Assembly (NCBI GenBank): GCA_040223695.1
Contig: JAVKFU010000020.1
Coordinates: forward strand, 124,001-188,000
Source of the DNA: Deltaproteobacteria bacterium
GTDB taxonomy: Bacteria > Desulfobacterota_D > UBA1144 > Nemesobacterales > UBA2774
DNA: 64,000 nt
Direction: 5' to 3'
In this document: positions 1 to 64,000 of the stretch, piece after piece
Layout: every line of letters begins with the position of its first letter
How positions within the stretch are numbered: position 1 is the first letter of the stretch
Translations under genes and position numbers: made by a program
Notes under the pieces: generated by a model
The model's database searches: none
Told to the model about the DNA's origin: nothing
The model's input: only the letters and a program-made list of their open reading frames with translations

Positions 1-137
1 GAAGAACGGATAAGAACATCTATATCGGCAAGCACCCCGGACAGAAAACCGACAAGAGCCGCCAGCCGTATCTCCTTTTTGTTTGAAACGCTTTGAGGCA
101 GGACCGCTCCCACCAGTCCCTGGCTTACAGGGTCCAT
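1..137 (-). CDS. Membrane-bound metal-dependent hydrolase, YdjM/DUF457-like (N-terminus only)
   Basis: Only the first 45 codons lie in the window; the gene runs off the left edge. Read on the minus strand from the ATG at 135-137 it starts MDPVSQGLVGAVLPQ and runs through a hydrophobic segment into LADIDVLIRSS. This pattern, an early polar Q-G-L, a first membrane helix and then an Asp-x-Asp pair, is typical of the N-terminus of YdjM/DUF457 inner-membrane hydrolases. An AAGGA ribosome-binding site sits 5 bases before the ATG. The SDR gene starting downstream on the same strand is not in the same reading direction order, so no operon is claimed. Family assignment rests on 45 residues only. Confidence 0.6.
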   Translation of the reverse strand, partial: MDPVSQGLVGAVLPQSVSNKKEIRLAALVGFLSGVLADIDVLIRS

Positions 138-173
138 ATCATTCCTTTTCTATCCGTTGTGGAATCAATTTCG

Positions 174-935
174 CTAAAGCGTCGTCCATCCCCCGTCAAT
201 CACAAGGTCGGAGCCAGTTACATACCTCGCTTCATCGCTTGCGAGATAGAGAACGGCGTGGCCGACCTCCACAGGCTCGGCGCGCCGCACGAGCGGAATC
301 ATATCCGCGGCTATCTTATCGAGCTGCTCATCCGCGTCGGGAGGATTTCCCATAAACTCGGGGTCCATTTTGGTTTTTATATAGCCGGGGCAGACGGAAT
401 TCACCCGGATATTGTCTTTGGCGTGGTCGAGCGCCATACTCCTGGTTATCTGTCTCACCGCTCCCTTGGACGCGTTATAGGCGACGCAGTTCTCCATTCC
501 CACCATTCCGAGTACGGACGAGTTGTTTATTATCGAGCCGCCGCCGTGCTTGGCCATATAGGGAACCACGTATTTACTCACAAGGAAAACACCCTTTACG
601 TTTATATTTATCGTCCTGTCCCACACATCCGCCGTAGTCGTAACCACCGTGCCTCCCTCGAGTATTCCGGCGTTGTTGAACAGTATATCGATCCTGCCGA
701 ACTGTCCGTAAAAATCATCGACCGCACTTTTAACATCCTCTTCGACCGAGACGTCGCCTTCGAGTGCTACAATCTCTCCCGGCCCTTCAGCCGCCGAGAC
801 CACCTCATCCAGCTTCGATTTCGTCCGCCCCATTATGCCCACTCTGGCGCCCTCTTCACAAAATAGTAGCGCCGTCGCCCGCCCTATGCCCTCCCCTCCT
901 CCGGTTATGAACGCGGTTTTTCCTTCCAGTCTCAT
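174..935 (-). CDS. SDR family NAD(P)-dependent oxidoreductase
   Basis: Classical short-chain dehydrogenase/reductase of 253 residues, the usual length. Visible: the cofactor-binding TGGGEGIG at residues 11-18, NNAG at 87-90, the catalytic Tyr153-x3-Lys157 in YNASK, and a C-terminal VIDGGW of the 3-ketoacyl-ACP reductase/glucose dehydrogenase-like subfamily. Substrate cannot be told from sequence. Start is the ATG at 933-935, with a GGGAGGA Shine-Dalgarno about 8 bases upstream. It follows the flavoprotein gene on the same strand after 115 bases, so it may or may not share its transcript. Family is certain; specific reaction is unknown. Confidence 0.9.
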   Translation of the reverse strand: MRLEGKTAFITGGGEGIGRATALLFCEEGARVGIMGRTKSKLDEVVSAAEGPGEIVALEGDVSVEEDVKSAVDDFYGQFGRIDILFNNAGILEGGTVVTTTADVWDRTININVKGVFLVSKYVVPYMAKHGGGSIINNSSVLGMVGMENCVAYNASKGAVRQITRSMALDHAKDNIRVNSVCPGYIKTKMDPEFMGNPPDADEQLDKIAADMIPLVRRAEPVEVGHAVLYLASDEARYVTGSDLVIDGGWTTL

Positions 936-1050
936 ATCAGTTGATCCTCCCGTCTTTTCAAGTAGTTATTGGAAATTCTACTTAGATTGGGAATCCGAAA
1001 CAAATGAGTCGCTTATCAAAGGAGAAATTAAGCGGCTGTACTTACAAGCC

Positions 1051-2496
1051 TTAAATCCCCGGCCCGCATTCTATGCTGTCCTGGGAAAGGCCGGGACCCA
1101 TGTTTAGCTTTTCATTCGCGTCTCTCAAAGCGGTTCTGACTCCCTCTTCTATAACGGGGTGGTAAAAAGGCATATCGAGCATATCGCATATTGTCATCTT
1201 ATTCTCGAGCGACCACGCGAGCAAATGCCCTATGTGCTCGGCCCTCGGACCGAACATCTCGGCTCCCAGGAATAATCCGCTCCCGTATTCAGCGTATATA
1301 TGGAGCAAACCCCTGTTTTTAAGCATCACCCTGCTCCGGCCCTGATTCTCGAAAGAGACCTTACCCGTAACGAAGCAAAGATTTTCCCTTTCCTTGAGCT
1401 CATTATAACCCTGTCCCGTGATAGCTATCTGGGGCTCCGTGAAAACAATCGTAAGCGGCGTCGTTCTCCGCCCCGCCCTTATATCGGGGAAGGCGGCCGC
1501 GTTCTCCCCCGCAATATGCCCCTCGTCCGAGGCTTCGTGAAGTAACGGCAGGTGGTTGTCCGCGTCCCCTGCGATGAAAACAGAGCTTTCTCCGCACTGA
1601 AGCGTAAAACGGTCGTAGAGCGGAACCCCTCTCCCGTCAAGCTCAAGACCGGTGTTTTCAAGCCCTAGATTCTTTACGTTAGGCACTCTGCCCGTGGCCG
1701 CAAGCAGGTAATCAAAACTTTCGGTACGATCCCCGCCTTCGAGGTCCCTGAACTTCACAGAAATTTTATTCCCATTCTTTTCGACGCTGTAAACCAGGGC
1801 GTCGGTATCGACATAAAATTCTTCGGCGAAGGTCTTCGCGGCGTATTTTTTTATCTCGGGATGATTTAGCGGCCCGACGAGTCCGTCTTTGCTCAGTATT
1901 ATCGTCCGAACCCCCAGACGGTGGAGCGCCTGACCCAGTTCGAGACCTATTATTCCCGCGCCGAAGACGACCGCCGATTCGGGCAGATCGTTCCAGTAAA
2001 AAATATCGTCATTTACTATCAAACGGTCTCCCAGCCCCTGAAACATGGGCAGAACCGAGGGGCTTGACCCGGTCGCGATTACAATCGACTTTGCCTCGAC
2101 GGTTGTATGGTCATCCACCTGAAGGGTGTTTCCGTCCAGAAACCGGGCACGACCCCTGATATTATATTCACCGGGGATCGACTCGACTTTATCCAGGACA
2201 AATCCGACGAAGCGGTCCCTCTCACTTCTGACCCGCTCCATAACCTTAACTCCGTCGATAGTTTTTCCCCCATTGGTGTAAATTCCGAATCCCGGCGCCT
2301 CTTCAATCGAGTGCGAGGCTTCGGCGGCGGCGATCAACAATTTACTCGGCATACACCCGATTCTCGCGCAGGTGGTCCCGTATTGTCCCCCCTCGATCAA
2401 AACCACTTTATCGGTATTTTTTTTGGCGCTGCTGTAAGCGACCATCCCGGCTGTCCCCGCGCCTATAACCGCTACATCCGCTTTTAAATTTTTCAA
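1051..2496 (-). CDS. Dihydrolipoyl dehydrogenase-like pyridine nucleotide-disulfide oxidoreductase
   Basis: FAD-dependent class I disulfide reductase, 481 residues. N-terminal FAD motif GAGTAG at 12-17; redox-active disulfide in CARIGCMPSK (Cys43, Cys48); central NAD-binding region with GAGIIGLELG; second FAD motif ending FIAGDA; C-terminal dimerisation domain with YHPVIEE, where the His-Glu pair takes the place of the usual HPT-E catalytic pair. No E1/E2 dehydrogenase-complex genes are nearby, so this is more likely a stand-alone reductase than a complex subunit. The start is a TTG (2494-2496) preceded by a good GGGAGGAGC site; no ATG gives the full FAD motif. It lies among other redox and detoxification genes. 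Confidence 0.85.
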   Translation of the reverse strand: MKNLKADVAVIGAGTAGMVAYSSAKKNTDKVVLIEGGQYGTTCARIGCMPSKLLIAAAEASHSIEEAPGFGIYTNGGKTIDGVKVMERVRSERDRFVGFVLDKVESIPGEYNIRGRARFLDGNTLQVDDHTTVEAKSIVIATGSSPSVLPMFQGLGDRLIVNDDIFYWNDLPESAVVFGAGIIGLELGQALHRLGVRTIILSKDGLVGPLNHPEIKKYAAKTFAEEFYVDTDALVYSVEKNGNKISVKFRDLEGGDRTESFDYLLAATGRVPNVKNLGLENTGLELDGRGVPLYDRFTLQCGESSVFIAGDADNHLPLLHEASDEGHIAGENAAAFPDIRAGRRTTPLTIVFTEPQIAITGQGYNELKERENLCFVTGKVSFENQGRSRVMLKNRGLLHIYAEYGSGLFLGAEMFGPRAEHIGHLLAWSLENKMTICDMLDMPFYHPVIEEGVRTALRDANEKLNMGPGLSQDSIECGPGI

Positions 2497-2557
2497 AATT
2501 GCTCCTCCCGGATTGTAAATTCAGGTATTTACAACAGACAGAGCTACGTGCGAAGAA

Positions 2558-3223
2558 TTAGACGAGAAGTTTCGACCCCCTCTTCTCGGCTTCCGATATG
2601 TCCGTTTTTCTCGACTTCGGAACATCCATACCCTTTTTCACAGCCGGACGTCTCCTCACCGTTCTCATCCATCTCCTCAGGTTCGGAAGGTCGTCTATGT
2701 CCACGCCCGCCCAGTTATGTACGGCTATCCAGGGATAGGTCGCAATATCGGCAATGGAGAAAAAGTCGCCCGCCAGGAATTCATTACCCTCAAGCCGGGT
2801 ATCAAGCACGGTATAGAGCCTCTTGGTCTCACGCTGGTAGCGACCTATGGCGTAATCGATTTTTTCTGGCGCGTACCTGTAAAAAACATGTGCCTGCCCC
2901 TGCATCGGGCCTATTGCGGACATTTGAAACATGAGCCATTGAATAACAGTCGAGCGTCCATTTATATCCTGAGGCAGGAGCTTTCCCGTTTTCTCGGCCA
3001 GGTATATCAGTATTGCGCCCGACTCGAAAAGTGTGAATCCGCCGTTATCGTGATCCACGATTGCGGGAATTCTCCCGTTGGGATTAATTTCAAGATACCA
3101 CTCCTCCTTCTGCTCCAGTTTGCTCAGATGTACATGAATTAGCTTGTACGGAAGCTCTATCTCCTCAAGCATGACAGAGACTTTCCTTCCGTTCGGCGTT
3201 CCCGATGTGTAAAGATCGATCAT
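2558..3223 (-). CDS. Glutathione S-transferase, YfcG/Ure2p-like
   Basis: 221-residue GST. The N-terminal thioredoxin-fold domain starts [14 protein letters not shown] and carries the glutathione-binding NGRIPAI (cis-Pro) and the [11 protein letters not shown] segment; the all-alpha domain has ADIATYPW, the N-capping-box region. The TPNGRKV start is characteristic of the YfcG/YghU group, whose members act as glutathione-dependent disulfide oxidoreductases. ATG at 3221-3223 with a G-rich Shine-Dalgarno 6 bases upstream. Same strand as the flanking genes, 76 bases from the hydrolase upstream. One of two GSTs in this island; the other (7760-8404) is a different subtype. Confidence 0.9.
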
Positions 3224-3299
3224 AGATGCCCCCCTTGGGATTTACTCATTGCTGACCCAGTTTTAAATAAGCTTACTCAAAGAATTTAGTTGATAAAAA

Positions 3300-3932
3300 C
3301 TATTTAAGGGATTCCTCAAGAAATGATTTTGCCGAGATTATTTCTTCATGGGTAAGGCTGTGACCTCTGTTGTGCCAGAATACTTCCACCCTGGCGCCTG
3401 AATCCGTAAAAAGCTTTGCCAGAGCCTCTGACTGCTCGGGCGCGACTATAGGGTCGTTTGTCCCGGCTGTAATGAAAATTTCCACGTGAGACAGATCAGG
3501 GAGACTTTCAGGGACGAAGGGAACCATCGGGTGAAATAAAACCGCTGCGTTGATTAAATCCGGGAACGATAACATTGCGCTTGAGGCTATGTTGGCGCCG
3601 TTTGAATATCCGGCTGCAACTAATTTCTTTTGATTTATACCGTATGCTTCGGTCGCGTTTTTGACAAATTCGGCCAGCTCGCGGGTCCTCAAACGGAGAT
3701 CCTCCATATCGAAAACGCCTTCCGCAAGCCGCCTGAAAAATCTGGGCATCCCGTTTTCCAGAACTTTTCCGCGCGGGCTCAGCACCGCTGCTCCCGGCAG
3801 CATCATTTGCGCTACCGGAATCAGGCTTTCTTCGTCGCCGCCAGTCCCGTGGAGGAGCAAAATAGTTTTTTCATACGAGGGACCTGACGGCGGGATATAT
3901 ATATAATGAAAACCCAGGTCAGGATTATCCAT
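3300..3932 (-). CDS. Alpha/beta hydrolase, MhqD-like phospholipase/carboxylesterase
   Basis: 210-residue serine hydrolase of the phospholipase/carboxylesterase family. Visible: the oxyanion region LLLHGTGGDE, the nucleophile elbow GYSNG, the acid in AGTNDPIV and the catalytic His in NRGHSLT. It begins 5 bases after the stop of the upstream VOC dioxygenase gene, has no Shine-Dalgarno of its own and is probably translationally coupled. A ring-cleaving dioxygenase next to this hydrolase reproduces the MhqO-MhqD pairing known from quinone-stress operons of Firmicutes. The role in quinone or catechol breakdown is inferred from that pairing, not from active-site specificity. Confidence 0.85.
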   Translation of the reverse strand: MDNPDLGFHYIYIPPSGPSYEKTILLLHGTGGDEESLIPVAQMMLPGAAVLSPRGKVLENGMPRFFRRLAEGVFDMEDLRLRTRELAEFVKNATEAYGINQKKLVAAGYSNGANIASSAMLSFPDLINAAVLFHPMVPFVPESLPDLSHVEIFITAGTNDPIVAPEQSEALAKLFTDSGARVEVFWHNRGHSLTHEEIISAKSFLEESLK

Positions 3933-3937
3933 GAGAT

Positions 3938-4873
3938 TTAAGCAAGCGCTGGAAGAACGCCTTCAATCTCCTTTCTCTTGTCCTCAAGCCAGTCGGGAAG
4001 CATCAGATTTTCTCCCAGTTCGTTTATGTTCTCGTCCACTGTAAATCCCGGTAGGTCTGTCGCGATTTCAAACAGCACGCCCCCGGGCTCCCTGAAATAC
4101 ACGGATTTAAAATAATTTCTGTCCAGCTGCGGGGTAACGTTGAATCCGAGTTCTATAAGCCTTTCTCTCATTTCTAGCTGCTCGGCCTCATCCGCGACCC
4201 TGAACGCTATGTGATGTACGGAGCCCCCGGCCACACTGCCGCGCTGCCCTGAAGGGAGGCATACAAGGTCAATAATATTCGCGTGCTGAGAGTGCGGGTT
4301 CCGAAACCTGAAACGGTTCATATGCTCGTCCGTTTTCTTGTAGCCGAATACCTCGGTAAGCAAACTCGCAGTGCTCTCATAGCCTTCAAGCGTCAGTGTG
4401 GCGTTGTAAAAACCCCTGACGGCGTGCTCTTCAGTGACGCCGTCTATTACCCACGGACTCACGCCGTTATCTGTCGAATCGGCAGCAAGCTCGAGTTTAA
4501 GCCCGTCGGGATCGAGGAAAACGATAACTTCTTCTCCAAACCTCTGTGAAGGATTGTTATAGGTGACGTTGTGGCTGCGGAATCTTTCCAGCCAAAAATC
4601 AACAGAGTCCTGCGAAATGCTAAAGGAAGCGGACGTCACCTGTCCCGTCCCCGCCCTCCCCCTTCTGATACCCTCCCAGGGAAAGAAGGTGAGTATAGTC
4701 CCGGGCTCTCCGCCCGCATTGCCGAAATAGAAGTGATACGTACCGGGGTCGTCGAAATTTACCGTCTTTTTTACCAGCCGCAATCCGAGCACCTTCGTAT
4801 AAAACTCGTGGTTCGTACCTGCGTTTCCCGCAATTGCCGTTATGTGATGAATTCCCTTTATCTTTCCACCCAT
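3938..4873 (-). CDS. VOC-fold ring-cleaving dioxygenase, MhqO-like
   Basis: 311-residue glyoxalase/extradiol-dioxygenase superfamily protein with two tandem VOC domains, beginning GIHHITAIAGNAGTNHEFY and repeating a metal-ligand pattern at SVHHIAFRVAD. The closing LFEIATDLPGF, with Glu as probable third ligand, is characteristic of the MhqO/YkcA group of hydroquinone-linked dioxygenases. It would use a non-haem metal to open an aromatic diol. ATG at 4871-4873 with GAGTGG upstream. It heads a two-gene unit with the hydrolase. The 163 bases upstream hold no clear operator. Family certain; substrate (hydroquinone or catechol) inferred. Confidence 0.88.
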   Translation of the reverse strand: MGGKIKGIHHITAIAGNAGTNHEFYTKVLGLRLVKKTVNFDDPGTYHFYFGNAGGEPGTILTFFPWEGIRRGRAGTGQVTSASFSISQDSVDFWLERFRSHNVTYNNPSQRFGEEVIVFLDPDGLKLELAADSTDNGVSPWVIDGVTEEHAVRGFYNATLTLEGYESTASLLTEVFGYKKTDEHMNRFRFRNPHSQHANIIDLVCLPSGQRGSVAGGSVHHIAFRVADEAEQLEMRERLIELGFNVTPQLDRNYFKSVYFREPGGVLFEIATDLPGFTVDENINELGENLMLPDWLEDKRKEIEGVLPALA

Positions 4874-5036
4874 ATTCCACTCTTAAAAAATCAAAGTATT
4901 TAGTCGAATGTCGTTAATAAAGAGCTAAGCGGCTTTTGATTATACTCCCTTGCCTAGGTCCGGCATTCCGGTTACGTAATTTAGAACCGAGCATCGCCCC
5001 ATGTAATCTCCTCTCCCCTATCTTCCCGGTGATTAA

Positions 5037-5984
5037 CTATTTTACGCTCTTTAATTCAAAGTCCTCTATACTCCAATCGGCCAATCCGGCCCCGGCCAGA
5101 TAAGCGCTTTCCAAAAATTCAAGCAGAGCGGATTCCGGATTTTCCGACTTCCTCATATCGTTATACATGTAAAGGGCCATGGAATTGCCGCCCCCGGTGT
5201 TCCAGAAAGCCTCTTTGGGGCTGAGCGCCTGGCCCGAGAGGTTCTCGGGCTCGGGATACGTATACGAATAGAACGCGGGCTCCCTTACGTTCTCATCTCC
5301 CGCCCAGAACCCGAAGCTGACTACCTCATGCGAATACGCTTCACGGTCCGCTACCGTTCCCCCGTCCATAGGGGGGGCAGGTCTTCCTGAAAATCTTGTA
5401 AGCGCGAGGTCGGCGTGATGCCAGAACAGATGAACGGGAGTGCTTTTGCCTATAAATCTCCCCCTAAATTCCTCAAATACGGAATTCACTTGAAACAGTG
5501 CTGTCCAGTAGCGATGGACGTATTCCCTGTTGTAAGATGAGTGCTCCCGATCAACTTCAAACGGCTTATCGCTGAATGGAACATCATAAGGCTCTCCTTT
5601 TATAGAAACGCTGACACCCAGTTCGGATAATGAAGAAAATAGTCTCTTGTAGAATTCAGAGACCGGCAAAGCATTCAATTCAAAAGACCTTGCCGATCCG
5701 GTACTCGTTCTTATGATTAATCTGTGGTCTATGAAATCGAATTCAATCTCGAATAATATATTTCCGTACGGAATCGGCCTCGTCGTAATACCCCGCGGGG
5801 ATAGGTACAGGGTCACATGCCACCAGTGATTCATTTTGGGGAAGAGCGCGAGCCGTATCTTGCCCACGATCTGAAAGTATAAATGAAGCGTATTTTTCGT
5901 ATCCTCCCATTCCTCAAGCGGGAGCGCAGGAAAGATTAAACCGGAATCGCTGTTTGTTAGTTCATCTTTATCCAATTTATCCAT
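5037..5984 (-). CDS. DUF5996 family protein
   Basis: 315-residue soluble protein. The N-terminal LPLEEWEDTKNTLHLYFQI and the WWHVTLYLSPRGITTRPIP stretch are characteristic of DUF5996, a family of unknown function common in soil bacteria. A further conserved feature is the mid-protein LFWHHADLALTRFSGR. No signal peptide or membrane helix. Start ATG at 5982-5984 with a GGAGG site 7 bases upstream. It stands alone on its transcript side, 163 bases from the dioxygenase and about 115 bases from the SnoaL-like gene. No function is proposed. Confidence 0.8.
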   Translation of the reverse strand: MDKLDKDELTNSDSGLIFPALPLEEWEDTKNTLHLYFQIVGKIRLALFPKMNHWWHVTLYLSPRGITTRPIPYGNILFEIEFDFIDHRLIIRTSTGSARSFELNALPVSEFYKRLFSSLSELGVSVSIKGEPYDVPFSDKPFEVDREHSSYNREYVHRYWTALFQVNSVFEEFRGRFIGKSTPVHLFWHHADLALTRFSGRPAPPMDGGTVADREAYSHEVVSFGFWAGDENVREPAFYSYTYPEPENLSGQALSPKEAFWNTGGGNSMALYMYNDMRKSENPESALLEFLESAYLAGAGLADWSIEDFELKSVK

Positions 5985-6099
5985 TTTGTTTCCTCCGGTG
6001 CTCGAAACGGACCCGATTCGTTTTTTTTATGTTAGCTGAAAACCGGGCAATAAGAAGTCCCGAGGCTTCAAAATTATAAGCCGCCCGCGCTTAAGGTGA

Positions 6100-6471
6100 T
6101 CAGTACCTGGAATATTCCGGGTCAAGGTAAATGTACAGACGCTGAATCTTGCCGTCCCTGATTTCAAATACGTCGCACCATTTGCTGTCTGTCCAGGACT
6201 CGCCCGATTTTAGTTTTCCCTCGCTCGATCCCTCTGCCACAACCATATCGCCCTGTACGATCCAGTTGATATACCCGTGATGGTGCCTGAAATCCTCGAC
6301 CATAGCTCCAAGGTCCGAAAAGAGCTTTTTATATTCTTCGCTGCCGCGGGCGATACCCCAATTGGGAAAAAACACCTCGGCATCTTCAGCGAACAGGTGG
6401 AAAAAATCCCTTCCGTAATCGAGGCTCTTCAGATACTCGGATGCAATCGATTTTCTTTCCTCGTCCGTCAT
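6100..6471 (-). CDS. SnoaL-like / NTF2-fold protein
   Basis: 123-residue protein with an NTF2/SnoaL-type sequence: helix ASEYLKSLDYGRDFFHLFAED, the pocket strand VFFPNWGIARG, then YINWIVQGDMVVAEGSSEG and the closing DGKIQRLYIYLDP. Such proteins are isomerases, cyclases or binding proteins for small ring compounds. The frame stays open upstream to 6621, but the ATG at 6469-6471 has a GGGAG site 9 bases away and starts the domain; the longer version would run through the divergent promoter. It is divergent from the HxlR regulator gene, so it is a probable target of that regulator. Confidence 0.75.
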   Translation of the reverse strand: MTDEERKSIASEYLKSLDYGRDFFHLFAEDAEVFFPNWGIARGSEEYKKLFSDLGAMVEDFRHHHGYINWIVQGDMVVAEGSSEGKLKSGESWTDSKWCDVFEIRDGKIQRLYIYLDPEYSRY

Positions 6472-6514
6472 TTTCAAGTTCTCCCTCTTTTTAGTTGATA
6501 TATATTCTATTAAT

Positions 6515-6572
6515 TTGGTATAATTTTTCAACTGCGTACATTTTTGTACTATAGTTACAATTTGTATACCAA
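6515..6572. promoter_or_regulatory. Divergent control region with nested inverted repeats (candidate HxlR operator)
   Basis: Between the SnoaL-like gene and the HxlR gene lie two palindromes. The outer one is TTGGTATA at 6515-6522 against TATACCAA at 6565-6572. The inner one is GTAC-6-GTAC at 6536-6549. HxlR dimers bind such AT-rich inverted repeats next to their own gene. A -10-like TACAAT at 6556-6561 lies about 11 bases before the HxlR ATG, which has no Shine-Dalgarno, so that message may be leaderless. Operator assignment is inference. Confidence 0.5.
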
Positions 6573-6955
6573 TGGCATCAAAATCATCTAAAGAAACGAA
6601 AGAAGCCTGCCCGGTAAGCACGGCTATAAACGCGTTCGGCGGAAAGTGGAAACCCGATATACTCTACTTCCTGAATCAGGCCCCGAGACGGTTTAACGAG
6701 TTGAGAAGATTAATCCCCAACGTAACCCAGCGTATGCTCACACAGCAGCTGAGAGAGCTCCAAAGGGACGGACTCGTGAACCGCAAACAATTTATGGAGA
6801 TTCCCCCGAAAGTAGTTTACTCACTGACGGATTTGGGGCGCTCGCTGATGCCGATCTTCAACACGCTCGAGAACTGGGGAAAGAAAAACGCCGGCAAGGT
6901 CGAGAAGGCTAGAACCCGATACGATTCTGCTAGTAGACCCAAAGCCGTCAAGTAA
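6572..6955 (+). CDS. HxlR-family transcriptional regulator with N-terminal sensor-type cysteine
   Basis: 127-residue winged-helix DNA-binding protein. The HxlR/DUF24 signature is complete: CPVSTAINAFGGKWKPDIL, then RFNELRRLIPNVTQRMLTQQLREL (recognition helix) and VYSLTDLGRSL (wing). The only cysteine near the N-terminus, Cys13, occupies the place of the redox-sensing Cys in YodB, HypR and CatR, which respond to quinones and other electrophiles. It is divergent from the SnoaL-like gene and close to the MhqO/MhqD-like pair, which fits an electrophile regulator. The sensing role is inferred. No other in-frame start exists before the upstream stop at 6521-6523. Confidence 0.88.
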   Translation: MASKSSKETKEACPVSTAINAFGGKWKPDILYFLNQAPRRFNELRRLIPNVTQRMLTQQLRELQRDGLVNRKQFMEIPPKVVYSLTDLGRSLMPIFNTLENWGKKNAGKVEKARTRYDSASRPKAVK

Positions 6956-6977
6956 TGCATCGGTACTCGTATGACTA

Positions 6978-7681
6978 TTATTCGCCATCTCTCAAATTAA
7001 GAAGCCAGAAATGTATCGGGGACATATCCCTGAATACGTCAAAGCAGTAATCGATGAAATCCGGTGAGTATATCTCCTCCGGAATGGGACTTTCGCGATA
7101 GGCGTAGAGTCCGTTATGACGCAGTAAATCAGCTCTCGGATGCCGGGTGTCGTAGCCTGCGGGCACTCTCTTGTAATGCCTGCCTCCGACTTTGTAAGAG
7201 TTGTTCCCTGTTATCGATGCTACGGCCCGGCTCAATTGCCCCCCTCTTTTATCGTTCGTAACCGAGTCCCTGTAGGACTTTATCATGTCCCTGGGGAAAC
7301 AGTGCATACCCGCGCCCATAAAAATCGACGATTTATTAAGCTGAAGATAGTAACCCGAGTTTTCGAGCTTTTTTCTCCCGCCCTCCCAGAAAAGGATGCC
7401 TATGTGAGTCTTATAAGGGGTCTTGTCAGCGGCGAATCTCGTATCTCTGTAAATTCGGAATATCGATTTATCCGTCTTCGGTATGGCGACAATCCCGGGG
7501 GAAATGGCTCTAAGACGCTCTCCCATTTCCACTACAAACTCCTGAGCGGGTCCGATTACGTGCTCTTCAAAGACGTCCCGGTGCCCCTGAAACCAATCTT
7601 TTGTATTATTGCGCTCTATAGGTCACTTAGGAATTCAAATGTTTCCTTGGTAAATCCCCCGAATTTGCTTTCGTTCGTCAT
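6978..7681 (-). pseudogene. DUF2461 family gene interrupted by a frameshift
   Basis: Read from the ATG at 7679-7681 (GAGAGGA Shine-Dalgarno upstream) the protein begins MTNESKFGGFTKETFEFLSDL and hits a stop near 7619. One frame over, the family sequence continues at once with ERNNTKDWFQGHRDVFEEH and runs to the stop at 6978, through FRIYRDTRFAADKTPYKTHI, the DUF2461 hallmark. The two halves join with one missing base around 7615-7622. The part downstream of an internal Met at 7532 stays open for 184 codons. Either the gene is recently inactivated or a base is wrong in the assembly; the intact rest favours a very recent event or an error. DUF2461 function is unknown. Confidence 0.85.
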
Positions 7682-7759
7682 TCAGCGATCCTCTCTAAGC
7701 CGGAATCTTTAATGCGATAATTGAGTACTTTCGATACCCCCGCAGGTGTTTTATACGCG

Positions 7760-8404
7760 CTAATTACCGAGAGACTGAAGGGCTTCCTCGAAACTGCTAT
7801 GGCATCTCGTGTAAAATTCTTCCTGCCGCAAACCTTCACGCCAGCGAGACAAATCGGGATAAGGAGACAAATCCACCTGAGCTGCCTCGGCCGGGTCAAG
7901 GGCAGCCAGGAGATTCAAATCAGCGAGCGTGAGACCTTCCCCCGCCAAAAATCTATTCTCCTTTAACTGATTATCCACTACCGGCAGGAAACGCTCGAGA
8001 AAAACGAGACCGTCACTGATCGATCTCTCGTCCACCTCGACATTTACAAAAGGAGCCAGGACACGGTTGAAAAATACACGTGTAAGGGCTGTAGCGACAT
8101 GGAGAGAAGTAAAATCAATCCACTTGTCTATATTCGCCCTTAACCGCAGGTCCTGCGGGTATAGAGAAGAACGGTTTTTTTCCGAAAGATATTTCGATAT
8201 AGCATTGCTTTCAAAAAGCGTAAATCCCCCGTCGTCAATTACCGGGACCTTTCCCACGGGATTAAGCTTTAAAAACCGCTCCGTCATGTGCTCCCCTTCT
8301 GCCAGATTAACCATGATGAATTCATAATCGAGGCCGAGCTTGTTTGCCGCGAACCTGACCTTATTCGTAGGAACCGATACGACACTCCCGTAGATTTTAA
8401 GCAT
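7760..8404 (-). CDS. Glutathione S-transferase
   Basis: 214-residue GST of the theta/phi-like bacterial type. The thioredoxin-fold domain begins LKIYGSVVSVPTNKVRFAA, with the probable catalytic Ser in the SVPTNK loop and the glutathione-binding NPVGKVPVIDD and ESNAISKYLSE. The helical domain has LTLADLNLLAAL. ATG at 8402-8404 with GGAGG 8 bases before it. The upstream gap holds two perfect inverted repeats that match a copy before the neighbouring TetR gene, so this GST is almost certainly the regulated target. It conjugates or reduces electrophiles with glutathione; substrate unknown. Confidence 0.9.
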   Translation of the reverse strand: MLKIYGSVVSVPTNKVRFAANKLGLDYEFIMVNLAEGEHMTERFLKLNPVGKVPVIDDGGFTLFESNAISKYLSEKNRSSLYPQDLRLRANIDKWIDFTSLHVATALTRVFFNRVLAPFVNVEVDERSISDGLVFLERFLPVVDNQLKENRFLAGEGLTLADLNLLAALDPAEAAQVDLSPYPDLSRWREGLRQEEFYTRCHSSFEEALQSLGN

Positions 8405-8440
8405 TACCGCAGCCTCCTTTAAAACAGCATTGTACCACGC

Positions 8441-8470
8441 AGTACAAAACTAATTGTACTAATCAGTACA
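8441..8470. promoter_or_regulatory. Two overlapping palindromic operators before the GST gene
   Basis: AGTACAA-6-TTGTACT (8441-8460) overlaps TGTACT-4-AGTACA (8455-8470); both are perfect inverted repeats. The second is repeated, with two changes in one arm, at 9101-9116 before the TetR gene. This is the expected architecture for a TetR repressor controlling itself and its neighbour. The palindromes are directly seen; the ligand and protein are inferred. Confidence 0.7.
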
Positions 8471-8492
8471 TGTAAGTCAAGGCTCCAAAAAA

Positions 8493-9092
8493 TTATTCGG
8501 AATATGATTTCAGGTATTGTACTGCGTGGGCGACGGCATTCTCAGCCGCGTTTGAATCCCGGTTAACCTTGGCGAGCAATAAAGCGCCCTGTACTGTCGC
8601 TATGCAGAAATCCGCCATGGACTCCGGGTCGGATGTTTTTTTAATCTCCCCCTCCGCTTTCATGTTCTCGAAGAACAAAGCGATCTTATCCCTCATGTAA
8701 TCAAAGACCAGCTTTACGTCGCGGCGTATATCCTCATTATCGGAGGCAAGCTCGTTTCCGATCGACCCTATCGGACAGGACCTCCGGCAGTCGAACACCC
8801 TGATTCCGTCTATGTGATCGTAAAAGAACCTCTCAAGGTCATTCCAGCTCTCTATATTCACATTCACAGGCGCTCTGCCGCTTTGAATAATTTCAAGATA
8901 GAAACGAAGGACCTCGTGAACAATATCCTCTTTGCTCCCGAAGTAATGATAGAACTGGCTCTTGCCGGTACCGGAGGCCTCCAGAATCTGATCTATGCTT
9001 GTAGCGCGGACGCCGTTACTGTGAAACAGCTCTCTTGCGGCTTCAACTATCCGCGCCCGGGTCCTGCCGCCCCTTTCCGATAAAACATTCAT
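8493..9092 (-). CDS. TetR/AcrR-family repressor, NemR-like
   Basis: 199-residue TetR repressor. N-terminal helix-turn-helix: RARIVEAARELFHSNGVRATSIDQIL followed by SQFYHYFGSKEDIV. The ligand-binding part contains CRRSCPIGS, with Cys102 and Cys106; the CP[IL]G motif is conserved in the NemR-like group, in which a cysteine at this position senses electrophiles and bleach. It lies 88 bases upstream of a GST on the same strand, and both genes have the same palindrome before them. Expected role: repress itself and the GST until a reactive electrophile modifies the cysteine. Sensing is inferred from family and context. Confidence 0.9.
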   Translation of the reverse strand: MNVLSERGGRTRARIVEAARELFHSNGVRATSIDQILEASGTGKSQFYHYFGSKEDIVHEVLRFYLEIIQSGRAPVNVNIESWNDLERFFYDHIDGIRVFDCRRSCPIGSIGNELASDNEDIRRDVKLVFDYMRDKIALFFENMKAEGEIKKTSDPESMADFCIATVQGALLLAKVNRDSNAAENAVAHAVQYLKSYSE

Positions 9093-9100
9093 AATAATAT

Positions 9101-9116
9101 TGTACTAATCGGTTCA
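9101..9116. promoter_or_regulatory. TetR autoregulatory operator candidate
   Basis: TGTACTAATCGGTTCA lies 8 bases before the tetR start codon. It matches the perfect palindrome TGTACTAATCAGTACA at 8455-8470 in 14 of 16 positions, including the unpaired AATC centre. Binding here would block the tetR promoter or start site. Confidence 0.6.
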
Positions 9117-9146
9117 ATCTTATCAAATAAACGGTTATACGATTTT

Positions 9147-9734
9147 TCAGATGGTTCTTTGATCCCGTCCCCTGATTCTATATAGCCTGATGAAGACCAC
9201 TATATGTGTAAAGATGATTATCGGCACCAGAAAAGTCGGCAGTAGACTCAGTGGAAGCTTCACTAACCTACTCATTGACACAGGATCGGATATCGCAAGG
9301 GTGGCAGCGGTGGAAATGACATATAAAATATCTATGAACCCTATCAAATTCCAAAGAAAATAAACCCCGCTTCCTGCCCCGCCCTTTGGCGGAATAAACA
9401 GAACGACTATCAGAGCCAGAGCGGCGACAATGATGTCACCCCATCCTCCGGGTACGGCGAAATTATACGGCAGCTTGCCCTCGGAGTAAAGTATAAGAAA
9501 GTAAATCCCTATAAAACGTGTAACGTGGATCAAAACCAGGACTCTTACGTCAACCGTCAGACACCAGGACTTGAAGCCAGGGGACAATAAGAAGAGCAGA
9601 AATAAAATGACAACCAGGCCGAAAAGAATAATCTGCGGGGCGGGGGGCACTAATGAGGCAGTAAAGCCCAGAGCCCCTGCTATGAATGAGATCAAGAACC
9701 AGACAGCACTAAGAGAGACCACTTTATATGTCAT
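9147..9734 (-). CDS. Polytopic membrane protein of unknown function
   Basis: 195 residues with about six hydrophobic helices: VWFLISFIAGALGFTASLV, IILFGLVVILFLLFLL, VLVLIHVTRFIGIYFLILY, IIVAALALIVVLFI, VYFLWNLIGFIDILYVISTA and the C-terminal LPTFLVPIIIFTHIVVFI. No charged catalytic motif or known transporter signature was recognised. The pattern (HxxRFIG in helix 3, VPGGWGD loop) recurs in small uncharacterised membrane proteins. The ATG at 9732-9734 has only a weak site (GAGAAAT). It lies between the TetR gene and thpR on the same strand. Function unknown. Confidence 0.7.
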   Translation of the reverse strand: MTYKVVSLSAVWFLISFIAGALGFTASLVPPAPQIILFGLVVILFLLFLLSPGFKSWCLTVDVRVLVLIHVTRFIGIYFLILYSEGKLPYNFAVPGGWGDIIVAALALIVVLFIPPKGGAGSGVYFLWNLIGFIDILYVISTAATLAISDPVSMSRLVKLPLSLLPTFLVPIIIFTHIVVFIRLYRIRGRDQRTI

Positions 9735-9759
9735 ATTTCTCTACAGTCAAAAAGTGAAA

Positions 9760-10308
9760 TTATGAATTTTTATTCCCCAGATTGAATAAACTGAGCGGTG
9801 TATAAACAGACCCCTCTTTTCCTAGCTCACTCTTCATAACCCCTATTTTATCAATTTCAAAGGAAGTTCTCTCTGGCATCGCGAGGGGATTTTTCAACTT
9901 TAACCTGCTCTTAATCCTCCCGACTGTTACATGGGGGGTAAATTTGCGGCGCTCACTTACGAAACCGAGAGAGCCAAGCTCCCGCTCTATCTTTTCGTGA
10001 AACGCCTCAAGCTCCCGGTTTTCGGATAAACCGACATACAAAATACGGGGATTTCGAAGGTTGGGGAAGCCGCCGAGCGTTGTTACATTCGTTTCGAACG
10101 GAGAGAAAGCGGGAAGAAGTTTATCTATCGCCGCAGTTACCAGGCCTGTCTGTAACTCGTCCACATCACCCAGAAATTTGAGTGTCACGTGGAGCTTTTC
10201 GCGTCTCTCCCACTTGACCCCTTCGCACGCGGGTTTTAGAGCCCCTAAATATTCGTTTATGAGTTCTTTAATTTCTTCAGGCAGTAAGGCTGCAACGAAC
10301 ACCCTCAA
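9760..10308 (-). CDS. thpR: RNA 2',3'-cyclic phosphodiesterase
   Basis: 182-residue LigT/ThpR protein of the 2H phosphoesterase superfamily. Both catalytic HxTx motifs are present: HVTLKFLG (His40, Thr42) and HVTVGRIK (His126, Thr128), in a protein of family-typical length that begins with the usual RVFVAALLPEE. It opens 2',3'-cyclic phosphates on RNA ends to 2'-phosphates in the cytoplasm. The start codon is TTG (10306-10308); no ATG is available in frame before the first strand. It follows tolB on the same strand after 71 bases. Confidence 0.92.
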   Translation of the reverse strand: MRVFVAALLPEEIKELINEYLGALKPACEGVKWERREKLHVTLKFLGDVDELQTGLVTAAIDKLLPAFSPFETNVTTLGGFPNLRNPRILYVGLSENRELEAFHEKIERELGSLGFVSERRKFTPHVTVGRIKSRLKLKNPLAMPERTSFEIDKIGVMKSELGKEGSVYTPLSLFNLGNKNS

Positions 10309-10379
10309 TGTATCGCACCGTCAGTATTGCTTCGGAATAAGCTTTTTTTCAGAATTGGAGAATCATCCGCTGTGTGCTG

Positions 10380-11639
10380 CTACTTACACCATGTGGGAAA
10401 GGATTTACCTCCCCCCTGGCTGAGTCGTCTCTGATTCTCCCCGTTCAGGTACATAATGTAGATATCCTTGGCCGCGCTTCTCGTGGAGCTGAACGCAATA
10501 TAATGACCGTCGGGTGACCAGGACGGGTTCTCGTTTCTACCCGCGGCGGTGAGCCTTTTCTCTTCGGACCCGTCGGGACTTACAGTGAATATGTTGGCCC
10601 CTCCCCCGTCGAGCTTCACGAACGCTATCTTGTTAACCTGAGGACTCGGGGACCACGAAGGGTCGGTGCTGTATCCTCCGGAGCTGATCTTCCTCACGCC
10701 GCCGCCGCTTGAGCTCATCACGTATATTGCCGGGGAGCCGCCTCTGTCCGACACGAAGGCTATTCTGCCTCCGTCGGGCGACCACGTCGGCGAGACATCT
10801 ATGGAATTGCTCCTCGTCAGGTTAACTGCCCCCTGGCCGTTTGAGCCCGACACGTATATATCGCCGTTCGCGCTGAAGGCGAGCTGTTTTCCGCTCGGAG
10901 ACCACTCGGCGCTCTGCTCGAGCTTGAACGCACGGGTCAGCCTGCGTTCCGATACGCTGGGACTGAGACTGATAAGGTATAAATCCTGATCCCACACCTT
11001 GTCGGAGTTAAACACGATCTCGTTTCCGTTAGGAGAGCAATGGGGAGACATAATCAGGGAGCCGTGTTTCGTCAGCTGCTTTATATTAAATCCGTCATAA
11101 TCCATTATGAACAGATTCCTGTTTCTGGAGCCTCCGGATACGAAAGCCAGCCGCGACGTGAAGAACCCATCGTTCCCCGTTATCTGTTTCATCACCAGGT
11201 CGGCGAATCTGTGGGCCGCCTCTCTGATCTTTCCCGGTGTAGCCTCGTACGATCTCCCCAGGATAGGCCTCTCTTCTCTCACGTTATAGAGCTGGACGGC
11301 GAATTTTATCTTTCCCCCGCTTGACTGATACTGCCCCGCAACGAGGTAGTCCGCGCCCGCGTCGAAAAACGTCTGGAAGCTTATATTGTTTATATCCCCG
11401 ATCACCTCTCCGCCTGCGCTTACCTCAAAAAGCGCGGCGTTCTCAAGGTCATTTCTCAATACGTCCGCGAATTCCTGCCCCTTGGGATCGCCGGGTCCCA
11501 CGCTTGTGAGATTCGGGACGAAAATGGGGATCTGCTGAATTATCGGGCCTGTGACGTCTGGGAGCTGGATTTGAGAGTAAGCCGCCGCCGTGATCGTAAA
11601 AAAAGCGGAAATCATGAAGATTAGTATTCTGGAAACCAT
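10380..11639 (-). CDS. tolB: TolB, periplasmic component of the Tol-Pal system
   Basis: 419 residues. An N-terminal signal peptide (LIFMISAFFTITAAAYSQ) leads to the TolB N-domain (IPIFVPNLTSVG, DYLVAGQY) and a C-terminal beta-propeller of PD40 repeats recognisable by the recurring SPDG/WSPDG core (SPNGNEIVFNSD, WSPSGKQLAFSA, WSPDGGRIAFVSDRGG, WSPDGHYIAFSSTR). TolB links Pal to the inner-membrane Tol complex during outer-membrane constriction. Start ATG with a GGAGGG site. No tolQ, tolR, tolA or pal is adjacent, unlike the usual operon, so the rest of the system would be elsewhere. Confidence 0.93.
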   Translation of the reverse strand: MVSRILIFMISAFFTITAAAYSQIQLPDVTGPIIQQIPIFVPNLTSVGPGDPKGQEFADVLRNDLENAALFEVSAGGEVIGDINNISFQTFFDAGADYLVAGQYQSSGGKIKFAVQLYNVREERPILGRSYEATPGKIREAAHRFADLVMKQITGNDGFFTSRLAFVSGGSRNRNLFIMDYDGFNIKQLTKHGSLIMSPHCSPNGNEIVFNSDKVWDQDLYLISLSPSVSERRLTRAFKLEQSAEWSPSGKQLAFSANGDIYVSGSNGQGAVNLTRSNSIDVSPTWSPDGGRIAFVSDRGGSPAIYVMSSSGGGVRKISSGGYSTDPSWSPSPQVNKIAFVKLDGGGANIFTVSPDGSEEKRLTAAGRNENPSWSPDGHYIAFSSTRSAAKDIYIMYLNGENQRRLSQGGGKSFPTWCK

Positions 11640-11767
11640 ATTAGCCCTCCGCAGCAGTCTGCATAAAGTAATTTGTTAACATAACAGCTATCGAGAATAA
11701 ATTTAGCCTATGAGCAAACGAAAAGCCACCAAAAAACATTTTTATACGAGAAACAGGCGGTAACCGC

Positions 11768-12367
11768 TTATTGTTCCAGTTCCACGTTCCAGTAAGAGAT
11801 ATCCACGTAATTCAGGAACGGCTCCCACTCCTTGTACCGTACAGCCTTGATGTATATATTCGAAAACGGGTCCCACAGGGGTTTCTTGGGCTTTCTTCTG
11901 AGCTTCATTCTCGCCTGTAAAGGCGTGCGGCCGCCTTTCCTCCGGTTACAGTCGACACAGCAGCATACGACATTATCCCATATGCTTTTTCCGCCCTGCG
12001 AGCGGGGCACGACGTGGTCTATTGTAAGCTCCGAGCGGGAGAACTTTTTAAGGCAGTACTGGCACATTCCGCCGTCTCTTCTGAATATGTTGATTCGGTT
12101 AAATTTCGCCTCTTTTCTTATAAAACCCTCGTACCTGACCAGCAGTATCACGCGAGGGGTTTTAATTACGGCGCTTACGGTCCTGACTACATCCTCTTCA
12201 GCCCTCATTTCGGAGATATCGGCCCAGGATTCGAAATCGAATGTCTCGTAATCGCTGCCTACAGCTTTTGCCACCCCGCTGTACATCATCACAAACGCCC
12301 TTTTCACGCTTGTGATGGTGACCGGGACAAAATATCGATTAAGGACCAATACAGGTGAAGTCAGCAT
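11768..12367 (-). CDS. HNH endonuclease family protein
   Basis: 199 residues. The HNH core is in the middle: MCQYCLKKF (first Zn pair), LTIDHVVPRSQGG (catalytic His), NVVCCCVDCNRRKGGRT (Asn and second Zn pair). The N-terminal VLNRYFVPVTITSVKRAFVMM is shared by the common chromosomal HNH family present in many free-living bacteria, whose role is not established; it is not obviously part of a phage or restriction system here. No clear Shine-Dalgarno before the ATG at 12365-12367. Likely a DNA nuclease, perhaps in repair or stress. Confidence 0.85.
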   Translation of the reverse strand: MLTSPVLVLNRYFVPVTITSVKRAFVMMYSGVAKAVGSDYETFDFESWADISEMRAEEDVVRTVSAVIKTPRVILLVRYEGFIRKEAKFNRINIFRRDGGMCQYCLKKFSRSELTIDHVVPRSQGGKSIWDNVVCCCVDCNRRKGGRTPLQARMKLRRKPKKPLWDPFSNIYIKAVRYKEWEPFLNYVDISYWNVELEQ

Positions 12368-12472
12368 TTAGTATAGTGAATCTACCTATTTTTAGTGATT
12401 ATTTCAAGAAAATAAGCGTTAAGACTGCGTTAAGAAAAACCTTGAATGCACTCACGGGGGGAAACAAATTAC

Positions 12473-12502
12473 TTGACTTATATCAACTTCCGTTCAAATT
12501 AT
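12473..12502 (+). promoter_or_regulatory. Sigma-70 promoter overlapping an FNR/CRP-type box
   Basis: TTGACT (12473-12478), an 18-base spacer and AATTAT (12497-12502) give a plausible promoter for the small membrane peptide and lgt. The same -35 is half of TTGAC-4-ATCAA (12473-12486), which matches the FNR consensus TTGAT-4-ATCAA at 9 of 10 defined positions. A protein bound here would sit on the -35 and likely repress. Confidence 0.4.
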
Positions 12503-12517
12503 TAGTTGTCAAATAAA

Positions 12518-12670
12518 ATGAATACACTCTTCACAGCCCTTATAATACAGATTGCGCTTTGCGCCCTGTTGTTCGTTTTTATCCTGTACCTGGTTACGAG
12601 AACCCAAAAGCTAAGGAAAGACATCAAAACAAGAGTAGAAAATCTCAGGACCGACTCAAAAGACACATAA
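12518..12670 (+). CDS. Small single-helix membrane peptide upstream of lgt
   Basis: A 50-codon reading frame beginning MNTLFTALIIQIALCALLF and ending ENLRTDSKDT. It has one strongly hydrophobic helix (residues 3-26) followed by a basic, coiled-coil-like cytosolic tail (RTQKLRKDIKTRVENLR). Its stop codon abuts the lgt ATG with no gap, and lgt has no Shine-Dalgarno of its own, so lgt is probably translated by coupling. The topology resembles CcmD-type small membrane proteins, but no homology is claimed. Evidence for being real: fused spacing with lgt, good amphipathic design and a promoter candidate just upstream. Confidence 0.6.
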   Translation: MNTLFTALIIQIALCALLFVFILYLVTRTQKLRKDIKTRVENLRTDSKDT

Positions 12671-13474
12671 ATGTATCCGGAAATAATAAAAATCGGCAAT
12701 TTCACTATCTCTTCATTCGGACTGATGATAGCGCTCTGCTTTCTGGTCGGGTACTGGATAGTCTCCGTCGAGGGGAAAAGAAAAGGCCTTCAAGACAAGC
12801 TCGTAAGCAATATGTTCCTGGCCGCAATGATAGGCGGCATAGTAGGAGCCAAGCTTCTTTATTTATTCGAAAATGTCCCTGTCTCCGAGCTCCTGAGGCA
12901 CCCCTTGGAAAATCTGCTTTCCAGAGGGGGTCTCACCTATTACGGAGGCTTTTTCGGCGCGATACTTCTCGTCTGGATAATAGCTTACAGAGGGAAACTC
13001 AGCATGTGGGTGGTGGGAGACCTGGCCGCGCCCGCCCTGGCGATTGCCTACGCCATCGGCAGGGTCGGATGCTTACTCGTCGGTGACGACTACGGAGTTC
13101 CTTCAAATCTCCCCTGGGCAATGTCTTTTCCCGAAGGGCTGCCCCCGACAACCGATACCGTACACCCGACTCAGCTGTACGAAATCATAATAATGTCGAT
13201 CGTATTCGTGTATATATGGAAAATACGCAAGAAAGTAAAACCCGCCGGATGGCTTTTTTCCATATATCTTATCCTTGCGGGACTTGAGAGGTTTTTCATA
13301 GAGTTTATAAGGAATACAACACCGAGCCCTATCCCCGGGCTTTCCGTTGCTCAGGTTATGGCCCTTGTGATCATATTGATTGGAGCGTTCAAACTGTATT
13401 CCTTACATTCCACGGCGGAGAAAGTGCCTGAACCAGAGCGTCCGAAAAAATTCGGCAAGAAGAAAAAGGCGTAA
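12671..13474 (+). CDS. lgt: Phosphatidylglycerol--prolipoprotein diacylglyceryl transferase
   Basis: 267-residue polytopic inner-membrane enzyme that moves diacylglycerol to the lipobox cysteine, the first step of lipoprotein maturation. The Lgt signature is present as GRVGCLLVGDDYG, where the family usually has GRIGNF-N-E, with the essential Arg retained; SRGGLTYYGGFFG and HPTQLYE also match. C-terminal tail is very basic (RPKKFGKKKKA). It directly follows the 50-residue peptide and precedes lnt by 72 bases, giving an unusual lgt-lnt pair. The GC-L rather than GN-F in the signature is a variant seen in some lineages. Confidence 0.93.
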   Translation: MYPEIIKIGNFTISSFGLMIALCFLVGYWIVSVEGKRKGLQDKLVSNMFLAAMIGGIVGAKLLYLFENVPVSELLRHPLENLLSRGGLTYYGGFFGAILLVWIIAYRGKLSMWVVGDLAAPALAIAYAIGRVGCLLVGDDYGVPSNLPWAMSFPEGLPPTTDTVHPTQLYEIIIMSIVFVYIWKIRKKVKPAGWLFSIYLILAGLERFFIEFIRNTTPSPIPGLSVAQVMALVIILIGAFKLYSLHSTAEKVPEPERPKKFGKKKKA

Positions 13475-13546
13475 CTCGTAAGGCCCTTAATTATCAGCAA
13501 ATAAATTCCTTTCCATACAAAACCGCTTGGGTATCTTTTATGCACC

Positions 13547-15109
13547 ATGAATAAAATCGACAGGAACGACCTGATTCTCTCCGCGCTCACAGGTGTTTTA
13601 TACCCTCTGACGTTCATGGTCCCGTATTCTGGAATACTCTCGTGGGTGCTGCTCATCCCCCTTTTCCTTGCAATCGAGAAAAAGGGCGCGTTCGACGCCT
13701 TCAAGCTCGGCCTGATCGCAGGAACAGTCTCGAATTTCATCGGGACCTACTGGCTTATCGGCACTCTAGCCAGGTTCGGGGGATTTCCCATTCCCGTAAG
13801 CGTAGTATTCATAATTATATTGAGCGCCTATTCGGGTCTGGCGTACGCGATATTCTCCTACATAGTAACGAGGCTCGGGTTCCTAAAAAGCCCGGGGGTT
13901 CTTTCCGTCCTGCTCGTAGCGGCGGTATGGACATCTATCGAATACGTATTCCCGTTTCTCTTCCCTTACGGGATTGCCAATTCCCAGGCGGACTACATAC
14001 ACCTTATTCAGATTTTCGACCTGCAGGGCGTCTACACCCTGAGCTTCATAATAGTTGTCGTGAATGTGACAATCATGAGAGTCTTTAAGAGGTATTATGA
14101 AAAAACCCCTCTACCCGTAAGAGAGATAGCGTTATCCCTTGTTCTCATCGCATCTACGCTCTTTTACGGTATCTACAAAATAGACAAGGTCGAAGCGGAA
14201 ATGGCCCGGGCGCCCAAGCTCAAAATAGGCATGGTGCAGGCAAACTTCGATTTTCTGGCCAAGACGGAGAGCCAGGAGGAGATTGTCACACAAAGGCACA
14301 AGGAGATGTCACGGGAGCTTCAATCGAGCGACCTCATCATTTGGCCCGAGACCGCTATTCAGGCCTGGTTCTCAAACGGCTCCGACCTGCTTATCGTAAG
14401 GGACGAGATGGGAGTGCCCGACATTGAAGGCAAATACTTCATTGTAGGGGGCATGTCCTTTGAACCCAAAGACCCTGAAGCGGAGATAATAACAGACGAG
14501 AACCTAACAAAGTACAACACCGCCTTCCTGACCGACTCAAAGGGTTTGATACTGGGAAGATACCATAAAATGGAGCTCCTCCTTTTCGGCGAATACCTGC
14601 CGTTTACAAAGTACGTCCCGGCGCTCAAGAATATAAGCCCGGCCTCGGGGGATTTCACGCCGGGGGACGAATTCAACCTCTTTGAAATAGAAGAAAAGAA
14701 CGCGAGGATCGCGCCCATAATCTGCTACGAGGACATAATCCCTTCTTTCAGCAGGAAATTCGTGGCCAAGGGCGCCAACCTTATAATAAATATCACGAAC
14801 GACGCCTGGTTCGGCAAAACGATAGCTCCCTACCAGCACCTGTTAGTGTCTATACCCAGGTCTGTCGAAACCAGAAGGTATCTGCTCAGATCCACGAATA
14901 CCGGCATAAGCGCCATTATAGACCCCGTAGGCAGGGTAGTCGAAAAAACCGACATATTCGTCCGGACGAACCTTGAAGGAGAAGTCGGCCTTATGGACGG
15001 AGAGACCACACTTTATACAAAAGCAGGGGATATTTTCCCCGTAGCGTGCCTCGTGTTCTGGATAGGATTTGCCGTAATCGGAAAATTAAGAGGAAAGAAT
15101 CTCTCTTAA
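13547..15109 (+). CDS. lnt: Apolipoprotein N-acyltransferase
   Basis: 520 residues. N-terminal half has about seven membrane helices; C-terminal half is a nitrilase-like periplasmic domain with the Glu-Lys-Cys triad: Glu268 in IIWPETAI, Lys341 in YHKMELLLFGEYLPF and Cys393 in PIICYEDIIP. The enzyme adds the third acyl chain to outer-membrane lipoproteins. Its presence is direct evidence for a diderm envelope and fits the lipobox proteins in this window (Wza-like, Sel1). The 3' end overlaps the convergent hisC gene by 24 bases. Confidence 0.95.
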   Translation: MNKIDRNDLILSALTGVLYPLTFMVPYSGILSWVLLIPLFLAIEKKGAFDAFKLGLIAGTVSNFIGTYWLIGTLARFGGFPIPVSVVFIIILSAYSGLAYAIFSYIVTRLGFLKSPGVLSVLLVAAVWTSIEYVFPFLFPYGIANSQADYIHLIQIFDLQGVYTLSFIIVVVNVTIMRVFKRYYEKTPLPVREIALSLVLIASTLFYGIYKIDKVEAEMARAPKLKIGMVQANFDFLAKTESQEEIVTQRHKEMSRELQSSDLIIWPETAIQAWFSNGSDLLIVRDEMGVPDIEGKYFIVGGMSFEPKDPEAEIITDENLTKYNTAFLTDSKGLILGRYHKMELLLFGEYLPFTKYVPALKNISPASGDFTPGDEFNLFEIEEKNARIAPIICYEDIIPSFSRKFVAKGANLIINITNDAWFGKTIAPYQHLLVSIPRSVETRRYLLRSTNTGISAIIDPVGRVVEKTDIFVRTNLEGEVGLMDGETTLYTKAGDIFPVACLVFWIGFAVIGKLRGKNLS

Positions 15110-16210
15110 CGCGTCGAGGAACCTGTCGTTTTCCTCGGGTGTTCCTATAGTGACTCGCAAACAGTTCTCAAGCCTTCCGGGTTTATTGAAGTTTCTTATC
15201 AGAATATCCCTTTCGATCAATCCCTCGAATACAGAGTCGGCTGTTGCGGCCTTAAAAAGAATAAAATTGGCGTCGCTCCTGTACGGCTCAATCCCCTGCA
15301 TATCCGCCAAGGTACGGAATACCCTCTGCCTCTCCCTTATTATGAGCTGAATGTTCTCCGATACGAATTCGTGGTTACCGAGTACGACTTCGGCTACCCC
15401 CTGGCTCAGGGAATTTATGTTGTACGGATACCTGACTTTATTAATTTCATGGACGAGACCATCCCTCCCGTAGAGGATGCCGAGCCTCAGGCCAGCAAAC
15501 CCCACCTTGGACAGTGTCCTCAGTATCACGAGATTCTCATGCTCTTCTATCATCGGTAAAAACGTGTACCCGCTGAAATCTGAGTAAGCCTCGTCCACAA
15601 CCACTATACCGCGTGACACGCGGATTATTTCCTTTATCCTGTCCGCTGAAAACACGTTGCCCGTCGGGTTATTCGGAGAGGCGAGGAATATCAGGTCGGG
15701 GTCCTGTTGCTCAATCAGTTCCGTCGTTCTCTCGATGTCGATATCGAAGCCGCCGTCAAGATCGACTTCGAGCGGCTCAGCGCCTAGAGCAAGACCGCTT
15801 ATACCGTACATCGAGAATGTCGGGACCGGATAAAGCACTCTTCCCGTGCCGCCCGAAAAGGTAGTTATGAGCATCCCTATAAGCTCGTCCGAGCCGTTAC
15901 CTAAAAGTATGCCCTCTTGGGGGAAATTGCTTACCTCCGAGATCTTCTCCCTCAACACATTCGCTTCGGGATCGGGATATCTGTTCACGTCAATGTTTTT
16001 TACAGCCGCCGTGACTTTTTCACTGACTTCGGGCGGGAGAGAAAAAGGACTCTCGTTTCCGTCGAGCCTCACGCTCGCCGCGACAGACGGCACGGAGTAG
16101 GCGGACAGACTCCTTATCCCGGGCTTTACTCTCGATTCCACGAGATTTTTCTCTTTATTTTGGGATTTTCGCTCGGTTTCGGGCTTCATTTTATTAGATT
16201 GGTTCATCAT
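15086..16210 (-). CDS. hisC: Histidinol-phosphate aminotransferase
   Basis: Class I/II PLP aminotransferase. Visible: the substrate-binding LDGNESPF, PDPEANVLREKIS, ASPNNPTGN, VVDEAYSDF, and the PLP Schiff-base lysine in LRTLSKVGFAGLRLG. It converts imidazole-acetol phosphate to histidinol phosphate. The N-terminus before RLDGNESP is about 40 residues longer than usual and charged. The frame can be read from a TTG at 16219, but ATG at 16208-16210 is preferred. It follows hisD with 44 bases between, forming a hisD-hisC unit without the rest of the his operon. Confidence 0.92.
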   Translation of the reverse strand: MMNQSNKMKPETERKSQNKEKNLVESRVKPGIRSLSAYSVPSVAASVRLDGNESPFSLPPEVSEKVTAAVKNIDVNRYPDPEANVLREKISEVSNFPQEGILLGNGSDELIGMLITTFSGGTGRVLYPVPTFSMYGISGLALGAEPLEVDLDGGFDIDIERTTELIEQQDPDLIFLASPNNPTGNVFSADRIKEIIRVSRGIVVVDEAYSDFSGYTFLPMIEEHENLVILRTLSKVGFAGLRLGILYGRDGLVHEINKVRYPYNINSLSQGVAEVVLGNHEFVSENIQLIIRERQRVFRTLADMQGIEPYRSDANFILFKAATADSVFEGLIERDILIRNFNKPGRLENCLRVTIGTPEENDRFLDALREILSS

Positions 16211-16254
16211 GAATCTCAAAAAAAAGAATGCGCCGTATTCGGACTAAGGAGGAG

Positions 16255-17547
16255 TTACCCGCTCTTTACCCTTACACCGACCGATAGAGCGTGAGCCTCC
16301 AGTTCCTCGCTGTAAGCCAGGTTCATGACCGAGCCTGACAGTTCTTTAAAACCCTTTTTCGAGATCGAAATAACGCTGGGCATCCTGAGAAAATCATAAA
16401 CGCTCAGAGGGGACGAGAACCTGGCCGCTCCCCCTGTAGGCAGAACATGGCTCGGCCCGGCAATGTAGTCTCCGAACGCTTCGGTTGACATGGAGCCCAG
16501 AAAAATTGCCCCCGCGTGCCTGATACTCTTAAGGAGCTTTTTCGGACTCCTTACACATAACTCCAGGTGCTCTGGCGCCACGGCATTAGCGACATCCACA
16601 GCATTATCAAGTGTGCTTACGACGAAAATCCTCCCCCGGCTCCTTACGGATTCTCCGGCAATATCCTTCCTTTTTAGATTTCTCAGCTGTTTTGCCACCT
16701 CTTTTTCCACTTCACGGGCGTGTTTTTTTGAAACGGTCACAAGGATCGGCACCGCCATCTCATCATGCTCCGCCTGGGCCAGAAGGTCGGCCGCAACCCA
16801 GCTTGCGGGCGCGCTCCCGTCTGAAACAATAAGCACCTCGCTCGGCCCCGCAATCATATCTATGTCCACCTCGCCGAATACGAGCTTCTTGGCAATCGTA
16901 ACGTATATATTCCCCGGACCCACTATCTTATCCACTTTAGGCACGGACTCGGTTCCGTATGCGAGGGCCGAGATCGCCTGCGCCCCGCCTATCTTGTAGA
17001 TCGTATCCACGCCGGCTATCTCCGCGGCAACGAGGACGGCCGGATTGATTTCACCCCCCGGACAAGGAGTCACCAGAACAAGCTCCCTCACACCCGCGAC
17101 CCTGGCGGGGATCGCCGTCATAAGCACCGTTGACGGATAAGCCGCCTTTCCTCCGGGCACATAGAGACCGGCCCGGTCGATGGGGCGTATGACCCATCCG
17201 AGCTCATTGCCCAGATCGTCCTTAAAGGTGCCGCCCTCCGGAAGCTTCTTCTTGTGGAACTCCCTTACCCTCTTTGCGGCTCTCAGCAGGTCTCTTCTCA
17301 ACTTCCCCGGTACCAGTGACCCGGCTTTTTCCATTTCCTTCGCGGAAACTATAACCGTTTTCTTAGTGAGCTTTACCCTGTCGAATTTCCTCGAGTATCT
17401 GAATAGAGCCTCGTCCCCGTTTTTCCTTACATCCTCTACAATATCTCTGGCGGATGATTCGAGGCCGGGGTCGCTTAATGAAGAACCCCTCCTCAGATCC
17501 CTGATTTGCCTTTCGAGATTCCCTTTTTTTATTTCGACAATCTTCAT
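16255..17547 (-). CDS. hisD: Histidinol dehydrogenase
   Basis: 430 residues, family-typical. Catalyses the last two oxidations to L-histidine with NAD and zinc. Motifs: GLYVPGGKAAYPSTVLM (NAD site), KIGGAQAISALAYGT, KIVGPGNIYVTIAK, DMIAGPSEVLIV, LLAQAEHDEMA (Zn His) and the late APEHLEL and GPSHVLPTGGAARFSSPL (catalytic His). Start ATG at 17545-17547 with no strong Shine-Dalgarno. First gene of the hisD-hisC unit. Confidence 0.96.
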   Translation of the reverse strand: MKIVEIKKGNLERQIRDLRRGSSLSDPGLESSARDIVEDVRKNGDEALFRYSRKFDRVKLTKKTVIVSAKEMEKAGSLVPGKLRRDLLRAAKRVREFHKKKLPEGGTFKDDLGNELGWVIRPIDRAGLYVPGGKAAYPSTVLMTAIPARVAGVRELVLVTPCPGGEINPAVLVAAEIAGVDTIYKIGGAQAISALAYGTESVPKVDKIVGPGNIYVTIAKKLVFGEVDIDMIAGPSEVLIVSDGSAPASWVAADLLAQAEHDEMAVPILVTVSKKHAREVEKEVAKQLRNLKRKDIAGESVRSRGRIFVVSTLDNAVDVANAVAPEHLELCVRSPKKLLKSIRHAGAIFLGSMSTEAFGDYIAGPSHVLPTGGAARFSSPLSVYDFLRMPSVISISKKGFKELSGSVMNLAYSEELEAHALSVGVRVKSG

Positions 17548-17749
17548 AATGAAAGAGGATTATACATAGGAAAGATGACAATCTAAAGTAAAGTGCTCCC
17601 CGGCGGAACAGCGACTGTTGAAGCTCTGCCGTCCTCAGTGTTTTCTCACCATTTTTCGCCGTATCCGGTACACTAAGCTGACCCGAACGGGAAAAAGAGT
17701 TAAAAATATTACTACTATACGCCCTCTATACGCCCCCGGGCTAGGAATA

Positions 17750-18205
17750 ATGAAGATATACAAACTGAAGAGAGAACAGGTAATTCCCATCACTATTAAC
17801 GAGGCATGGGATTTTTTTTCGAATCCGGGGAACCTTCGGCTTATTACGCCCCCCTGGCTCGGCTTCGCCATAAAATCCGAGCTACCGGAGAAGATATATC
17901 CGGGGATGATCGTGACGTATACGGTTACCCCGTTTATGAATATACCGGTCAATTGGGTAACCGAGATAACTCATATGGAGAGACCAAATCTGTTCGTGGA
18001 CGAGCAGCGTTTCGGTCCCTACAGGATGTGGCATCACGAGCATTTGTTCCGCGAGACTTCAGGCGGCGTGGAAGTTAGGGACCTTATACACTACGCCCTC
18101 CCCCTGGGTTCCCTGGGCAGGATAGCGCATGAGCTCTTTATTAAACGGCAGTTAAACGAGATATTTGAATTCAGGAAACAGTACCTGAAAAAGAAATTCT
18201 GCTAA
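17750..18205 (+). CDS. SRPBCC-fold ligand-binding protein
   Basis: 151-residue START/SRPBCC protein: KREQVIPITINEAWDFFSNPGNL (first strand and helix), TPPWLGFAI, then the beta-sheet with NWVTEITHMERPNLFVDEQ, GPYRMWHHEHLF and the long C-terminal helix HELFIKRQLNEIFEFRKQYL. This fits the YfcH/CoxG-type cyclase/dehydrase-like group seen next to SDR genes in other genomes. The frame is open back to 17618, but the ATG at 17750-17752 begins the conserved fold and has AGGA just upstream. Probably binds a hydrophobic ligand; function not assigned. Confidence 0.75.
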   Translation: MKIYKLKREQVIPITINEAWDFFSNPGNLRLITPPWLGFAIKSELPEKIYPGMIVTYTVTPFMNIPVNWVTEITHMERPNLFVDEQRFGPYRMWHHEHLFRETSGGVEVRDLIHYALPLGSLGRIAHELFIKRQLNEIFEFRKQYLKKKFC

Positions 18206-18258
18206 TCCGAAAAACTGTTTCCAGATCGCTTCCAAAACTAAACCGGCAAGTATCGGAA

Positions 18259-18286
18259 TTGACACGGGAAGCCGGGAAAATATAAT
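18259..18286 (+). promoter_or_regulatory. Consensus sigma-70 promoter giving a near-leaderless message
   Basis: TTGACA (18259-18264), a 16-base spacer and TATAAT (18281-18286): both hexamers are perfect. Transcription should start at about 18293, only 1-3 bases before the ATG at 18295-18297. No Shine-Dalgarno exists, so the next gene is probably translated from a leaderless mRNA. Confidence 0.75.
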
Positions 18287-18294
18287 TTTCTATT

Positions 18295-19581
18295 ATGAAC
18301 GATTCGGTTGTGGACATAAATCAATATAAATACGAGCAGGCCGAAAGGGATATCAGGACCAAGCTTGTCGAATATTCCGAGCGGCCTGAAATACAGTCAC
18401 AATTAGGGGAAGCCTTTTATATATGGAGGGATGACCCGGATTTTCTTCCCGAGGAAGTGACGGAAGATCAGGTTGACGATCTCACATTCGAAAAATTTTT
18501 CGACTGGTTCCTGTATGATTTCAAGCTTCTCGACACGCAGGAGAGAGTAATAGAAAGATACTACAAAAAGGAGCGGGAAAGCCTTTCGGAAACCGAAGAA
18601 TCCATAGTCAGGGACTGGCTCCAAAATTTGTACAGCTTCTTCGAAATCGAAGAAGTCGTAGAGGGCGAAAGCTGCAAGATAAGAGACTTGTTTACGAAAG
18701 AGGTCTTTACAGTCATGGATTCCGCGTCCTCTACAAAGGTAAAACGCTCGGACATTATAGGAGCAAGGCCACTGAGCACGCGAAATCGCTTCTATTTTTC
18801 AGCGGTGATTTCCGTGTACCCGTCCACGTTTAAAAACATAATAATTGATTTCTTCAACAATGAGTTCAAGGAGTACAGAAAATCATTCGGCAACGCCAGA
18901 ACAAAAGAGCAATATATAAAGGACTGGGGATTTCAGATAGGCCATTACCTCGAGGATTTGGTAAACCGTCCCCAATTCGTTACGCCCGAAGGGGACGAAT
19001 TCGTACTTGCTTCGGGATTATACGCCGTCAAAGACAATCAGGAGGTCTTGAGAAGATTAGGGAAAATCAAGTCTCTGCATGAGATAATCGGGAAGGAAGA
19101 AGACATCAAGCTATTTAGCTGGGAAAAGAAAGGGCGGAACGACATATCGGCAACTCTGGAGATTGAGAATGACAGATTGCGAATCGAGTGCTATTCAACA
19201 AGCATGCTCGAGAAAGCCAAAAACAAAATCGAGAAGGAACTAAAGGGACTGGTTCGGCATTTGAACGACACAAAAAAAGAATCCGAGGCATTTATCAGTA
19301 AGAACAAGGATAAAAAGGACCGCCTGAGTAAAATGCCCCCCGGAGCCAGGAATAAAAAAGAAGTGGATGAAACCCTTGACGACTACTACACAAGATGGAT
19401 TGATCAGCCCAACCCTGCGCTTAAAGGAAAGACGCCGAGAGAAGCCGCTAAATCGACCGAGGGGAGAAAGAATCTCATAAATGTGCTGAGCGAGCTCGAA
19501 GCAATATACGACAGTGCGAAAAAACGCGGTGAACCCTACTATAACCTCGACAAGATAAGGAAGAATTTGAATTTAAAGTAA
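18295..19581 (+). CDS. Unrecognised 428-residue cytosolic protein with possible MbcA/ParS-like C-terminal module
   Basis: No signal peptide or membrane helix. The N-terminal half is acidic and helical (YIWRDDPDFLPEEVTEDQVDDLTFEKFFDWFLYDF), then KIRDLFTKEVFTVMDSA and a possible nucleic-acid or fold-binding centre (RFYFSAVISVYPSTF). Residues 300-345 form a charged coiled coil. The C-terminal DYYTRWIDQPNPALKGKTPREAAKSTEGR resembles the DNPALGGKTPREA segment of DUF2384/MbcA-ParS-like domains and SEC-C-associated proteins. The early WRDD-P-F pattern and this tail recur together in uncharacterised proteins. It is a single gene behind a perfect promoter, so it should be well expressed. No function is claimed. 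Confidence 0.75.
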   Translation: MNDSVVDINQYKYEQAERDIRTKLVEYSERPEIQSQLGEAFYIWRDDPDFLPEEVTEDQVDDLTFEKFFDWFLYDFKLLDTQERVIERYYKKERESLSETEESIVRDWLQNLYSFFEIEEVVEGESCKIRDLFTKEVFTVMDSASSTKVKRSDIIGARPLSTRNRFYFSAVISVYPSTFKNIIIDFFNNEFKEYRKSFGNARTKEQYIKDWGFQIGHYLEDLVNRPQFVTPEGDEFVLASGLYAVKDNQEVLRRLGKIKSLHEIIGKEEDIKLFSWEKKGRNDISATLEIENDRLRIECYSTSMLEKAKNKIEKELKGLVRHLNDTKKESEAFISKNKDKKDRLSKMPPGARNKKEVDETLDDYYTRWIDQPNPALKGKTPREAAKSTEGRKNLINVLSELEAIYDSAKKRGEPYYNLDKIRKNLNLK

Positions 19582-19814
19582 AAACCCGACTCGACTCCGG
19601 CCTTCCGTGAAAAGTTTTCGATAAGCATGCGAACGGGTATTTAAGACGCATTATGGATTTCCTTTATGGCGTTCAAAAAAATCTAACTATCTGTAATTAA
19701 GAAGAGCAAATCATATGGACTAGACAAAATACCGTAACAGTGTTCATACTAAAGTATTAGCTTCCATGCATTTTTACATACTATAGTGATATAAAAAGAC
19801 CTACTTAAGTCCGC

Positions 19815-19843
19815 TTGACTGTATATTTACCCATCCCTATAAT
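19815..19843 (+). promoter_or_regulatory. Sigma-70 promoter at the head of the polysaccharide locus
   Basis: TTGACT (19815-19820), 17-base spacer, TATAAT (19838-19843). Start of transcription near 19850, with a GGGAG ribosome site at 19865-19869 and the ATG at 19878. It is the only strong promoter before the FecR-like, Wza and Wzc genes. Confidence 0.7.
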
Positions 19844-19877
19844 ATTAAATACAATCAATAAGAAGGGAGAACTTGTA

Positions 19878-20636
19878 ATGAATAAAATAGTGAATATAAC
19901 GATTGTATTTATTTTAGCGATTTCAATTAGTTATCAGCCAATAGTTACAGCTCATGCGCAAACTTCGCTTGACGCACAGGTCTCGCTTGGGGACATGAAA
20001 ATTTCAGACGAGGTAAAAATAACGCTGGTTGACGGAAGCGAACTGACGCTGAAAGACGAAAGTTATCCCATTTACCCCGACATGATCATAAATACGCTGG
20101 ACAACGGTCGGGCAACATTAATAGTCAAGGGCGGGAAATATGTCATAGAACCCGAATCAGTATTCAAGGTTCAATCAATCGGAGAAGGCTTTACGGGGCT
20201 ATTACTTACCCAGGGGGACGAGGGTGAGGTTTGTTACTGTTTCAACCCGCAAGGCGGTTATCTGGTCGATACGCCTGATGCTGATACAATACCCGCAAAC
20301 GCGAGCGCGGTTCCGGCCGGCATGCCAGAATTTGTGGATGGAAGAACTAACGTTACCGATAGCATAACTTACGCACTCCAGCTGGACGGTTACTCTGACT
20401 TCAAAACGGCGGCAACGAGTCAAACACTGGAGCCGGGAGACGCGGCATCCAATCCCCAGCAGCAAAACCCTTATGAGGCTTTCGAAAATAAATCCGGATG
20501 CTGTACTCCTGCCGCGGCGCCTCTTCTAATACCTGCTGCTGTCGGTGCAGCGGCTGTTACCGGCGCTATAATAGGAGCCACTACGGGTAACGATAACGAC
20601 GGAACTGCGAGTGAAGTTATAAGGTCTGCCGAATAA
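19878..20636 (+). CDS. Secreted FecR-like protein at the head of the polysaccharide cluster
   Basis: 252 residues. A signal peptide (IVNITIVFILAISISYQPIVTAHAQ) is followed by a beta-rich domain, VKITLVDGSELTLKDESYPIYPDMIINTLDNGRATL, resembling FecR-like periplasmic domains in which a short barrel reads -DGS-L-L--G--I--GD-I-T---G-A-L. The C-terminus has a small Cys pair (SGCCTPAAAP) and a Gly/Ala-rich hydrophobic stretch (LLIPAAVGAAAVTGAIIGA), perhaps a membrane anchor. The ATG at 19878 has GGGAG 8 bases upstream; the longer open frame starts inside the -35 hexamer and is discarded. Likely an envelope accessory of polymer export; function unknown. Confidence 0.7.
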   Translation: MNKIVNITIVFILAISISYQPIVTAHAQTSLDAQVSLGDMKISDEVKITLVDGSELTLKDESYPIYPDMIINTLDNGRATLIVKGGKYVIEPESVFKVQSIGEGFTGLLLTQGDEGEVCYCFNPQGGYLVDTPDADTIPANASAVPAGMPEFVDGRTNVTDSITYALQLDGYSDFKTAATSQTLEPGDAASNPQQQNPYEAFENKSGCCTPAAAPLLIPAAVGAAAVTGAIIGATTGNDNDGTASEVIRSAE

Positions 20637-20743
20637 TTACTGCAAATCCGCGATAAAATCGCTATACCGGACTATAAAAGTTATACAACTTGCATATATA
20701 GGCTGTATAATTATAGGATAGTGAAGAAGGGGTCTGTAATTTT

Positions 20744-21736
20744 ATGATCAATCCCAGGTTTATTATATTTGCTTTATTGGCGAGCTTTTTCCTGTACGTT
20801 TCATGCGGGGGCGGGTCTAAGTCCAGCGGTACCTATACCTTACCGCAAGCCCAGAGGACAGTAAACAAGGAAAATGAAGAGCTAAACAGGAAGCTGATTG
20901 AAGAGACGTTCAGCACGAATGTTTCGGATGATTATCTGATCGGCCCGGGGGACCTTTTGGATATTCAGGTGCTCGAAGCCCCGGATCTCGCCACCCAGGC
21001 CAGGGTGAGCAGTCGTAATAATATATCCTTCCCCCTTCTTGGAAAAGTGGAAATAGGCGGTCTTACCTCACAGGAGGCGGAGGAAAGAATCCAAGAGGAA
21101 TTAACGCAAAAGTATATGCACGATCCCCACGTCACAGTTTCAGTTAAGGAATATAGAAGCCAGAGAGTTGCGGTAATAGGCAGCGTAAAGAATCCGGGCA
21201 CTTACGAGCTTCTGGGAAAGGGGAATATTCTCGATGCCCTTGCTCTGGCGGGGGGGTTGAGCCCTGAGGCAAGCGAGATCGCTTACGTCACCCGAAAGAA
21301 CAGTGGCGGAGAAGAGAAATCAGTACAAATAGATCTGGACGAGCTCCTTGATGAAGGAAATACAAGCTTAAATGTGCCCATCCATATGGGTGACGTTGTT
21401 TATGTTCCCGAGGCGGGCGTTATATACGTTGACGGAGCTGTTAAGGAACCCGGAACGTTCCCTCTGGCAGAAGACATGACGATAAGCCAGGCTATCACTG
21501 CGGCCGGCGGTCTCGATAATACGGCCGAAGCCTCGGACGTAAGATTAATAAGGAATGAGGACGGCCAGGTAATTGTGACCCCTGTAGATGTAAAACAGAT
21601 AAAAGAAGGTGCGGCAGCAGATATAATATTAGAAGATCAGGATGTCGTCGTTGTCGGAAAAAATACGATAAAGAGCTTCTTTGATGCTATAAAACTGGGG
21701 TTATTCTTCCCGCCGTTCAGCGTAGGGGTACAGTAA
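20744..21736 (+). CDS. Wza-type polysaccharide export lipoprotein
   Basis: 330 residues. Lipoprotein signal with Cys21 in LYVSC. Poly_export domain at about 65-140 (DDYLIGPGDLLDIQVLE, SFPLLGKVEIGGLT), then two SLBB domains (VAVIGSVKNPGTYELLGKGN; IYVDGAVKEPGTFPLAEDMT), each followed by an ALAGGL/TAAGGL turn. This family forms the outer-membrane channel for capsule or exopolysaccharide. It sits just before the Wzc homologue, as in many Wzx/Wzy-type loci. A TATAAT at 20706-20711 may give it its own promoter, but no good -35 is present. Confidence 0.92.
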   Translation: MINPRFIIFALLASFFLYVSCGGGSKSSGTYTLPQAQRTVNKENEELNRKLIEETFSTNVSDDYLIGPGDLLDIQVLEAPDLATQARVSSRNNISFPLLGKVEIGGLTSQEAEERIQEELTQKYMHDPHVTVSVKEYRSQRVAVIGSVKNPGTYELLGKGNILDALALAGGLSPEASEIAYVTRKNSGGEEKSVQIDLDELLDEGNTSLNVPIHMGDVVYVPEAGVIYVDGAVKEPGTFPLAEDMTISQAITAAGGLDNTAEASDVRLIRNEDGQVIVTPVDVKQIKEGAAADIILEDQDVVVVGKNTIKSFFDAIKLGLFFPPFSVGVQ

Positions 21737-21765
21737 ATACAGGACACGTAAAAGAAATTATAAAC

Positions 21766-24129
21766 ATGGAAAATAACGGCAAAGATAATATCAATGGAGA
21801 GAATAATGGAAGGGATCTGGTTCCGGAAAACGAGAAGAGATCCTTAAAGGGCTATTATCCGCAGGCGCCCGAAATATTAAACGCGTACCCCATAGATGAC
21901 GAATCAAGTATCCGCAGATACCTCGATGTAGTCTTAAGACGCAAAAAAATAATAATTACTTTTTTCGTCATAGTTTTATTTACAACCCTGATAGGAACAC
22001 TCTTATCCGAGCCCGTCTATAAAGCGACGGCAAAATTAGAAATATCTCTCGAAAACCCCAAAGTTGTGAATTTCGATCAGGTTGTCGAGCTCGAGACCGA
22101 ATCAGCAGAATTCTATGAAACACAATATCTGCTTCTCAAGAGTAACTCCCTTGCAAAAAAGGTAGTAGAAAAGCTCAATCTGCAGGAGCATCCTGAATTT
22201 AACTCGGAAAAAAAGAATCCGAGCATATTGTCGCGCATCACATCGGGATTCACGAATCTAATCGGCAATTCCATAAGCGGTGTAAAGAACCTGATAGTCA
22301 GGCCTTCTGATACCGACGATACTGAATTTGACGAAGAATTCCAGAGAAAGAACAAGGAGAACAATCTTGCCAGGGCGTTCGTAGGGGGTCTTGAAATATC
22401 CCCCGTAGGCAATTCGCGCCTGGTGGATGTAAGTTATGAATCTCATGACCGAAGGCTCGCGGCGGACGCAGTAAACACGTTGGCGGACTCGTTTATCGAG
22501 TGGCTTCTCAACAGGAAACTGGATGCAACCAAAAAGGGCAGGGATTTTTTAAGGAAGCAGATCGAACAAGCCCAGATCAATCTTGAGACATCCGAAGAAA
22601 AACTCAATGAATTCGCTAAAAGCAATGACATAGTTTCACTCGATGAAAAAATGAATATTACGTATCATACATTCTCCGAGCTCAACGACGCGCTGGCGAA
22701 GTCGGAAACGCAAAGATTGGAAAAAGAATCCCTCTACAAGCATGTACTGAACGGCAATATTGAATCACTTCCTATGGTTTTGAACGATTCCTATATCCAG
22801 GACCTTAAATCCGAACACGCCAGGGCTAAATCCGAATACAGTCAGTTAAGCGCTACTTTCAAAGCGGGATATCCGAAAGTAAAGGAAATGGGGGCCAGGG
22901 TCGGGGAGCTGCAAAAAAAGATAGACGAGGCGGAAAATAGCATCGCCGCTTCAATAAAATCCGACTATGAAGCCGCCATGAAAAAAGAGGAAACACTCAG
23001 GGAAAGCTACGAAAAGCAAAAGACGCTCGCTTCGGCGCTTAATGATAAATCAATTCAGTACAACATCCTCCAGCGTGAGGTGGATTCAAACGAAACCATA
23101 TACAACACACTGCTGCAGAGACTAAAGGAAACAGAAGTTTCATCGGCAATTAAAGCGAGCAATATTCAGATTGTGGACTATGCGGCGGTACCCCTCTTCC
23201 CATACAAGCCGAACGTAACGCTGAACTTGCTGTTTGCCTGCATAATAGGCCTGGGCGGAGGCGTATTCCTGGCATTCTTTATGGAATACTTTGATAATAC
23301 GATAAAAACAGCCGAAGATGTGCGTGACAAGTTAAAATACCCCGTTCTGGGGGGCGTCTTTGAATCCAAAGAGGCGGATAGTCTCGCCTCGCCTGTCGAG
23401 AAATCGTTCCTGCTCGACCCCAGATCTCACATTGCCGAGGCATTCAGGACAATAAGGACTTCTCTTCTGCTCTCGGTTCCCGGAAAGCCCCCACGTACTA
23501 TTCTGATTACCAGCTGCTTCCCGGCAGAGGGAAAAACCACCGTGTCGATAAATCTCGCTTCTTCTTTCGCTCAGGCCGGAAGCAAGGTTCTGCTGCTCGA
23601 AGCCGACCTGCGTCGTCCGAGGATCGGAACCGTGCTCGGAAACAACGGTAACGGATTAAGCAGTTATTTAACCGGCAATGCGAATCTGGCGGATGTTATT
23701 TCCCACGGCGAGACAGCCAATCTATTCGTGTTACCCGTGGGGCCCGTGCCTATTAACCCCGCAGAGCTTCTGGGTTCGGATATTATGAGAAATCTGATGG
23801 ATGAATTAAAAGAAGAATACGACTATATAATAGTTGACGGTCCCCCTGCTCTCGGGTTTGTCGATGCTCATATAATTTCAAATATCGTGGACGGCGTGGC
23901 TGTGGTTGTAAGGGCCGGGAAGACACCCCGAAATTCGATTAGAGAGCTTATAGACAGGTTGTGGAACCTTAAGGCCAATTTCCTCGGAGTAATAGTGAAC
24001 GGAATCGAGTTGAATCAAAAAAGCTATTATTATCAATCCTACAACTATTATTACGGGGACGGCGAGGAGCAGAAAAAACTTACTACAGCAAAATCCGATG
24101 AGGACAACCATCCTGGCACATCCGGATAA
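21766..24129 (+). CDS. Wzc-type chain-length determinant and tyrosine autokinase
   Basis: 787 residues. An N-terminal Wzz domain with membrane helix at about 60-82, a long periplasmic coiled coil (about 250-450), a second helix at about 482-506 (LNLLFACIIGLGGGVFLAFF), then a cytosolic BY-kinase: Walker A PAEGKTTVS, Walker A' LLLEADLRRPRIG, Walker B DYIIVDGPPALG. The C-terminal tail has the autophosphorylated Tyr cluster (KSYYYQSYNYYYGDGE). It pairs with the Wza homologue 30 bases upstream to polymerise and export a high-molecular-weight polysaccharide. Confidence 0.95.
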   Translation: MENNGKDNINGENNGRDLVPENEKRSLKGYYPQAPEILNAYPIDDESSIRRYLDVVLRRKKIIITFFVIVLFTTLIGTLLSEPVYKATAKLEISLENPKVVNFDQVVELETESAEFYETQYLLLKSNSLAKKVVEKLNLQEHPEFNSEKKNPSILSRITSGFTNLIGNSISGVKNLIVRPSDTDDTEFDEEFQRKNKENNLARAFVGGLEISPVGNSRLVDVSYESHDRRLAADAVNTLADSFIEWLLNRKLDATKKGRDFLRKQIEQAQINLETSEEKLNEFAKSNDIVSLDEKMNITYHTFSELNDALAKSETQRLEKESLYKHVLNGNIESLPMVLNDSYIQDLKSEHARAKSEYSQLSATFKAGYPKVKEMGARVGELQKKIDEAENSIAASIKSDYEAAMKKEETLRESYEKQKTLASALNDKSIQYNILQREVDSNETIYNTLLQRLKETEVSSAIKASNIQIVDYAAVPLFPYKPNVTLNLLFACIIGLGGGVFLAFFMEYFDNTIKTAEDVRDKLKYPVLGGVFESKEADSLASPVEKSFLLDPRSHIAEAFRTIRTSLLLSVPGKPPRTILITSCFPAEGKTTVSINLASSFAQAGSKVLLLEADLRRPRIGTVLGNNGNGLSSYLTGNANLADVISHGETANLFVLPVGPVPINPAELLGSDIMRNLMDELKEEYDYIIVDGPPALGFVDAHIISNIVDGVAVVVRAGKTPRNSIRELIDRLWNLKANFLGVIVNGIELNQKSYYYQSYNYYYGDGEEQKKLTTAKSDEDNHPGTSG

Positions 24130-24234
24130 TCCTCGTAAAATTTTAATGTGAAGCCCCGCTTTCAGGGAATTCATTATTTTCAGTCAACTTTTTGTGTATT
24201 ATATAACATTCGATTTTGTTATACCATTTGCTAA

Positions 24235-25461
24235 ATGATACTCAATTTAGATTCCAGGCTGTCCCGCTATACGGCACTCCTCCTGACAATAGCAATCACC
24301 TTTGTATTGGTATGGAACTCGGCAAAAAGCTGGATCTCATACGAATATGCGAGCGACCCCCCTCCCGGGGGCCTGAAAAAAGCCATCTCCATCGAGGAGG
24401 AAAATGCGGATCTCTATTTCCTCCTCGGTCAGTATTACGATATATATGATTTTACAGCGCCGCGTGAGAAGGCCTACTCGCTATACAAGAAAGCTCTCAG
24501 GCTTAACCCGTTTAATTATAATTACTGGTTCTTCCTAGCGCGATTCCTCGGAAAGGAAGGCAGGAGGGATGAGGCGGTCTTCGCTCTTGAGCAGGCAACC
24601 CGGCTCTCTCCGGGAGTTGTATCGCTCAGGTGGGGTGCCGGTATGCTGGCCTCGGAGCTCGGGGGGAAAGAACTCCTCCTCGACAACCTGCGGCCGGTCA
24701 TCGCAAATGACCCGCAAAGGCGGACAAAGGCTTTTACCGTCCTCTGGCAGACTCTGAGAAACGGCGAAGAGATACTGAATATAATTCCCGACAAAGTTCT
24801 TCCCCAGTATGTGCATTTCCTAATTGGCACGAAAAGGGTAAGTGAGGCCGCTGAGGCTTGGGGAAAACTATCGAGCACAGGGGGGGAGATACCCGAAAGC
24901 TTATTTCTCCGATATGTCGGTTTTTTAATTTCCGAAAACGAGTTACCGGCTGCAAAAGAGGCATGGACCGGCAGGTTGGGGAACTGGAGCGGAATCTGGA
25001 ACGGGGACTTCGAAAATAAAATTCTGGACGGTGGCTTTGACTGGAGAATAAGGAGTGTGGACGGGTCGAAGATAACACAGGGTACTAAAAACGCAAAAGA
25101 TAATCTGATTAAAATAGAGTTCGACGGTGAGCACAATGTCGATTTCAGGCATTTAAGCCAGGTCGTACCCGTAGAAGAGAATAGTAAATATAAACTGAGC
25201 TCGTTAATGAAAACCGAGTATATATCGACAGGCAACGGGCTTTTCTGGCAGGTCTATTGTCTAAACGGCAAGGACTTATCCTCGGAGTCGGAACATCTCA
25301 GGGGTACTTCCGATTTCAGATGGGTGAACCTGTCATTTGAAACCCCTCGAGGCTGTAGTTCGGTCGTAGTGCGGCTTAGGCGGGAAAAAAGCAATAAAAT
25401 TGATAATAAAATTTCAGGAACCGTGTGGATCGACAAGGTAGTATTGGAAAAAGAGCTATAG
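24235..25461 (+). CDS. TPR-repeat protein of the polysaccharide locus
   Basis: 408 residues. One N-terminal membrane helix (YTALLLTIAITFVLVWN) suggests an inner-membrane anchor with the rest outside. TPR-like helices follow (ADLYFLLGQYYDIYDF, AYSLYKKALRLNPFNYNYWF, DEAVFALEQATRLSPG). The last 150 residues are a beta-rich, CBM-like sandwich (FDWRIRSVDGSKITQG, LSQVVPVEENSKYKLSS, RGCSSVVVRLRREKSN). It precedes an O-antigen ligase homologue by 22 bases; such TPR proteins are often partners of ligases or polymerases. No Shine-Dalgarno at the ATG. Confidence 0.75.
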   Translation: MILNLDSRLSRYTALLLTIAITFVLVWNSAKSWISYEYASDPPPGGLKKAISIEEENADLYFLLGQYYDIYDFTAPREKAYSLYKKALRLNPFNYNYWFFLARFLGKEGRRDEAVFALEQATRLSPGVVSLRWGAGMLASELGGKELLLDNLRPVIANDPQRRTKAFTVLWQTLRNGEEILNIIPDKVLPQYVHFLIGTKRVSEAAEAWGKLSSTGGEIPESLFLRYVGFLISENELPAAKEAWTGRLGNWSGIWNGDFENKILDGGFDWRIRSVDGSKITQGTKNAKDNLIKIEFDGEHNVDFRHLSQVVPVEENSKYKLSSLMKTEYISTGNGLFWQVYCLNGKDLSSESEHLRGTSDFRWVNLSFETPRGCSSVVVRLRREKSNKIDNKISGTVWIDKVVLEKEL

Positions 25462-25483
25462 CTGGCTCCAAACATTTTAGCAG

Positions 25484-26875
25484 ATGCCTTTGATTAGAGA
25501 AAAACTGATACCATTAGTCATAAGCCTGGGAATAGGACTAATTTTAATTTCTCCGTTACCGTACGGCAATGTTGAAATATGGTCCGTGTCCTTTTTTGAA
25601 ATAGTATCGTTTATGACATTCGGCGCGTGGCTAACAGGCAAAATATTAAACCGCCGAATAAGGTTGGTGCAATCTCCAATATACATTCCAATGGGGATTT
25701 TTTTTCTATTAATAATATTTCAAACCGTACCACTGCCGAACTTTATATTGAACATAATCTCACCCCACACATCAGTGCTTTGGCAGACAAAAGTCGAAGC
25801 CTTAAAACATATATACGGAAGCGACACCAATCTCTCCAATACAATAAGTCTCTATCCATTCGTAACACGAGAGAAGCTTCTTTTATACCTGTCGTATGCA
25901 GCCTTTTTCGTTGTAGTTGCGGACTACATACGCTCCACGGATCAAATTAAAAGATTCTTTTGGATTATTTTCACAGTCGCGATTACGGAGTCCGTCATAG
26001 GGCTTCTCCAATATATCGCAAGCGGCACAGAGGTGCCGGCGTCAGGAACCTATATAAACCCCAATCATTTCGCTTCACTTCTTATTGTTATTATTCCATT
26101 GTTTTTAGGATACATTCTTAATCTCGGCGCTAAACAGGGGAATCCCCGGAGCCGTTGGGAAAAGAAATTTAAAATTCACATTTCTTCTCAGCCAACTCTT
26201 CTTTTTGCAACTTCTCTAATGGCTCTAAGCCTGATACTTTCTCAATCCCGAGGAGCAATTCTCTCCCTTGTCGCCTCTATACTTTTCTTCTACGTAGTTA
26301 TTAACCGGAATAAAAAAACCGTGTCTGTAAAATGGCTGCTGGGACTCTTCTTCCTAGTAATTGTAGTGTATTCTCTATGGATCGGGCTGGATCCCGTAAT
26401 TGAAAAATTTTCAGCCTCCGAGAAAGATTTACCAAAACGTACGTATATCTGGAAAGACAGCGTCAATCTTATAAAAGACTTTCCGGTCTTCGGTACCGGC
26501 CTGGGAAATTTCAGTTTAGCTTATACGATGTACAAAAATGAGGCTTATTGGCCGCGCGTTTATGAGCACGCCCACAATGACTATATTGAATTTGCCGTCG
26601 AAACAGGCTTTATCGGTCTTATACTCATATTTTGGGCGATTATAGCATTTTATAAAGTCGCAATTAGCAGCCTGACAGAATTATCTCCTAACAGGGATCC
26701 GCTTAGGTTTTATCTATTTTTGGGATGTATAAGCGGGATGTTCGGATTGCTGATTCACTCTATAACGGAATTTAATTTCCAGATTCCGTCGAATACTTAC
26801 TACTTTATTTTTCTCCTGGGGCTATCAAGCAGCTTACTAATCCGGCTTAAGAAAGGGAAGACCCACTCCGCCTAA
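25484..26875 (+). CDS. O-antigen ligase/polymerase family membrane protein
   Basis: 463 residues, about 11-12 hydrophobic helices, with the Wzy_C domain. The conserved late loop FGTGLGNFSLAYTMYKN...YEHAHNDYIEFAVETGFIG is visible (positions about 340-380) and contains the HNDY/E signature of O-antigen ligases. Such proteins transfer or polymerise undecaprenol-linked glycans at the periplasmic face. It ends the first plus-strand block; the gene on its far side is convergent. One of two such proteins in the locus (other at 42344-43795). Confidence 0.88.
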   Translation: MPLIREKLIPLVISLGIGLILISPLPYGNVEIWSVSFFEIVSFMTFGAWLTGKILNRRIRLVQSPIYIPMGIFFLLIIFQTVPLPNFILNIISPHTSVLWQTKVEALKHIYGSDTNLSNTISLYPFVTREKLLLYLSYAAFFVVVADYIRSTDQIKRFFWIIFTVAITESVIGLLQYIASGTEVPASGTYINPNHFASLLIVIIPLFLGYILNLGAKQGNPRSRWEKKFKIHISSQPTLLFATSLMALSLILSQSRGAILSLVASILFFYVVINRNKKTVSVKWLLGLFFLVIVVYSLWIGLDPVIEKFSASEKDLPKRTYIWKDSVNLIKDFPVFGTGLGNFSLAYTMYKNEAYWPRVYEHAHNDYIEFAVETGFIGLILIFWAIIAFYKVAISSLTELSPNRDPLRFYLFLGCISGMFGLLIHSITEFNFQIPSNTYYFIFLLGLSSSLLIRLKKGKTHSA

Positions 26876-26917
26876 GTCAGACCGCAACACTCTATGGATG
26901 CACGGTGAAGTTATAAC

Positions 26918-27979
26918 TCAAGCTCTAACGAATTTCTTATCGTCAGCTCTTGTTCTCGCCTCCGCCTGTCTGTAGAGACAATCTCTCAAACCCGATTCTG
27001 AAATGTAACCCATATTGATCAAAATCTTCCCGATTTTGCCGCCTTTCCCCTTTTGGTACTCTAAAGCTTTTTCCAGCTGTTCATTAGTAATCACATTTGC
27101 GGCCAGCATTATCTCACCAATAAAATTGGATTTTTGATAGTTATTGCTAAACCAGTTAGCGCTTGAATTCACTGTAACCTGCATGTTCAGGAAATCCTTC
27201 AGCTTTTCTTTCGTGATATAACCCTTTTCAATCAATATCTCCCCGATTTTGCCGCCCCATTTTTCCTGATACAGAAGTGCTTCCCTAAGCTGTTCTTCGC
27301 TTATTACTCCCGCTTCCAAAATCACCTGTCCTATTAGTTTATCTATCCTCTTTTCCTCGCCTTCCCAACTAAATGTGAAAGTGAACCAGAATGAAGCAAT
27401 TATGAGTTTCAGATCCAGCAAAAAACTTTGATTGCAAATATAGAGTATGTCGTAGCGAAGCTTATTTTTCGGATGTGTATTGTAGTGTCCGTAGACCTGA
27501 GCTATACCGGTCAATCCGGGTTTAACTCGCAGCCTGTTCTCAAATCCCGGTATTACTTTACTTATTTCATCGAAAAGCTCGGGCCTTTCTGCGCGCGGAC
27601 CGACAAAACTCATTTGACCGGCTAAAATATTGAATAGCTGGGGTAACTCATCCAGCTTTGTTTTTCTTAGAAAGCTCCCTACCCTGGTTATTCTGTAGTC
27701 TTTTTTGTAGGCCCATACAGGACCCGTGTTTACTTCCGCGTCCTTTATCATGGATCGGAACTTATAGATTTTGAATTTTTTACTGCCCTCGCCTAATCTC
27801 GTCTGTGCGAAAATAATCGGCCTTCCGTCTTCAAGGTAAATTGCGATTGCAACCGCAACCCATATCGGCAAAGAAATAATCAAACCCAGTAAAGACAGCA
27901 AGAAGTCAAAAGGTCTTTTTAAAAAAGGGCCTTTTACAGGGTTTAAATCAACTTCTGCCTGACTATAGTTATCATCCAT
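26918..27979 (-). CDS. Initiating sugar transferase fused to tandem MshEN-like (c-di-GMP-type) modules
   Basis: 353 residues. Residues 20-200 are a polyprenyl-phosphate sugar-1-phosphate transferase: one helix (FLLSLLGLIISLPIWVAVAIA), KFRSM, GSFLRKTKLDELPQL, MSFVGPRAERPE, VKPGLTGIAQVYG and KLRYDILYI. Normal members stop there. Here about 145 residues follow, with two copies of a repeat: IGQVILEAGVISEEQLREAL..GGKIGEILIEKGYITKEKLKDFL (from about 215) and IGEIMLAANVITNEQLEKAL..GGKIGKILINMGYISESGLRDCL (from about 286). This is the paired pattern of the GspE/MshE N-terminal (MshEN) domain, several of which bind c-di-GMP. It reads against the flanking plus-strand genes and has its own sigma-54-type promoter. 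Ligand binding is inferred. Confidence 0.85.
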   Translation of the reverse strand: MDDNYSQAEVDLNPVKGPFLKRPFDFLLSLLGLIISLPIWVAVAIAIYLEDGRPIIFAQTRLGEGSKKFKIYKFRSMIKDAEVNTGPVWAYKKDYRITRVGSFLRKTKLDELPQLFNILAGQMSFVGPRAERPELFDEISKVIPGFENRLRVKPGLTGIAQVYGHYNTHPKNKLRYDILYICNQSFLLDLKLIIASFWFTFTFSWEGEEKRIDKLIGQVILEAGVISEEQLREALLYQEKWGGKIGEILIEKGYITKEKLKDFLNMQVTVNSSANWFSNNYQKSNFIGEIMLAANVITNEQLEKALEYQKGKGGKIGKILINMGYISESGLRDCLYRQAEARTRADDKKFVRA

Positions 27980-28039
27980 TGTTTATTTCACGCAACTCGG
28001 TTTATTTTACTCTACCGGCCTTCCTACACTCAACATCAA

Positions 28040-28138
28040 CTCTGTAAACTCCGGAAAACCTTCCCTGCGCCTCGTTCCCGAAATATCTTACCAATAAAAC
28101 GGTTAGAAGCCCCGTCATTAATACATACGTTTACAGAG
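28040..28138 (-). other. Long-range base-paired element in the sugar-transferase leader
   Basis: On the predicted mRNA the leader has CUCUGUAAAC (28129-28138) and, 79 bases later, the exact complement GUUUACAGAG (28040-28049). This 10-bp closing stem encloses smaller hairpins (for example ACGG/CCGT and GGAA/TTCC). It starts about 25 bases after the predicted sigma-54 start and ends 60 bases before the start codon. It could be a structured regulatory RNA; it does not match GEMM-I, and no family is assigned. Confidence 0.4.
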
Positions 28139-28173
28139 GAAGTCCGGATTAATGAACCTCATGTCAATTATAA

Positions 28174-28189
28174 TGCAATAATTATGCCA
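28174..28189 (-). promoter_or_regulatory. Sigma-54 (-24/-12) promoter for the sugar transferase
   Basis: On the minus strand TGGCATAATTATTGCA matches TGGCA-6-TTGCA at all ten core positions with the exact GG-to-GC spacing required by sigma-54. Predicted start about 28163, leaving a leader of about 184 bases before the ATG at 27979. No activator gene is in the window. Confidence 0.7.
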
Positions 28190-28639
28190 ATAAGGTATAT
28201 CACCCTAACCCACTTATTTTATAACATATTATACTATACAACCAAAATTCGTATACAAGATTTGTACTTGCGGAGAAGAATTATCGACACTTTTTGTTAG
28301 AATACTAACAATAAAAAAGCCCGATGCGGTCCTCTCCCCGAAAAATTGATCCGAATTAAACAGCGAAGCGAGTTCTATATTAGCAAACCACGTTCATTTT
28401 TCGACATGCCGAGTAAGATATACCGAAATTGTGGAGCAGAGCTATTACCGGTGGATGAAAAAATATGCAGGTATCATGTCCTCTGAGACAAACGGTCTCA
28501 AACAGCTTGAAGGAGCTTGTGGCTGATCTGTCTTTGAATAAGGAGATATGTTGCCTGAAGTGCTCGGTCATACCTGAGCACCCGAAAAAACCGGATTTTC
28601 TCACTCTATTTGATACTAAGTTTGAGATGAAGCTTACTT
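28190..28639. other. Intergenic region with no supported gene
   Basis: About 450 bases between the sigma-54 promoter and the kinase stop. The only coding hint is a 26-codon plus-strand frame at 28406-28486, MPSKIYRNCGAELLPVDEKI and on, which resembles the start of a zinc-ribbon (xxCGAELLPVDEKIC). It ends at once, and no continuation in another frame completes the ribbon, so it is at most a remnant. The rest is AT-rich. Confidence 0.5.
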
Positions 28640-29725
28640 TTAGAAGTTATGGCTTAAGGAGCTATGGCTGGCGTTGTTTATTTGTAGTGATTTATCCTGG
28701 TCCGCGGGCAGTGTGATTATAAACTTCGTTCCTACTCCTACTTCACTCTCACAAATAATCTCACCATTATGCTCGTTTATTATATGCTTTGAGATTGATA
28801 GTCCGAGGCCCGTTCCCTTACCCACAGGTTTAGTAGTGAAAAATGGGTCAAATATTTTATCTATTTTTTCTTTCGGTATACCGTCACCGTTATCCTCAAA
28901 CGTGATTTCGATGTTGTCACCCTTGTGCTTTATATAAATTTTGACGTCTTTTCCATCGCTCCTCTCCAGCGCGTCTATCGCATTTGACAGCAGGTTTGAA
29001 AATACTTGCATGATATGTGTGGGCTTAATCCAGATTTCCAATTTGTCATCATCTATTTGCTCTATAATGTTTATGTTGTGTTTCACAATACGAAAGTTAA
29101 TTAACTCCAGAACCTTGTCCAGAATCTCGGAGCAACATACTCTTCGAAGCTCATTAGTTTGATTCCCGTTATAGGAAAAAATCAGAAGATTTTCTATTAT
29201 ACTGATGCAACGACTTGTTGCTTCTTCAGCAATTTGAAGATATTTATGTCTTTTGTCATCTTCAGAAGTTACTTTAAGACTCATTTCTATAAAGTTAATA
29301 ATTGCCGTTAGCGGATTGTTTAATTCATGAGCGACACCAGCAACCATAATTCCAATCGCGCTCATCTTCTCCGATTGAATCAGCATTTGGGTTGTTTGTT
29401 TTAAATGCTCTTTTTTCTCTTTTAATTCTCTGTTTTTATTAGAAAGTGATTTTTCCGTCCTGATTCGCTCTTGGATCTCTCTTTTCAGGGATTGATTAGC
29501 TCTCGTTAATTCGAGAGTTCGTTCTTTAACCAGATCTTCCAAATTTTCGTTAATCTCGATTAATTCCTTTGAGCTTAGCTCGAGTGAACGCTCCAGCATT
29601 TTACGGTCTTCATCAGCCTGGCGATAGGTTTCTCTAACCGTTTCAACAAATACTCTCAAATCCTCCGGAATTGAGGCCGAATCGCCGAAGTGTTTTTTTA
29701 TCTGACGTTCAAACAGTTTAAGCAT
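28640..29725 (-). CDS. Sensor histidine kinase without own sensory domain, partner of FIST protein
   Basis: 361 residues, no membrane helix. N-terminal LKLFERQIKKHFG and a long coiled coil to about residue 115, then HisKA with phospho-acceptor His133 in AHELNNPLTAIINF, and HATPase with N-box (LLSNAIDALERS), G1 (DNGDGIPKEKIDKIFDPFF) and G2 (GKGTGLGLSISKHI). The H-box and catalytic domain are of the NtrB-like class that usually pairs with sigma-54 activators. It starts 8 bases after the FIST gene on the same strand, so the FIST protein is the probable sensor. No response regulator lies nearby. Confidence 0.92.
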   Translation of the reverse strand: MLKLFERQIKKHFGDSASIPEDLRVFVETVRETYRQADEDRKMLERSLELSSKELIEINENLEDLVKERTLELTRANQSLKREIQERIRTEKSLSNKNRELKEKKEHLKQTTQMLIQSEKMSAIGIMVAGVAHELNNPLTAIINFIEMSLKVTSEDDKRHKYLQIAEEATSRCISIIENLLIFSYNGNQTNELRRVCCSEILDKVLELINFRIVKHNINIIEQIDDDKLEIWIKPTHIMQVFSNLLSNAIDALERSDGKDVKIYIKHKGDNIEITFEDNGDGIPKEKIDKIFDPFFTTKPVGKGTGLGLSISKHIINEHNGEIICESEVGVGTKFIITLPADQDKSLQINNASHSSLSHNF

Positions 29726-29733
29726 TTATTTTT

Positions 29734-30873
29734 TTATCTCTCCGATAGTGTAGTAATTGTCATGGTTTGATTATGTAACTCACACTTGCAGGAAGAATTA
29801 AGCGGCGATATTTCGCCGTAAGAATAAAATCCGGAGAGCACGGTGTTTTCTCCGAGTACGTTACGCACTCCCTCTACCTCTTCATCTATCCTTTGCTTAA
29901 GAACCATTTTCCTCCCGACGCAGCTTATCAAAAGAGCCAGGTCAGGCGTCACAGATCCTACTGACTCATAACTTGTCTGAGCCGCCGTGGACGCGCCGCC
30001 TATAAGCCTGTCGAAATTTGCCTTCATCAAACGCGCATACGTACCTTCAGGCACATCACCCGCAAACGTCATGCTATCGTCAGTTTCACTTATACCGAGT
30101 ATTGTGCGAACAACCCCTATCTCACTATCCTTACTTCGCACTTCTAACGGAAAGAGTAATGCGCTCGACGGGAGACCTTCAGCGTGGTCTCCCAAATATC
30201 TTTTATAAAGCTCCAATGCCGATTTATTATCCACCTCATACAGGATGTTTCCGTTTGATTTCGTGATTAACCTCTCCGGGCCGAACGGATCCCAGCCGCC
30301 CAGAGAACCGAAACCTACTTTTAGACCGCTCCCGTATAGTCCCAGAACCGCAATCGTATTACTTTCAGCTTTACCGTCCCACACGACAACTGTCTCCTTA
30401 AAATTCAACCCGTCTCCCGACAGACCCCCCGTTATCGACACCCCCTCGGGTATGTGTTTCGAGATTCCCCTTACAAGTTCACTTCCGTTAACTTTTACGC
30501 CTTCGGATAATACGAGTACGTGAACCAGTCCTTCTTTTTTAAGAGACCTGCCTAAACATTCGCCCGCTTGAAAACTGTCCTTTGTTTTACTTAGCCTGAT
30601 GCAGGTTCCGTCAAATGTCGAATCTTTAAAATTTAAAGCAGTCATCACAAGGGAATTGTCCGATACCTCTGTGCCGAAAATCTCTCCGGCTGTTGAACAT
30701 CCGAAGATATGGGAATCGGGATAAGTCTCCCTCACAAGATCAACATTTTTTTTATCTTTAAGCAATGAAGTGCTTCCGAATAAAAGAACCAGTTGCGCGG
30801 AATGGCCTAACTCTCCGGGCGGTACCGGCTCCCATTTTTTTCCTTCAGTCCATCTGGCTTGTTCAACTCGCAT
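29734..30873 (-). CDS. FIST sensory-domain protein
   Basis: 379 residues with FIST N and C domains and nothing else. Motifs: LVLLFGSTSLL, YPDSHIFGCSTAGEI, VSITGGLSGDGL (FIST_N), then NKSALELYKRYLGD and RLIGGASTAAQTSYE, LLISCVGRKMVLKQRIDEE (FIST_C). FIST domains are thought to sense small ligands such as amino acids and are normally fused to kinases, GGDEF or chemoreceptor domains. Here it is a separate cytosolic protein co-transcribed with a kinase lacking a sensor. ATG at 30871-30873, GGGGA 8 bases before. A sigma-54-type promoter lies about 120 bases upstream. Confidence 0.9.
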   Translation of the reverse strand: MRVEQARWTEGKKWEPVPPGELGHSAQLVLLFGSTSLLKDKKNVDLVRETYPDSHIFGCSTAGEIFGTEVSDNSLVMTALNFKDSTFDGTCIRLSKTKDSFQAGECLGRSLKKEGLVHVLVLSEGVKVNGSELVRGISKHIPEGVSITGGLSGDGLNFKETVVVWDGKAESNTIAVLGLYGSGLKVGFGSLGGWDPFGPERLITKSNGNILYEVDNKSALELYKRYLGDHAEGLPSSALLFPLEVRSKDSEIGVVRTILGISETDDSMTFAGDVPEGTYARLMKANFDRLIGGASTAAQTSYESVGSVTPDLALLISCVGRKMVLKQRIDEEVEGVRNVLGENTVLSGFYSYGEISPLNSSCKCELHNQTMTITTLSER

Positions 30874-30994
30874 TTTCTTGTCCCCATATTTGCATATTGC
30901 TCCTAAGCGTAGCTGAAAAAGAAATTATACAAAGCCCTTATAAAATAATTAAAAACCTGCACGCTTCAAAGTAATGCTATGTGTCCATAGTAAT

Positions 30995-31010
30995 TGCAAT
31001 TTTTATGCCA
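30995..31010 (-). promoter_or_regulatory. Sigma-54 (-24/-12) promoter for the FIST-kinase operon
   Basis: Minus-strand TGGCATAAAAATTGCA has all ten core bases of TGGCA-6-TTGCA at the right spacing. Predicted start about 30984, leader about 111 bases. With this kinase of NtrB type, the operon may be part of the sigma-54 circuit it helps to drive. Confidence 0.7.
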
Positions 31011-31521
31011 TTCATCCAGTGAAACTAAGTATCTATCATTATTGTGATTTTAATATTTCAGATAATTACTGATGTTTAATTATGAATAGATAGTGACAAT
31101 TTTTGTCGTTGGGACAGTTGTTTTACCCCGAAAGGCTATACGGACTCAAGTGGAACAGTACGCTTACTTACCGTTATATTGTTTTCTTTCCTAATCTCTC
31201 CAGTCGCTTCGTTTGAAGTACTGTCCCCATCTATCTCAAACAGGCTACTGGATAATCCGGGCAATTAACACTCTAACTGTATTTGCCTTACGTATTCGCC
31301 GCGCGAGTCTGATACGGTTCTGCCGAATACAGACCTTGATTTGGATGCGTCTATCTCGTTCAATACTCCCACTTCATTTAGTTTTTATATAAGATTTTAA
31401 TATCTCATTCCTACCAGACCGTTAAAGGAGAGCGCTGTACGATCAGCCCCGCGCTCTCTCAATAAAGAAACTCAAAAGACTTTATATAACGGCATTTAGT
31501 ATTATAATTATAAGAGAATAG
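31011..31521. other. Intergenic region, no intact gene
   Basis: About 510 bases between the FIST promoter and the ABC-transporter promoter. It holds an 8-bp perfect hairpin, GAGAGCGC (31428-31435) with GCGCTCTC (31451-31458), not followed by a T-run on either strand. A minus-strand open stretch (31265-31384) of about 39 codons ends in GEYVRQIQLEC; it has no start signal and may be a gene fragment. Nothing else was recognised. Confidence 0.45.
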
Positions 31522-31549
31522 TTGACTAATACCCTGTTAGCACTAAATT
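31522..31549 (+). promoter_or_regulatory. Sigma-70 promoter for the ABC export and glycosyltransferase operon
   Basis: TTGACT (31522-31527), 16-base spacer, TAAATT (31544-31549). Start near 31556, followed by GGGAG at 31585-31589. It supports a translation start upstream of the first conventional start codon of the permease. Confidence 0.5.
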
Positions 31550-31597
31550 TTTGAACATGTCTTAATAGTTGTTAGGTAATACGCGGGAGATCCACGA

Positions 31598-32479
31598 ATT
31601 AATAATTCAACTGACGCAGAGTCAATAGAAAATTCCGACAACAAATCAGATTCAGAACAGAGAAAGCCCTTTGCTGTAAGAGAGGCTCAAACCGGCATAT
31701 CTTTGAGGCTGGGGGAGCTCTGGGAATACCATGAACTGATTTATTTTTTAGTATGGCGCGACCTCAAAGTGCGGTACAAACAAACTGCGCTTGGGGTAGC
31801 TTGGGCGATTCTCCAACCCTTTTTAACCATGGTGGTATTTACGATATTCTTCGGCAATCTCGCGAAGGTTCCCTCAGACGGAATACCCTACCCTATATTT
31901 TCGTTTGCCGGACTTTTGCCATGGCAGCTCTTTGCCAACGCTCTGACAAATTCAAGCAACAGTCTCGTAAACAACAGTAATCTGATAACAAAAGTCTACT
32001 TTCCGCGATTGATCATGCCTTTATCCTCGGTAGTCGGCGGACTGGTAGATTTCTTTTTAGCGTTTCTAGTGTTGATAGGAATGATGTTTTACTATGGGAT
32101 AACACCCACGTACGGAGTATTGATGCTGCCTCTCTTCATATTACTGGCGATTGCGACGTCTTTTGCGGTGAGCCTCTGGCTGTCCGCCCTGAATGTGCAA
32201 TACAGGGATGTACGGTACACAATTCCTTTCCTGACGCAATTCTGGCTCTTCATCACGCCCATCGCGTACCCGAGCAGCCTGGTTCCCGAAAAATGGCATT
32301 TTATCTACGGACTCAATCCGATGGCGGGAGTGGTTGAGGGTTTCCGCTGGGCACTGCTGGGAAAATCAAGCGAAACAGGCCCCTTGTTAATAATATCGGT
32401 AATTATCGTTATATTGCTGCTCGTTGGCGGTCTGATCTATTTCAGACACATGGAAAAAACGTTTGCGGATGTGGTTTAA
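31598..32479 (+). CDS. ABC-2 polysaccharide export permease (Wzm-like), probable AUU start
   Basis: Six-helix ABC-2 permease: the amphipathic ELWEYHELIYFLVWRDLKVRYKQT, then helices, with the family KVYFPRLIMPLSSVVG and GLNPMAGVVEGFRWALLG. The first ATG/GTG/TTG codon in frame is a TTG at 31703, with no Shine-Dalgarno, and it cuts into the conserved leader. The frame is open further upstream and codes a plausible polar N-terminus (REAQTGISLRLGELW). ATT at 31598-31600 has GGGAG 8 bases before it and follows a promoter, giving 293 residues. The AUU start is inferred; a base error of an ATG is an alternative. It exports glycans with the Wzt protein 2 bases downstream. Confidence 0.85.
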   Translation: MNNSTDAESIENSDNKSDSEQRKPFAVREAQTGISLRLGELWEYHELIYFLVWRDLKVRYKQTALGVAWAILQPFLTMVVFTIFFGNLAKVPSDGIPYPIFSFAGLLPWQLFANALTNSSNSLVNNSNLITKVYFPRLIMPLSSVVGGLVDFFLAFLVLIGMMFYYGITPTYGVLMLPLFILLAIATSFAVSLWLSALNVQYRDVRYTIPFLTQFWLFITPIAYPSSLVPEKWHFIYGLNPMAGVVEGFRWALLGKSSETGPLLIISVIIVILLLVGGLIYFRHMEKTFADVV

Positions 32480-32481
32480 AA

Positions 32482-33756
32482 ATGAATAACACGGCAATCA
32501 GAATTAACGGCATAGGCAAAGAGTACAAGATAGGGAAAAAGCAAGAATACAGGACTATCCGCGATACCATATCGGACATTTTTATGAGAAACCTGAACAG
32601 GCTGCCTTTTTATTCAAACAAAGAAACAGACGACGCGCCCGGCGGTTCCTCCAAATCTTTCTGGTCACTCAGAAATATCTCTTTTAATGTCGGGGACGGA
32701 GAGATTATCGGAATTATCGGGCGCAACGGAGCAGGAAAAAGCACGCTTCTTAAAATAATTTCCGGCATAACCGATCCGTCCGAAGGCAGAATCGAGATTT
32801 TCGGCCGTATCGGTTCCCTTTTAGAAGTCGGCACCGGCTTCCATCAGGAGTTGACGGGCAGGGAAAATATATATCTAAACGGCGCAATACTCGGCATGAA
32901 AAGACTTGAAATAGACCGTAAGTTCGATGAAATTGTAGCTTTTTCGGATATAGAGGAATTTATAGATACCCCTGTTAAACGCTACTCGAGCGGTATGCGG
33001 GTCCGTTTGGGCTTCTCAGTCGCGGCTCATCTGGAGCCCGAAATCCTTCTCATAGACGAAGTGCTTGCGGTAGGTGACGCCGCCTTTCAGAAAAAATGCC
33101 TGGGCAAGCTGGACAACGTAGCAACCTCAGAGGGCAGGACCGTCCTGTTCGTAAGCCACGACATGACCGCTATTCTCTCTCTGTGCCATAAAGCCGTATT
33201 ACTGGAAAACGGGCAATTGAGCTTTGAAGGCTCGACTGACAAGGTGGTGCAGCAGTATCTGCAAAACATGAGTTCCACTTACGAGACCCCCCTTGACCAA
33301 AGGGAAGACCGCGGCGGGAATCAGAGTATAATCGTAACTTCGCTTAAGATCGAGAACGCCGAGGCCGGAAAACCTATTCGACCCGGCTCTAAATTGGCAA
33401 TAGAGATCGGATACCGGAGCAGGGACAAAATACTTTATCCGCATTTTTTGGTAAAAATAAGAGACTTCAGGACACGCGCGACTATACTACGGCTCGATAG
33501 CGATATGACGAATGGACTGCCCGAGGTACTTCAGCCCGAGGGTGTTGTTAAATGTTTAACCGACGAAATATATATGACACCCGGGCGGTGCACCGTGGAT
33601 ATTGAAATAAAGAAAGGGATGGTAACAGCTGACAGAATCGAATATGCGGGATATTTCGACATCGAAACCGAAGACCTGTTCGGGTCCGGCAAAATTCCGT
33701 CACGTAATCAGGCCATGTATCTGGCGAAATATAAATGGTCGATAGAAAACGATTAG
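32482..33756 (+). CDS. ABC polysaccharide export ATPase (Wzt-like) with carbohydrate-binding tail
   Basis: 424 residues. ATPase at about 1-250: Walker A GRNGAGKST, the Q-loop region LEVGTGFHQELTGRENIYL typical of O-antigen exporters, signature YSSGM, Walker B ILLIDEVLAVGD, switch His in FVSHD. The C-terminal 160 residues form a Wzt_C-like beta-sandwich (SIIVTSLKIENAEAGKPIRPGSKL, TPGRCTVDIEIKKGM) that in the family recognises the polymer end. Starts 2 bases after the permease stop. Confidence 0.95.
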   Translation: MNNTAIRINGIGKEYKIGKKQEYRTIRDTISDIFMRNLNRLPFYSNKETDDAPGGSSKSFWSLRNISFNVGDGEIIGIIGRNGAGKSTLLKIISGITDPSEGRIEIFGRIGSLLEVGTGFHQELTGRENIYLNGAILGMKRLEIDRKFDEIVAFSDIEEFIDTPVKRYSSGMRVRLGFSVAAHLEPEILLIDEVLAVGDAAFQKKCLGKLDNVATSEGRTVLFVSHDMTAILSLCHKAVLLENGQLSFEGSTDKVVQQYLQNMSSTYETPLDQREDRGGNQSIIVTSLKIENAEAGKPIRPGSKLAIEIGYRSRDKILYPHFLVKIRDFRTRATILRLDSDMTNGLPEVLQPEGVVKCLTDEIYMTPGRCTVDIEIKKGMVTADRIEYAGYFDIETEDLFGSGKIPSRNQAMYLAKYKWSIEND

Positions 33757-33817
33757 CCAGACAAGGGGAACGTATAATACAGCAACAAATAAATTCATGC
33801 GTTCTACTAACAAATAG

Positions 33818-35488
33818 ATGAATGACAAACCGCTCGTATCAATCACTATCCCCTTTTTGAATGCCGAGAAATTCATAGAAGGAGCCATACAAAGTATCTT
33901 CGCTCAGACATACGAAAACTGGGAGCTCTTGCTTGTTGATGACGGATCAACGGATCATAGCACCCAAATTGCTCTTGATTACGCTGAGAAATATCCAGGA
34001 AAAGTTTTCTATTTTGAGCACGATCAACATAAAAACCGGGGACTTAGTGCAACGCGAAATCTTGGGATACAACACGCTAAAGGGAAATATATAGCACTTC
34101 TTGATTCTGATGATGTGTGGCTTCCCTTTAAGCTTGAAGAGCAGGTAGAGATACTGGAATTAATTCCGGAAGCAGCGATGGTCTATGGAGCATCCGAATA
34201 CTGGTATAGCTGGACAAACAGGCCCGAAGATATTGATCGCGACTATATAGAAGAATCGGGAATAGATGCTCCCGGACTCATCCAGCCCCCTAAATTATTG
34301 ACCCTGGCTCTAGAATCAAAGGCCCCCACTCCATGCCCCTCTGATATATTGCTGCGCAAAGAGATTCTAGAACACGTGGGCGGCTTTGAAGAGAGCTTCG
34401 ACAGCTTCCGCGCAATGTTTGAAGACCAGGCCTTTCTCGCAAAAATATATCTTAGCGCCCCGGTATACGTGTCCAATCAATGCTGGGACCGTTACCGCCA
34501 GCATAGAGGATCAATTGTTCACAAGGTCAATAAAGCAGGCAAAAATCACAAAGCCGGATTATTTTACCTTACATGGCTTGAAGAATATTTTCTGAGGCAA
34601 GGAATTAAAGACGATGAACTGTGGAAGGCTCTACGGATTAAACAAGAATCCTATAAGAATAAAAAATTGAGATACAGTAACCCCAATTTATCTCGAATAA
34701 TCACGTTCACGCAGACTGTTCAAAGCACTGCAAAAAGAATATTGAAAAGGTCCTCACATTACCTGCTACCCAATAAAATGTTTTATTTCTTACTCTCAAA
34801 ATGGAAAGGATACCGCTACCTCCCGCCCACAGATGGCGTTCGTTTCGGAGACCTGAGAAGACTAAAGCCAATAAGTGAACACTGGGGGAGCGACAGGGGG
34901 TTACCTATAGACCGTTATTATATCGAAAGCTTTTTAGCTTCACACTCGGAATATATGAAGGGGCGGGTACTCGAATTCGGGGACGACCGTTACACACGCA
35001 AATTCGGAACTGAGAATATAATACAAAGCGACATTATCAATTTACTAAAAGAAAGTAATCCTGACACTACAATCGTAGCGGATATAACATCCGCCCCCCA
35101 TATCCCGTCAGACAGCTTCGATTGTATTATTTTTACGCAGACCCTCCAGCTAATCTATGATTTTCGAGCGGCCATACAAACGCTTTACCGCATCCTCAAG
35201 CCGGGAGGCATTTTACTCGCGACTTTCCCCGGAATCAGTCAAAGCAGCGGCACCACATGGGACAGATACTGGTGCTGGAACTTCACGTATTTATCCGCAG
35301 AGAGGTTATTTAAAGAATTTTTCCCCGATAACAATGTAGAAGTCAAAGCTCACGGCAACCTGCTTACAGCGATCAGCTTTTTGCAGGGATTGGCGAGAGA
35401 AGAACTCAGCATTGATGAGCTTGAGTACCATGACCCCAGATACGAAATGGTTATCACGGTTAAAGCAGTCAAGCCGGAACAAGTTTAA
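33818..35488 (+). CDS. Family 2 glycosyltransferase fused to a SAM methyltransferase domain
   Basis: 556 residues. The N-terminal GT-A domain begins PLVSITIPFLNAEKFIEGAIQS with VDDGSTD and the DxD in LLDSDDVW. From about residue 380, a class I methyltransferase: VLEFGDDRYTRKFG (SAM motif I, somewhat degenerate), IVADITSAPHIPSDSFDCIIFTQTLQLI and LKPGGILLATFPG. A GT with a methyltransferase after it suggests that the sugar is added and then methylated or that the chain end is capped. Follows wzt after 61 bases. Confidence 0.88.
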   Translation: MNDKPLVSITIPFLNAEKFIEGAIQSIFAQTYENWELLLVDDGSTDHSTQIALDYAEKYPGKVFYFEHDQHKNRGLSATRNLGIQHAKGKYIALLDSDDVWLPFKLEEQVEILELIPEAAMVYGASEYWYSWTNRPEDIDRDYIEESGIDAPGLIQPPKLLTLALESKAPTPCPSDILLRKEILEHVGGFEESFDSFRAMFEDQAFLAKIYLSAPVYVSNQCWDRYRQHRGSIVHKVNKAGKNHKAGLFYLTWLEEYFLRQGIKDDELWKALRIKQESYKNKKLRYSNPNLSRIITFTQTVQSTAKRILKRSSHYLLPNKMFYFLLSKWKGYRYLPPTDGVRFGDLRRLKPISEHWGSDRGLPIDRYYIESFLASHSEYMKGRVLEFGDDRYTRKFGTENIIQSDIINLLKESNPDTTIVADITSAPHIPSDSFDCIIFTQTLQLIYDFRAAIQTLYRILKPGGILLATFPGISQSSGTTWDRYWCWNFTYLSAERLFKEFFPDNNVEVKAHGNLLTAISFLQGLAREELSIDELEYHDPRYEMVITVKAVKPEQV

Positions 35489-35497
35489 TACAATTCA

Positions 35498-36307
35498 ATG
35501 GATCAAGACAGGCATAATATAACTCGAATACCGATCCTGATGTACCACAGGGTTACACCCGAGCCCCATCCCGCTTTTTTAAAATACTGCGTTACCCCGA
35601 AAGCATTCGCGAATCAGATGAGATTCCTGTCTGCAGCAAAATATACCCCTATCGACTTCAACGATTTTTTGAGTCTTAGAGACGGCCGTGGAAAGCTGCC
35701 CGAGAAACCCATTGTAATTACATTCGACGATGGATTTCAGGATATTGCAGACAACGCAGTTCCAATCCTCAGCGAAAGAGGATTTAAGGCCGCCATTTAT
35801 TTCGTGACCGCACTTGCAGGAAAACAAAGCAGCTGGATACTGCCTTCAAGAGGGGTGGAGTTTCCTCTTATGGATTGGGGCACTATTAAAGACCTGGAGA
35901 AACATGGTATTCAGTGCGGCGCGCACAGCTCTACCCATCCGAAACTCACAGAAATTTCCTTATCCGATTGCCGGAGCGAGCTGCTGAACTCTCGCCTTGA
36001 GCTCGAGAATCGGCTGGGACGCGAGATAAGACACCTGGCCTACCCGTTTGGTTTATTTAATCGGGACGTACGAGATATAGCCGAGGATACAGGATATTAC
36101 ACCGCATGCTCGACACAAATAGGTATTTCCTCATTCAAGGAAGACTTGCTCTCTTTGCGCCGTGTTCCGATTAACGGCCAAGATTCATTATTCGATTTTA
36201 TATTCAAGCTAAAAACAGCTCATACGATCGGTGAGTATGGCAGAAGTAAAGCCCGCGGGGCAAAACGATTATTAAAAAGAATAATAGGCACATCCAAAGC
36301 TACATGA
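35498..36307 (+). CDS. Polysaccharide deacetylase (NodB/CE4 family)
   Basis: 269 residues, no signal peptide. CE4 motifs: IPILMYHRV, MT1 ITFDDGFQD (catalytic Asp and metal Asp), MT2 HSSTHPKL (two metal His), MT3 HLAYPFGLFN, and the late His-containing LRRVPINGQDS. It would remove N- or O-acetyl groups from a glycan or its lipid-linked precursor in the cytoplasm. Sits between two glycosyltransferases, 9 and 12 bases away. Confidence 0.9.
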   Translation: MDQDRHNITRIPILMYHRVTPEPHPAFLKYCVTPKAFANQMRFLSAAKYTPIDFNDFLSLRDGRGKLPEKPIVITFDDGFQDIADNAVPILSERGFKAAIYFVTALAGKQSSWILPSRGVEFPLMDWGTIKDLEKHGIQCGAHSSTHPKLTEISLSDCRSELLNSRLELENRLGREIRHLAYPFGLFNRDVRDIAEDTGYYTACSTQIGISSFKEDLLSLRRVPINGQDSLFDFIFKLKTAHTIGEYGRSKARGAKRLLKRIIGTSKAT

Positions 36308-36319
36308 AGAGAAAGCTAC

Positions 36320-37327
36320 ATGAAGAGCTTATACAAAATTAGCGTTATAATACCCACATATAATCGCCGTAACTCGGTGAAAAGAATACTTAAGGCGCTT
36401 GCCGAGCAGACCTTCTCTCCCCGGGATTACGAGGTTATAGTCTCGATCGACGGCTCGGAGGACGGAACCGGGGAGATAATAGAAGAATTCAAACCCGATT
36501 ATAGCCTGCGCTCAATCTGGAGCCCGAATTCGGGAAGGGCAGCGGCATGTAACAGGGGAATCCGTGAAGCGTCAGGGGATGTAATAATTTTGCTAGACGA
36601 CGATATGGAACCTTCCCGCGAATTTATAAACGCGCACTATGCCGCACACATAGGTGAGGAGCGCTTGGGGGTTATGGGAGCGGCTCCCGTTCCAATTAAG
36701 GACACATCACAGCCCATAGTTAAATACATAGGGACAAAATTCAACAACCATCTGAAAAAGATATCTGCGCCCGGTTATAACTTCCAGATAAGAGACTTTT
36801 ATAGCGGGAACTTTTCAATTCGGCGGGAATTGCTTTTAGAAATCGGCGTTTTCAATGAAGCTTTCAGGATTTATGGCAATGAAGACGTTGAGCTGGCCTG
36901 GCGAATGCTGGGGGCAGGCGTGAAGCTGTCATACAATTCCGATGCACTGGCTACACAGCATTCCGAGAAAGATTTTCGTGGTATAGCCGGAGATAATATA
37001 GCCAAGGGAAAGACGGCCGTTCTACTGGCGAGCCTGTACCCCGATTCAATTAACCACCTTAAGCTTAGCGAATACCGCCATCCGTCCTGGAAGTGGGGTA
37101 CGCTACGAAGGGCTTTGGTATCAGTCAGCATGATCTTTTCTAAAACTCCCGAGCTGATAATTTTATTCACCAGACTAATGGAGAAATTACACCCTGCTTA
37201 TTTGGAAACCTGCTATTTTTTATCGCTTGATTACTTCTTCTGGTACGGTGTAGAGATTACTTTAAACGATAGCAATATCGATAACCGGGAAAAACTGATG
37301 CACAATATAAAGTATTCCAAAAGCTGA
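36320..37327 (+). CDS. Family 2 glycosyltransferase
   Basis: 335 residues. GT-A fold: ISVIIPTYNRRNSVKRIL, SIDGSEDGTG, RAAACNRGIREASGDVIILLDDDMEPS (DDD motif), YSGNFSIRRELLLEIGVFNEAF, GNEDVELAWRML. The acceptor-side ED..W and the region after it match chondroitin-synthase-like and rhamnosyl GT2 enzymes. Acts at the cytosolic face on lipid-linked sugars. Only 12 bases after the deacetylase. Confidence 0.9.
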   Translation: MKSLYKISVIIPTYNRRNSVKRILKALAEQTFSPRDYEVIVSIDGSEDGTGEIIEEFKPDYSLRSIWSPNSGRAAACNRGIREASGDVIILLDDDMEPSREFINAHYAAHIGEERLGVMGAAPVPIKDTSQPIVKYIGTKFNNHLKKISAPGYNFQIRDFYSGNFSIRRELLLEIGVFNEAFRIYGNEDVELAWRMLGAGVKLSYNSDALATQHSEKDFRGIAGDNIAKGKTAVLLASLYPDSINHLKLSEYRHPSWKWGTLRRALVSVSMIFSKTPELIILFTRLMEKLHPAYLETCYFLSLDYFFWYGVEITLNDSNIDNREKLMHNIKYSKS

Positions 37328-37331
37328 AATC

Positions 37332-38450
37332 ATGAAACACAGAGTAGTGCATTACATAGATAGCCAAGGTTTTGGGGGAGCCGAACTCATACTGTTCAAC
37401 CTTCTTTGCGGACTAGACCCAAAAAGATGGGAGTCCGTATTAGTCTATCATTCCCACCCGGGTATTGCCCCGTTTATCGAAAAAGTGAACGAATTGGATA
37501 TAGAGATAATTTCGCTCCCTCCTATAAAAAGATGGACCAATATATCCCGGATGCTCGAACTCATAAGAAAGCTAAGAGTACTTAATGCAACCGTCTTTCA
37601 TGCACAGATGCCCTGGTATCTTTCGTGTTCATTCGGAGTACTTTGTGCGTTCCTGGCACGTGTCCCTGCAATCGTTGCTACCCAGCACCTATACATAGAA
37701 ATCAGCCCGAACCGCCTGTATATTCTCCAGAAACTGGTTTCCATGATAGTCGATCGCTATATTGCGGTCTCCGACGGAGTAGCCGGGAAATTAAGCAGAC
37801 TGATTTTCTCACCTAATAAAATACGAGTGGTAAAAAACGGCATTAGTGTCGAGGATTTCCACTCTACTAGAAGCAATACTCTTCGTGATTTACTGAAAAA
37901 GAACAAACATATGCCAATTGTTTTAACCGTTGCCCGCCTTGACAAACAAAAGGGACACGAATATTTATTAGAAGCCGCGTCTATGGTCCCCGACGCAGTT
38001 TTTGTTCTGGTCGGAGACGGCCCCGAAAGGGAAAGACTGGAAACATATGTCAACGAGACGAGCCTTGATGACCGGGTGGTGTTCCTAGGACACAGACAAG
38101 ATATTCGGGAGATTCTTTCCGGTTGTGACTTGTTCGTTCTTCCCTCTCTATACGAAGGACTCCCCCTTTCAATTCTTGAGGCCATGGCCGCCGGGAGGCC
38201 TGTTATCGCATCAGATATTAACGGAACCGATGAAATAATTATCGACGGCAAAACCGGCATCCTGGTTCCTCCGGCTGATCCACGCGCAATAGCAGAGGCA
38301 ATACGCAGAATATTATCCGACCCGTCTCTCGCACGGAATCTTGCTGATTCCGGCAAAAAAAGAGCTCATAGCGAGTTCTCATCAAAAAAAATGGTAGAGG
38401 GCGTTACCAGAGTATATGACGACATCATCAGAGAAAAAAAGGCAAAATAA
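37332..38450 (+). CDS. GT-B glycosyltransferase (family 4)
   Basis: 372 residues. The N-terminal Rossmann domain starts VVHYIDSQGFGGAELILFNLL; the C-terminal donor-binding domain has VLTVARLDKQKGHEYLLEA, VLVGDGPERERLE, LPSLYEGLPLSILEAMAAG (E-x7-E) and ILVPPADPRAIAEAI. This is a retaining GT4. Four bases after the preceding GT2; its 3' end overlaps the next gene by 35 bases. Confidence 0.92.
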   Translation: MKHRVVHYIDSQGFGGAELILFNLLCGLDPKRWESVLVYHSHPGIAPFIEKVNELDIEIISLPPIKRWTNISRMLELIRKLRVLNATVFHAQMPWYLSCSFGVLCAFLARVPAIVATQHLYIEISPNRLYILQKLVSMIVDRYIAVSDGVAGKLSRLIFSPNKIRVVKNGISVEDFHSTRSNTLRDLLKKNKHMPIVLTVARLDKQKGHEYLLEAASMVPDAVFVLVGDGPERERLETYVNETSLDDRVVFLGHRQDIREILSGCDLFVLPSLYEGLPLSILEAMAAGRPVIASDINGTDEIIIDGKTGILVPPADPRAIAEAIRRILSDPSLARNLADSGKKRAHSEFSSKKMVEGVTRVYDDIIREKKAK

Positions 38451-40098
38451 ACGGTTAGAGGCCGATAGCCGCCCCGCTGAGAAATATGGCCATCTTGTTC
38501 TCTTAAGGGCCGATTGGCGCTTCTTGCTTCCTAACCCGAATCCCGATAAGAGCATATGTTTTGCCGATGGAATGCTCGCCAAGGCAGTAGAAACCATAAG
38601 TAATTCAACTCTGCAATCAGATTTGCAGCCTCCCTCTGACGAACATGATTTGGCAGTTGCCACCGACCCTGACGAAAAACTTCTCAATGTCGTCTTCTCG
38701 GCTCTAAAACCCGGAGGTTCATGCTATATAGAGTGGGACGTACATACATTCTTCAAACCTGAAGCCATAGGCGTAAAATTGGAAAAGGCCGGTTTCGAAA
38801 TGATAAATTTCTATGTGCCGAAACCGGACCCGGCCAAAGCTCCATCTGTAATCTGGATTCCTCTCGAATCTTACGGAGCTGTAAGTTTCTTGCTTAAGAG
38901 AGCTTATCATGACAAGACTTACTCAGCTATCAAGAAAATAGGCAATGCATTACGCTATTTTCTCTGGTTACTGAGTCCCCGGCTGTTCATAAATTATCCT
39001 TGGCTTCTTAGCTCCGGGCAAACGAGGTTTAAGGTTTGCTCGCTTGCTCGCAAACCGGGTAATCAAAGCGGAAAAGAAGCCCCCTTTTCCGTGGAAGAAA
39101 GGCTCGGCAATATAATACGAGGCTACCTGAATAGCAATGGAGACAGCGAACATGGCAAAATAACGGAAATCCTAATGCTTACCGCGGGTTCACATAGATT
39201 CAATAAGGTCGTACTAGCCGTATTCGAAGAAAAAGCTTATATACCTACAATAATCGTAAAAATACCCAGAATAGACAGGTCCGCTCACACGCTCGCAAAT
39301 GAGGTAAAAACCCTGCGTACGGTTCATGATGAATTTAAACTCACTACTGGTGTTCCACAGGTAGTATTCGCCAACCATGACCTGGGGTATTACGCCGTCG
39401 GGGAGACCTTTATTGAGGGGGTGCCTCTTGCCAAAATCCTTAAAAGGAATAACTGCCGCGAGCTGGCTCTTAAAGCAACCTCCTGGCTATTAGAACTCGC
39501 AAAAAAATCCGAGATAAAACTCCACAACGATTGGCGAAATACTTTAATTAAACCGCTTATTCAGGAATTCACCGCCCGCTTTGGCCATTCGATTGATTCC
39601 GGACTCATAGAGCAGACCAATGACGTTGTTTCTAATTTTGAGATACCGTGTCTTATATGTGAACACAGGGATTTTTCGCCCTGGAATATTCATGTTGACT
39701 CAAAGGGAAGACTCGGAGTACTTGACTGGGAGTCCTCCAGACTAAGCGGATTACCGGCATTGGATCTTATATATTTCATAACTTACCTATGTTTTTACGT
39801 CGAAGACGCCTGGAGGTTAAGTAATTTTAAAGAATGTTACAAAACAATGTTAAACAGCGACACATTTACGGGAAGCATATTCAAAGAGTGTCTCAACCGT
39901 TACGCAACTACGCTGGGCATACCAATCAAATCACTATATCCTCTTCGTATAGTAGCCTGGTTAACCCATATGGTTTCCGAATTCGAACATTCCGCTCCTG
40001 ACGATCGACAAACTGGGCAATTCGAGACAGCAAGAAAGAGTTTATTCCTGGAACTCTGGGAAGAAGACATACTGTTATCCGGGGAAATAGAGCCTTAA
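38416..40098 (+). CDS. Two-domain protein: degenerate methyltransferase plus APH-type kinase
   Basis: 560 residues. Residues about 20-215 look like a Rossmann methyltransferase that has lost motif I, keeping only LNVVFSALKPGGSCYIEWD and AGFEMINFYVP. Residues 230-560 are an aminoglycoside-phosphotransferase-like kinase: TAGSHRFNKVVLAVFE, IVKIPRI (ATP Lys), ICEHRDFSPWNIHVD (catalytic HxDxxxxN) and LGVLDWESSRLSG (metal Asp). This fold phosphorylates small molecules or sugars, so a glycan or sugar kinase is likely. The start overlaps the previous gene by 35 bases. Fusion role unknown. Confidence 0.75.
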   Translation: MTTSSEKKRQNKRLEADSRPAEKYGHLVLLRADWRFLLPNPNPDKSICFADGMLAKAVETISNSTLQSDLQPPSDEHDLAVATDPDEKLLNVVFSALKPGGSCYIEWDVHTFFKPEAIGVKLEKAGFEMINFYVPKPDPAKAPSVIWIPLESYGAVSFLLKRAYHDKTYSAIKKIGNALRYFLWLLSPRLFINYPWLLSSGQTRFKVCSLARKPGNQSGKEAPFSVEERLGNIIRGYLNSNGDSEHGKITEILMLTAGSHRFNKVVLAVFEEKAYIPTIIVKIPRIDRSAHTLANEVKTLRTVHDEFKLTTGVPQVVFANHDLGYYAVGETFIEGVPLAKILKRNNCRELALKATSWLLELAKKSEIKLHNDWRNTLIKPLIQEFTARFGHSIDSGLIEQTNDVVSNFEIPCLICEHRDFSPWNIHVDSKGRLGVLDWESSRLSGLPALDLIYFITYLCFYVEDAWRLSNFKECYKTMLNSDTFTGSIFKECLNRYATTLGIPIKSLYPLRIVAWLTHMVSEFEHSAPDDRQTGQFETARKSLFLELWEEDILLSGEIEP

Positions 40099-40122
40099 TA
40101 ATCATTAGAATAGAAAATTAAT

Positions 40123-41352
40123 ATGCGTTTCTTATTCATATCGAGACATTTCCCCTCTGACCTGCGAACGAGCGTTCACGGGGTATATAAACGTATGGGG
40201 ATGTTTATAGAAGCAATCAAAGACTTCGCAGGGCTTGACATGCTGTTTTACGTTCCTGAAGATCAAAGCTATTCACAATCCCAAATCTCTGATTTGGAAG
40301 AATCCTTCTCCAAGCATTGGGAGGCGGATATCAAGCTCTTTCTATGCTCCGTGTCGGAATTCAATGACAAAACCGAGTTAAGCAAATGGTTATCCTTCGG
40401 GGCAGGCATAATTAATTTCCACAGACAAAAAGGCTATTTCGAGTTAAGCGGGCAAAAACAGGTTCAGGCCTTGGAGGAGTGCTTGGAAAGAAAACCCGAT
40501 GCTATTTTCGCACACAGACTTTCCTCAATGTGCCCGCTTCTATTGACAAAAAAAATCCTTCCGCCAATTTTTTTTGACCTTGATGACATTGAGCATATAG
40601 TGCTCGAACGATATATAGGACAGCAAAAAAAACTGCATAGCAAACTCCTGTATTTGCTTTTGCCGGAATTGCGTTCGGGAGAATCGAATGCGGTTAACCT
40701 GGCAGATGAAACATATGTCTGCTCCGAGAAGGATCGCTCATACCTGATGAGGAAATTTCGCAATAGTAAAATTGTTACAGTTCCCAATGCCGTAAAAGCA
40801 CCCGGATTACAGGATGCCAGACCCGGGCAGACACTACTCTTTATCGGTTCGGATTATAAGCCTAATATAGAAGCCGCCAACTTCCTCGTAGAAAGTATCT
40901 GGCCGCATGTTCATCGGGAAATTCCGGACGCTAAATTAATTATCGCCGGCATAGCAAGGGACAAGCTCAATCGGGATATTGCCGAGGCGGAAGGTCTCGA
41001 AATAACGGGTTTCGTAGATGATCTCGACAATGTATATAGAAGATCCCGCATAGTGACCATCCCGATACTTGTTGGAGGAGGCACGCGTTATAAAATAATT
41101 GAAGCGGCGTCTTACGGAAAACCCATTGTCTCTACCGCTACCGGCGCGGAAGGGATTGAGTTGTCTCATGAGACCGAAATAATTATCAGGGACAGTCCGG
41201 AAGAATTTGCCGAGGCCTGCATTCAGCTGTTAAAAGATTCCACTCTCTGCGAGAAAATAGGAATTAAGGCGAGAGAAAAAGCTATCAGGTATTATGACCG
41301 CAATAATGTAATACGATTAATCAGGCAACATATATTGGACTGCCTGAAATAA
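40123..41352 (+). CDS. GT-B glycosyltransferase
   Basis: 409 residues. Starts RFLFISRHFPSDLRTSVHGVYKR; the donor half contains LLFIGSDYKPNIEAANFLVESIWP, AKLIIAGIARD, ITGFVDDLDNVYRRSRIVTIPILVGGGTRYKIIEAASYGKPIV. This VGGGTR-K-E pattern marks the GT1/GT4 subgroup common in capsule loci. Cytosolic. 24 bases after the kinase-fusion gene. Confidence 0.9.
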   Translation: MRFLFISRHFPSDLRTSVHGVYKRMGMFIEAIKDFAGLDMLFYVPEDQSYSQSQISDLEESFSKHWEADIKLFLCSVSEFNDKTELSKWLSFGAGIINFHRQKGYFELSGQKQVQALEECLERKPDAIFAHRLSSMCPLLLTKKILPPIFFDLDDIEHIVLERYIGQQKKLHSKLLYLLLPELRSGESNAVNLADETYVCSEKDRSYLMRKFRNSKIVTVPNAVKAPGLQDARPGQTLLFIGSDYKPNIEAANFLVESIWPHVHREIPDAKLIIAGIARDKLNRDIAEAEGLEITGFVDDLDNVYRRSRIVTIPILVGGGTRYKIIEAASYGKPIVSTATGAEGIELSHETEIIIRDSPEEFAEACIQLLKDSTLCEKIGIKAREKAIRYYDRNNVIRLIRQHILDCLK

Positions 41353-41392
41353 ATACGTTATAAATTCTCAATCCGCTCTATAATATAATATA

Positions 41393-42322
41393 ATGCCAAA
41401 GGTAAGCGTAATTATTCCGACCTATAACCGTGCAGAATATCTCAAACAGGCAATTGCGAGCGCTCTGGGCCAGACATTTGAGGATTTCGAACTATTGATA
41501 GTAGATGACTGCTCCTCTGATAACACATCCCGCATAATAGAAAATTGTACCGATACAAGAATCAGATATATAAGGAACAATGAGAATAAAGGAATCTCAG
41601 CCGTAAGGAATATAGGGATTAACAATTCAAGGGGGGAATATATTGCTTTTCTGGATGATGATGATGAATGGTTCTCAGACAAACTGGAGAAGCAGGTGAG
41701 CATGTTAGAACCTAGTTCCCCAAAACTTGGAGCAATTTATACGGGGGTCGTTTCGGTTAATATGGCAAACAATAAAGTAGTTAAACTTAGGATTCCTCAG
41801 TATAGAGGTAATATATTAAAGAAGATGCTGCTACAAAATTTTATTCCCACACCCTCTATCGTCTTGAAAAAAGCATGTTTTGAAAAAGTCGGCCTCTTCG
41901 ATGAGAGAGTGCCATATGGTGAAGATCACGATATGTGGATACGCGTTGCAGAAAAGTTTGAATTTGACTATGTCGAAGATCTGCTAGTGAAGCATCGAGT
42001 TCACGAGAATTCTATCAGTTCCAACATTAGTGCTGTAATAATGGGATTGGAGAGATTAATAGCGAAACACCAAAGGCTTTTCGTCAATTATAAAAGAGCC
42101 TACAGCAATAATCAATTCAAGCTCGGAGCTGCATATTGTTATGATGGTAATATTAAACTGGGGAGGGGAGCGTTCATAAAAGCAATCAAGCTCAATCCCT
42201 TAGACCTGAGATTATATTACAACCTGGCTATATCCATGCTGGGAGCCGAAGGGTACAAAAAATTAAAGGAGACAAAGAAAAACTATTTCACCATAGAGTC
42301 TCAAAATCAATACAACAATTAA
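41393..42322 (+). CDS. Family 2 glycosyltransferase
   Basis: 309 residues. Starts PKVSVIIPTYNRAEYLKQAI with VDDCSSDNT, NKGISAVRNIGI, and LDDDDEW as metal/donor site; VPYGEDHDMWIRVAE holds the acceptor ED-W. Residues 230-290 are TPR-like (GRGAFIKAIKLNPLDLRLYYNLAI), which is a common add-on. Lies 40 bases after the preceding GT and 21 before the polymerase. Confidence 0.9.
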   Translation: MPKVSVIIPTYNRAEYLKQAIASALGQTFEDFELLIVDDCSSDNTSRIIENCTDTRIRYIRNNENKGISAVRNIGINNSRGEYIAFLDDDDEWFSDKLEKQVSMLEPSSPKLGAIYTGVVSVNMANNKVVKLRIPQYRGNILKKMLLQNFIPTPSIVLKKACFEKVGLFDERVPYGEDHDMWIRVAEKFEFDYVEDLLVKHRVHENSISSNISAVIMGLERLIAKHQRLFVNYKRAYSNNQFKLGAAYCYDGNIKLGRGAFIKAIKLNPLDLRLYYNLAISMLGAEGYKKLKETKKNYFTIESQNQYNN

Positions 42323-42343
42323 TATCAAAATAATACAAGGAAC

Positions 42344-43795
42344 ATGGTTCACTGCCACAGCAGAGAGAAAATGCTCAGAGAAAATTCTTCCATATCAAGT
42401 ATTCAAAATATCCTGATTTTCTCAATATTAGTTCTAGGCAGCATAGTGGGTATTTACCTGGGCTTTAAGGGGTCCTACTCCTTAATCATTGGAGCTATTT
42501 TAGGTTTAATTTTTCTTTTCTTGACAATTACAAAGCCCTGGATCGCAATAGCGGCATTTTTCATATTAATTCCACTTGAAAATTTATACGTCCTTGAAGG
42601 TGGCTTCACATCCACTCTCACAAAGCTGATGGGAGCCTACCTGATTTTTATAGTTATAATCAGCGGTTCGCTGAAATATCTTCACGAAGTCTTTAAAAAT
42701 AAAAAAGTGCTGTGGATTTTGCTTTTCGGTGCGGTAGGATTGATCTCGGTACTAGTTTCCAAGAACACCGCCCAGAGTTTTAAGTTCGTGGTCACATTAT
42801 GGCTGTCTATAGTTTTATACGTGGTATTTATTATGATGATCAGAAACACAAAAACTTTAAATATGGCAACACTCGCAATATTGACCGGGGCAGTACTATC
42901 AGTTCTCAGTCCGCTCGTTTTGGGATTCGGCAGGGTATCAGGATACTTATGGCAGCGCTACGGGGGTTTGTGGGGCGATCAAAACGAATTTGCAGCAATC
43001 TTATTGGTGCTGATACCTATTTCTCTAACTCTTTTTTACATCTCTAAAAACAGAGTTCTCAAGATCATTCTGGCCTTTTATTCCGTAGTTTTACTTATAG
43101 GATTTGTGCTTACTTATTCCCGAGGTGGATTTACGGCTTTCGGAGTTATGATTATTTTGGGTTTGTTCAAGTTAGTAAAAGGGCAAAACAGAACAAAAAT
43201 TCTCGCCATAGCCATACCCTGTCTCATTGTCGCTTTTATCGCATTCTATTACACCTTTGCAGATGAATTTATAACTAGAATGGAAACACTGAGAGTTCTG
43301 GAAAGCCCGGAATCGGTACGTGCGGAAAGTTCGCTTGCAAGAAGATACTACTATTACTTCGAACTATCTCCGAAACTATTCATCGAGCATCCTATTCTGG
43401 GCGTCGGTTATAGAGGCTTCCAGTTTCATAATATCTATAACCAAATTACCCATAACACATTTCTGGAGGTACTTACCGGAACAGGTCTTCTAGGTTTTAT
43501 ACCTTTTATAATGATTTTATTCCTCACATGGAAGGAACTGAGAAGGGTGGAGTTTATTGCCCAAAACAATGAAAACCAGATATATTTAACATCATACGCG
43601 AATGCATTGGAATTAGGATTCTTGTCCTACCTTGTTGCGGGACTTTTCATATCTTTGGATATAGACAAAATGATGTGGTTATCCATAACTCTCTCCGCAG
43701 TCTTAATGAATATTACAAGAATCCAACTTCTAACTTTGAACCGAAAGCCCCATGAGCAAATGGGTTCTCCATACCAAGGGTATGTGAAATTTTGA
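42344..43795 (+). CDS. O-antigen polymerase/ligase-like membrane protein
   Basis: 483 residues, about 12 helices, with a Wzy_C-type periplasmic loop: FIEHPILGVGYRGFQFHNIYNQITHNTFLEVLTGTGLLGFIP (about 345-385). The ITHNTFLE motif is the O-antigen ligase signature. It is a second protein of this type in the locus; the two may divide polymerase and ligase roles. A later ATG (42371) with GAGAG near it is a possible alternative start. Confidence 0.85.
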   Translation: MVHCHSREKMLRENSSISSIQNILIFSILVLGSIVGIYLGFKGSYSLIIGAILGLIFLFLTITKPWIAIAAFFILIPLENLYVLEGGFTSTLTKLMGAYLIFIVIISGSLKYLHEVFKNKKVLWILLFGAVGLISVLVSKNTAQSFKFVVTLWLSIVLYVVFIMMIRNTKTLNMATLAILTGAVLSVLSPLVLGFGRVSGYLWQRYGGLWGDQNEFAAILLVLIPISLTLFYISKNRVLKIILAFYSVVLLIGFVLTYSRGGFTAFGVMIILGLFKLVKGQNRTKILAIAIPCLIVAFIAFYYTFADEFITRMETLRVLESPESVRAESSLARRYYYYFELSPKLFIEHPILGVGYRGFQFHNIYNQITHNTFLEVLTGTGLLGFIPFIMILFLTWKELRRVEFIAQNNENQIYLTSYANALELGFLSYLVAGLFISLDIDKMMWLSITLSAVLMNITRIQLLTLNRKPHEQMGSPYQGYVKF

Positions 43796-43846
43796 TCCTA
43801 CCATAAATCAGATAGAGGCATACGCTCAAAAGCGCTCACAATTAAT

Positions 43847-45100
43847 ATGAAAATTCTTTACATCTCTCACTACTTTTATCCGGAAATGGGGGCGGCATCC
43901 GCAAGAGCATTCGAACTCTCCAAATACTGGGTAGAATATGGCCACGAAGTTACCGTCCTCACCTGCTTCCCAAATTATCCCGATGGTGTTATACATAATG
44001 AATACAAAAGAAAGTTTAAAAAGCTATTTATGCGCGAACAAATATGCGGCGTTAATATAATCAGGGCGGCGACCTACCCCACCCATTTGAGAAGTTCGTC
44101 CAGAAGAGGTCTTAACTATTTGTCGTTCTTCATATCTTCAGCTATAATTACACCCTTTTTAAAAAATTTTGACGTTATTATTGCAACATCACCCCCTCTA
44201 TTTCCTGGCTTGACGGGACTAATTGCTTCTAGGTTAAAAAATATACCTCTGGTTTTTGAAGTCAGAGACCTGTGGCCCGAAGTTATCACTGCAGTCGGGG
44301 CAGCCGGGAAGAATTCATTGTCATACAAAACATTTGATAAAATCGCCTCGATTCTTTACGAGAAAAGTAATCTGATAGTGGCTCTGACAGAATCATTCAA
44401 AGATGAAATCATTTCTCAAAGGGGAGTAAATCGTCAAAGAATAAAAGTAATAGAAAATGGTGTGGACATAAAGATTTTTAAACCTTTCCCGGCTGAACTA
44501 GATCTAATTGATAAGATTGGATTAAAAGATAGATTTATTATTTCATATATAGGAACAATCGGCTATACACACGGAGTAGAGGTAATAGTAAGAGCCGCGC
44601 ATGAAGTCAAACGCAAGTTTCCCCAAATTGCCTTTTTACTGGTAGGAGATGGCTCAGACAAAACCAGATTGGAGAAACTGAAGAACGAAGAAGGACTTGA
44701 TAACGTGGTTTTTGCGGGACAGCAGCCGAAACAAAAGATCCCGGTATATTTAAACGCTTCGAATATCTCCCTAGTTTTATCTAGTAAACAAAGACTGTTC
44801 CGTAAAACAATTTTTGCAAAGGTCTTTGAACCCATGGCCTGTGGAGTACCCGTTATAGTGGGGGCAGAAGGAGAAACCAGAAATATAGTTGTTAATAGGG
44901 CAAATGCAGGAATCGGTTTTGAACCTGAAAACGCCTGTGGGCTGACCGATTCAATAACAAAGCTATACAATAATCCTGAGCTAAGAAAAAAACTTGGAGA
45001 AAATGGGAGAGAATTTGTCAGACGCGAGTTCTCCCGTTCTGCAAAAGCAAAACAGTATTCCGATATACTCGAGGAGCTGGTGAGAAATAATAGACGGTAA
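43847..45100 (+). CDS. GT-B glycosyltransferase, WbuB-like
   Basis: 417 residues. N-terminus KILYISHYFYPEMGAASARAFEL is characteristic of the WbuB/WcaI-like fucosyl/N-acetyl-hexosaminyl GT4 group; also VFEVRDLWPEV, FIISYIGTIGYTHGVEVIVRAA, LLVGDGSDKTRLE, VFEPMACGVPVI. Adds a sugar to a lipid-linked acceptor at the inner membrane. Donor sugar not determinable. Confidence 0.9.
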   Translation: MKILYISHYFYPEMGAASARAFELSKYWVEYGHEVTVLTCFPNYPDGVIHNEYKRKFKKLFMREQICGVNIIRAATYPTHLRSSSRRGLNYLSFFISSAIITPFLKNFDVIIATSPPLFPGLTGLIASRLKNIPLVFEVRDLWPEVITAVGAAGKNSLSYKTFDKIASILYEKSNLIVALTESFKDEIISQRGVNRQRIKVIENGVDIKIFKPFPAELDLIDKIGLKDRFIISYIGTIGYTHGVEVIVRAAHEVKRKFPQIAFLLVGDGSDKTRLEKLKNEEGLDNVVFAGQQPKQKIPVYLNASNISLVLSSKQRLFRKTIFAKVFEPMACGVPVIVGAEGETRNIVVNRANAGIGFEPENACGLTDSITKLYNNPELRKKLGENGREFVRREFSRSAKAKQYSDILEELVRNNRR

Positions 45101-45130
45101 CAACACTTATTTATTCAAAAACACGGTAAT

Positions 45131-46252
45131 ATGAAAAAGAATGTAATGATCTTATTGGATATATTGCACTCGGAAGGAGCCGAAAATCTTGCAGTCAATA
45201 TAGCTGTCAACTTGAATAAATCGACAGAATATTCGCCATTTGTCTGCGTAACGCGGGCAGGCGGCGTATTAGAAGATAAATTGAGAATTAACAACATAAA
45301 ATATGTGATCCTAAATCGCAATCACCGTTATGAATTTTATAAATTCCTCCCCATGAAAAAAATTATTAGGGAAGAGAACATCAGGATTATCCATGCTCAT
45401 AAATTAGGATCAAATTTTTGGGGCAGTCTTATAGGGGGCTTTCTCGGCATACCGGTCATTTCACACTTTCATACTTATCATATATCTCCAACAAGGTCAA
45501 CCGATATAGTTGCGGCTAAGCTAATAGACAGGCTGTCCCGTAAAATAATAAGCATTTCTGATTACGTAAGGGACAGGCTTATAAGCGAGGAAGGAATCAC
45601 ACCTTCCAAAATTGTAACTATTCATAACGGAATAGATTACAGTAAATATAATACCGAACTGAGATTAGATTTGAAAAAGGAGTTAGATATAAACATCGAG
45701 TCTCCTGTCGTCGGCATTATCGCAGCTTTCAGACCTGAGAAGTATCACGAACTCTTTCTGCTGGCAGCACGTGAGATAATAAAAAAACATCCGCATGTAA
45801 TTTTTCTGTTAGTAGGCGATGGTATTACAAGGAAAAAAATCGAAGGCATAGCAGTAGAACTGGGTATAAAGGATAATTGCGTTTTTACAGGAATCAGACA
45901 GGATATACCTGATATCCTCTCAATAATTGACATAGGGGTTCTTTCCTCACATTGGGAGGGATTGCCCCTGGCCATTCTGGAATATATGGCATCATCGAAA
46001 CCCGTCGTATCTACTAATGTAAGCGGTCTTGAGGAGGTAATCGTAAACGGAGAGAACGGCTTTTTAGTCCCGCCCGGTGACTTCCGCGAGTTAGCAGAGA
46101 AAATTAATATGCTTATCGAAAACGAGACTCTGGCGAGAGAAATGGGCAAAAAAGCATTCTCAACGGTAAAAGAAAAATTCTCCGAAGAAATTATGATGAA
46201 TAAAATCGAACGACTGTACGATGAAATTTATCACACAATCACCAAGATATAA
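45131..46252 (+). CDS. GT-B glycosyltransferase (family 4)
   Basis: 373 residues. Starts NVMILLDILHSEGAENLAVNIA; donor domain VVGIIAAFRPEKYHELFLLAA, LLVGDGITRKKIE, LSSHWEGLPLAILEYMASSKPVV (E-x7-E), FLVPPGDFRELAEKI. AT-rich coding. It lies 5 bases before the C5-epimerase homologue, so it may add or act next to the uronic acid. Confidence 0.92.
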   Translation: MKKNVMILLDILHSEGAENLAVNIAVNLNKSTEYSPFVCVTRAGGVLEDKLRINNIKYVILNRNHRYEFYKFLPMKKIIREENIRIIHAHKLGSNFWGSLIGGFLGIPVISHFHTYHISPTRSTDIVAAKLIDRLSRKIISISDYVRDRLISEEGITPSKIVTIHNGIDYSKYNTELRLDLKKELDINIESPVVGIIAAFRPEKYHELFLLAAREIIKKHPHVIFLLVGDGITRKKIEGIAVELGIKDNCVFTGIRQDIPDILSIIDIGVLSSHWEGLPLAILEYMASSKPVVSTNVSGLEEVIVNGENGFLVPPGDFRELAEKINMLIENETLAREMGKKAFSTVKEKFSEEIMMNKIERLYDEIYHTITKI

Positions 46253-46257
46253 TAATT

Positions 46258-47226
46258 ATGAACACAGAAACCCGGAATATAATTCACACTTATATATCAC
46301 TTTTACTGCGCTGGTTCAATATATTATTGGGACGGAGTTACTACCATGTTTCTCAGCCTATAGGGAGATTTATAAGCAAGGACGAGATAGCAGGGTATTA
46401 TAATGATTTTACCAAAAAAGCTGACTGGAAGGGAATATCAGATAATGAGGGAATACCGCTTAATATACTAAGCAACGGCATCAAAGTATACTTTCCTATC
46501 ACTATAGCACAGATGGCTCTCGGAAACTATGATTTATGGTTGGAAAGCAAAGAATCGGAAAATAAAAGAAAATTCCTAACTCTTGCAAACTGGCTTAAAG
46601 AAAATCAGGACAGCAAAGGCGGTTGGGAGAACCCGTGGGAATATCTCAGGCCATCTTCAATATCCAATTACTCTGCGATGGCTCAGGGAGAAGGAATATC
46701 GACGTTGGTAAGGGCATATGCATTGACAAAAGATATATCATTTCTGAATCAAGCTGAAAAGGCATACAATCTGATGATGGCTCCCATCGAGAAAGGAGGG
46801 TGTACATTTTTTATCGATGAAGATATCTATCTCGAAGAATACCCTGAGATCCCCAGAAGCACAGTACTAAACGGATGGATATACGCCTTGTTCGGGGTTT
46901 ATGACTTCAAAATAGCCAGCAAAGACAGAGACGTCAAAAGCGTATATGAGAAAAGCCTAGAGACAGTAGAAAAAAGCCTGAAGTTTTTTGATTCCGGTTA
47001 TTGGACATATTATGACCTTCAAAACAATCTAGCGTCTCATTATTACCATGCAGTCCATATTTCCTTGTTAGATGCTTTATATATTCTTTCTGATACAAAA
47101 ACCTTTGATCATTTTTCAAATAAATGGAAAAATTACGAAAGGAATTTTTTCAACAAAAGCAAGGCACTCACCGCAAAAGCTTTACAGAGACTGAAAAACC
47201 CGATGAACATAACTATAACTAAATGA
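46258..47226 (+). CDS. D-glucuronyl C5-epimerase family protein
   Basis: 322 residues. Matches the C-terminal catalytic region of D-glucuronyl C5-epimerases: GIKVYFPITIAQMALGNYD, WEYLRPSSISNYSAMAQGEGIS, AYALTKDISFLNQAEKAY, STVLNGWIYALFGVYDF and ASHYYHAVHISLLDALY. The (alpha/alpha)-barrel enzyme converts glucuronic to iduronic acid within a polymer in heparan-type synthesis. No signal peptide is seen, so it would act in the cytosol on a lipid-linked chain. Homology is good at motif level; whether epimerase activity is kept cannot be told. Confidence 0.78.
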   Translation: MNTETRNIIHTYISLLLRWFNILLGRSYYHVSQPIGRFISKDEIAGYYNDFTKKADWKGISDNEGIPLNILSNGIKVYFPITIAQMALGNYDLWLESKESENKRKFLTLANWLKENQDSKGGWENPWEYLRPSSISNYSAMAQGEGISTLVRAYALTKDISFLNQAEKAYNLMMAPIEKGGCTFFIDEDIYLEEYPEIPRSTVLNGWIYALFGVYDFKIASKDRDVKSVYEKSLETVEKSLKFFDSGYWTYYDLQNNLASHYYHAVHISLLDALYILSDTKTFDHFSNKWKNYERNFFNKSKALTAKALQRLKNPMNITITK

Positions 47227-47251
47227 AATAGATTAAATAGGGTTTAATAAC

Positions 47252-49189
47252 ATGTGTGGAATTGTAGGAATCTGGAGTCCGAATAATAAAATTAACAGGG
47301 AAGTCTTAATCTCTATGACTAATACATTGTCACACCGAGGCCCAGACGATTCTGGTATATATATCGATGAAGAATATTCTCTGGGCCTGGGCCATAGGAG
47401 ACTCTCTGTACTTGATCAGTCACCACTAGGGCACCAACCCATGGCTAATGATAACGAATCGATATGGGTCACTTATAACGGAGAAATTTTCAACTTTAAA
47501 GATATCAGAAAAGAACTTATACAAAAAGGTTACAAGTTCAAAAGCAACACCGATACCGAGGTAATAGTCAAATCCTTTGAGGAATGGGGAATAGAATGCG
47601 TCAATAAATTCATTGGCATGTTTGCAATCGGAATATGGGATAGTAGAGTGAAGAAACTTTACTTAATAAGAGACAGAGCCGGAGTAAAACCTCTGTACTA
47701 CTACTTTAAAGACGGCTTGCTCTTATTCGGCTCAGAACTGAAAGCTTTAATGAAATATCCAAAATTTAACAAAGATATAGATTTAAACGCACTTCCGCTC
47801 TATCTAAAATATGGATATGTACCAGCGCCTTTCACAATATTTAAAGATACCTATAAACTAAAACCCGGACACTACCTATGTTTTAAAGAGAACAATCCGG
47901 AGCAAATTAAATATTGGGATATAGTTGACTCTTACCTTAAAGGGCCATTGAAAAAATCAGAAGACGAAATAGAGGAAGAACTCGAGGATTTACTCATAGA
48001 TTCCTTTAGATATAGTCTGGTTTCCGACGTTCCTGTCGGTATATTTCTTAGCGGAGGTATAGATTCTACCACACTTACGGCATTTCTTAGCAAAAATGTA
48101 GATAATCAGTTAAAAACATTCTCTATAGGGTTCCATGAAAATAGCTACAACGAAGCTGAATGGGCGAAGAAAATAGCAAATTACTTGGGAACTGATCATA
48201 CCGAGTATTACCTATCGGCAAAAGAAGCATTTGAAATTGTCGGAAAACTGCCAGAAATCTATGATGAACCATTCGCCGATAATTCGGGAATTCCAACATA
48301 TTTACTTTCAAATCTAACAAGAAATAATGTTAAAGTAGCACTATCTGCCGATGGCGGTGACGAGCTTTTTTGTGGCTACACGCGATATATAAATTTAAAC
48401 AAGCTCAACTCTTTGATCTGTAGATTGCCTGAATTTGTAACAAGCTCTCTTATTAAAGGATTTGATCTTATAAATCCAGCCGTAATTGAAAATCTATATA
48501 GAAATTTCAAGTTTGCTCTTCCCGATATCGCAAATTCAAGAGACAAATACGATAAAGCAAGGCACGTATTGAGGGAAATCAAAAATGGTGAACTTGCGGA
48601 TATGTACAAGACAGCAGTAAGCATCTGGATGTCTCAGGATTTAATGGAGGTTATGAGACATAAGGGCAGTGTTGACGGTTGTACATATTTCGATAAAACA
48701 TTCCACGAGCTAGAGAGCAGAAATCTGTTAGAAAAAATGAGGGCTACGGATTTCAAGACTTACCTGACGGACGATATTCTTACCAAAGTGGATAGAGCCA
48801 CTATGAGTGTAGGCCTCGAAGGCAGGGTCCCTTTTTTAGACCACAGACTTGTCGAATATAGTGCAAGAATTCCTGTAAGTTTGTTGTATAAAAATAATCA
48901 GAGCAAGTATGTTCTGAGAAAACTACTTTACAAACATGTCCCACCTAAGTTTCTGGAACGTCCAAAGCAAGGATTTAGCATTCCTTTACACAATTGGTTA
49001 AAAAAAGACATGTCCGAGCTGTTAAAACATTATTTAAGCGTAGACAAATTAACCAAAGATAATATATTTAACCCACATGCTGTAGATAGATTAATTAAGG
49101 ACTACATGAAAGGTTCTTCGATAAATATAAATAAGCTATGGAGCATTCTAATGTTTGAGATGTGGAAAGAAAGATGGCTGGATATCTGA
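47252..49189 (+). CDS. Asparagine synthase (glutamine-hydrolysing) family amidotransferase
   Basis: 645 residues. Begins MCGIVGIWSPNNKINRE with the catalytic Cys2 of class II glutaminase, then SHRGPDDSG; the synthetase half has the PP-loop FLSGGIDSTTLTAF and SADGGDELFCGYTRY. In capsule and O-antigen loci such enzymes often amidate uronic acid carboxylates rather than making asparagine. The epimerase homologue just upstream (25 bases) fits a uronic-acid substrate. Exact substrate is inferred. Confidence 0.9.
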   Translation: MCGIVGIWSPNNKINREVLISMTNTLSHRGPDDSGIYIDEEYSLGLGHRRLSVLDQSPLGHQPMANDNESIWVTYNGEIFNFKDIRKELIQKGYKFKSNTDTEVIVKSFEEWGIECVNKFIGMFAIGIWDSRVKKLYLIRDRAGVKPLYYYFKDGLLLFGSELKALMKYPKFNKDIDLNALPLYLKYGYVPAPFTIFKDTYKLKPGHYLCFKENNPEQIKYWDIVDSYLKGPLKKSEDEIEEELEDLLIDSFRYSLVSDVPVGIFLSGGIDSTTLTAFLSKNVDNQLKTFSIGFHENSYNEAEWAKKIANYLGTDHTEYYLSAKEAFEIVGKLPEIYDEPFADNSGIPTYLLSNLTRNNVKVALSADGGDELFCGYTRYINLNKLNSLICRLPEFVTSSLIKGFDLINPAVIENLYRNFKFALPDIANSRDKYDKARHVLREIKNGELADMYKTAVSIWMSQDLMEVMRHKGSVDGCTYFDKTFHELESRNLLEKMRATDFKTYLTDDILTKVDRATMSVGLEGRVPFLDHRLVEYSARIPVSLLYKNNQSKYVLRKLLYKHVPPKFLERPKQGFSIPLHNWLKKDMSELLKHYLSVDKLTKDNIFNPHAVDRLIKDYMKGSSININKLWSILMFEMWKERWLDI

Positions 49190-49228
49190 GGCAAGGATAG
49201 AATAAACTGTTAACATAGTCATATAATT

Positions 49229-50449
49229 ATGACCGAAAAGAAGATTGCTTACGTTACTTCTAGTTTTCCCATTTTAACAGAAACCTTTATAATCCGAGAG
49301 ATTGAAGAAGTCAAACATAAAGGTATTGATATCGAGATATTTTCCCTAAAAAATGTAAAACAGAACAAGAATATTCCCGGCTGGGGTCAAGAGCTTATAT
49401 CTAATACACACTATCTCCCCTTTCTATTCTCAGTTGAGATATTAAAAGCGGCTCTTTTTTATATCACAAATAAACCTCTCACTATAATAAAACTTATCTC
49501 TGAAATAATCAGAACCCATACTAAGGAACCTGACATGTTATTTAAAACCCTTGCTGTATTTCCCAAAGCCCTCTCTATTTCACTCATTGTGAAAGACTTG
49601 AAGATAAAAAAAATTCATGCACATTGGGCAACTATACCAACAACAGTAGCCTGGATAGTCAGCAAGCTAAATGAAATCGATTTTACCTTTACAGCACATG
49701 CTTGGGATATATTCAAATATGACACGATGCTCGAAGACAAAATCGCGGAAGCAAGGAAAGTAATTACCTGCACAAATTTTAACAAGAAATATCTAGAGGA
49801 AAAATTTGCGGATATAAGCCCCGATAAAATCGTGACTATTTATCATGGTATGGATTTACATCAATTCAAATCCGACAAAAAAAAAGCAAATCGTATTTTC
49901 ACTATATTGAGTATTGGAAGGCTTGCGGAAAAGAAAGGATTCCACATCCTTCTCCAAGCCTGCAACATATTGAAAAAAAAGCAAATTGGGTTCACTTGCC
50001 AGATTGTGTATGTAAGTGGAGAGTTTGAGAAAGAAATATTTGAGCTATATAACTATCTGGAGCTAGCAGGTTATGTGCAATTTATCCCTGAAATGACACA
50101 GGAGAAATTAATTGACTACTATAACAATGCAGATTGTTTCATATTACCCTGTATTGTTACTGATAGCGGAGACAGGGACGGCATACCCAATGTAATTTTA
50201 GAGGCTCTGGCTATGGAGTTGCCCGTAGTAACGACACCCATCTCGGGAATACCTGAAGTTATAAAAGACGGGGAAACAGGCCTTCTGGTTGAGCCCGAAA
50301 ATGCAGAAGAGCTGGCGGCGGCTATCGCGCGGGTGTATTCGGATCCAAATCTGAGAGAGAAACTGGGAAAAGCGGGAAGAGATTTCGTAAATCAGCATTT
50401 CGAAATCTCTTCCAATGTTGAGCGTCTATTAAAAGTAATATTTAGTTGA
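49229..50449 (+). CDS. GT-B glycosyltransferase, last plus-strand gene of the locus
   Basis: 406 residues. Starts KIAYVTSSFPILTETFIIREI; IHAHWATIPTTVAWIVS, FTAHAWDIFKYDT, LSIGRLAEKKGFHILLQA, ILPCIVTDSGDRDGIPNVILEALAMELPVV. The DGIPNV-E motif marks the WcaC/AmsK/colanic-type GT4. Its last 8 bases overlap the convergent beta-helix gene. Confidence 0.92.
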   Translation: MTEKKIAYVTSSFPILTETFIIREIEEVKHKGIDIEIFSLKNVKQNKNIPGWGQELISNTHYLPFLFSVEILKAALFYITNKPLTIIKLISEIIRTHTKEPDMLFKTLAVFPKALSISLIVKDLKIKKIHAHWATIPTTVAWIVSKLNEIDFTFTAHAWDIFKYDTMLEDKIAEARKVITCTNFNKKYLEEKFADISPDKIVTIYHGMDLHQFKSDKKKANRIFTILSIGRLAEKKGFHILLQACNILKKKQIGFTCQIVYVSGEFEKEIFELYNYLELAGYVQFIPEMTQEKLIDYYNNADCFILPCIVTDSGDRDGIPNVILEALAMELPVVTTPISGIPEVIKDGETGLLVEPENAEELAAAIARVYSDPNLREKLGKAGRDFVNQHFEISSNVERLLKVIFS

Positions 50450-52352
50450 CGTATTCGTCCATGCCTATATCACAGCCGGCATCGAGTAATCTGTCCTGTC
50501 CGTCAAAATCAATACCTGCACAGCTGTTTTTCTCCCCCCGGTCTCTTGCCGAAGAGTCAGCCTTTATATGATAAATACCGGTCGATGTATTAGTGAACCC
50601 GGGGTCGGCGTTGAATAAGCTGTTTTTATCCCAGCTCGTAACGGACTTATATCTTGAACCAAAGTCACTCCTCCAGCCGTCCTCCCATTTCCAGGAATCA
50701 GATCTCACATTCCATAAGTTGTAATCAAATGTATTCTTACTCGAACCGGAGTCAAAGGTCTCTAGCGCGGCCACATCCTCCAGCGTGCTATAGAATATGT
50801 TGTTCTTAAATATATTGTCCGTACTATTTAATATCCCTACAAAAGTGTGGCTTGTATCGTCAGTTTGAGGATATTGCTCAAGAACGAACGTATTGTTTCT
50901 GATTACGCTTCTTTTAACGTTGTACCATAGCACCATACCCCAAGAATTGTTCTCAATTATATTGTTTTCTACAACCATATTTTGCATCTCGCTGTTGCAT
51001 CCGCTGCCGTTCCACTGAATCCCTCTGCCCCCGTGATCACTAAGAGTATTGCCCCTTATCGTTATATCAGACATCCCGGTGCAGAGAAAATCACTCATAT
51101 ATATCCCGTGACAGTGCTTGGGACTCTCGCCTCCCCAATCACTGCTATAGCACGCGCCCTCCTCCGTACCGTTAAACTCTATCACATTAGCATCGATGAA
51201 CACATCGTCTGTAGATACAATTAGAATACCCTGATACCTGTTTTTATGTATCCAATTGTTTCGTATGGTGTTGTGCCCTTTATATAGCTTTACACCGTCC
51301 CAGCCGTACCTGATTTCAAATCCTTCCAGTATTATCCACTCCGCATTGAACTCAACTCTCGGCGTACCGCTTGACGGACAACATTCCAGGGGATAACTAC
51401 CTCCCCCGGGATCTATCACAGGTCTGTGACTCGGATAATTGACAAGGGCAATAGGTTCTTCCCTCGTTCCGTTCACAGTAAAGTTGACCCTTTCATTATA
51501 TACACCGTCCTTGACCTGTATTGTGTCTCCAGGGCGGGAATTATCGAGCGCCGATTGTATAGTCCGATAGTCTCCGCTACCGTTCTTATCCACGATCAAC
51601 ACGCGTTTGTCCCGAGGTTCAAGCGGTGCATCCGATACGCCCGAATCTATAGTTCCTCCAGTCGAAGGAGGGATATCACCCGGCTCGGGCTCCTCACTAG
51701 GAGGGGGAACCGCCCGGGGTTTGTCAAAATCAACTACCAGCTTGGGGCCGTTTCTCCTGTTTTCCTTGCTGTTAAGAGTTACATCTCCGGAATTCGCAAT
51801 GACATACACACCATTATTGGTTTCAACACCGTCTACCCAATCCTGAACCAACTGCGTTAAATCCAACTCAGAGTATTGCCGGGTTCTTGAGATCTCTACA
51901 TTATCCTCTTCAAAGGAGGCAATATCGGGTCTTCTGCTCCAGGATATTGATTCATCCCACTTATTCATAGCCGCAAACACAGAAATATCCGTCGCAGATC
52001 TGCTTCTGGAAGCTACATATAGAGATAACTTGGCATTCGTAATTTTCGATCCGCGGGGTATATCCGATATATCGAACTCAAGCAGCCCAGCTCTATTTTT
52101 AGAATCACCTTGCTTCAAACGAATCGTCGATTTTCGGCCGTATTTATTATTGGGTCTCTGTTCATCAATATAAGTATCAGAAACAGCAGAGTAGCCACCG
52201 GGCTCCTGGTTTGTCAAGCTCCCTCCCCTGGCGGGCCTGGAACCGCGGCCGAATGATATCCTCATCGCCTCCGCAGGAATAGCGCTTAGAGCCGCTGCAA
52301 CCAGTAACAATAGCAGTATGTAAGCTTGGATCGAGTTGAATTTGTACTTCAT
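50442..52352 (-). CDS. Secreted DNRLRE + parallel beta-helix protein under riboswitch control
   Basis: 636 residues. Signal peptide (AYILLLLLVAAALSAIPAEA), then a DNRLRE/CBM96-like domain at about 50-200 (SAVSDTYIDEQRPNNKYG, AGLLEFDISDIPRGSKIT, YSELDLTQLVQDWVDG), a Pro-rich linker, and a right-handed beta-helix (NGSGDYRTIQSALDNSRPGD, YNERVNFTVNGTREEP, then repeated NTIRNN/IENN rungs). It may be a polysaccharide-binding, lyase or epimerase-like matrix protein; no catalytic residues were identified. Start ATG at 52350-52352 with GGAGG 7 bases upstream is preferred over 52370. A GEMM-I riboswitch and sigma-54-type promoter precede it. Confidence 0.88.
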   Translation of the reverse strand: MKYKFNSIQAYILLLLLVAAALSAIPAEAMRISFGRGSRPARGGSLTNQEPGGYSAVSDTYIDEQRPNNKYGRKSTIRLKQGDSKNRAGLLEFDISDIPRGSKITNAKLSLYVASRSRSATDISVFAAMNKWDESISWSRRPDIASFEEDNVEISRTRQYSELDLTQLVQDWVDGVETNNGVYVIANSGDVTLNSKENRRNGPKLVVDFDKPRAVPPPSEEPEPGDIPPSTGGTIDSGVSDAPLEPRDKRVLIVDKNGSGDYRTIQSALDNSRPGDTIQVKDGVYNERVNFTVNGTREEPIALVNYPSHRPVIDPGGGSYPLECCPSSGTPRVEFNAEWIILEGFEIRYGWDGVKLYKGHNTIRNNWIHKNRYQGILIVSTDDVFIDANVIEFNGTEEGACYSSDWGGESPKHCHGIYMSDFLCTGMSDITIRGNTLSDHGGRGIQWNGSGCNSEMQNMVVENNIIENNSWGMVLWYNVKRSVIRNNTFVLEQYPQTDDTSHTFVGILNSTDNIFKNNIFYSTLEDVAALETFDSGSSKNTFDYNLWNVRSDSWKWEDGWRSDFGSRYKSVTSWDKNSLFNADPGFTNTSTGIYHIKADSSARDRGEKNSCAGIDFDGQDRLLDAGCDIGMDEYVN

Positions 52353-52354
52353 TT

Positions 52355-52400
52355 GAATGCCTCCTCTCATGGTTCTCCATCCAGCGAGCGGGGAGCATTC
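52355..52400 (-). promoter_or_regulatory. Shine-Dalgarno-masking hairpin downstream of the riboswitch
   Basis: In the mRNA GAAUGCUCC (52392-52400) can pair with GGAGGCAUUC (52355-52364), six plus three base pairs around one bulge. This buries the GGAGG site of the beta-helix gene. Together with the upstream aptamer this suggests that c-di-GMP controls translation rather than termination. The pairing is visible; the switch mechanism is inferred. Confidence 0.5.
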
Positions 52401-52476
52401 TTTTCGACCACGGGTTCAACTAAAAGTTAGGTTGAATCAGGAAGGAACAAAATATTGCGATTTTCTCTTCCTATTT

Positions 52477-52563
52477 CGGCAACCCGGCCACCGTATGCAC
52501 CTAAATTTACTCGGCACTTAGGTCGAAGGCTTTGCGTCCCACCCTTTCGGATGGTTTGCCTTT
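52477..52563 (-). ncRNA. GEMM-I cyclic di-GMP riboswitch aptamer
   Basis: Minus-strand sequence follows the GEMM-I consensus almost base for base: GGCAAACC, a GAAA tetraloop hairpin (AUCC-GAAA-GGGU), GGGACGCAAAGCC, then GACCUAAG with the second arm and the closing GGCCGGGUUGCCG. The G immediately before CAAACC (G20 of the V. cholerae Vc2 aptamer) and the first C in GCCG (C92) that contact the ligand are present, as is the intercalating A before AGCC. It lies about 58 bases after the predicted sigma-54 start and 124 bases before the ATG of the beta-helix protein. Confidence 0.92.
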
Positions 52564-52631
52564 TTCGATTAGGACACGTCCCAATCAATTAAGCTAAAAA
52601 CCAATAAAAAATAATATTTACGTCAATATAA

Positions 52632-52647
52632 TGCAATATTTATACCA
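52632..52647 (-). promoter_or_regulatory. Sigma-54 (-24/-12) promoter for the riboswitch-beta-helix gene
   Basis: Minus-strand TGGTATAAATATTGCA matches TGGCA-6-TTGCA at nine of ten positions with exact spacing. Predicted start about 52621, so the whole GEMM-I aptamer is in the transcript. It shares the continuation TTGCATTATA-TTGAC with the promoter at 28174-28189. Confidence 0.65.
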
Positions 52648-52925
52648 AAAAACTAAAACCAAATTCTATAGATGAAGTATTGATCGCAACTTATTGGCAG
52701 CATTAGAAGTTTTATTGATTTAAAAATACAGTTAAATATAATGAGCATGACGCAGATTGGCATATATTGTCAAAACACGGATGGAAATGACGATATTGGT
52801 CAACGCATAGCATTTATACCGGAATATCAAAGGAATGAATTGTACTTGATGCATATTACCGTCAATCCCGGCAACTCGGAACCGACAGCAAATATTTTTA
52901 CGGTATACCCGAAAAGAAACGAAGG

Positions 52926-53414
52926 TCATTCGTACCGGATTTTCTGAGCGCTGTATAGAAACCAGACGACGATTATCATCAATGCGGCAAGGGAAACTTG
53001 AAGAACAACCACAGAAGCTATCTTGAAATAGGCGAACTCAGGGCTGACATAGCGTATGAGCCACCCGCCCGCTATATCGCCGAAAGCGGATAGAAACGAG
53101 GAAAGGATTAAAACCAGTTTCCATATATTAGCTATTCTAGAAAACAATATTAAATGGTTAAGCGTAACAAGAATTATGGCCATGGAAAAAAAGTGAAAAT
53201 GGGCTTCCTCAAGCATACCGAGGTAGCTTTTAGCCGGCCTGAAATTTTCCTCAGAGCCCCTGTAATACTCTACGACCGACTCATAACTAAACCCGACCTG
53301 TAGGTACAAGAGTAAATTAGTAATCCATAGGAAAACAAAAAATAAGACGGTAAAAACTATGATAAGCCTTAAGAGTGTATTTTTCCTTATATCCTGGGAA
53401 ATAAAGAAACGCAA
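52926..53414 (-). CDS. Four-helix membrane protein next to FMN-binding protein
   Basis: 162 residues, four hydrophobic helices: LLRLIIVFTVLFFVFLWITNLLL, EEAHFHFFSMAIILVTLNHLIL, IWKLVLILSSFLSAFGDIAGGWL and ASVVVLQVSLAALMIIVVWFL. Helix 2 has HFHFF and a further His (NHL), possible haem or metal ligands. It starts 1 base after the FMN-binding gene and so shares its transcript. Small His-rich membrane partners of this kind suggest electron transfer to the periplasmic flavin protein. Family not named. Confidence 0.65.
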   Translation of the reverse strand: MRFFISQDIRKNTLLRLIIVFTVLFFVFLWITNLLLYLQVGFSYESVVEYYRGSEENFRPAKSYLGMLEEAHFHFFSMAIILVTLNHLILFSRIANIWKLVLILSSFLSAFGDIAGGWLIRYVSPEFAYFKIASVVVLQVSLAALMIIVVWFLYSAQKIRYE

Positions 53415-53415
53415 T

Positions 53416-53979
53416 TTATTTCGGTTCCTTTTTAACGATGTTTCCTTGAAGCAGGCTTACTCGAACGATAGCAAGTATTTGCCGCATGGTCTGAGCCAGG
53501 GAGTTCGACGTTATCGTAGCGCCTGTTATGTTCGGTATATCCTTTCCAAGCCTGATTGAGTCTTTCGCACTCTTGCCGTTAAACAGCTCGATCCAGTTAT
53601 CTCCAGGCATGTACTCAGGGGGTTCGAAGAAAGCCAGAATTTCGGCATGGCTCAAGGTCCCGTCAGGGTTGACCACAAACATAACGGTCTCCGTTTTCGT
53701 CCTAAGAGTATGAGTGTCAATTATAGCATATCCGAGTGTATTGTCCCCCTTTATCCCCTTATAAACTATGAAAAGTCTCGAATTCAGTCTGGAGCGGGAG
53801 ATTGATTCTATTTTCGCGGCCTGCTCATCGGACAGAAAAATTTCTATCTTTTCTATCTCTTCAGCCTGAGGGAATGCCGCTTTAAGAGCCTCATCCCTCT
53901 TCATATAGACCTTGGACGTTGAGAGAGACGGTATCAGTAATAATATTAATAAAGAAATTATTGCAAGCTGCTTGTTCAT
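53416..53979 (-). CDS. Periplasmic FMN-binding domain protein
   Basis: 187 residues. Signal peptide (LAIISLLILLLIPSLSTSK), then an FMN_bind domain of the RnfG/NqrC type. The ITGATITS stretch (residues 151-158) holds the S/TGAT motif whose last Thr (Thr155) receives FMN covalently from ApbE flavin transferase. A TLGYAIIDTHTLRTKTETVMFVV strand and MPGDNWIELFNG follow the family pattern. It would pass single electrons in the periplasm. It lies between a porin gene and a membrane protein, downstream of a terminator-like hairpin. Confidence 0.85.
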   Translation of the reverse strand: MNKQLAIISLLILLLIPSLSTSKVYMKRDEALKAAFPQAEEIEKIEIFLSDEQAAKIESISRSRLNSRLFIVYKGIKGDNTLGYAIIDTHTLRTKTETVMFVVNPDGTLSHAEILAFFEPPEYMPGDNWIELFNGKSAKDSIRLGKDIPNITGATITSNSLAQTMRQILAIVRVSLLQGNIVKKEPK

Positions 53980-54003
53980 TTTGAGACTGTAGTAATTAAA
54001 AAT

Positions 54004-54031
54004 GAGGACGCGGAAAAGTTTCCGCGTCCTC
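54004..54031 (-). terminator. Terminator/attenuator between porin and FMN-binding genes
   Basis: A 13-bp perfect inverted repeat, GAGGACGCGGAAA (54004-54016) and its complement (54019-54031), followed on the minus strand by ATTTTTAATT. This is a typical intrinsic terminator after the porin gene. Readthrough past it would give lower expression of the two downstream genes. Confidence 0.8.
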
Positions 54032-54055
54032 CTCGGAAGTTATATTTAACCAGAT

Positions 54056-55630
54056 TTAGAAAACATATCCAAGGCCGAAATTAAATTGATTTGTGGACTC
54101 GTCGGCCTCGTTGTCCAGCCACTGATATTCCGCCTTCACCACAACCTGCGGTATAGGTTTGTAGTTAAGCCCTATAGTAAGGTCGCTCCTGTCATTAGCA
54201 GGGTCACGCTCGAATCCGGAAGGGACCTGCGCCTGGGTATCGTACTGCTCCCACCTGACAAACGGCGCTAAATATTGAGCGTACTGACTCGAGAAATTAG
54301 CAAGGGAGAGAACATTATACGCGCCAACCAGATAATAGCCCCACTGCTCATCCCCCACAGATTCATCTCCGGTTAAGCCGTTCAGCGCGTTTATTTCCGC
54401 GGCGTCGTCGAGGGCCGTGTAGACGAAAAGCCCCCTCGCTTCTAATCCCCTGTACTGCACCTGTATGTCACCCTCGTACATCTGGAAGAACCCTTTGATC
54501 TTTTGACCGTTGAGAGAGGATTCTGGGTCGTTTACTTTTTGATTCTGTCCCGTATTGCCAAGGAATATAGAACCCGCAACCGTAATGTAAGGGATTGGGT
54601 CATATTCCACTCTGCTTACGAATGCAACGTCATTGAACAGGGCTCTGCTCCCCCTTACGCGCAAAGATCTGTTATTAGCGGCCCTGAATCCTCTGGCATC
54701 AAAACTATTCATAATATAGGCCCTGTAATTGATCGTGCCGGCACTCCGCAGATCTATGTCACCAAAAATGCCGAGCCCGTTTTCCCTCCACGTTGTGGGA
54801 ATTATCTGCGTTTCCACAGCGGGTCTGAACACACCGAAGAAGGTGGTAGGTTCATGCACCTCGTTGATGATTCCGAACGGGGCCAGCATCAATCCCCCGC
54901 GGAGATTCAATTCGGGCCAGAGAAGAAAATCCAGCAGAGCAAACTCGACCGACACCGATCCGTCCTGTCCGTCCTTATTGGACTCGGTCGTCGCGTGTTC
55001 AAATTCAATCTCGGAGTTAAATATAATTCTGTCCGTAAATTTATATCCGAAATAAAGGACCACCCTCTGGGCGTCGACTACATTATTCGCGTTCTCCCTT
55101 ACCTGACCCACAAGCAATTCTCCGTAGCCGCCGATAGAAAGCCCTTTATCTTTCAAATAAACTTTCGATGCGGCGGGGCCGGCCCCATAGAACTGCTCAT
55201 ACGTCGGTTCGGGAACGACAGAAGCAGATTTGATATTGTCTATCTCCTCGGCCAGAATGCTCAGTTTATCTTCTATCGATTGCAGTCTGTCATCAGGGAC
55301 ACCCTCAGATTTAAGCTCCTGGAGCTCCTGAGTTACGCTTTGCAGTTTCTTTTCCAGCTGCTCTATCCGCTCATCCTGGGTCTCTGTCCTGTCCTGTTCG
55401 ACGGTCTGCGCAACCACTGCGGCTTTATTCTCTTCTTCAAATTTATAATCTGCTTGATCATTGATTTTTTGGGCCCTCAGTGTCTGATATTTATCCAGCT
55501 CATAAGAAAAATTCTCCTGACCTTGTGTGAGCTCCCGATTGAAAGCCGTAGCCGGCAAAAGCAGGACAAGAAGAACCGGAAGTATACAGAAAGCTATCCG
55601 ATAGTTATCCATATATAGATATTTGGTCAT
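54056..55630 (-). CDS. Outer-membrane porin with N-terminal coiled coil
   Basis: 524 residues. Signal sequence (FCILPVLLVLLLPATAF), a coiled coil at about 85-140 (DERIEQLEKKLQSVTQELQEL), then a beta-barrel beginning GLSIGGYGELLVGQ and ending NFGLGYVF with the C-terminal Phe needed for outer-membrane assembly. Barrel strands alternate with charged loops, similar to carbohydrate- or phosphate-type porins. ATG at 55630 has GGAGG 10 bases upstream; an alternative ATG is at 55612. It is preceded by a perfect Fur box, so iron scarcity should raise its expression. Confidence 0.88.
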   Translation of the reverse strand: MTKYLYMDNYRIAFCILPVLLVLLLPATAFNRELTQGQENFSYELDKYQTLRAQKINDQADYKFEEENKAAVVAQTVEQDRTETQDERIEQLEKKLQSVTQELQELKSEGVPDDRLQSIEDKLSILAEEIDNIKSASVVPEPTYEQFYGAGPAASKVYLKDKGLSIGGYGELLVGQVRENANNVVDAQRVVLYFGYKFTDRIIFNSEIEFEHATTESNKDGQDGSVSVEFALLDFLLWPELNLRGGLMLAPFGIINEVHEPTTFFGVFRPAVETQIIPTTWRENGLGIFGDIDLRSAGTINYRAYIMNSFDARGFRAANNRSLRVRGSRALFNDVAFVSRVEYDPIPYITVAGSIFLGNTGQNQKVNDPESSLNGQKIKGFFQMYEGDIQVQYRGLEARGLFVYTALDDAAEINALNGLTGDESVGDEQWGYYLVGAYNVLSLANFSSQYAQYLAPFVRWEQYDTQAQVPSGFERDPANDRSDLTIGLNYKPIPQVVVKAEYQWLDNEADESTNQFNFGLGYVF

Positions 55631-55675
55631 CCTTTCACAACCTCCTTCACAATATTGATATTCGTTTTCAAATTC

Positions 55676-55722
55676 AAATTACCAGAACTACGCAGTTTGT
55701 CAAGAAAATGATAATCATTTTC
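55676..55722 (-). promoter_or_regulatory. Sigma-70 promoter with abutting Fur box
   Basis: GAAAATGATAATCATTTTC (55704-55722) is a perfect 9-1-9 palindrome and matches the Fur consensus GATAATGATAATCATTATC at 17 of 19 positions. On the minus strand it abuts TTGACA (55698-55703), a 16-base spacer and TAATTT (55676-55681). Iron-loaded Fur bound there would block RNA polymerase at the porin promoter. Confidence 0.85.
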
Positions 55723-56022
55723 AATAAAGCGACCCTCTTATTTTAACTTTATCGAGAAGCAGGGCTCCGGAAGACGCGGTAACGGTACACCGGGAGATGA
55801 GATGGATGTCCCCCTGCCCCGCTTCTCAAAGTGGACTGGCCTGTTACGGTGATATTTCTTATAATCAGAACAATGACTCCTCTTTAGTTATTCTAAACAC
55901 ATTCAATTACAACTTATATAAAGAAGAAGGGCGGCTAGCTAAGGTAAATAGGGCGATTATTTCAAAAGGGCCGCCCTTCTTCCGGGTGAGGTTTTATCCG
56001 AAAAACTAGTTCATTGATATTC
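55723..56022. other. Intergenic region with a long-stem hairpin
   Basis: 300 bases between the Fur box and the small Cys-rich gene. AAGAAGGGCGGC (55924-55935) pairs perfectly with GCCGCCCTTCTT (55970-55981), a 12-bp stem with a 34-base loop. It is not followed by a T-run, so a terminator role is uncertain. No gene was supported. Confidence 0.5.
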
Positions 56023-56250
56023 TCATGTCCGATTTTTTTCGTAGTTTTTCAAATCCCGGTCGCCAGCAGAGCTTACTTCGAGCGCTTCTATAACCATATG
56101 AGTGAGACTTAACAGATACTTGCGCTCAAGCCTAAGCATAATATGACCTACACTCACATGGTAAAAATCACAGCACCCGCAAACGGAAACATTACCAATA
56201 CTAGAAGACGAAAGAACCACCGGTTTATCAGAATCGCATATATAGCCCAT
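56023..56250 (-). CDS. Small Cys-rich protein, possibly iron-regulated
   Basis: 75 residues: SVCGCCDFYHVSVGHIMLRLERKYLLSL in the centre, with a CGCC cluster and a His that could bind metal. The pattern (Cys-x-Cys-Cys-x3-His-x-x-x-Gly followed by an amphipathic strand) resembles small uncharacterised families seen mostly in Bacteroidota (DUF6686-like). The ATG at 56248-56250 has GAGGAG 7 bases upstream, an excellent site, which favours a real gene. A Fur-like palindrome lies about 85 bases upstream. Function unknown. Confidence 0.6.
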   Translation of the reverse strand: MGYICDSDKPVVLSSSSIGNVSVCGCCDFYHVSVGHIMLRLERKYLLSLTHMVIEALEVSSAGDRDLKNYEKNRT

Positions 56251-56334
56251 CTACAATCTCCTCAACTCTTTTCATTAAACAATCTTAAAATCGATCTCTT
56301 GTTTACATATGATAACAGGCAAACCTTTCATTTT

Positions 56335-56353
56335 GATAACAATATTCAATATC
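56335..56353. promoter_or_regulatory. Fur-like palindrome before the small Cys-rich gene
   Basis: GATAACAATATTCAATATC; its reverse complement matches the 19-base Fur consensus at 14 of 19 positions, both outer GATA/TATC arms included. Weaker than the box at 55704-55722. Assignment is tentative. Confidence 0.35.
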
Positions 56354-56838
56354 ATAATACCAGCCGTAAATAAGCTGTCAAGGAAATAAGCCCGTTCACG
56401 AATACAAATTTGATTCTTACCTGAACGAATAGCGGGGTTCTCATATACCAGAGAGGGGGATAATGTGCCTTCGGGCCAGATAAGGTGGCCAGGGGGGAGG
56501 ATTGCCGCAGATGCTTCTCTCCTTTGCAATGACATCCTTCGACCGGGCTCAGGATGAATGGGCGGATGGCATCCGCCGGCGTCAGGGAGTGAAGCGGCTT
56601 GAGAGGGTGCTCGGTTCGGCAGACATGTTGAGCAGGAATCGTAAAATCACACTACGTGCGTGCGCCCGCTGGTGATAAGCAGGGGAGTTTCCATTCCCCC
56701 CACCTTAGTCCTCCCCCCCATGGGGGGGAGAAAATTGATTGTGCGATGCAGGAATTGGCGGAGGAGTTTCGTAGAAATCAAATATGAACACAGATTCTGT
56801 GCAGAAATCGTAGTATCACACTACGTGTGTGTGCGCGC
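56354..56838. repeat. Repeat-rich non-coding stretch
   Basis: Four repeat types in under 500 bases. (a) CCTTCGACCGGGCTCAGGAT and on (56536-56562), a form of the CCTTCGAC..GCTCAGGA..GAA interspersed repeat widespread in environmental genomes. (b) A perfect 20-bp palindrome, CTCCCCCCCATGGGGGGGAG (56711-56730). (c) A direct repeat around TCACACTACGTG (56634-56665 and 56803-56836). (d) Short repeats of CAGGGAG-GC nearby. No supported gene. Looks like an accumulation site for small interspersed elements. Confidence 0.6.
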
Positions 56839-57486
56839 TCAGGGAGCGACGATATAGAGCCCCCTGCCCTCGCAGCGCGTGGGGTTCGGCTCCCATGCTT
56901 CAATCAGTGCATCACCTTCACTGATCTGTTCCGGGGTCATTTCCGAAATGATCCTGTTCATGGAATCCTGGGCAACCTGAATCTCGTGCGGGGAGCCTAT
57001 CTCGCTCGCTACACCGAACCACTTGTACCCAGCGACCAGGTCTTTTTCTTCCCCGCACCCCTTTTTACAATCGAGAGTGGTGTACGGGATACTGATACAT
57101 GAATATACCGCTCCGAGGCTTATCTGGGCCTGAGCCTGTCCCTGGTCTGCGGATTCACTCCAGAGCTGAACCGCTTTCTTATAACTCCTCCCGACCCCGA
57201 GCCCCTCAAAGTACAAGAGACCCATTGCGTACTGCGCGTCGCAGTCGCCCTCCTCGGAAAGGGGCTTCCAGAACTTGGCCGCAATCCCGTAGTTCCGCTG
57301 CTGATACCAGTTGAGGCCGATCATATATTTATCCTTCTCGGTAAAATCCCTCACGGGGTTTGGCAGCTGGTCGGGGATCTCTTCGGGGATTTCCTTTACC
57401 TGCTGACATCCCGTGCCCAGAAGAAGAAGCAAAAACGCAACAATCACCCTGGTTCTATATCCCCAAAGATCAATCCGCGACATCAT
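56839..57486 (-). CDS. Sel1-repeat lipoprotein
   Basis: 215 residues. Lipoprotein signal (VIVAFLLLLLGTGCQ, lipobox LGTGC). Two to three Sel1-like repeats: NYGIAAKFWKPLSEEGDCDAQYAMGLLYFEGLGV and RSYKKAVQLWSESADQGQAQAQISLGAVY, then DLVAGYKWFGVASEIG. Four extra Cys (CISIPYTTLDCKKGC; CEG) may form disulfides. The frame can be read from a GTG at 57492; ATG at 57484-57486 has a GAGGT site 7 bases upstream and is preferred. Probably a periplasmic scaffold. Confidence 0.85.
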   Translation of the reverse strand: MMSRIDLWGYRTRVIVAFLLLLLGTGCQQVKEIPEEIPDQLPNPVRDFTEKDKYMIGLNWYQQRNYGIAAKFWKPLSEEGDCDAQYAMGLLYFEGLGVGRSYKKAVQLWSESADQGQAQAQISLGAVYSCISIPYTTLDCKKGCGEEKDLVAGYKWFGVASEIGSPHEIQVAQDSMNRIISEMTPEQISEGDALIEAWEPNPTRCEGRGLYIVAP

Positions 57487-57619
57487 TAACACACCTCATA
57501 AGCCTGTTTAAATCCCCGGTTGGCCCTCTTGAGCTGAAAATTATTTTTACAGTCAAATATAGTGGAGAAAAAATCGAAGTCAACTAAAAAATCCATTGTC
57601 TTTCAATAACGGTCGGGAT

Positions 57620-57648
57620 TTGACAAAACAGGATTGAAGTGAAAGAAT
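57620..57648 (+). promoter_or_regulatory. Sigma-70 promoter for metF
   Basis: TTGACA (57620-57625), 17-base spacer, AAGAAT (57643-57648, four of six). Start about 57655, 24 bases before the metF ATG. No SAM or B12 riboswitch fits in this short leader. Confidence 0.5.
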
Positions 57649-57678
57649 TTATGGGCTACGTTTAAAAACAGGCAAAAA

Positions 57679-58614
57679 ATGCGTTTTTCAGAGTACTATA
57701 AATACAGAGAAACAAAACCGGTCATATCCTTTGAAATTTTTCCGCCAAAAACGGAAAAGGGGATGAAGAACCTTGAGGAAGTCCTTAAGGAGCTGGCGGC
57801 GCTTGAGCCGGATTTCATAACAGTGACCTACGGTGCTATGGGCACTACAAGGGACAGGACTCTCGAAATTGCGGCGTTAATTAAAAGCCGTTTCGGTGTG
57901 GAGTCCGCCTGCCATCTTACCTGTGTCGGTGCATCCAGAAAGGAACTGGATCATGTTCTCGGACGAATTTATGACGCAGGGGTCGAGAACATAGTAGCTA
58001 TCCGGGGCGACCCCCCTCTCGGCTCAAACGAATTCGTGCCGCCTGAGGACGGATACACCTACGGATATGAACTGGTCCGCCATATAAGGGAGTTCGAAAA
58101 AATCACTCTCCATAAAAAGCACTTCGGGATAGCTGTCGGCGGATATCCCGAAAAGCACCCCGAGGCCCCCGACATAGGGATAGATTTGGAAAACCTGAAA
58201 AGCAAGGTCGATTCGGGAGCGGATATGGTGATCACACAGCTTTTTTTCGATAATAGCATGTACTTCGATTTCGTCAGCCGAGCAAAATCCGGAGGAATTC
58301 ATATCCCGATAATTCCCGGCCTTATGCCGATTCTTTCGGTAAAACAGATTGAACGAATTACGTCGATGTGCGGGGCGTCCATCCCCCCCGAGCTCAAGAA
58401 GCGCCTGGAGACGTGCAAGAACGACGATGAGAAAGCGCGCAGAGTCGGAATAACCCAGTGCATCAATCAGGCAAGGGAGCTTCTGGCCGGCGGAGCGCCG
58501 GGCATACATTTTTACGTACTCAATAAGTCGGATCATATGAAGGAGATAATCGAGGCCATTCCGGTCAGCGAATTCAAAAATACGGGCGGCAGGTTCGCGG
58601 CGCATAACCCCTAG
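57679..58614 (+). CDS. metF: 5,10-methylenetetrahydrofolate reductase
   Basis: 311 residues, a little longer than E. coli MetF. Visible: SFEIFPPKTEKGMKNL, DFITVTYGAMGTTRD, SACHLTCVGASR, NIVAIRGDPPLG (FAD region), AVGGYPEKHPEAPD, ADMVITQLFFDN, IIPGLMPI and the late C-terminal GAPGIHFYVLN. It makes 5-methyl-THF for methionine synthesis. Followed 21 bases later by the ubiE/menG gene on the same strand. Confidence 0.95.
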   Translation: MRFSEYYKYRETKPVISFEIFPPKTEKGMKNLEEVLKELAALEPDFITVTYGAMGTTRDRTLEIAALIKSRFGVESACHLTCVGASRKELDHVLGRIYDAGVENIVAIRGDPPLGSNEFVPPEDGYTYGYELVRHIREFEKITLHKKHFGIAVGGYPEKHPEAPDIGIDLENLKSKVDSGADMVITQLFFDNSMYFDFVSRAKSGGIHIPIIPGLMPILSVKQIERITSMCGASIPPELKKRLETCKNDDEKARRVGITQCINQARELLAGGAPGIHFYVLNKSDHMKEIIEAIPVSEFKNTGGRFAAHNP

Positions 58615-58635
58615 GAATCTCAACCCGATAAATAC

Positions 58636-59319
58636 ATGCCCGACACAGTCACGCTTTTTAACAGAGTTGCCAAGCATTACGATTCCCTCAATACATTTTT
58701 CAGCCTGGGTATGGACAGGCAGTGGAGAAAAAGGCTCGCGGAGGAGATCAGGGGGTCGTTATACGTGCTCGATATAGCAACAGGCACAGGAGAGGTAGCT
58801 ATCGAGACGGTACGCAAACTGCAGAGGGCCAAAGTCGTGGGAATTGACCCGAGCGGAGAAATGCTCGATCTGGCTAAACAGAAAATCGAATCGGGAGGGG
58901 AATCTGAAAAAATAATGCTCGTGCAGTGCAAGGCCGAGAACCTTCCCTTTAAGGACAATGTGTTCGATGCCGTAACCATAGCTTTCGGCATAAGAAACAC
59001 GGTTGATCCCCAAAAATCACTCTCGGAAATGAAAAGGGTTTTAAAAAAGGGAGGGAAAGCGGGAATAATGGAGTTCGCGATACCCGGCAATAAAATGTTC
59101 GCGCCGCTGTATCTGTTTTACTTTAAGAACATACTCCCAATTGTAGGATCGATCTTCGGGACCGGAAAAGAATACAAATATCTTTCGGAATCAACAGAGT
59201 CCTTCCCACAGCGCGAGAGCTTCACGGAGCTCATGAAAGACGCGGGACTAGAGCCCGAAAAGTCAATCGAGCTTATGATGGGGATAGTTATTATCTATAT
59301 CGGCATTAGAAAAGAGTAG
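58636..59319 (+). CDS. menG: Demethylmenaquinone/ubiquinone C-methyltransferase
   Basis: 227 residues. Signature starts: VTLFNRVAKHYDSLNTFFSLGMDRQWR; SAM motif I VLDIATGTGEVAI; the UbiE-specific AFGIRNTVDPQKSL and VLKKGGKAGIMEF; late KYLSESTESFPQ. Methylates the quinone ring in the last steps of menaquinone or ubiquinone synthesis. Whether the cell uses menaquinone or ubiquinone cannot be decided here. Two genes share this transcript with metF. Confidence 0.92.
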   Translation: MPDTVTLFNRVAKHYDSLNTFFSLGMDRQWRKRLAEEIRGSLYVLDIATGTGEVAIETVRKLQRAKVVGIDPSGEMLDLAKQKIESGGESEKIMLVQCKAENLPFKDNVFDAVTIAFGIRNTVDPQKSLSEMKRVLKKGGKAGIMEFAIPGNKMFAPLYLFYFKNILPIVGSIFGTGKEYKYLSESTESFPQRESFTELMKDAGLEPEKSIELMMGIVIIYIGIRKE

Positions 59320-59328
59320 CCGTTTAAA

Positions 59329-59964
59329 CTAAGGCGCAAGACGCTCAATGGCCCAGGTCCCGTCCTCTAGCAGCTTGTAACGGAGCCTGTCATGGAGCCT
59401 GTTCGGTCTCCCCTGCCAGAACTCAACCGAGTCGGGTATGAGTCTGTATCCGTTCCAGTAGAGAGGTCTGGGAACTTCCCTGTCCCGGTACTCGTCCTCG
59501 ATCTCCCTGAAACGCTTCTCCAGATATTCGCGGTCGGGAATGATACTGCTCTGCTCGGAAGCCCACGCGCCTATTTGACTGCCCCTGGGTCTGCCGGCGA
59601 AATATGAATCAGCTTCTGAACCGGGGACCTTCTCCACCCTGCCCTCGATTCTCACCTGACGCTCGAGCCTGTCCCACCAGAAACAGATAGCGCAATATGG
59701 ATTCGCCGCAAGCTCTTCCCCTTTTCTGCTTTCGGAATTCGTATAGAAGACAAAACCGTTTTTATCGAACCCCTTAAGGAGCAACATTCTGGCTGTCGGT
59801 TTGCCGTCCGCCGAAGAGGTGGCGAGAGTAAAAGCGTCAGGGTGAACGAACTCGGCTTTCGAGGCGGCATCGAACCAGATTTCAAACTGTTTAAAGGGAT
59901 CGGGATCGAGGTCCTCTTCCAGAAGCTCAAATATTCCGTATTGTCTGTTCTGAATCTTACTCAC
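59329..59964 (-). CDS. pdxH: Pyridoxamine 5'-phosphate oxidase
   Basis: 211 residues. FMN-dependent oxidase of vitamin B6 salvage. Visible: RMLLLKGFDKNGFVFYTNSES, PYCAICFWWDRLERQVRIEG, SQIGAWASEQSSII (PLP/FMN site) and the C-terminal WQGRPNRLHDRLRY. The N-terminus is of usual length. Convergent with menG, 9 bases apart. Upstream neighbour on the same strand is the TIGR01777 gene. Confidence 0.95.
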   Translation of the reverse strand: MSKIQNRQYGIFELLEEDLDPDPFKQFEIWFDAASKAEFVHPDAFTLATSSADGKPTARMLLLKGFDKNGFVFYTNSESRKGEELAANPYCAICFWWDRLERQVRIEGRVEKVPGSEADSYFAGRPRGSQIGAWASEQSSIIPDREYLEKRFREIEDEYRDREVPRPLYWNGYRLIPDSVEFWQGRPNRLHDRLRYKLLEDGTWAIERLAP

Positions 59965-59990
59965 TTTGAGACCCCTTAAAATTGAGCGGT

Positions 59991-60884
59991 TCAGGAAAGC
60001 AGGTGTTCCAGGGCCGCCCTTAGCGCCGGATATTTGAATTTATACCCCGACTCCAGAAGCTTTACAGGTTTAACCCTTGCGCTGGAGAGGAGGAGCTCAT
60101 CGGCCATCTCGCCCAATAGACCCTTTGCCAGAAAAGAAGGCAGGGGAATCAACGTCGGACGTCCGAGTACCTCCCCGAGGGTATCGGTAAATTTTTTATT
60201 GGTCACCGGATCGGGCGCCGCGAGATTTACCGGACCCGTAAGATTTTCGGTTGTAATGCAGTGGCTTATCGCCCCGGCTACGTCATCGAGGGCAATCCAG
60301 CTCCAGTACTGCTCCCCGCTCCCTATTTTGCCCCCCAGGCCGAGTTTAAAGGGAAGCAGCATTTTCTCAAGCGCTCCTCCTTCGGGGGATAACACGACAC
60401 CCAGCCTTGTATTTACGACCCTTATTCCCGCATCTATAGCCGGCTTGAGAGCATTCTCCCACTTCACGCTCACCTCAGCCAGAAACCCCTCCCCGGCGCC
60501 GCTTTCCTCCGTTAAAACCTCATCGCCCCTGTCCCCGTAATACCCGATAGCCGATGCCGCAACAATAACAGACGGTTTCGAATCGAGAGATGAAAGGGCG
60601 TCCGATAGAAGCTTAGTACCCTTCACGCGGCTCTCTTCGATTTTCCTCTTTTTTTCCTCTGTCCACCGGCCCGCGATGTTCTCCCCCGCGAGATGAACCA
60701 CGGCACCGTGGCCCTCGAGTCTGCCGGAATCGATCTCGCCAGCCTGAGGGTCCCAGTAGGCAACGTCTTCCTCGAACCCGGACTTGGAGCGCGTAAGCCT
60801 TGTTACAGTATTCCCGTCCTTCAAGAGAAGCGGTATCAGCTCCGAGCCTACGAGTCCGGTCGATCCTGTAATCAGAATTTTCAT
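59991..60884 (-). CDS. TIGR01777-family NAD(P)-binding protein
   Basis: 297 residues of the SDR/epimerase superfamily. N-terminal NAD motif ITGSTGLVGSELI; AVVHLAGENIAGRWTEEKKRKI, SAIGYYGDRGDE and RLGVVLSPEGGALEKML are family-specific, with the C-terminal DUF1731 (TLIPLPSFLAKGLLGEMADELLLSS). E. coli YfcH is a member; its reaction is unknown. Gap of 26 bases to pdxH on the same strand. Confidence 0.9.
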   Translation of the reverse strand: MKILITGSTGLVGSELIPLLLKDGNTVTRLTRSKSGFEEDVAYWDPQAGEIDSGRLEGHGAVVHLAGENIAGRWTEEKKRKIEESRVKGTKLLSDALSSLDSKPSVIVAASAIGYYGDRGDEVLTEESGAGEGFLAEVSVKWENALKPAIDAGIRVVNTRLGVVLSPEGGALEKMLLPFKLGLGGKIGSGEQYWSWIALDDVAGAISHCITTENLTGPVNLAAPDPVTNKKFTDTLGEVLGRPTLIPLPSFLAKGLLGEMADELLLSSARVKPVKLLESGYKFKYPALRAALEHLLS

Positions 60885-60925
60885 AGCGTTGGTATTTCTA
60901 AGGGTATCATATACTGTAAATTATT

Positions 60926-61939
60926 CTAAGCGCCGAACACGTCAAGTATGGCTTTTTGGTATTCCTTGACCTCTTCGAAATCAAGATAATAATGGGGGGC
61001 GCTCAGTACCGGGAGGTCTATGTACTCCCTGTACCGCTCGATTTTTTTTCTGCATTCATCCGCGCTACCAACCACCGCGAAGGCATCGACCATTTCATCG
61101 CTTACGCTTTCAATCATCCCTGCGGTATCGCCCTTCAGGAAGGCCTCTCTTACCCTTTGGGTCTCCTTTTCAAAGCCGTGAAGCCTGAAGGGGGGTTGAT
61201 AGGTAAGTACTGTGGCGTAAAACGCCACGGTCGCTTTTGCGGCACGGACAGCCCGCCTTTTGTCCTCCGACACGGCGCAGGTTATTATTGAAGCGACCTT
61301 AAAATCGTCCCCGTTCCCGCCGGAATTATTTAGCCCCGTATTTATCGCCGGGCGGACGACTTCTTTCAAATAGCCGAGCGAGCATACGACATGTCCGAGA
61401 TACCCGTCGGCGGATTCCCCGGCGGCCCTGCACATATTGCTTCCGACCCCGGCGAGATAGACGGGGATATTTTCTCTCACGGGCACAAAGGGGCGGTGAT
61501 AGCCTCTGGTGCTTATATCGTAATACTCCCCTTCGTATGTAAGGGTTTTGCCGGTATGGAGATTCCCGGTAAGGAGCTTGATAACGTCAATACATTCTTT
61601 TATACGGGTAACGGGCTTCCCGTGTGAAAGGCCGTGCCACCTTTCGTTGGTACGCTTCGCCCCTGTGCCCAGACCCAGTATGAGCCTGCCTTGACAGACT
61701 TCATCGAGGTCGAGCGCCGTGAGGGAAGTGATGAGGGGGCTTCTTACAAACGCAAGCGCTACCGCTGTGCCGAGCTTTATATTCCGCGTGGCCTGAGCGA
61801 CGGGAGAGAGCTGCTGGAAAGAGGTGCGGTAAAGCTCAGTCGCCCATACGGAGTCGAACGACGCGTCCTCGGCATCACGCGCCAGCCGGACCAGGTCTGA
61901 AATCTTCCCGGCATCAAGTATCAATCCGACAGGCTTCAT
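60926..61939 (-). CDS. LLM-class (F420/FMN-dependent) oxidoreductase
   Basis: 337 residues, bacterial luciferase-like barrel. Visible: SFDSVWATELYRTSFQQLSP, TRNIKLGTAVALAFVRSPL, RLILGLGTGAKRTNERWHG, GEYYDISTRGYHRPFVP, VYLAGVGSNMCRAAGESADG. The pattern is of the mycobacterial/actinobacterial F420-linked type and often uses F420; the cofactor cannot be proven from sequence. Substrate unknown. It ends 42 bases before the TIGR01777 start. Confidence 0.85.
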   Translation of the reverse strand: MKPVGLILDAGKISDLVRLARDAEDASFDSVWATELYRTSFQQLSPVAQATRNIKLGTAVALAFVRSPLITSLTALDLDEVCQGRLILGLGTGAKRTNERWHGLSHGKPVTRIKECIDVIKLLTGNLHTGKTLTYEGEYYDISTRGYHRPFVPVRENIPVYLAGVGSNMCRAAGESADGYLGHVVCSLGYLKEVVRPAINTGLNNSGGNGDDFKVASIITCAVSEDKRRAVRAAKATVAFYATVLTYQPPFRLHGFEKETQRVREAFLKGDTAGMIESVSDEMVDAFAVVGSADECRKKIERYREYIDLPVLSAPHYYLDFEEVKEYQKAILDVFGA

Positions 61940-61963
61940 TAGCTCATACCTTCAAAAATAATA

Positions 61964-61985
61964 AAGGCGGCATGAAAGCCGCCTT
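61964..61985 (-). terminator. Intrinsic terminator after rplQ
   Basis: AAGGCGGC (61964-61971), six-base loop, GCCGCCTT (61978-61985). The minus-strand RNA continues UAUUAUUUUU. The plus strand is also followed by a T-rich run, so it can act on both strands. It marks the end of the rpoA-rplQ operon. Confidence 0.85.
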
Positions 61986-62044
61986 CCTTTTACTTTTTTC
62001 CGATTTTTTTAAGATGTTAGAGAGGAATCAAATCCTGAATACGA

Positions 62045-63016
62045 TTATTCCTCTTTCTTCTCAGGCTCGCCTTCTGCTTCGGGCATCTCATCCGCCTCTT
62101 GATCCTCTCGTTCAGGGGCGGATTCCTGAGCCTTCGCCTCTGTTTTTTCCGCCTTAGCCTCTTGTGGTTGCCCGGGCTCCGCTTCTTCCGGAGCGGCTTT
62201 GGCTTCGGGCTTCGGAGTTTCCCCAGCCTCTTCTTCAGGGGGTGCTTCCGCTTCGGCTTTTGCGGCAGTCTCTTGCGCTTCCTCCGCCGCACCATCTTCG
62301 GGCGAGGACTCTTCTTTCACCTCTTCAGGAGTTGATTCAGCTTTGGTCTTTGCAGCAGGCTCTTGAGTCTCCTGGACTGCACTCCCTTCGGCCTGAGCGG
62401 CGGGAGCTTCCGCCTCCGGCCTCTCATGTTTCGCCTCGGCTTCAGGCTTTTCCTCCGGAGTTTCCGAGACCGCAGCGGCTGTAGTAGCAGCTCCGGCTGC
62501 GGCTTTTTCTTCACCCTCTATCAATCCGAGCTCTTCCGCGGACTCCTTTTTAGAGCTTTTAGCGGACACCTGTCCCTCTTCTTCCTTTTCTATTTTTTTA
62601 GACCGCTGTTTCTTCGCGGAGGTCTTCGGAGCCTTCTTCTTTTTCTTGCGCGGTTTGTAATCTTCCTCTACTAGCTCTATCAGGGAAATCGGCGTATTGT
62701 CGCCCTTTCTGAAACCGAGCTTAATGATTCTCGTGTAACCGCCCGGACGGTCTTTGAATTTTGCGGCAATCTCATCGAATAGCTTTTTCAGAACCTCTTT
62801 ATCCCTTATGTACGCAGCAGCCTGCCTTCTCTTGTGGAGTGTCCCCTCTTTGGCGAGCGTTATCATCTTTTCCGCAACCCTTCTGAGCTCCTTTGCTTTC
62901 ATGTCTGTAGTTCTGATCCTGTCGTGACGAAATAAATCCGTAACCATATTGCGGAACATGGATTTTCTGTGTTTTGTCGTAACTCCGAGTTTGCGTCCGA
63001 GTCTTTTGTGTCTCAT
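62045..63016 (-). CDS. rplQ: 50S ribosomal protein L17 with a 200-residue acidic tail
   Basis: 323 residues against about 120 for a normal L17. The ribosomal core ([60 protein letters not shown]) ends at about 118. A Lys-rich bridge ([21 protein letters not shown]) leads to about 180 residues made almost only of Glu, Ala, Pro, Lys and Gln. The tail is low-complexity, without predicted fold, and keeps one open frame, so it is selected or tolerated. Start ATG at 63014-63016. L17 sits near the exit-tunnel area, so the tail could project from the ribosome. Confidence 0.93.
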
Positions 63017-63045
63017 CTTAGAGCCTCCGATTCTCTCTTACACGC

Positions 63046-64000
63046 CTATTGAGAAGCTATCTTTTCGCCCCGCTTCGCTTTTTCGTTTTCGAAGACTTCC
63101 TGATCGATCTTAAGCCCGAGGTCAAGGCCCATTTCAATCAATCTTTCCTTGATTTCAAAGAGTGAGCGTTTACCGAAATTCTCCAGATTGAGAAGATCGT
63201 CTTCAGACTTTTGAACAAGGTCTCCGGCATATTCGATACCCGCCTTTCTCAGACAGTTAAGCGATCTGGCGGAAAGATCCATTTCCTCAATAGTATTAAA
63301 AAGTATTTCTTCCGTTCCTTTTATCTCCTGTGTGTCTTCGCTCTCGGGAACCTCGTCGACCTCCGCTTCGTCGAAATTAATGAATACCGAAAGCTGGTTC
63401 TTTATTATCTTGGACGCGTAAGCGAGCGAGTCCTCGGGCAAGACGGTTCCGTTCGTCCATATTTCAAGTGTAAGTCTCTGGAAGTCCGTACGTCTTCCCA
63501 CGCGCGAGTTCGTAACGGCATAATTAACCTTTCTTACCGGCGAGAACAGCGCGTCTATCGGAATAACCCCTATGGTGTTCTGTATCTCGCCCCTTCTTTC
63601 GACCGGCTCATACCCCCTACCCATCTCGACGGTCATCTCCATCTCGAGCTTGGCGCCTTCGGCCAGTGTTGCTACGTGATAATCCGGGTTGAGTATTTCC
63701 ACGTTATGACCGGTGGATATGTCGCCTGCCTTTATATCGCACTCTCCCTGTCCGCTTACGGTTATCATCTGGGGCTCATAGGTGTGCATTTTAAGCTCTA
63801 TGCCCTTGAGGTTAAGTATTATCTCGGTGACGTCCTCTTTAACCCCCGGTATAGACGAGAACTCATGCAGCACCCCGTCTATTTTTATTGAAGTTATCGC
63901 GGGACCCTGAATGGAAGACAGCAGAACCCTTCTTAAAGCGTTCCCCAATGTTACCCCGTATCCACGTTCCAGAGGCTCACATACGAATTTTGAGTAAAAT
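63046..64000 (-). CDS. rpoA: RNA polymerase alpha subunit (5' end outside window)
   Basis: The gene runs off the right edge; about 318 codons are visible, with the frame already open at 64000 as YSKFVCEPLERGYGVTLGNALRR. That VTLGNALRRVLLSS is the dimerisation signature of alpha-NTD, so the true start lies beyond the window and the apparent start at 63948 is an internal Leu codon. Alpha-CTD: LSARSLNCLRKAGIEYAGDLVQ and NFGKRSLFEIKERL, the DNA- and activator-contact helices. Followed by rplQ after 29 bases. Confidence 0.97.
   Translation of the reverse strand, partial: FYSKFVCEPLERGYGVTLGNALRRVLLSSIQGPAITSIKIDGVLHEFSSIPGVKEDVTEIILNLKGIELKMHTYEPQMITVSGQGECDIKAGDISTGHNVEILNPDYHVATLAEGAKLEMEMTVEMGRGYEPVERRGEIQNTIGVIPIDALFSPVRKVNYAVTNSRVGRRTDFQRLTLEIWTNGTVLPEDSLAYASKIIKNQLSVFINFDEAEVDEVPESEDTQEIKGTEEILFNTIEEMDLSARSLNCLRKAGIEYAGDLVQKSEDDLLNLENFGKRSLFEIKERLIEMGLDLGLKIDQEVFENEKAKRGEKIASQ

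Follow-up and report, generated by a model that had tools for sequence, protein, structure and literature searches.

An uncultured Candidatus Dadabacteria genome encodes a polysaccharide-initiating enzyme in which a small monotopic phosphoglycosyl transferase (PGT) is followed by a C-terminal tail of two MshEN_N modules predicted to bind c-di-GMP. A relative carries the same tail on a non-homologous initiating enzyme at the same place in the same EPS gene cluster, which suggests that c-di-GMP gates the first step of polymer synthesis directly. In the absence of binding or activity data, c-di-GMP binding, its coupling to the transferase and activation rather than inhibition are inferred. The analysis was carried out on a 64,000-nucleotide stretch (hereafter the window; GCA_040223695.1, contig JAVKFU010000020.1, positions 124,001 to 188,000), and the features discussed are collected in Table 1.

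Table 1. Features of the fusion gene and of the surrounding region, in window coordinates.
Position	Strand	Feature	Supporting evidence
26918..27979	-	PGT-(MshEN_N)2 fusion gene, ATG start, 353 aa	ORF translation; PF02397 and NF053729 matches
27365..27937	-	Small monotopic PGT domain (aa 15-205), Bac_transf	PF02397 at aa 21-200, E 1.3e-62, 210.9 bits (cut-off 27); PglC/WbaP by sequence and by fold
27647..27652	-	Asp110-Glu111 catalytic dyad codons (KLDELPQL)	D110 and E111 invariant in 22 PGTs; Asp-Glu dyad of monoPGTs described in PMC10942596
27179..27337	-	MshEN_N module 1 (aa 215-267), motifs LIGQVILEAGVISEEQLREALLYQ and KIGEILIEKGYITKEKLKDFLNMQ	NF053729; 11/11 consensus features in both motifs; 10 of 12 contact positions invariant in five tails
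26966..27124	-	MshEN_N module 2 (aa 286-338), motifs FIGEIMLAANVITNEQLEKALEYQ (degenerate at positions 1 and 10) and KIGKILINMGYISESGLRDCLYRQ	NF053729; 9/11 and 11/11 consensus features; 7 of 12 contact positions invariant
20744..21736	+	Wza-type polysaccharide export protein	PF02563, SLBB
21766..24129	+	Wzc-type chain-length determinant / tyrosine autokinase	Wzz, GNVR, AAA_31; TIGR01007
25484..26875	+	Wzy/O-antigen-ligase-like membrane protein, convergent neighbor of the fusion gene	PF04932; syntenic in relatives
28640..30873	-	FIST sensor and histidine kinase genes
31703..33756	+	Wzm/Wzt-type ABC transporter pair (31703-32479, 32482-33756)	PF01061, PF00005, Wzt_C; syntenic in relatives
46258..47226		D-glucuronyl C5-epimerase-like gene, hinting at a uronic-acid polymer
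50442..52370	-	Putative secreted CBM96 + right-handed beta-helix protein, just downstream of the riboswitch	Orthologue behind a c-di-GMP-I riboswitch in a relative (G022)
52475..52570	-	c-di-GMP-I riboswitch aptamer	RF01051, 73.2 bits (gathering 35), E 1.2e-12

Domain organization of the fusion protein

The original prediction, that an initiating sugar transferase carries about 145 additional residues made of two MshEN-like c-di-GMP modules, was confirmed. The catalytic domain is most similar among solved structures to the small monotopic PGT PglC (phmmer E 1.2e-34) and the large PGT WbaP, and besides the catalytic dyad the conserved membrane-helix proline (P38) was nearly invariant among the 22 aligned sequences. 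In the tail, the NCBIfam model NF053729 for the MshE-related c-di-GMP-binding domain (53 positions) matched twice, together scoring 123 bits against a cut-off of 38, and a phmmer search of the PDB with the tail identified Thermus thermophilus PilF, Vibrio cholerae MshE and Myxococcus xanthus PilB. Weak Pfam matches of the tail to the fumarase-C C-terminus, DUF4388, EF-hand and VpsT receiver families were rejected, as they reached only about 14-30 bits.

Two points of the original prediction required correction. Each module is a full MshEN_N composed of two motifs, so that the tail holds two predicted c-di-GMP sites. Additionally, the Pfam MshEN model (PF05157) does not match the tail, but this model covers the segment after the motif domain, as seen in a relative in which the motif domain spans aa 9-61 and PF05157 matches 63-153. 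Its absence therefore means only that the C-terminal subdomain is missing, and isolated MshEN_N still binds c-di-GMP without it, with reported values of 0.35 uM for MshE (PMC5013675) and 54 nM for PilF 159-221 (PMC11731258).

Conservation of the c-di-GMP contact residues

MshEN binds c-di-GMP through two 24-residue motifs separated by a 5-residue spacer, 53 residues in all (PMC5013675). Both modules have exactly this layout, with motifs starting at aa 215 and 244 and at aa 286 and 315, 29 residues apart within each module. Scored against the extended consensus beginning (R/K/L)LG, three of the four motifs fit perfectly, and none of 20,000 shuffles of the tail contained four windows with 9 or more of the 11 features. 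Module 1 retains its contact residues apart from a conservative Leu-to-Ile change at position 2 of both motifs. Module 2 is less certain, as its first motif has Phe at position 1 and Asn in place of the loop Gly, which is replaced by Glu or Lys in two relatives, whereas its remaining positions are kept. Position 1 of the motifs is Leu/Phe and Lys instead of Arg. Work on PilF shows that such replacements do not abolish binding, as wild-type GSPII-B (Lys, Leu) has a KD of 6 nM and K167L of 2 nM, and a hydrophobic residue at this position was proposed as a predictor of very high affinity (PMC11731258). Across five tails, 17 of 24 contact positions were invariant compared to 22 of 115 other positions (Fisher p 1.7e-6), although some of these residues also build the helical core and their invariance could in part reflect the fold.

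Predicted structure

AlphaFold2 without templates predicted the PGT fold (pLDDT mostly above 90 in its first half) followed by two four-helix modules (pLDDT mostly 75-90) joined by a loose linker at residues 266-284; linkers were of low confidence and no ligand was modeled. A Foldseek search of the PDB placed PglC first (E 1.7e-12) and c-di-GMP–bound MshE next, at 0.8 A over 54 columns (prob 1.00). The tail alone had the c-di-GMP–bound MshE structure 5htl as its best match, with PilF GSPII-B close behind. Overlays on 5htl were at 0.7-0.8 A over 54 columns, with E-values of only 0.03-0.1 owing to the short length of the domain. In the model, the last PGT helix (186-202) and helix alpha-1 of module 1 (210-222) are separated by a loop of about 7 residues. 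The first turn of alpha-1 is broken upon ligand binding in MshE and PilF (PMC5013675, PMC11731258), and we infer that binding here would shift the C-terminal helix of the PGT, its membrane pose or its oligomeric state, and thereby switch activity.

Distribution of the fusion and difference in the catalytic head

The nearest named relatives are Candidatus Dadabacteria metagenome-assembled genomes and the thermophile HRbin37. Within 58 Dadabacteria genomes, the two-module tail was found on an initiating enzyme in five (the genome of the window and the genomes designated G007, G008, G034 and G002), and one module was found on the HRbin37-type PGT (G018). The fused PGTs form one clade with support of 99/91 across several genera, and the C-terminal fusion most simply arose once, some time ago. 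The tail is nevertheless patchy, being absent in most Dadabacteria genomes. A further PGT in the order, from genome G028, is a single ORF (L044 15939-17351) with a weak MshEN-like stretch at its N-terminus, a VanZ-like membrane part and a monotopic PGT of a different clade.

To identify fused PGTs elsewhere, 396 Nitrospirota and 396 Acidobacteriota genomes were searched with the tail profile and 395 Desulfobacterota genomes with the fusion profile. No further fused PGT was found in these about 1,190 genomes, although the surveys were thresholded and sampled, the Acidobacteriota search had no positive control, and the phylum names follow the titles of the records behind the center genomes. An apparent extension in genome G688 (L176) was a separate FAD-type ORF, and a Hebobacteria hit (L081) extending to residue 331 was spurious, as a stop follows the PGT and the downstream ORF is unrelated. 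Tandem tails in Nitrospirota belong to other proteins. Nine of 396 genomes (L149, L164-L172) encode proteins of about 360-420 aa with three MshEN modules followed by a hydrophobic stretch and an apparently exported domain, and in L074 such a gene lies near a PGT and a VanZ-like gene. Among plasmid records, 523 had a PGT match, none covering 80% of the fusion.

In G002, which belongs to the same family, the EPS locus is syntenic gene by gene with the window (Wza-, Wzc-, TPR-, Wzy-, Wzm-, Wzt-like genes and glycosyltransferases at 44-76% identity). The gene in the place of the PGT fusion encodes a 494-aa protein composed of a polytopic PGT of the WecA type (PF00953, 122 bits; TIGR02380, 212 bits, below its cut-off) followed by the same two-module tail, 55% identical to that of the window. 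Monotopic and polytopic PGTs are unrelated in fold and perform the same step. A sensor kept while the catalytic head differs is what one expects if the tail serves the step and not the particular enzyme; this comparison rests on one genome, but the gene lies inside a 153-kb contig. In G022 the syntenic locus has a third solution, an untailed PGT from another clade, and six-frame translation did not reveal a tail split off by a stop. The FIST and histidine kinase genes next to the fusion gene are absent beside the gene in G002 and were not considered part of the system.

Proposed function and alternative explanations

On the basis of these observations, the gene most likely encodes a c-di-GMP–gated initiating enzyme for an exopolysaccharide (probability roughly 0.7), in which each module, module 1 most surely, is inferred to bind one c-di-GMP and to control transfer of the first sugar-phosphate to undecaprenyl phosphate. 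By analogy with NfrB, and with less certainty, c-di-GMP most likely activates the enzyme, so that undecaprenyl phosphate is spent on this polymer only in the sessile state. The comparative data strongly support the original suggestion that the tail controls the committed step. It is also somewhat more likely than not that the tail is a portable switch for the undecaprenyl-phosphate commitment step, gating both monotopic (Bac_transf) and polytopic (WecA-type) initiating PGTs in Dadabacteria.

A docking role, in which the tail holds the PGT against another membrane protein of the EPS machine as the N domains of GspE-type ATPases may do and c-di-GMP plays no part, appears unlikely. MshEN-fold domains can lose c-di-GMP binding, as in XpsE (PMC5013675), and the same tail on two unrelated enzymes at one locus would also fit a shared docking partner. 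However, the residues lost in XpsE (G11, L29, G40, L54, L58 and Q61 in MshE numbering) are all kept in both modules, and the cluster has its own c-di-GMP riboswitch. It is likewise doubtful, though nothing in the sequence fixes the sign of the effect, that bound c-di-GMP acts as a brake or sets where the enzyme sits. Loss of c-di-GMP binding in PilF impairs twitching and adhesion, a positional or assembly effect (PMC11731258), whereas known c-di-GMP–controlled polymer synthases, including the MshEN-bearing NfrB, are activated (PMC8669469). All genomes concerned appear to be metagenome-assembled, but an assembly or annotation artefact such as a chimeric contig, frameshift or missed stop is refuted by the same in-frame fusion in other genomes of different genera with 57-72% identical heads and 43-65% identical tails, with no stop inside in five genomes.

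Comparison with known systems

Among the closest known systems is Escherichia coli NfrB, a membrane glycosyltransferase for an exopolysaccharide that carries a C-terminal MshEN and is activated by c-di-GMP with a KD of 1 uM (PMC8669469, PMC8669472). NfrB has a processive family 2 head in a synthase-dependent pathway and a single MshEN with its C-terminal subdomain, and only the tail of the protein described here hits the NCBIfam NfrB model, at 43 bits against a cut-off of 1170. MshE and PilF GSPII-B share the 53-residue two-motif domain (0.7-0.9 A over about 52-54 aligned columns), and GSPII-B also has Lys/Leu in place of Arg, but in these proteins the domain sits at the N-terminus of pilus ATPases. 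Among small monotopic PGTs with the same catalytic core, Campylobacter PglC consists of the catalytic domain alone and Staphylococcus aureus CapM is regulated by Tyr phosphorylation, without a sensor tail (PMC12802240, PMC10942596). In M. xanthus, the initiating large PGT EpsZ is under post-translational control by EpsW, a separate phosphorylated response regulator, through dimerization and without c-di-GMP (PMC12802240). The DUF of Salmonella enterica WbaP is an unrelated accessory domain of large PGTs that senses the product UMP, not a second messenger, and modulates activity (PMC10942596).

Undecaprenyl phosphate is scarce and shared by all surface-polymer pathways, and how its use is controlled at the initiating PGT is an open question (PMC12802240, PMC10942596). 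c-di-GMP is known to act directly on synthase-type polymer machines, and a PGT with its own c-di-GMP modules would put Wzy- or ABC-type polymers under the same messenger at their first step. Apart from NfrB, we found no paper joining MshEN with a sugar transferase or PGT and none describing c-di-GMP control of an initiating PGT; Wang et al. (PMC5013675) state that MshEN can be fused to a glycosyltransferase but name no PGT in the main text, and an unlabeled example in their supplementary tables cannot be excluded.

c-di-GMP signaling in the genome

The genome encodes six GGDEF proteins, and of the five whose motif was read, four have GG[DE]EF and one has SGDEF. It also contains three proteins over the Pfam MshEN cut-off, a PilZ protein and six c-di-GMP-I riboswitches. 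One of these riboswitches lies within the window, where the CBM96/beta-helix gene behind it closes the EPS cluster. In G022 the orthologue (53% identity) also follows a c-di-GMP-I riboswitch, and another riboswitch in that cluster precedes a UDP-glucose/GDP-mannose dehydrogenase. Thus, c-di-GMP very probably regulates this EPS cluster at the RNA level too. A c-di-GMP-I riboswitch at G000:C9:60726-60834 (L215 1226-1334) was found upstream of a PilB-type ATPase that itself carries an MshEN domain (ORF at L215 1465-3249), predicting control of one gene by the same messenger at the RNA and protein level. Finally, a c-di-GMP-I riboswitch at L217 4199-4291 lies upstream of a gene (1327-4092, minus strand) for a PilZ + class I aminotransferase (8-amino-7-oxononanoate-synthase-like) + GNAT fusion protein, an odd pairing of a c-di-GMP domain with a metabolic enzyme.
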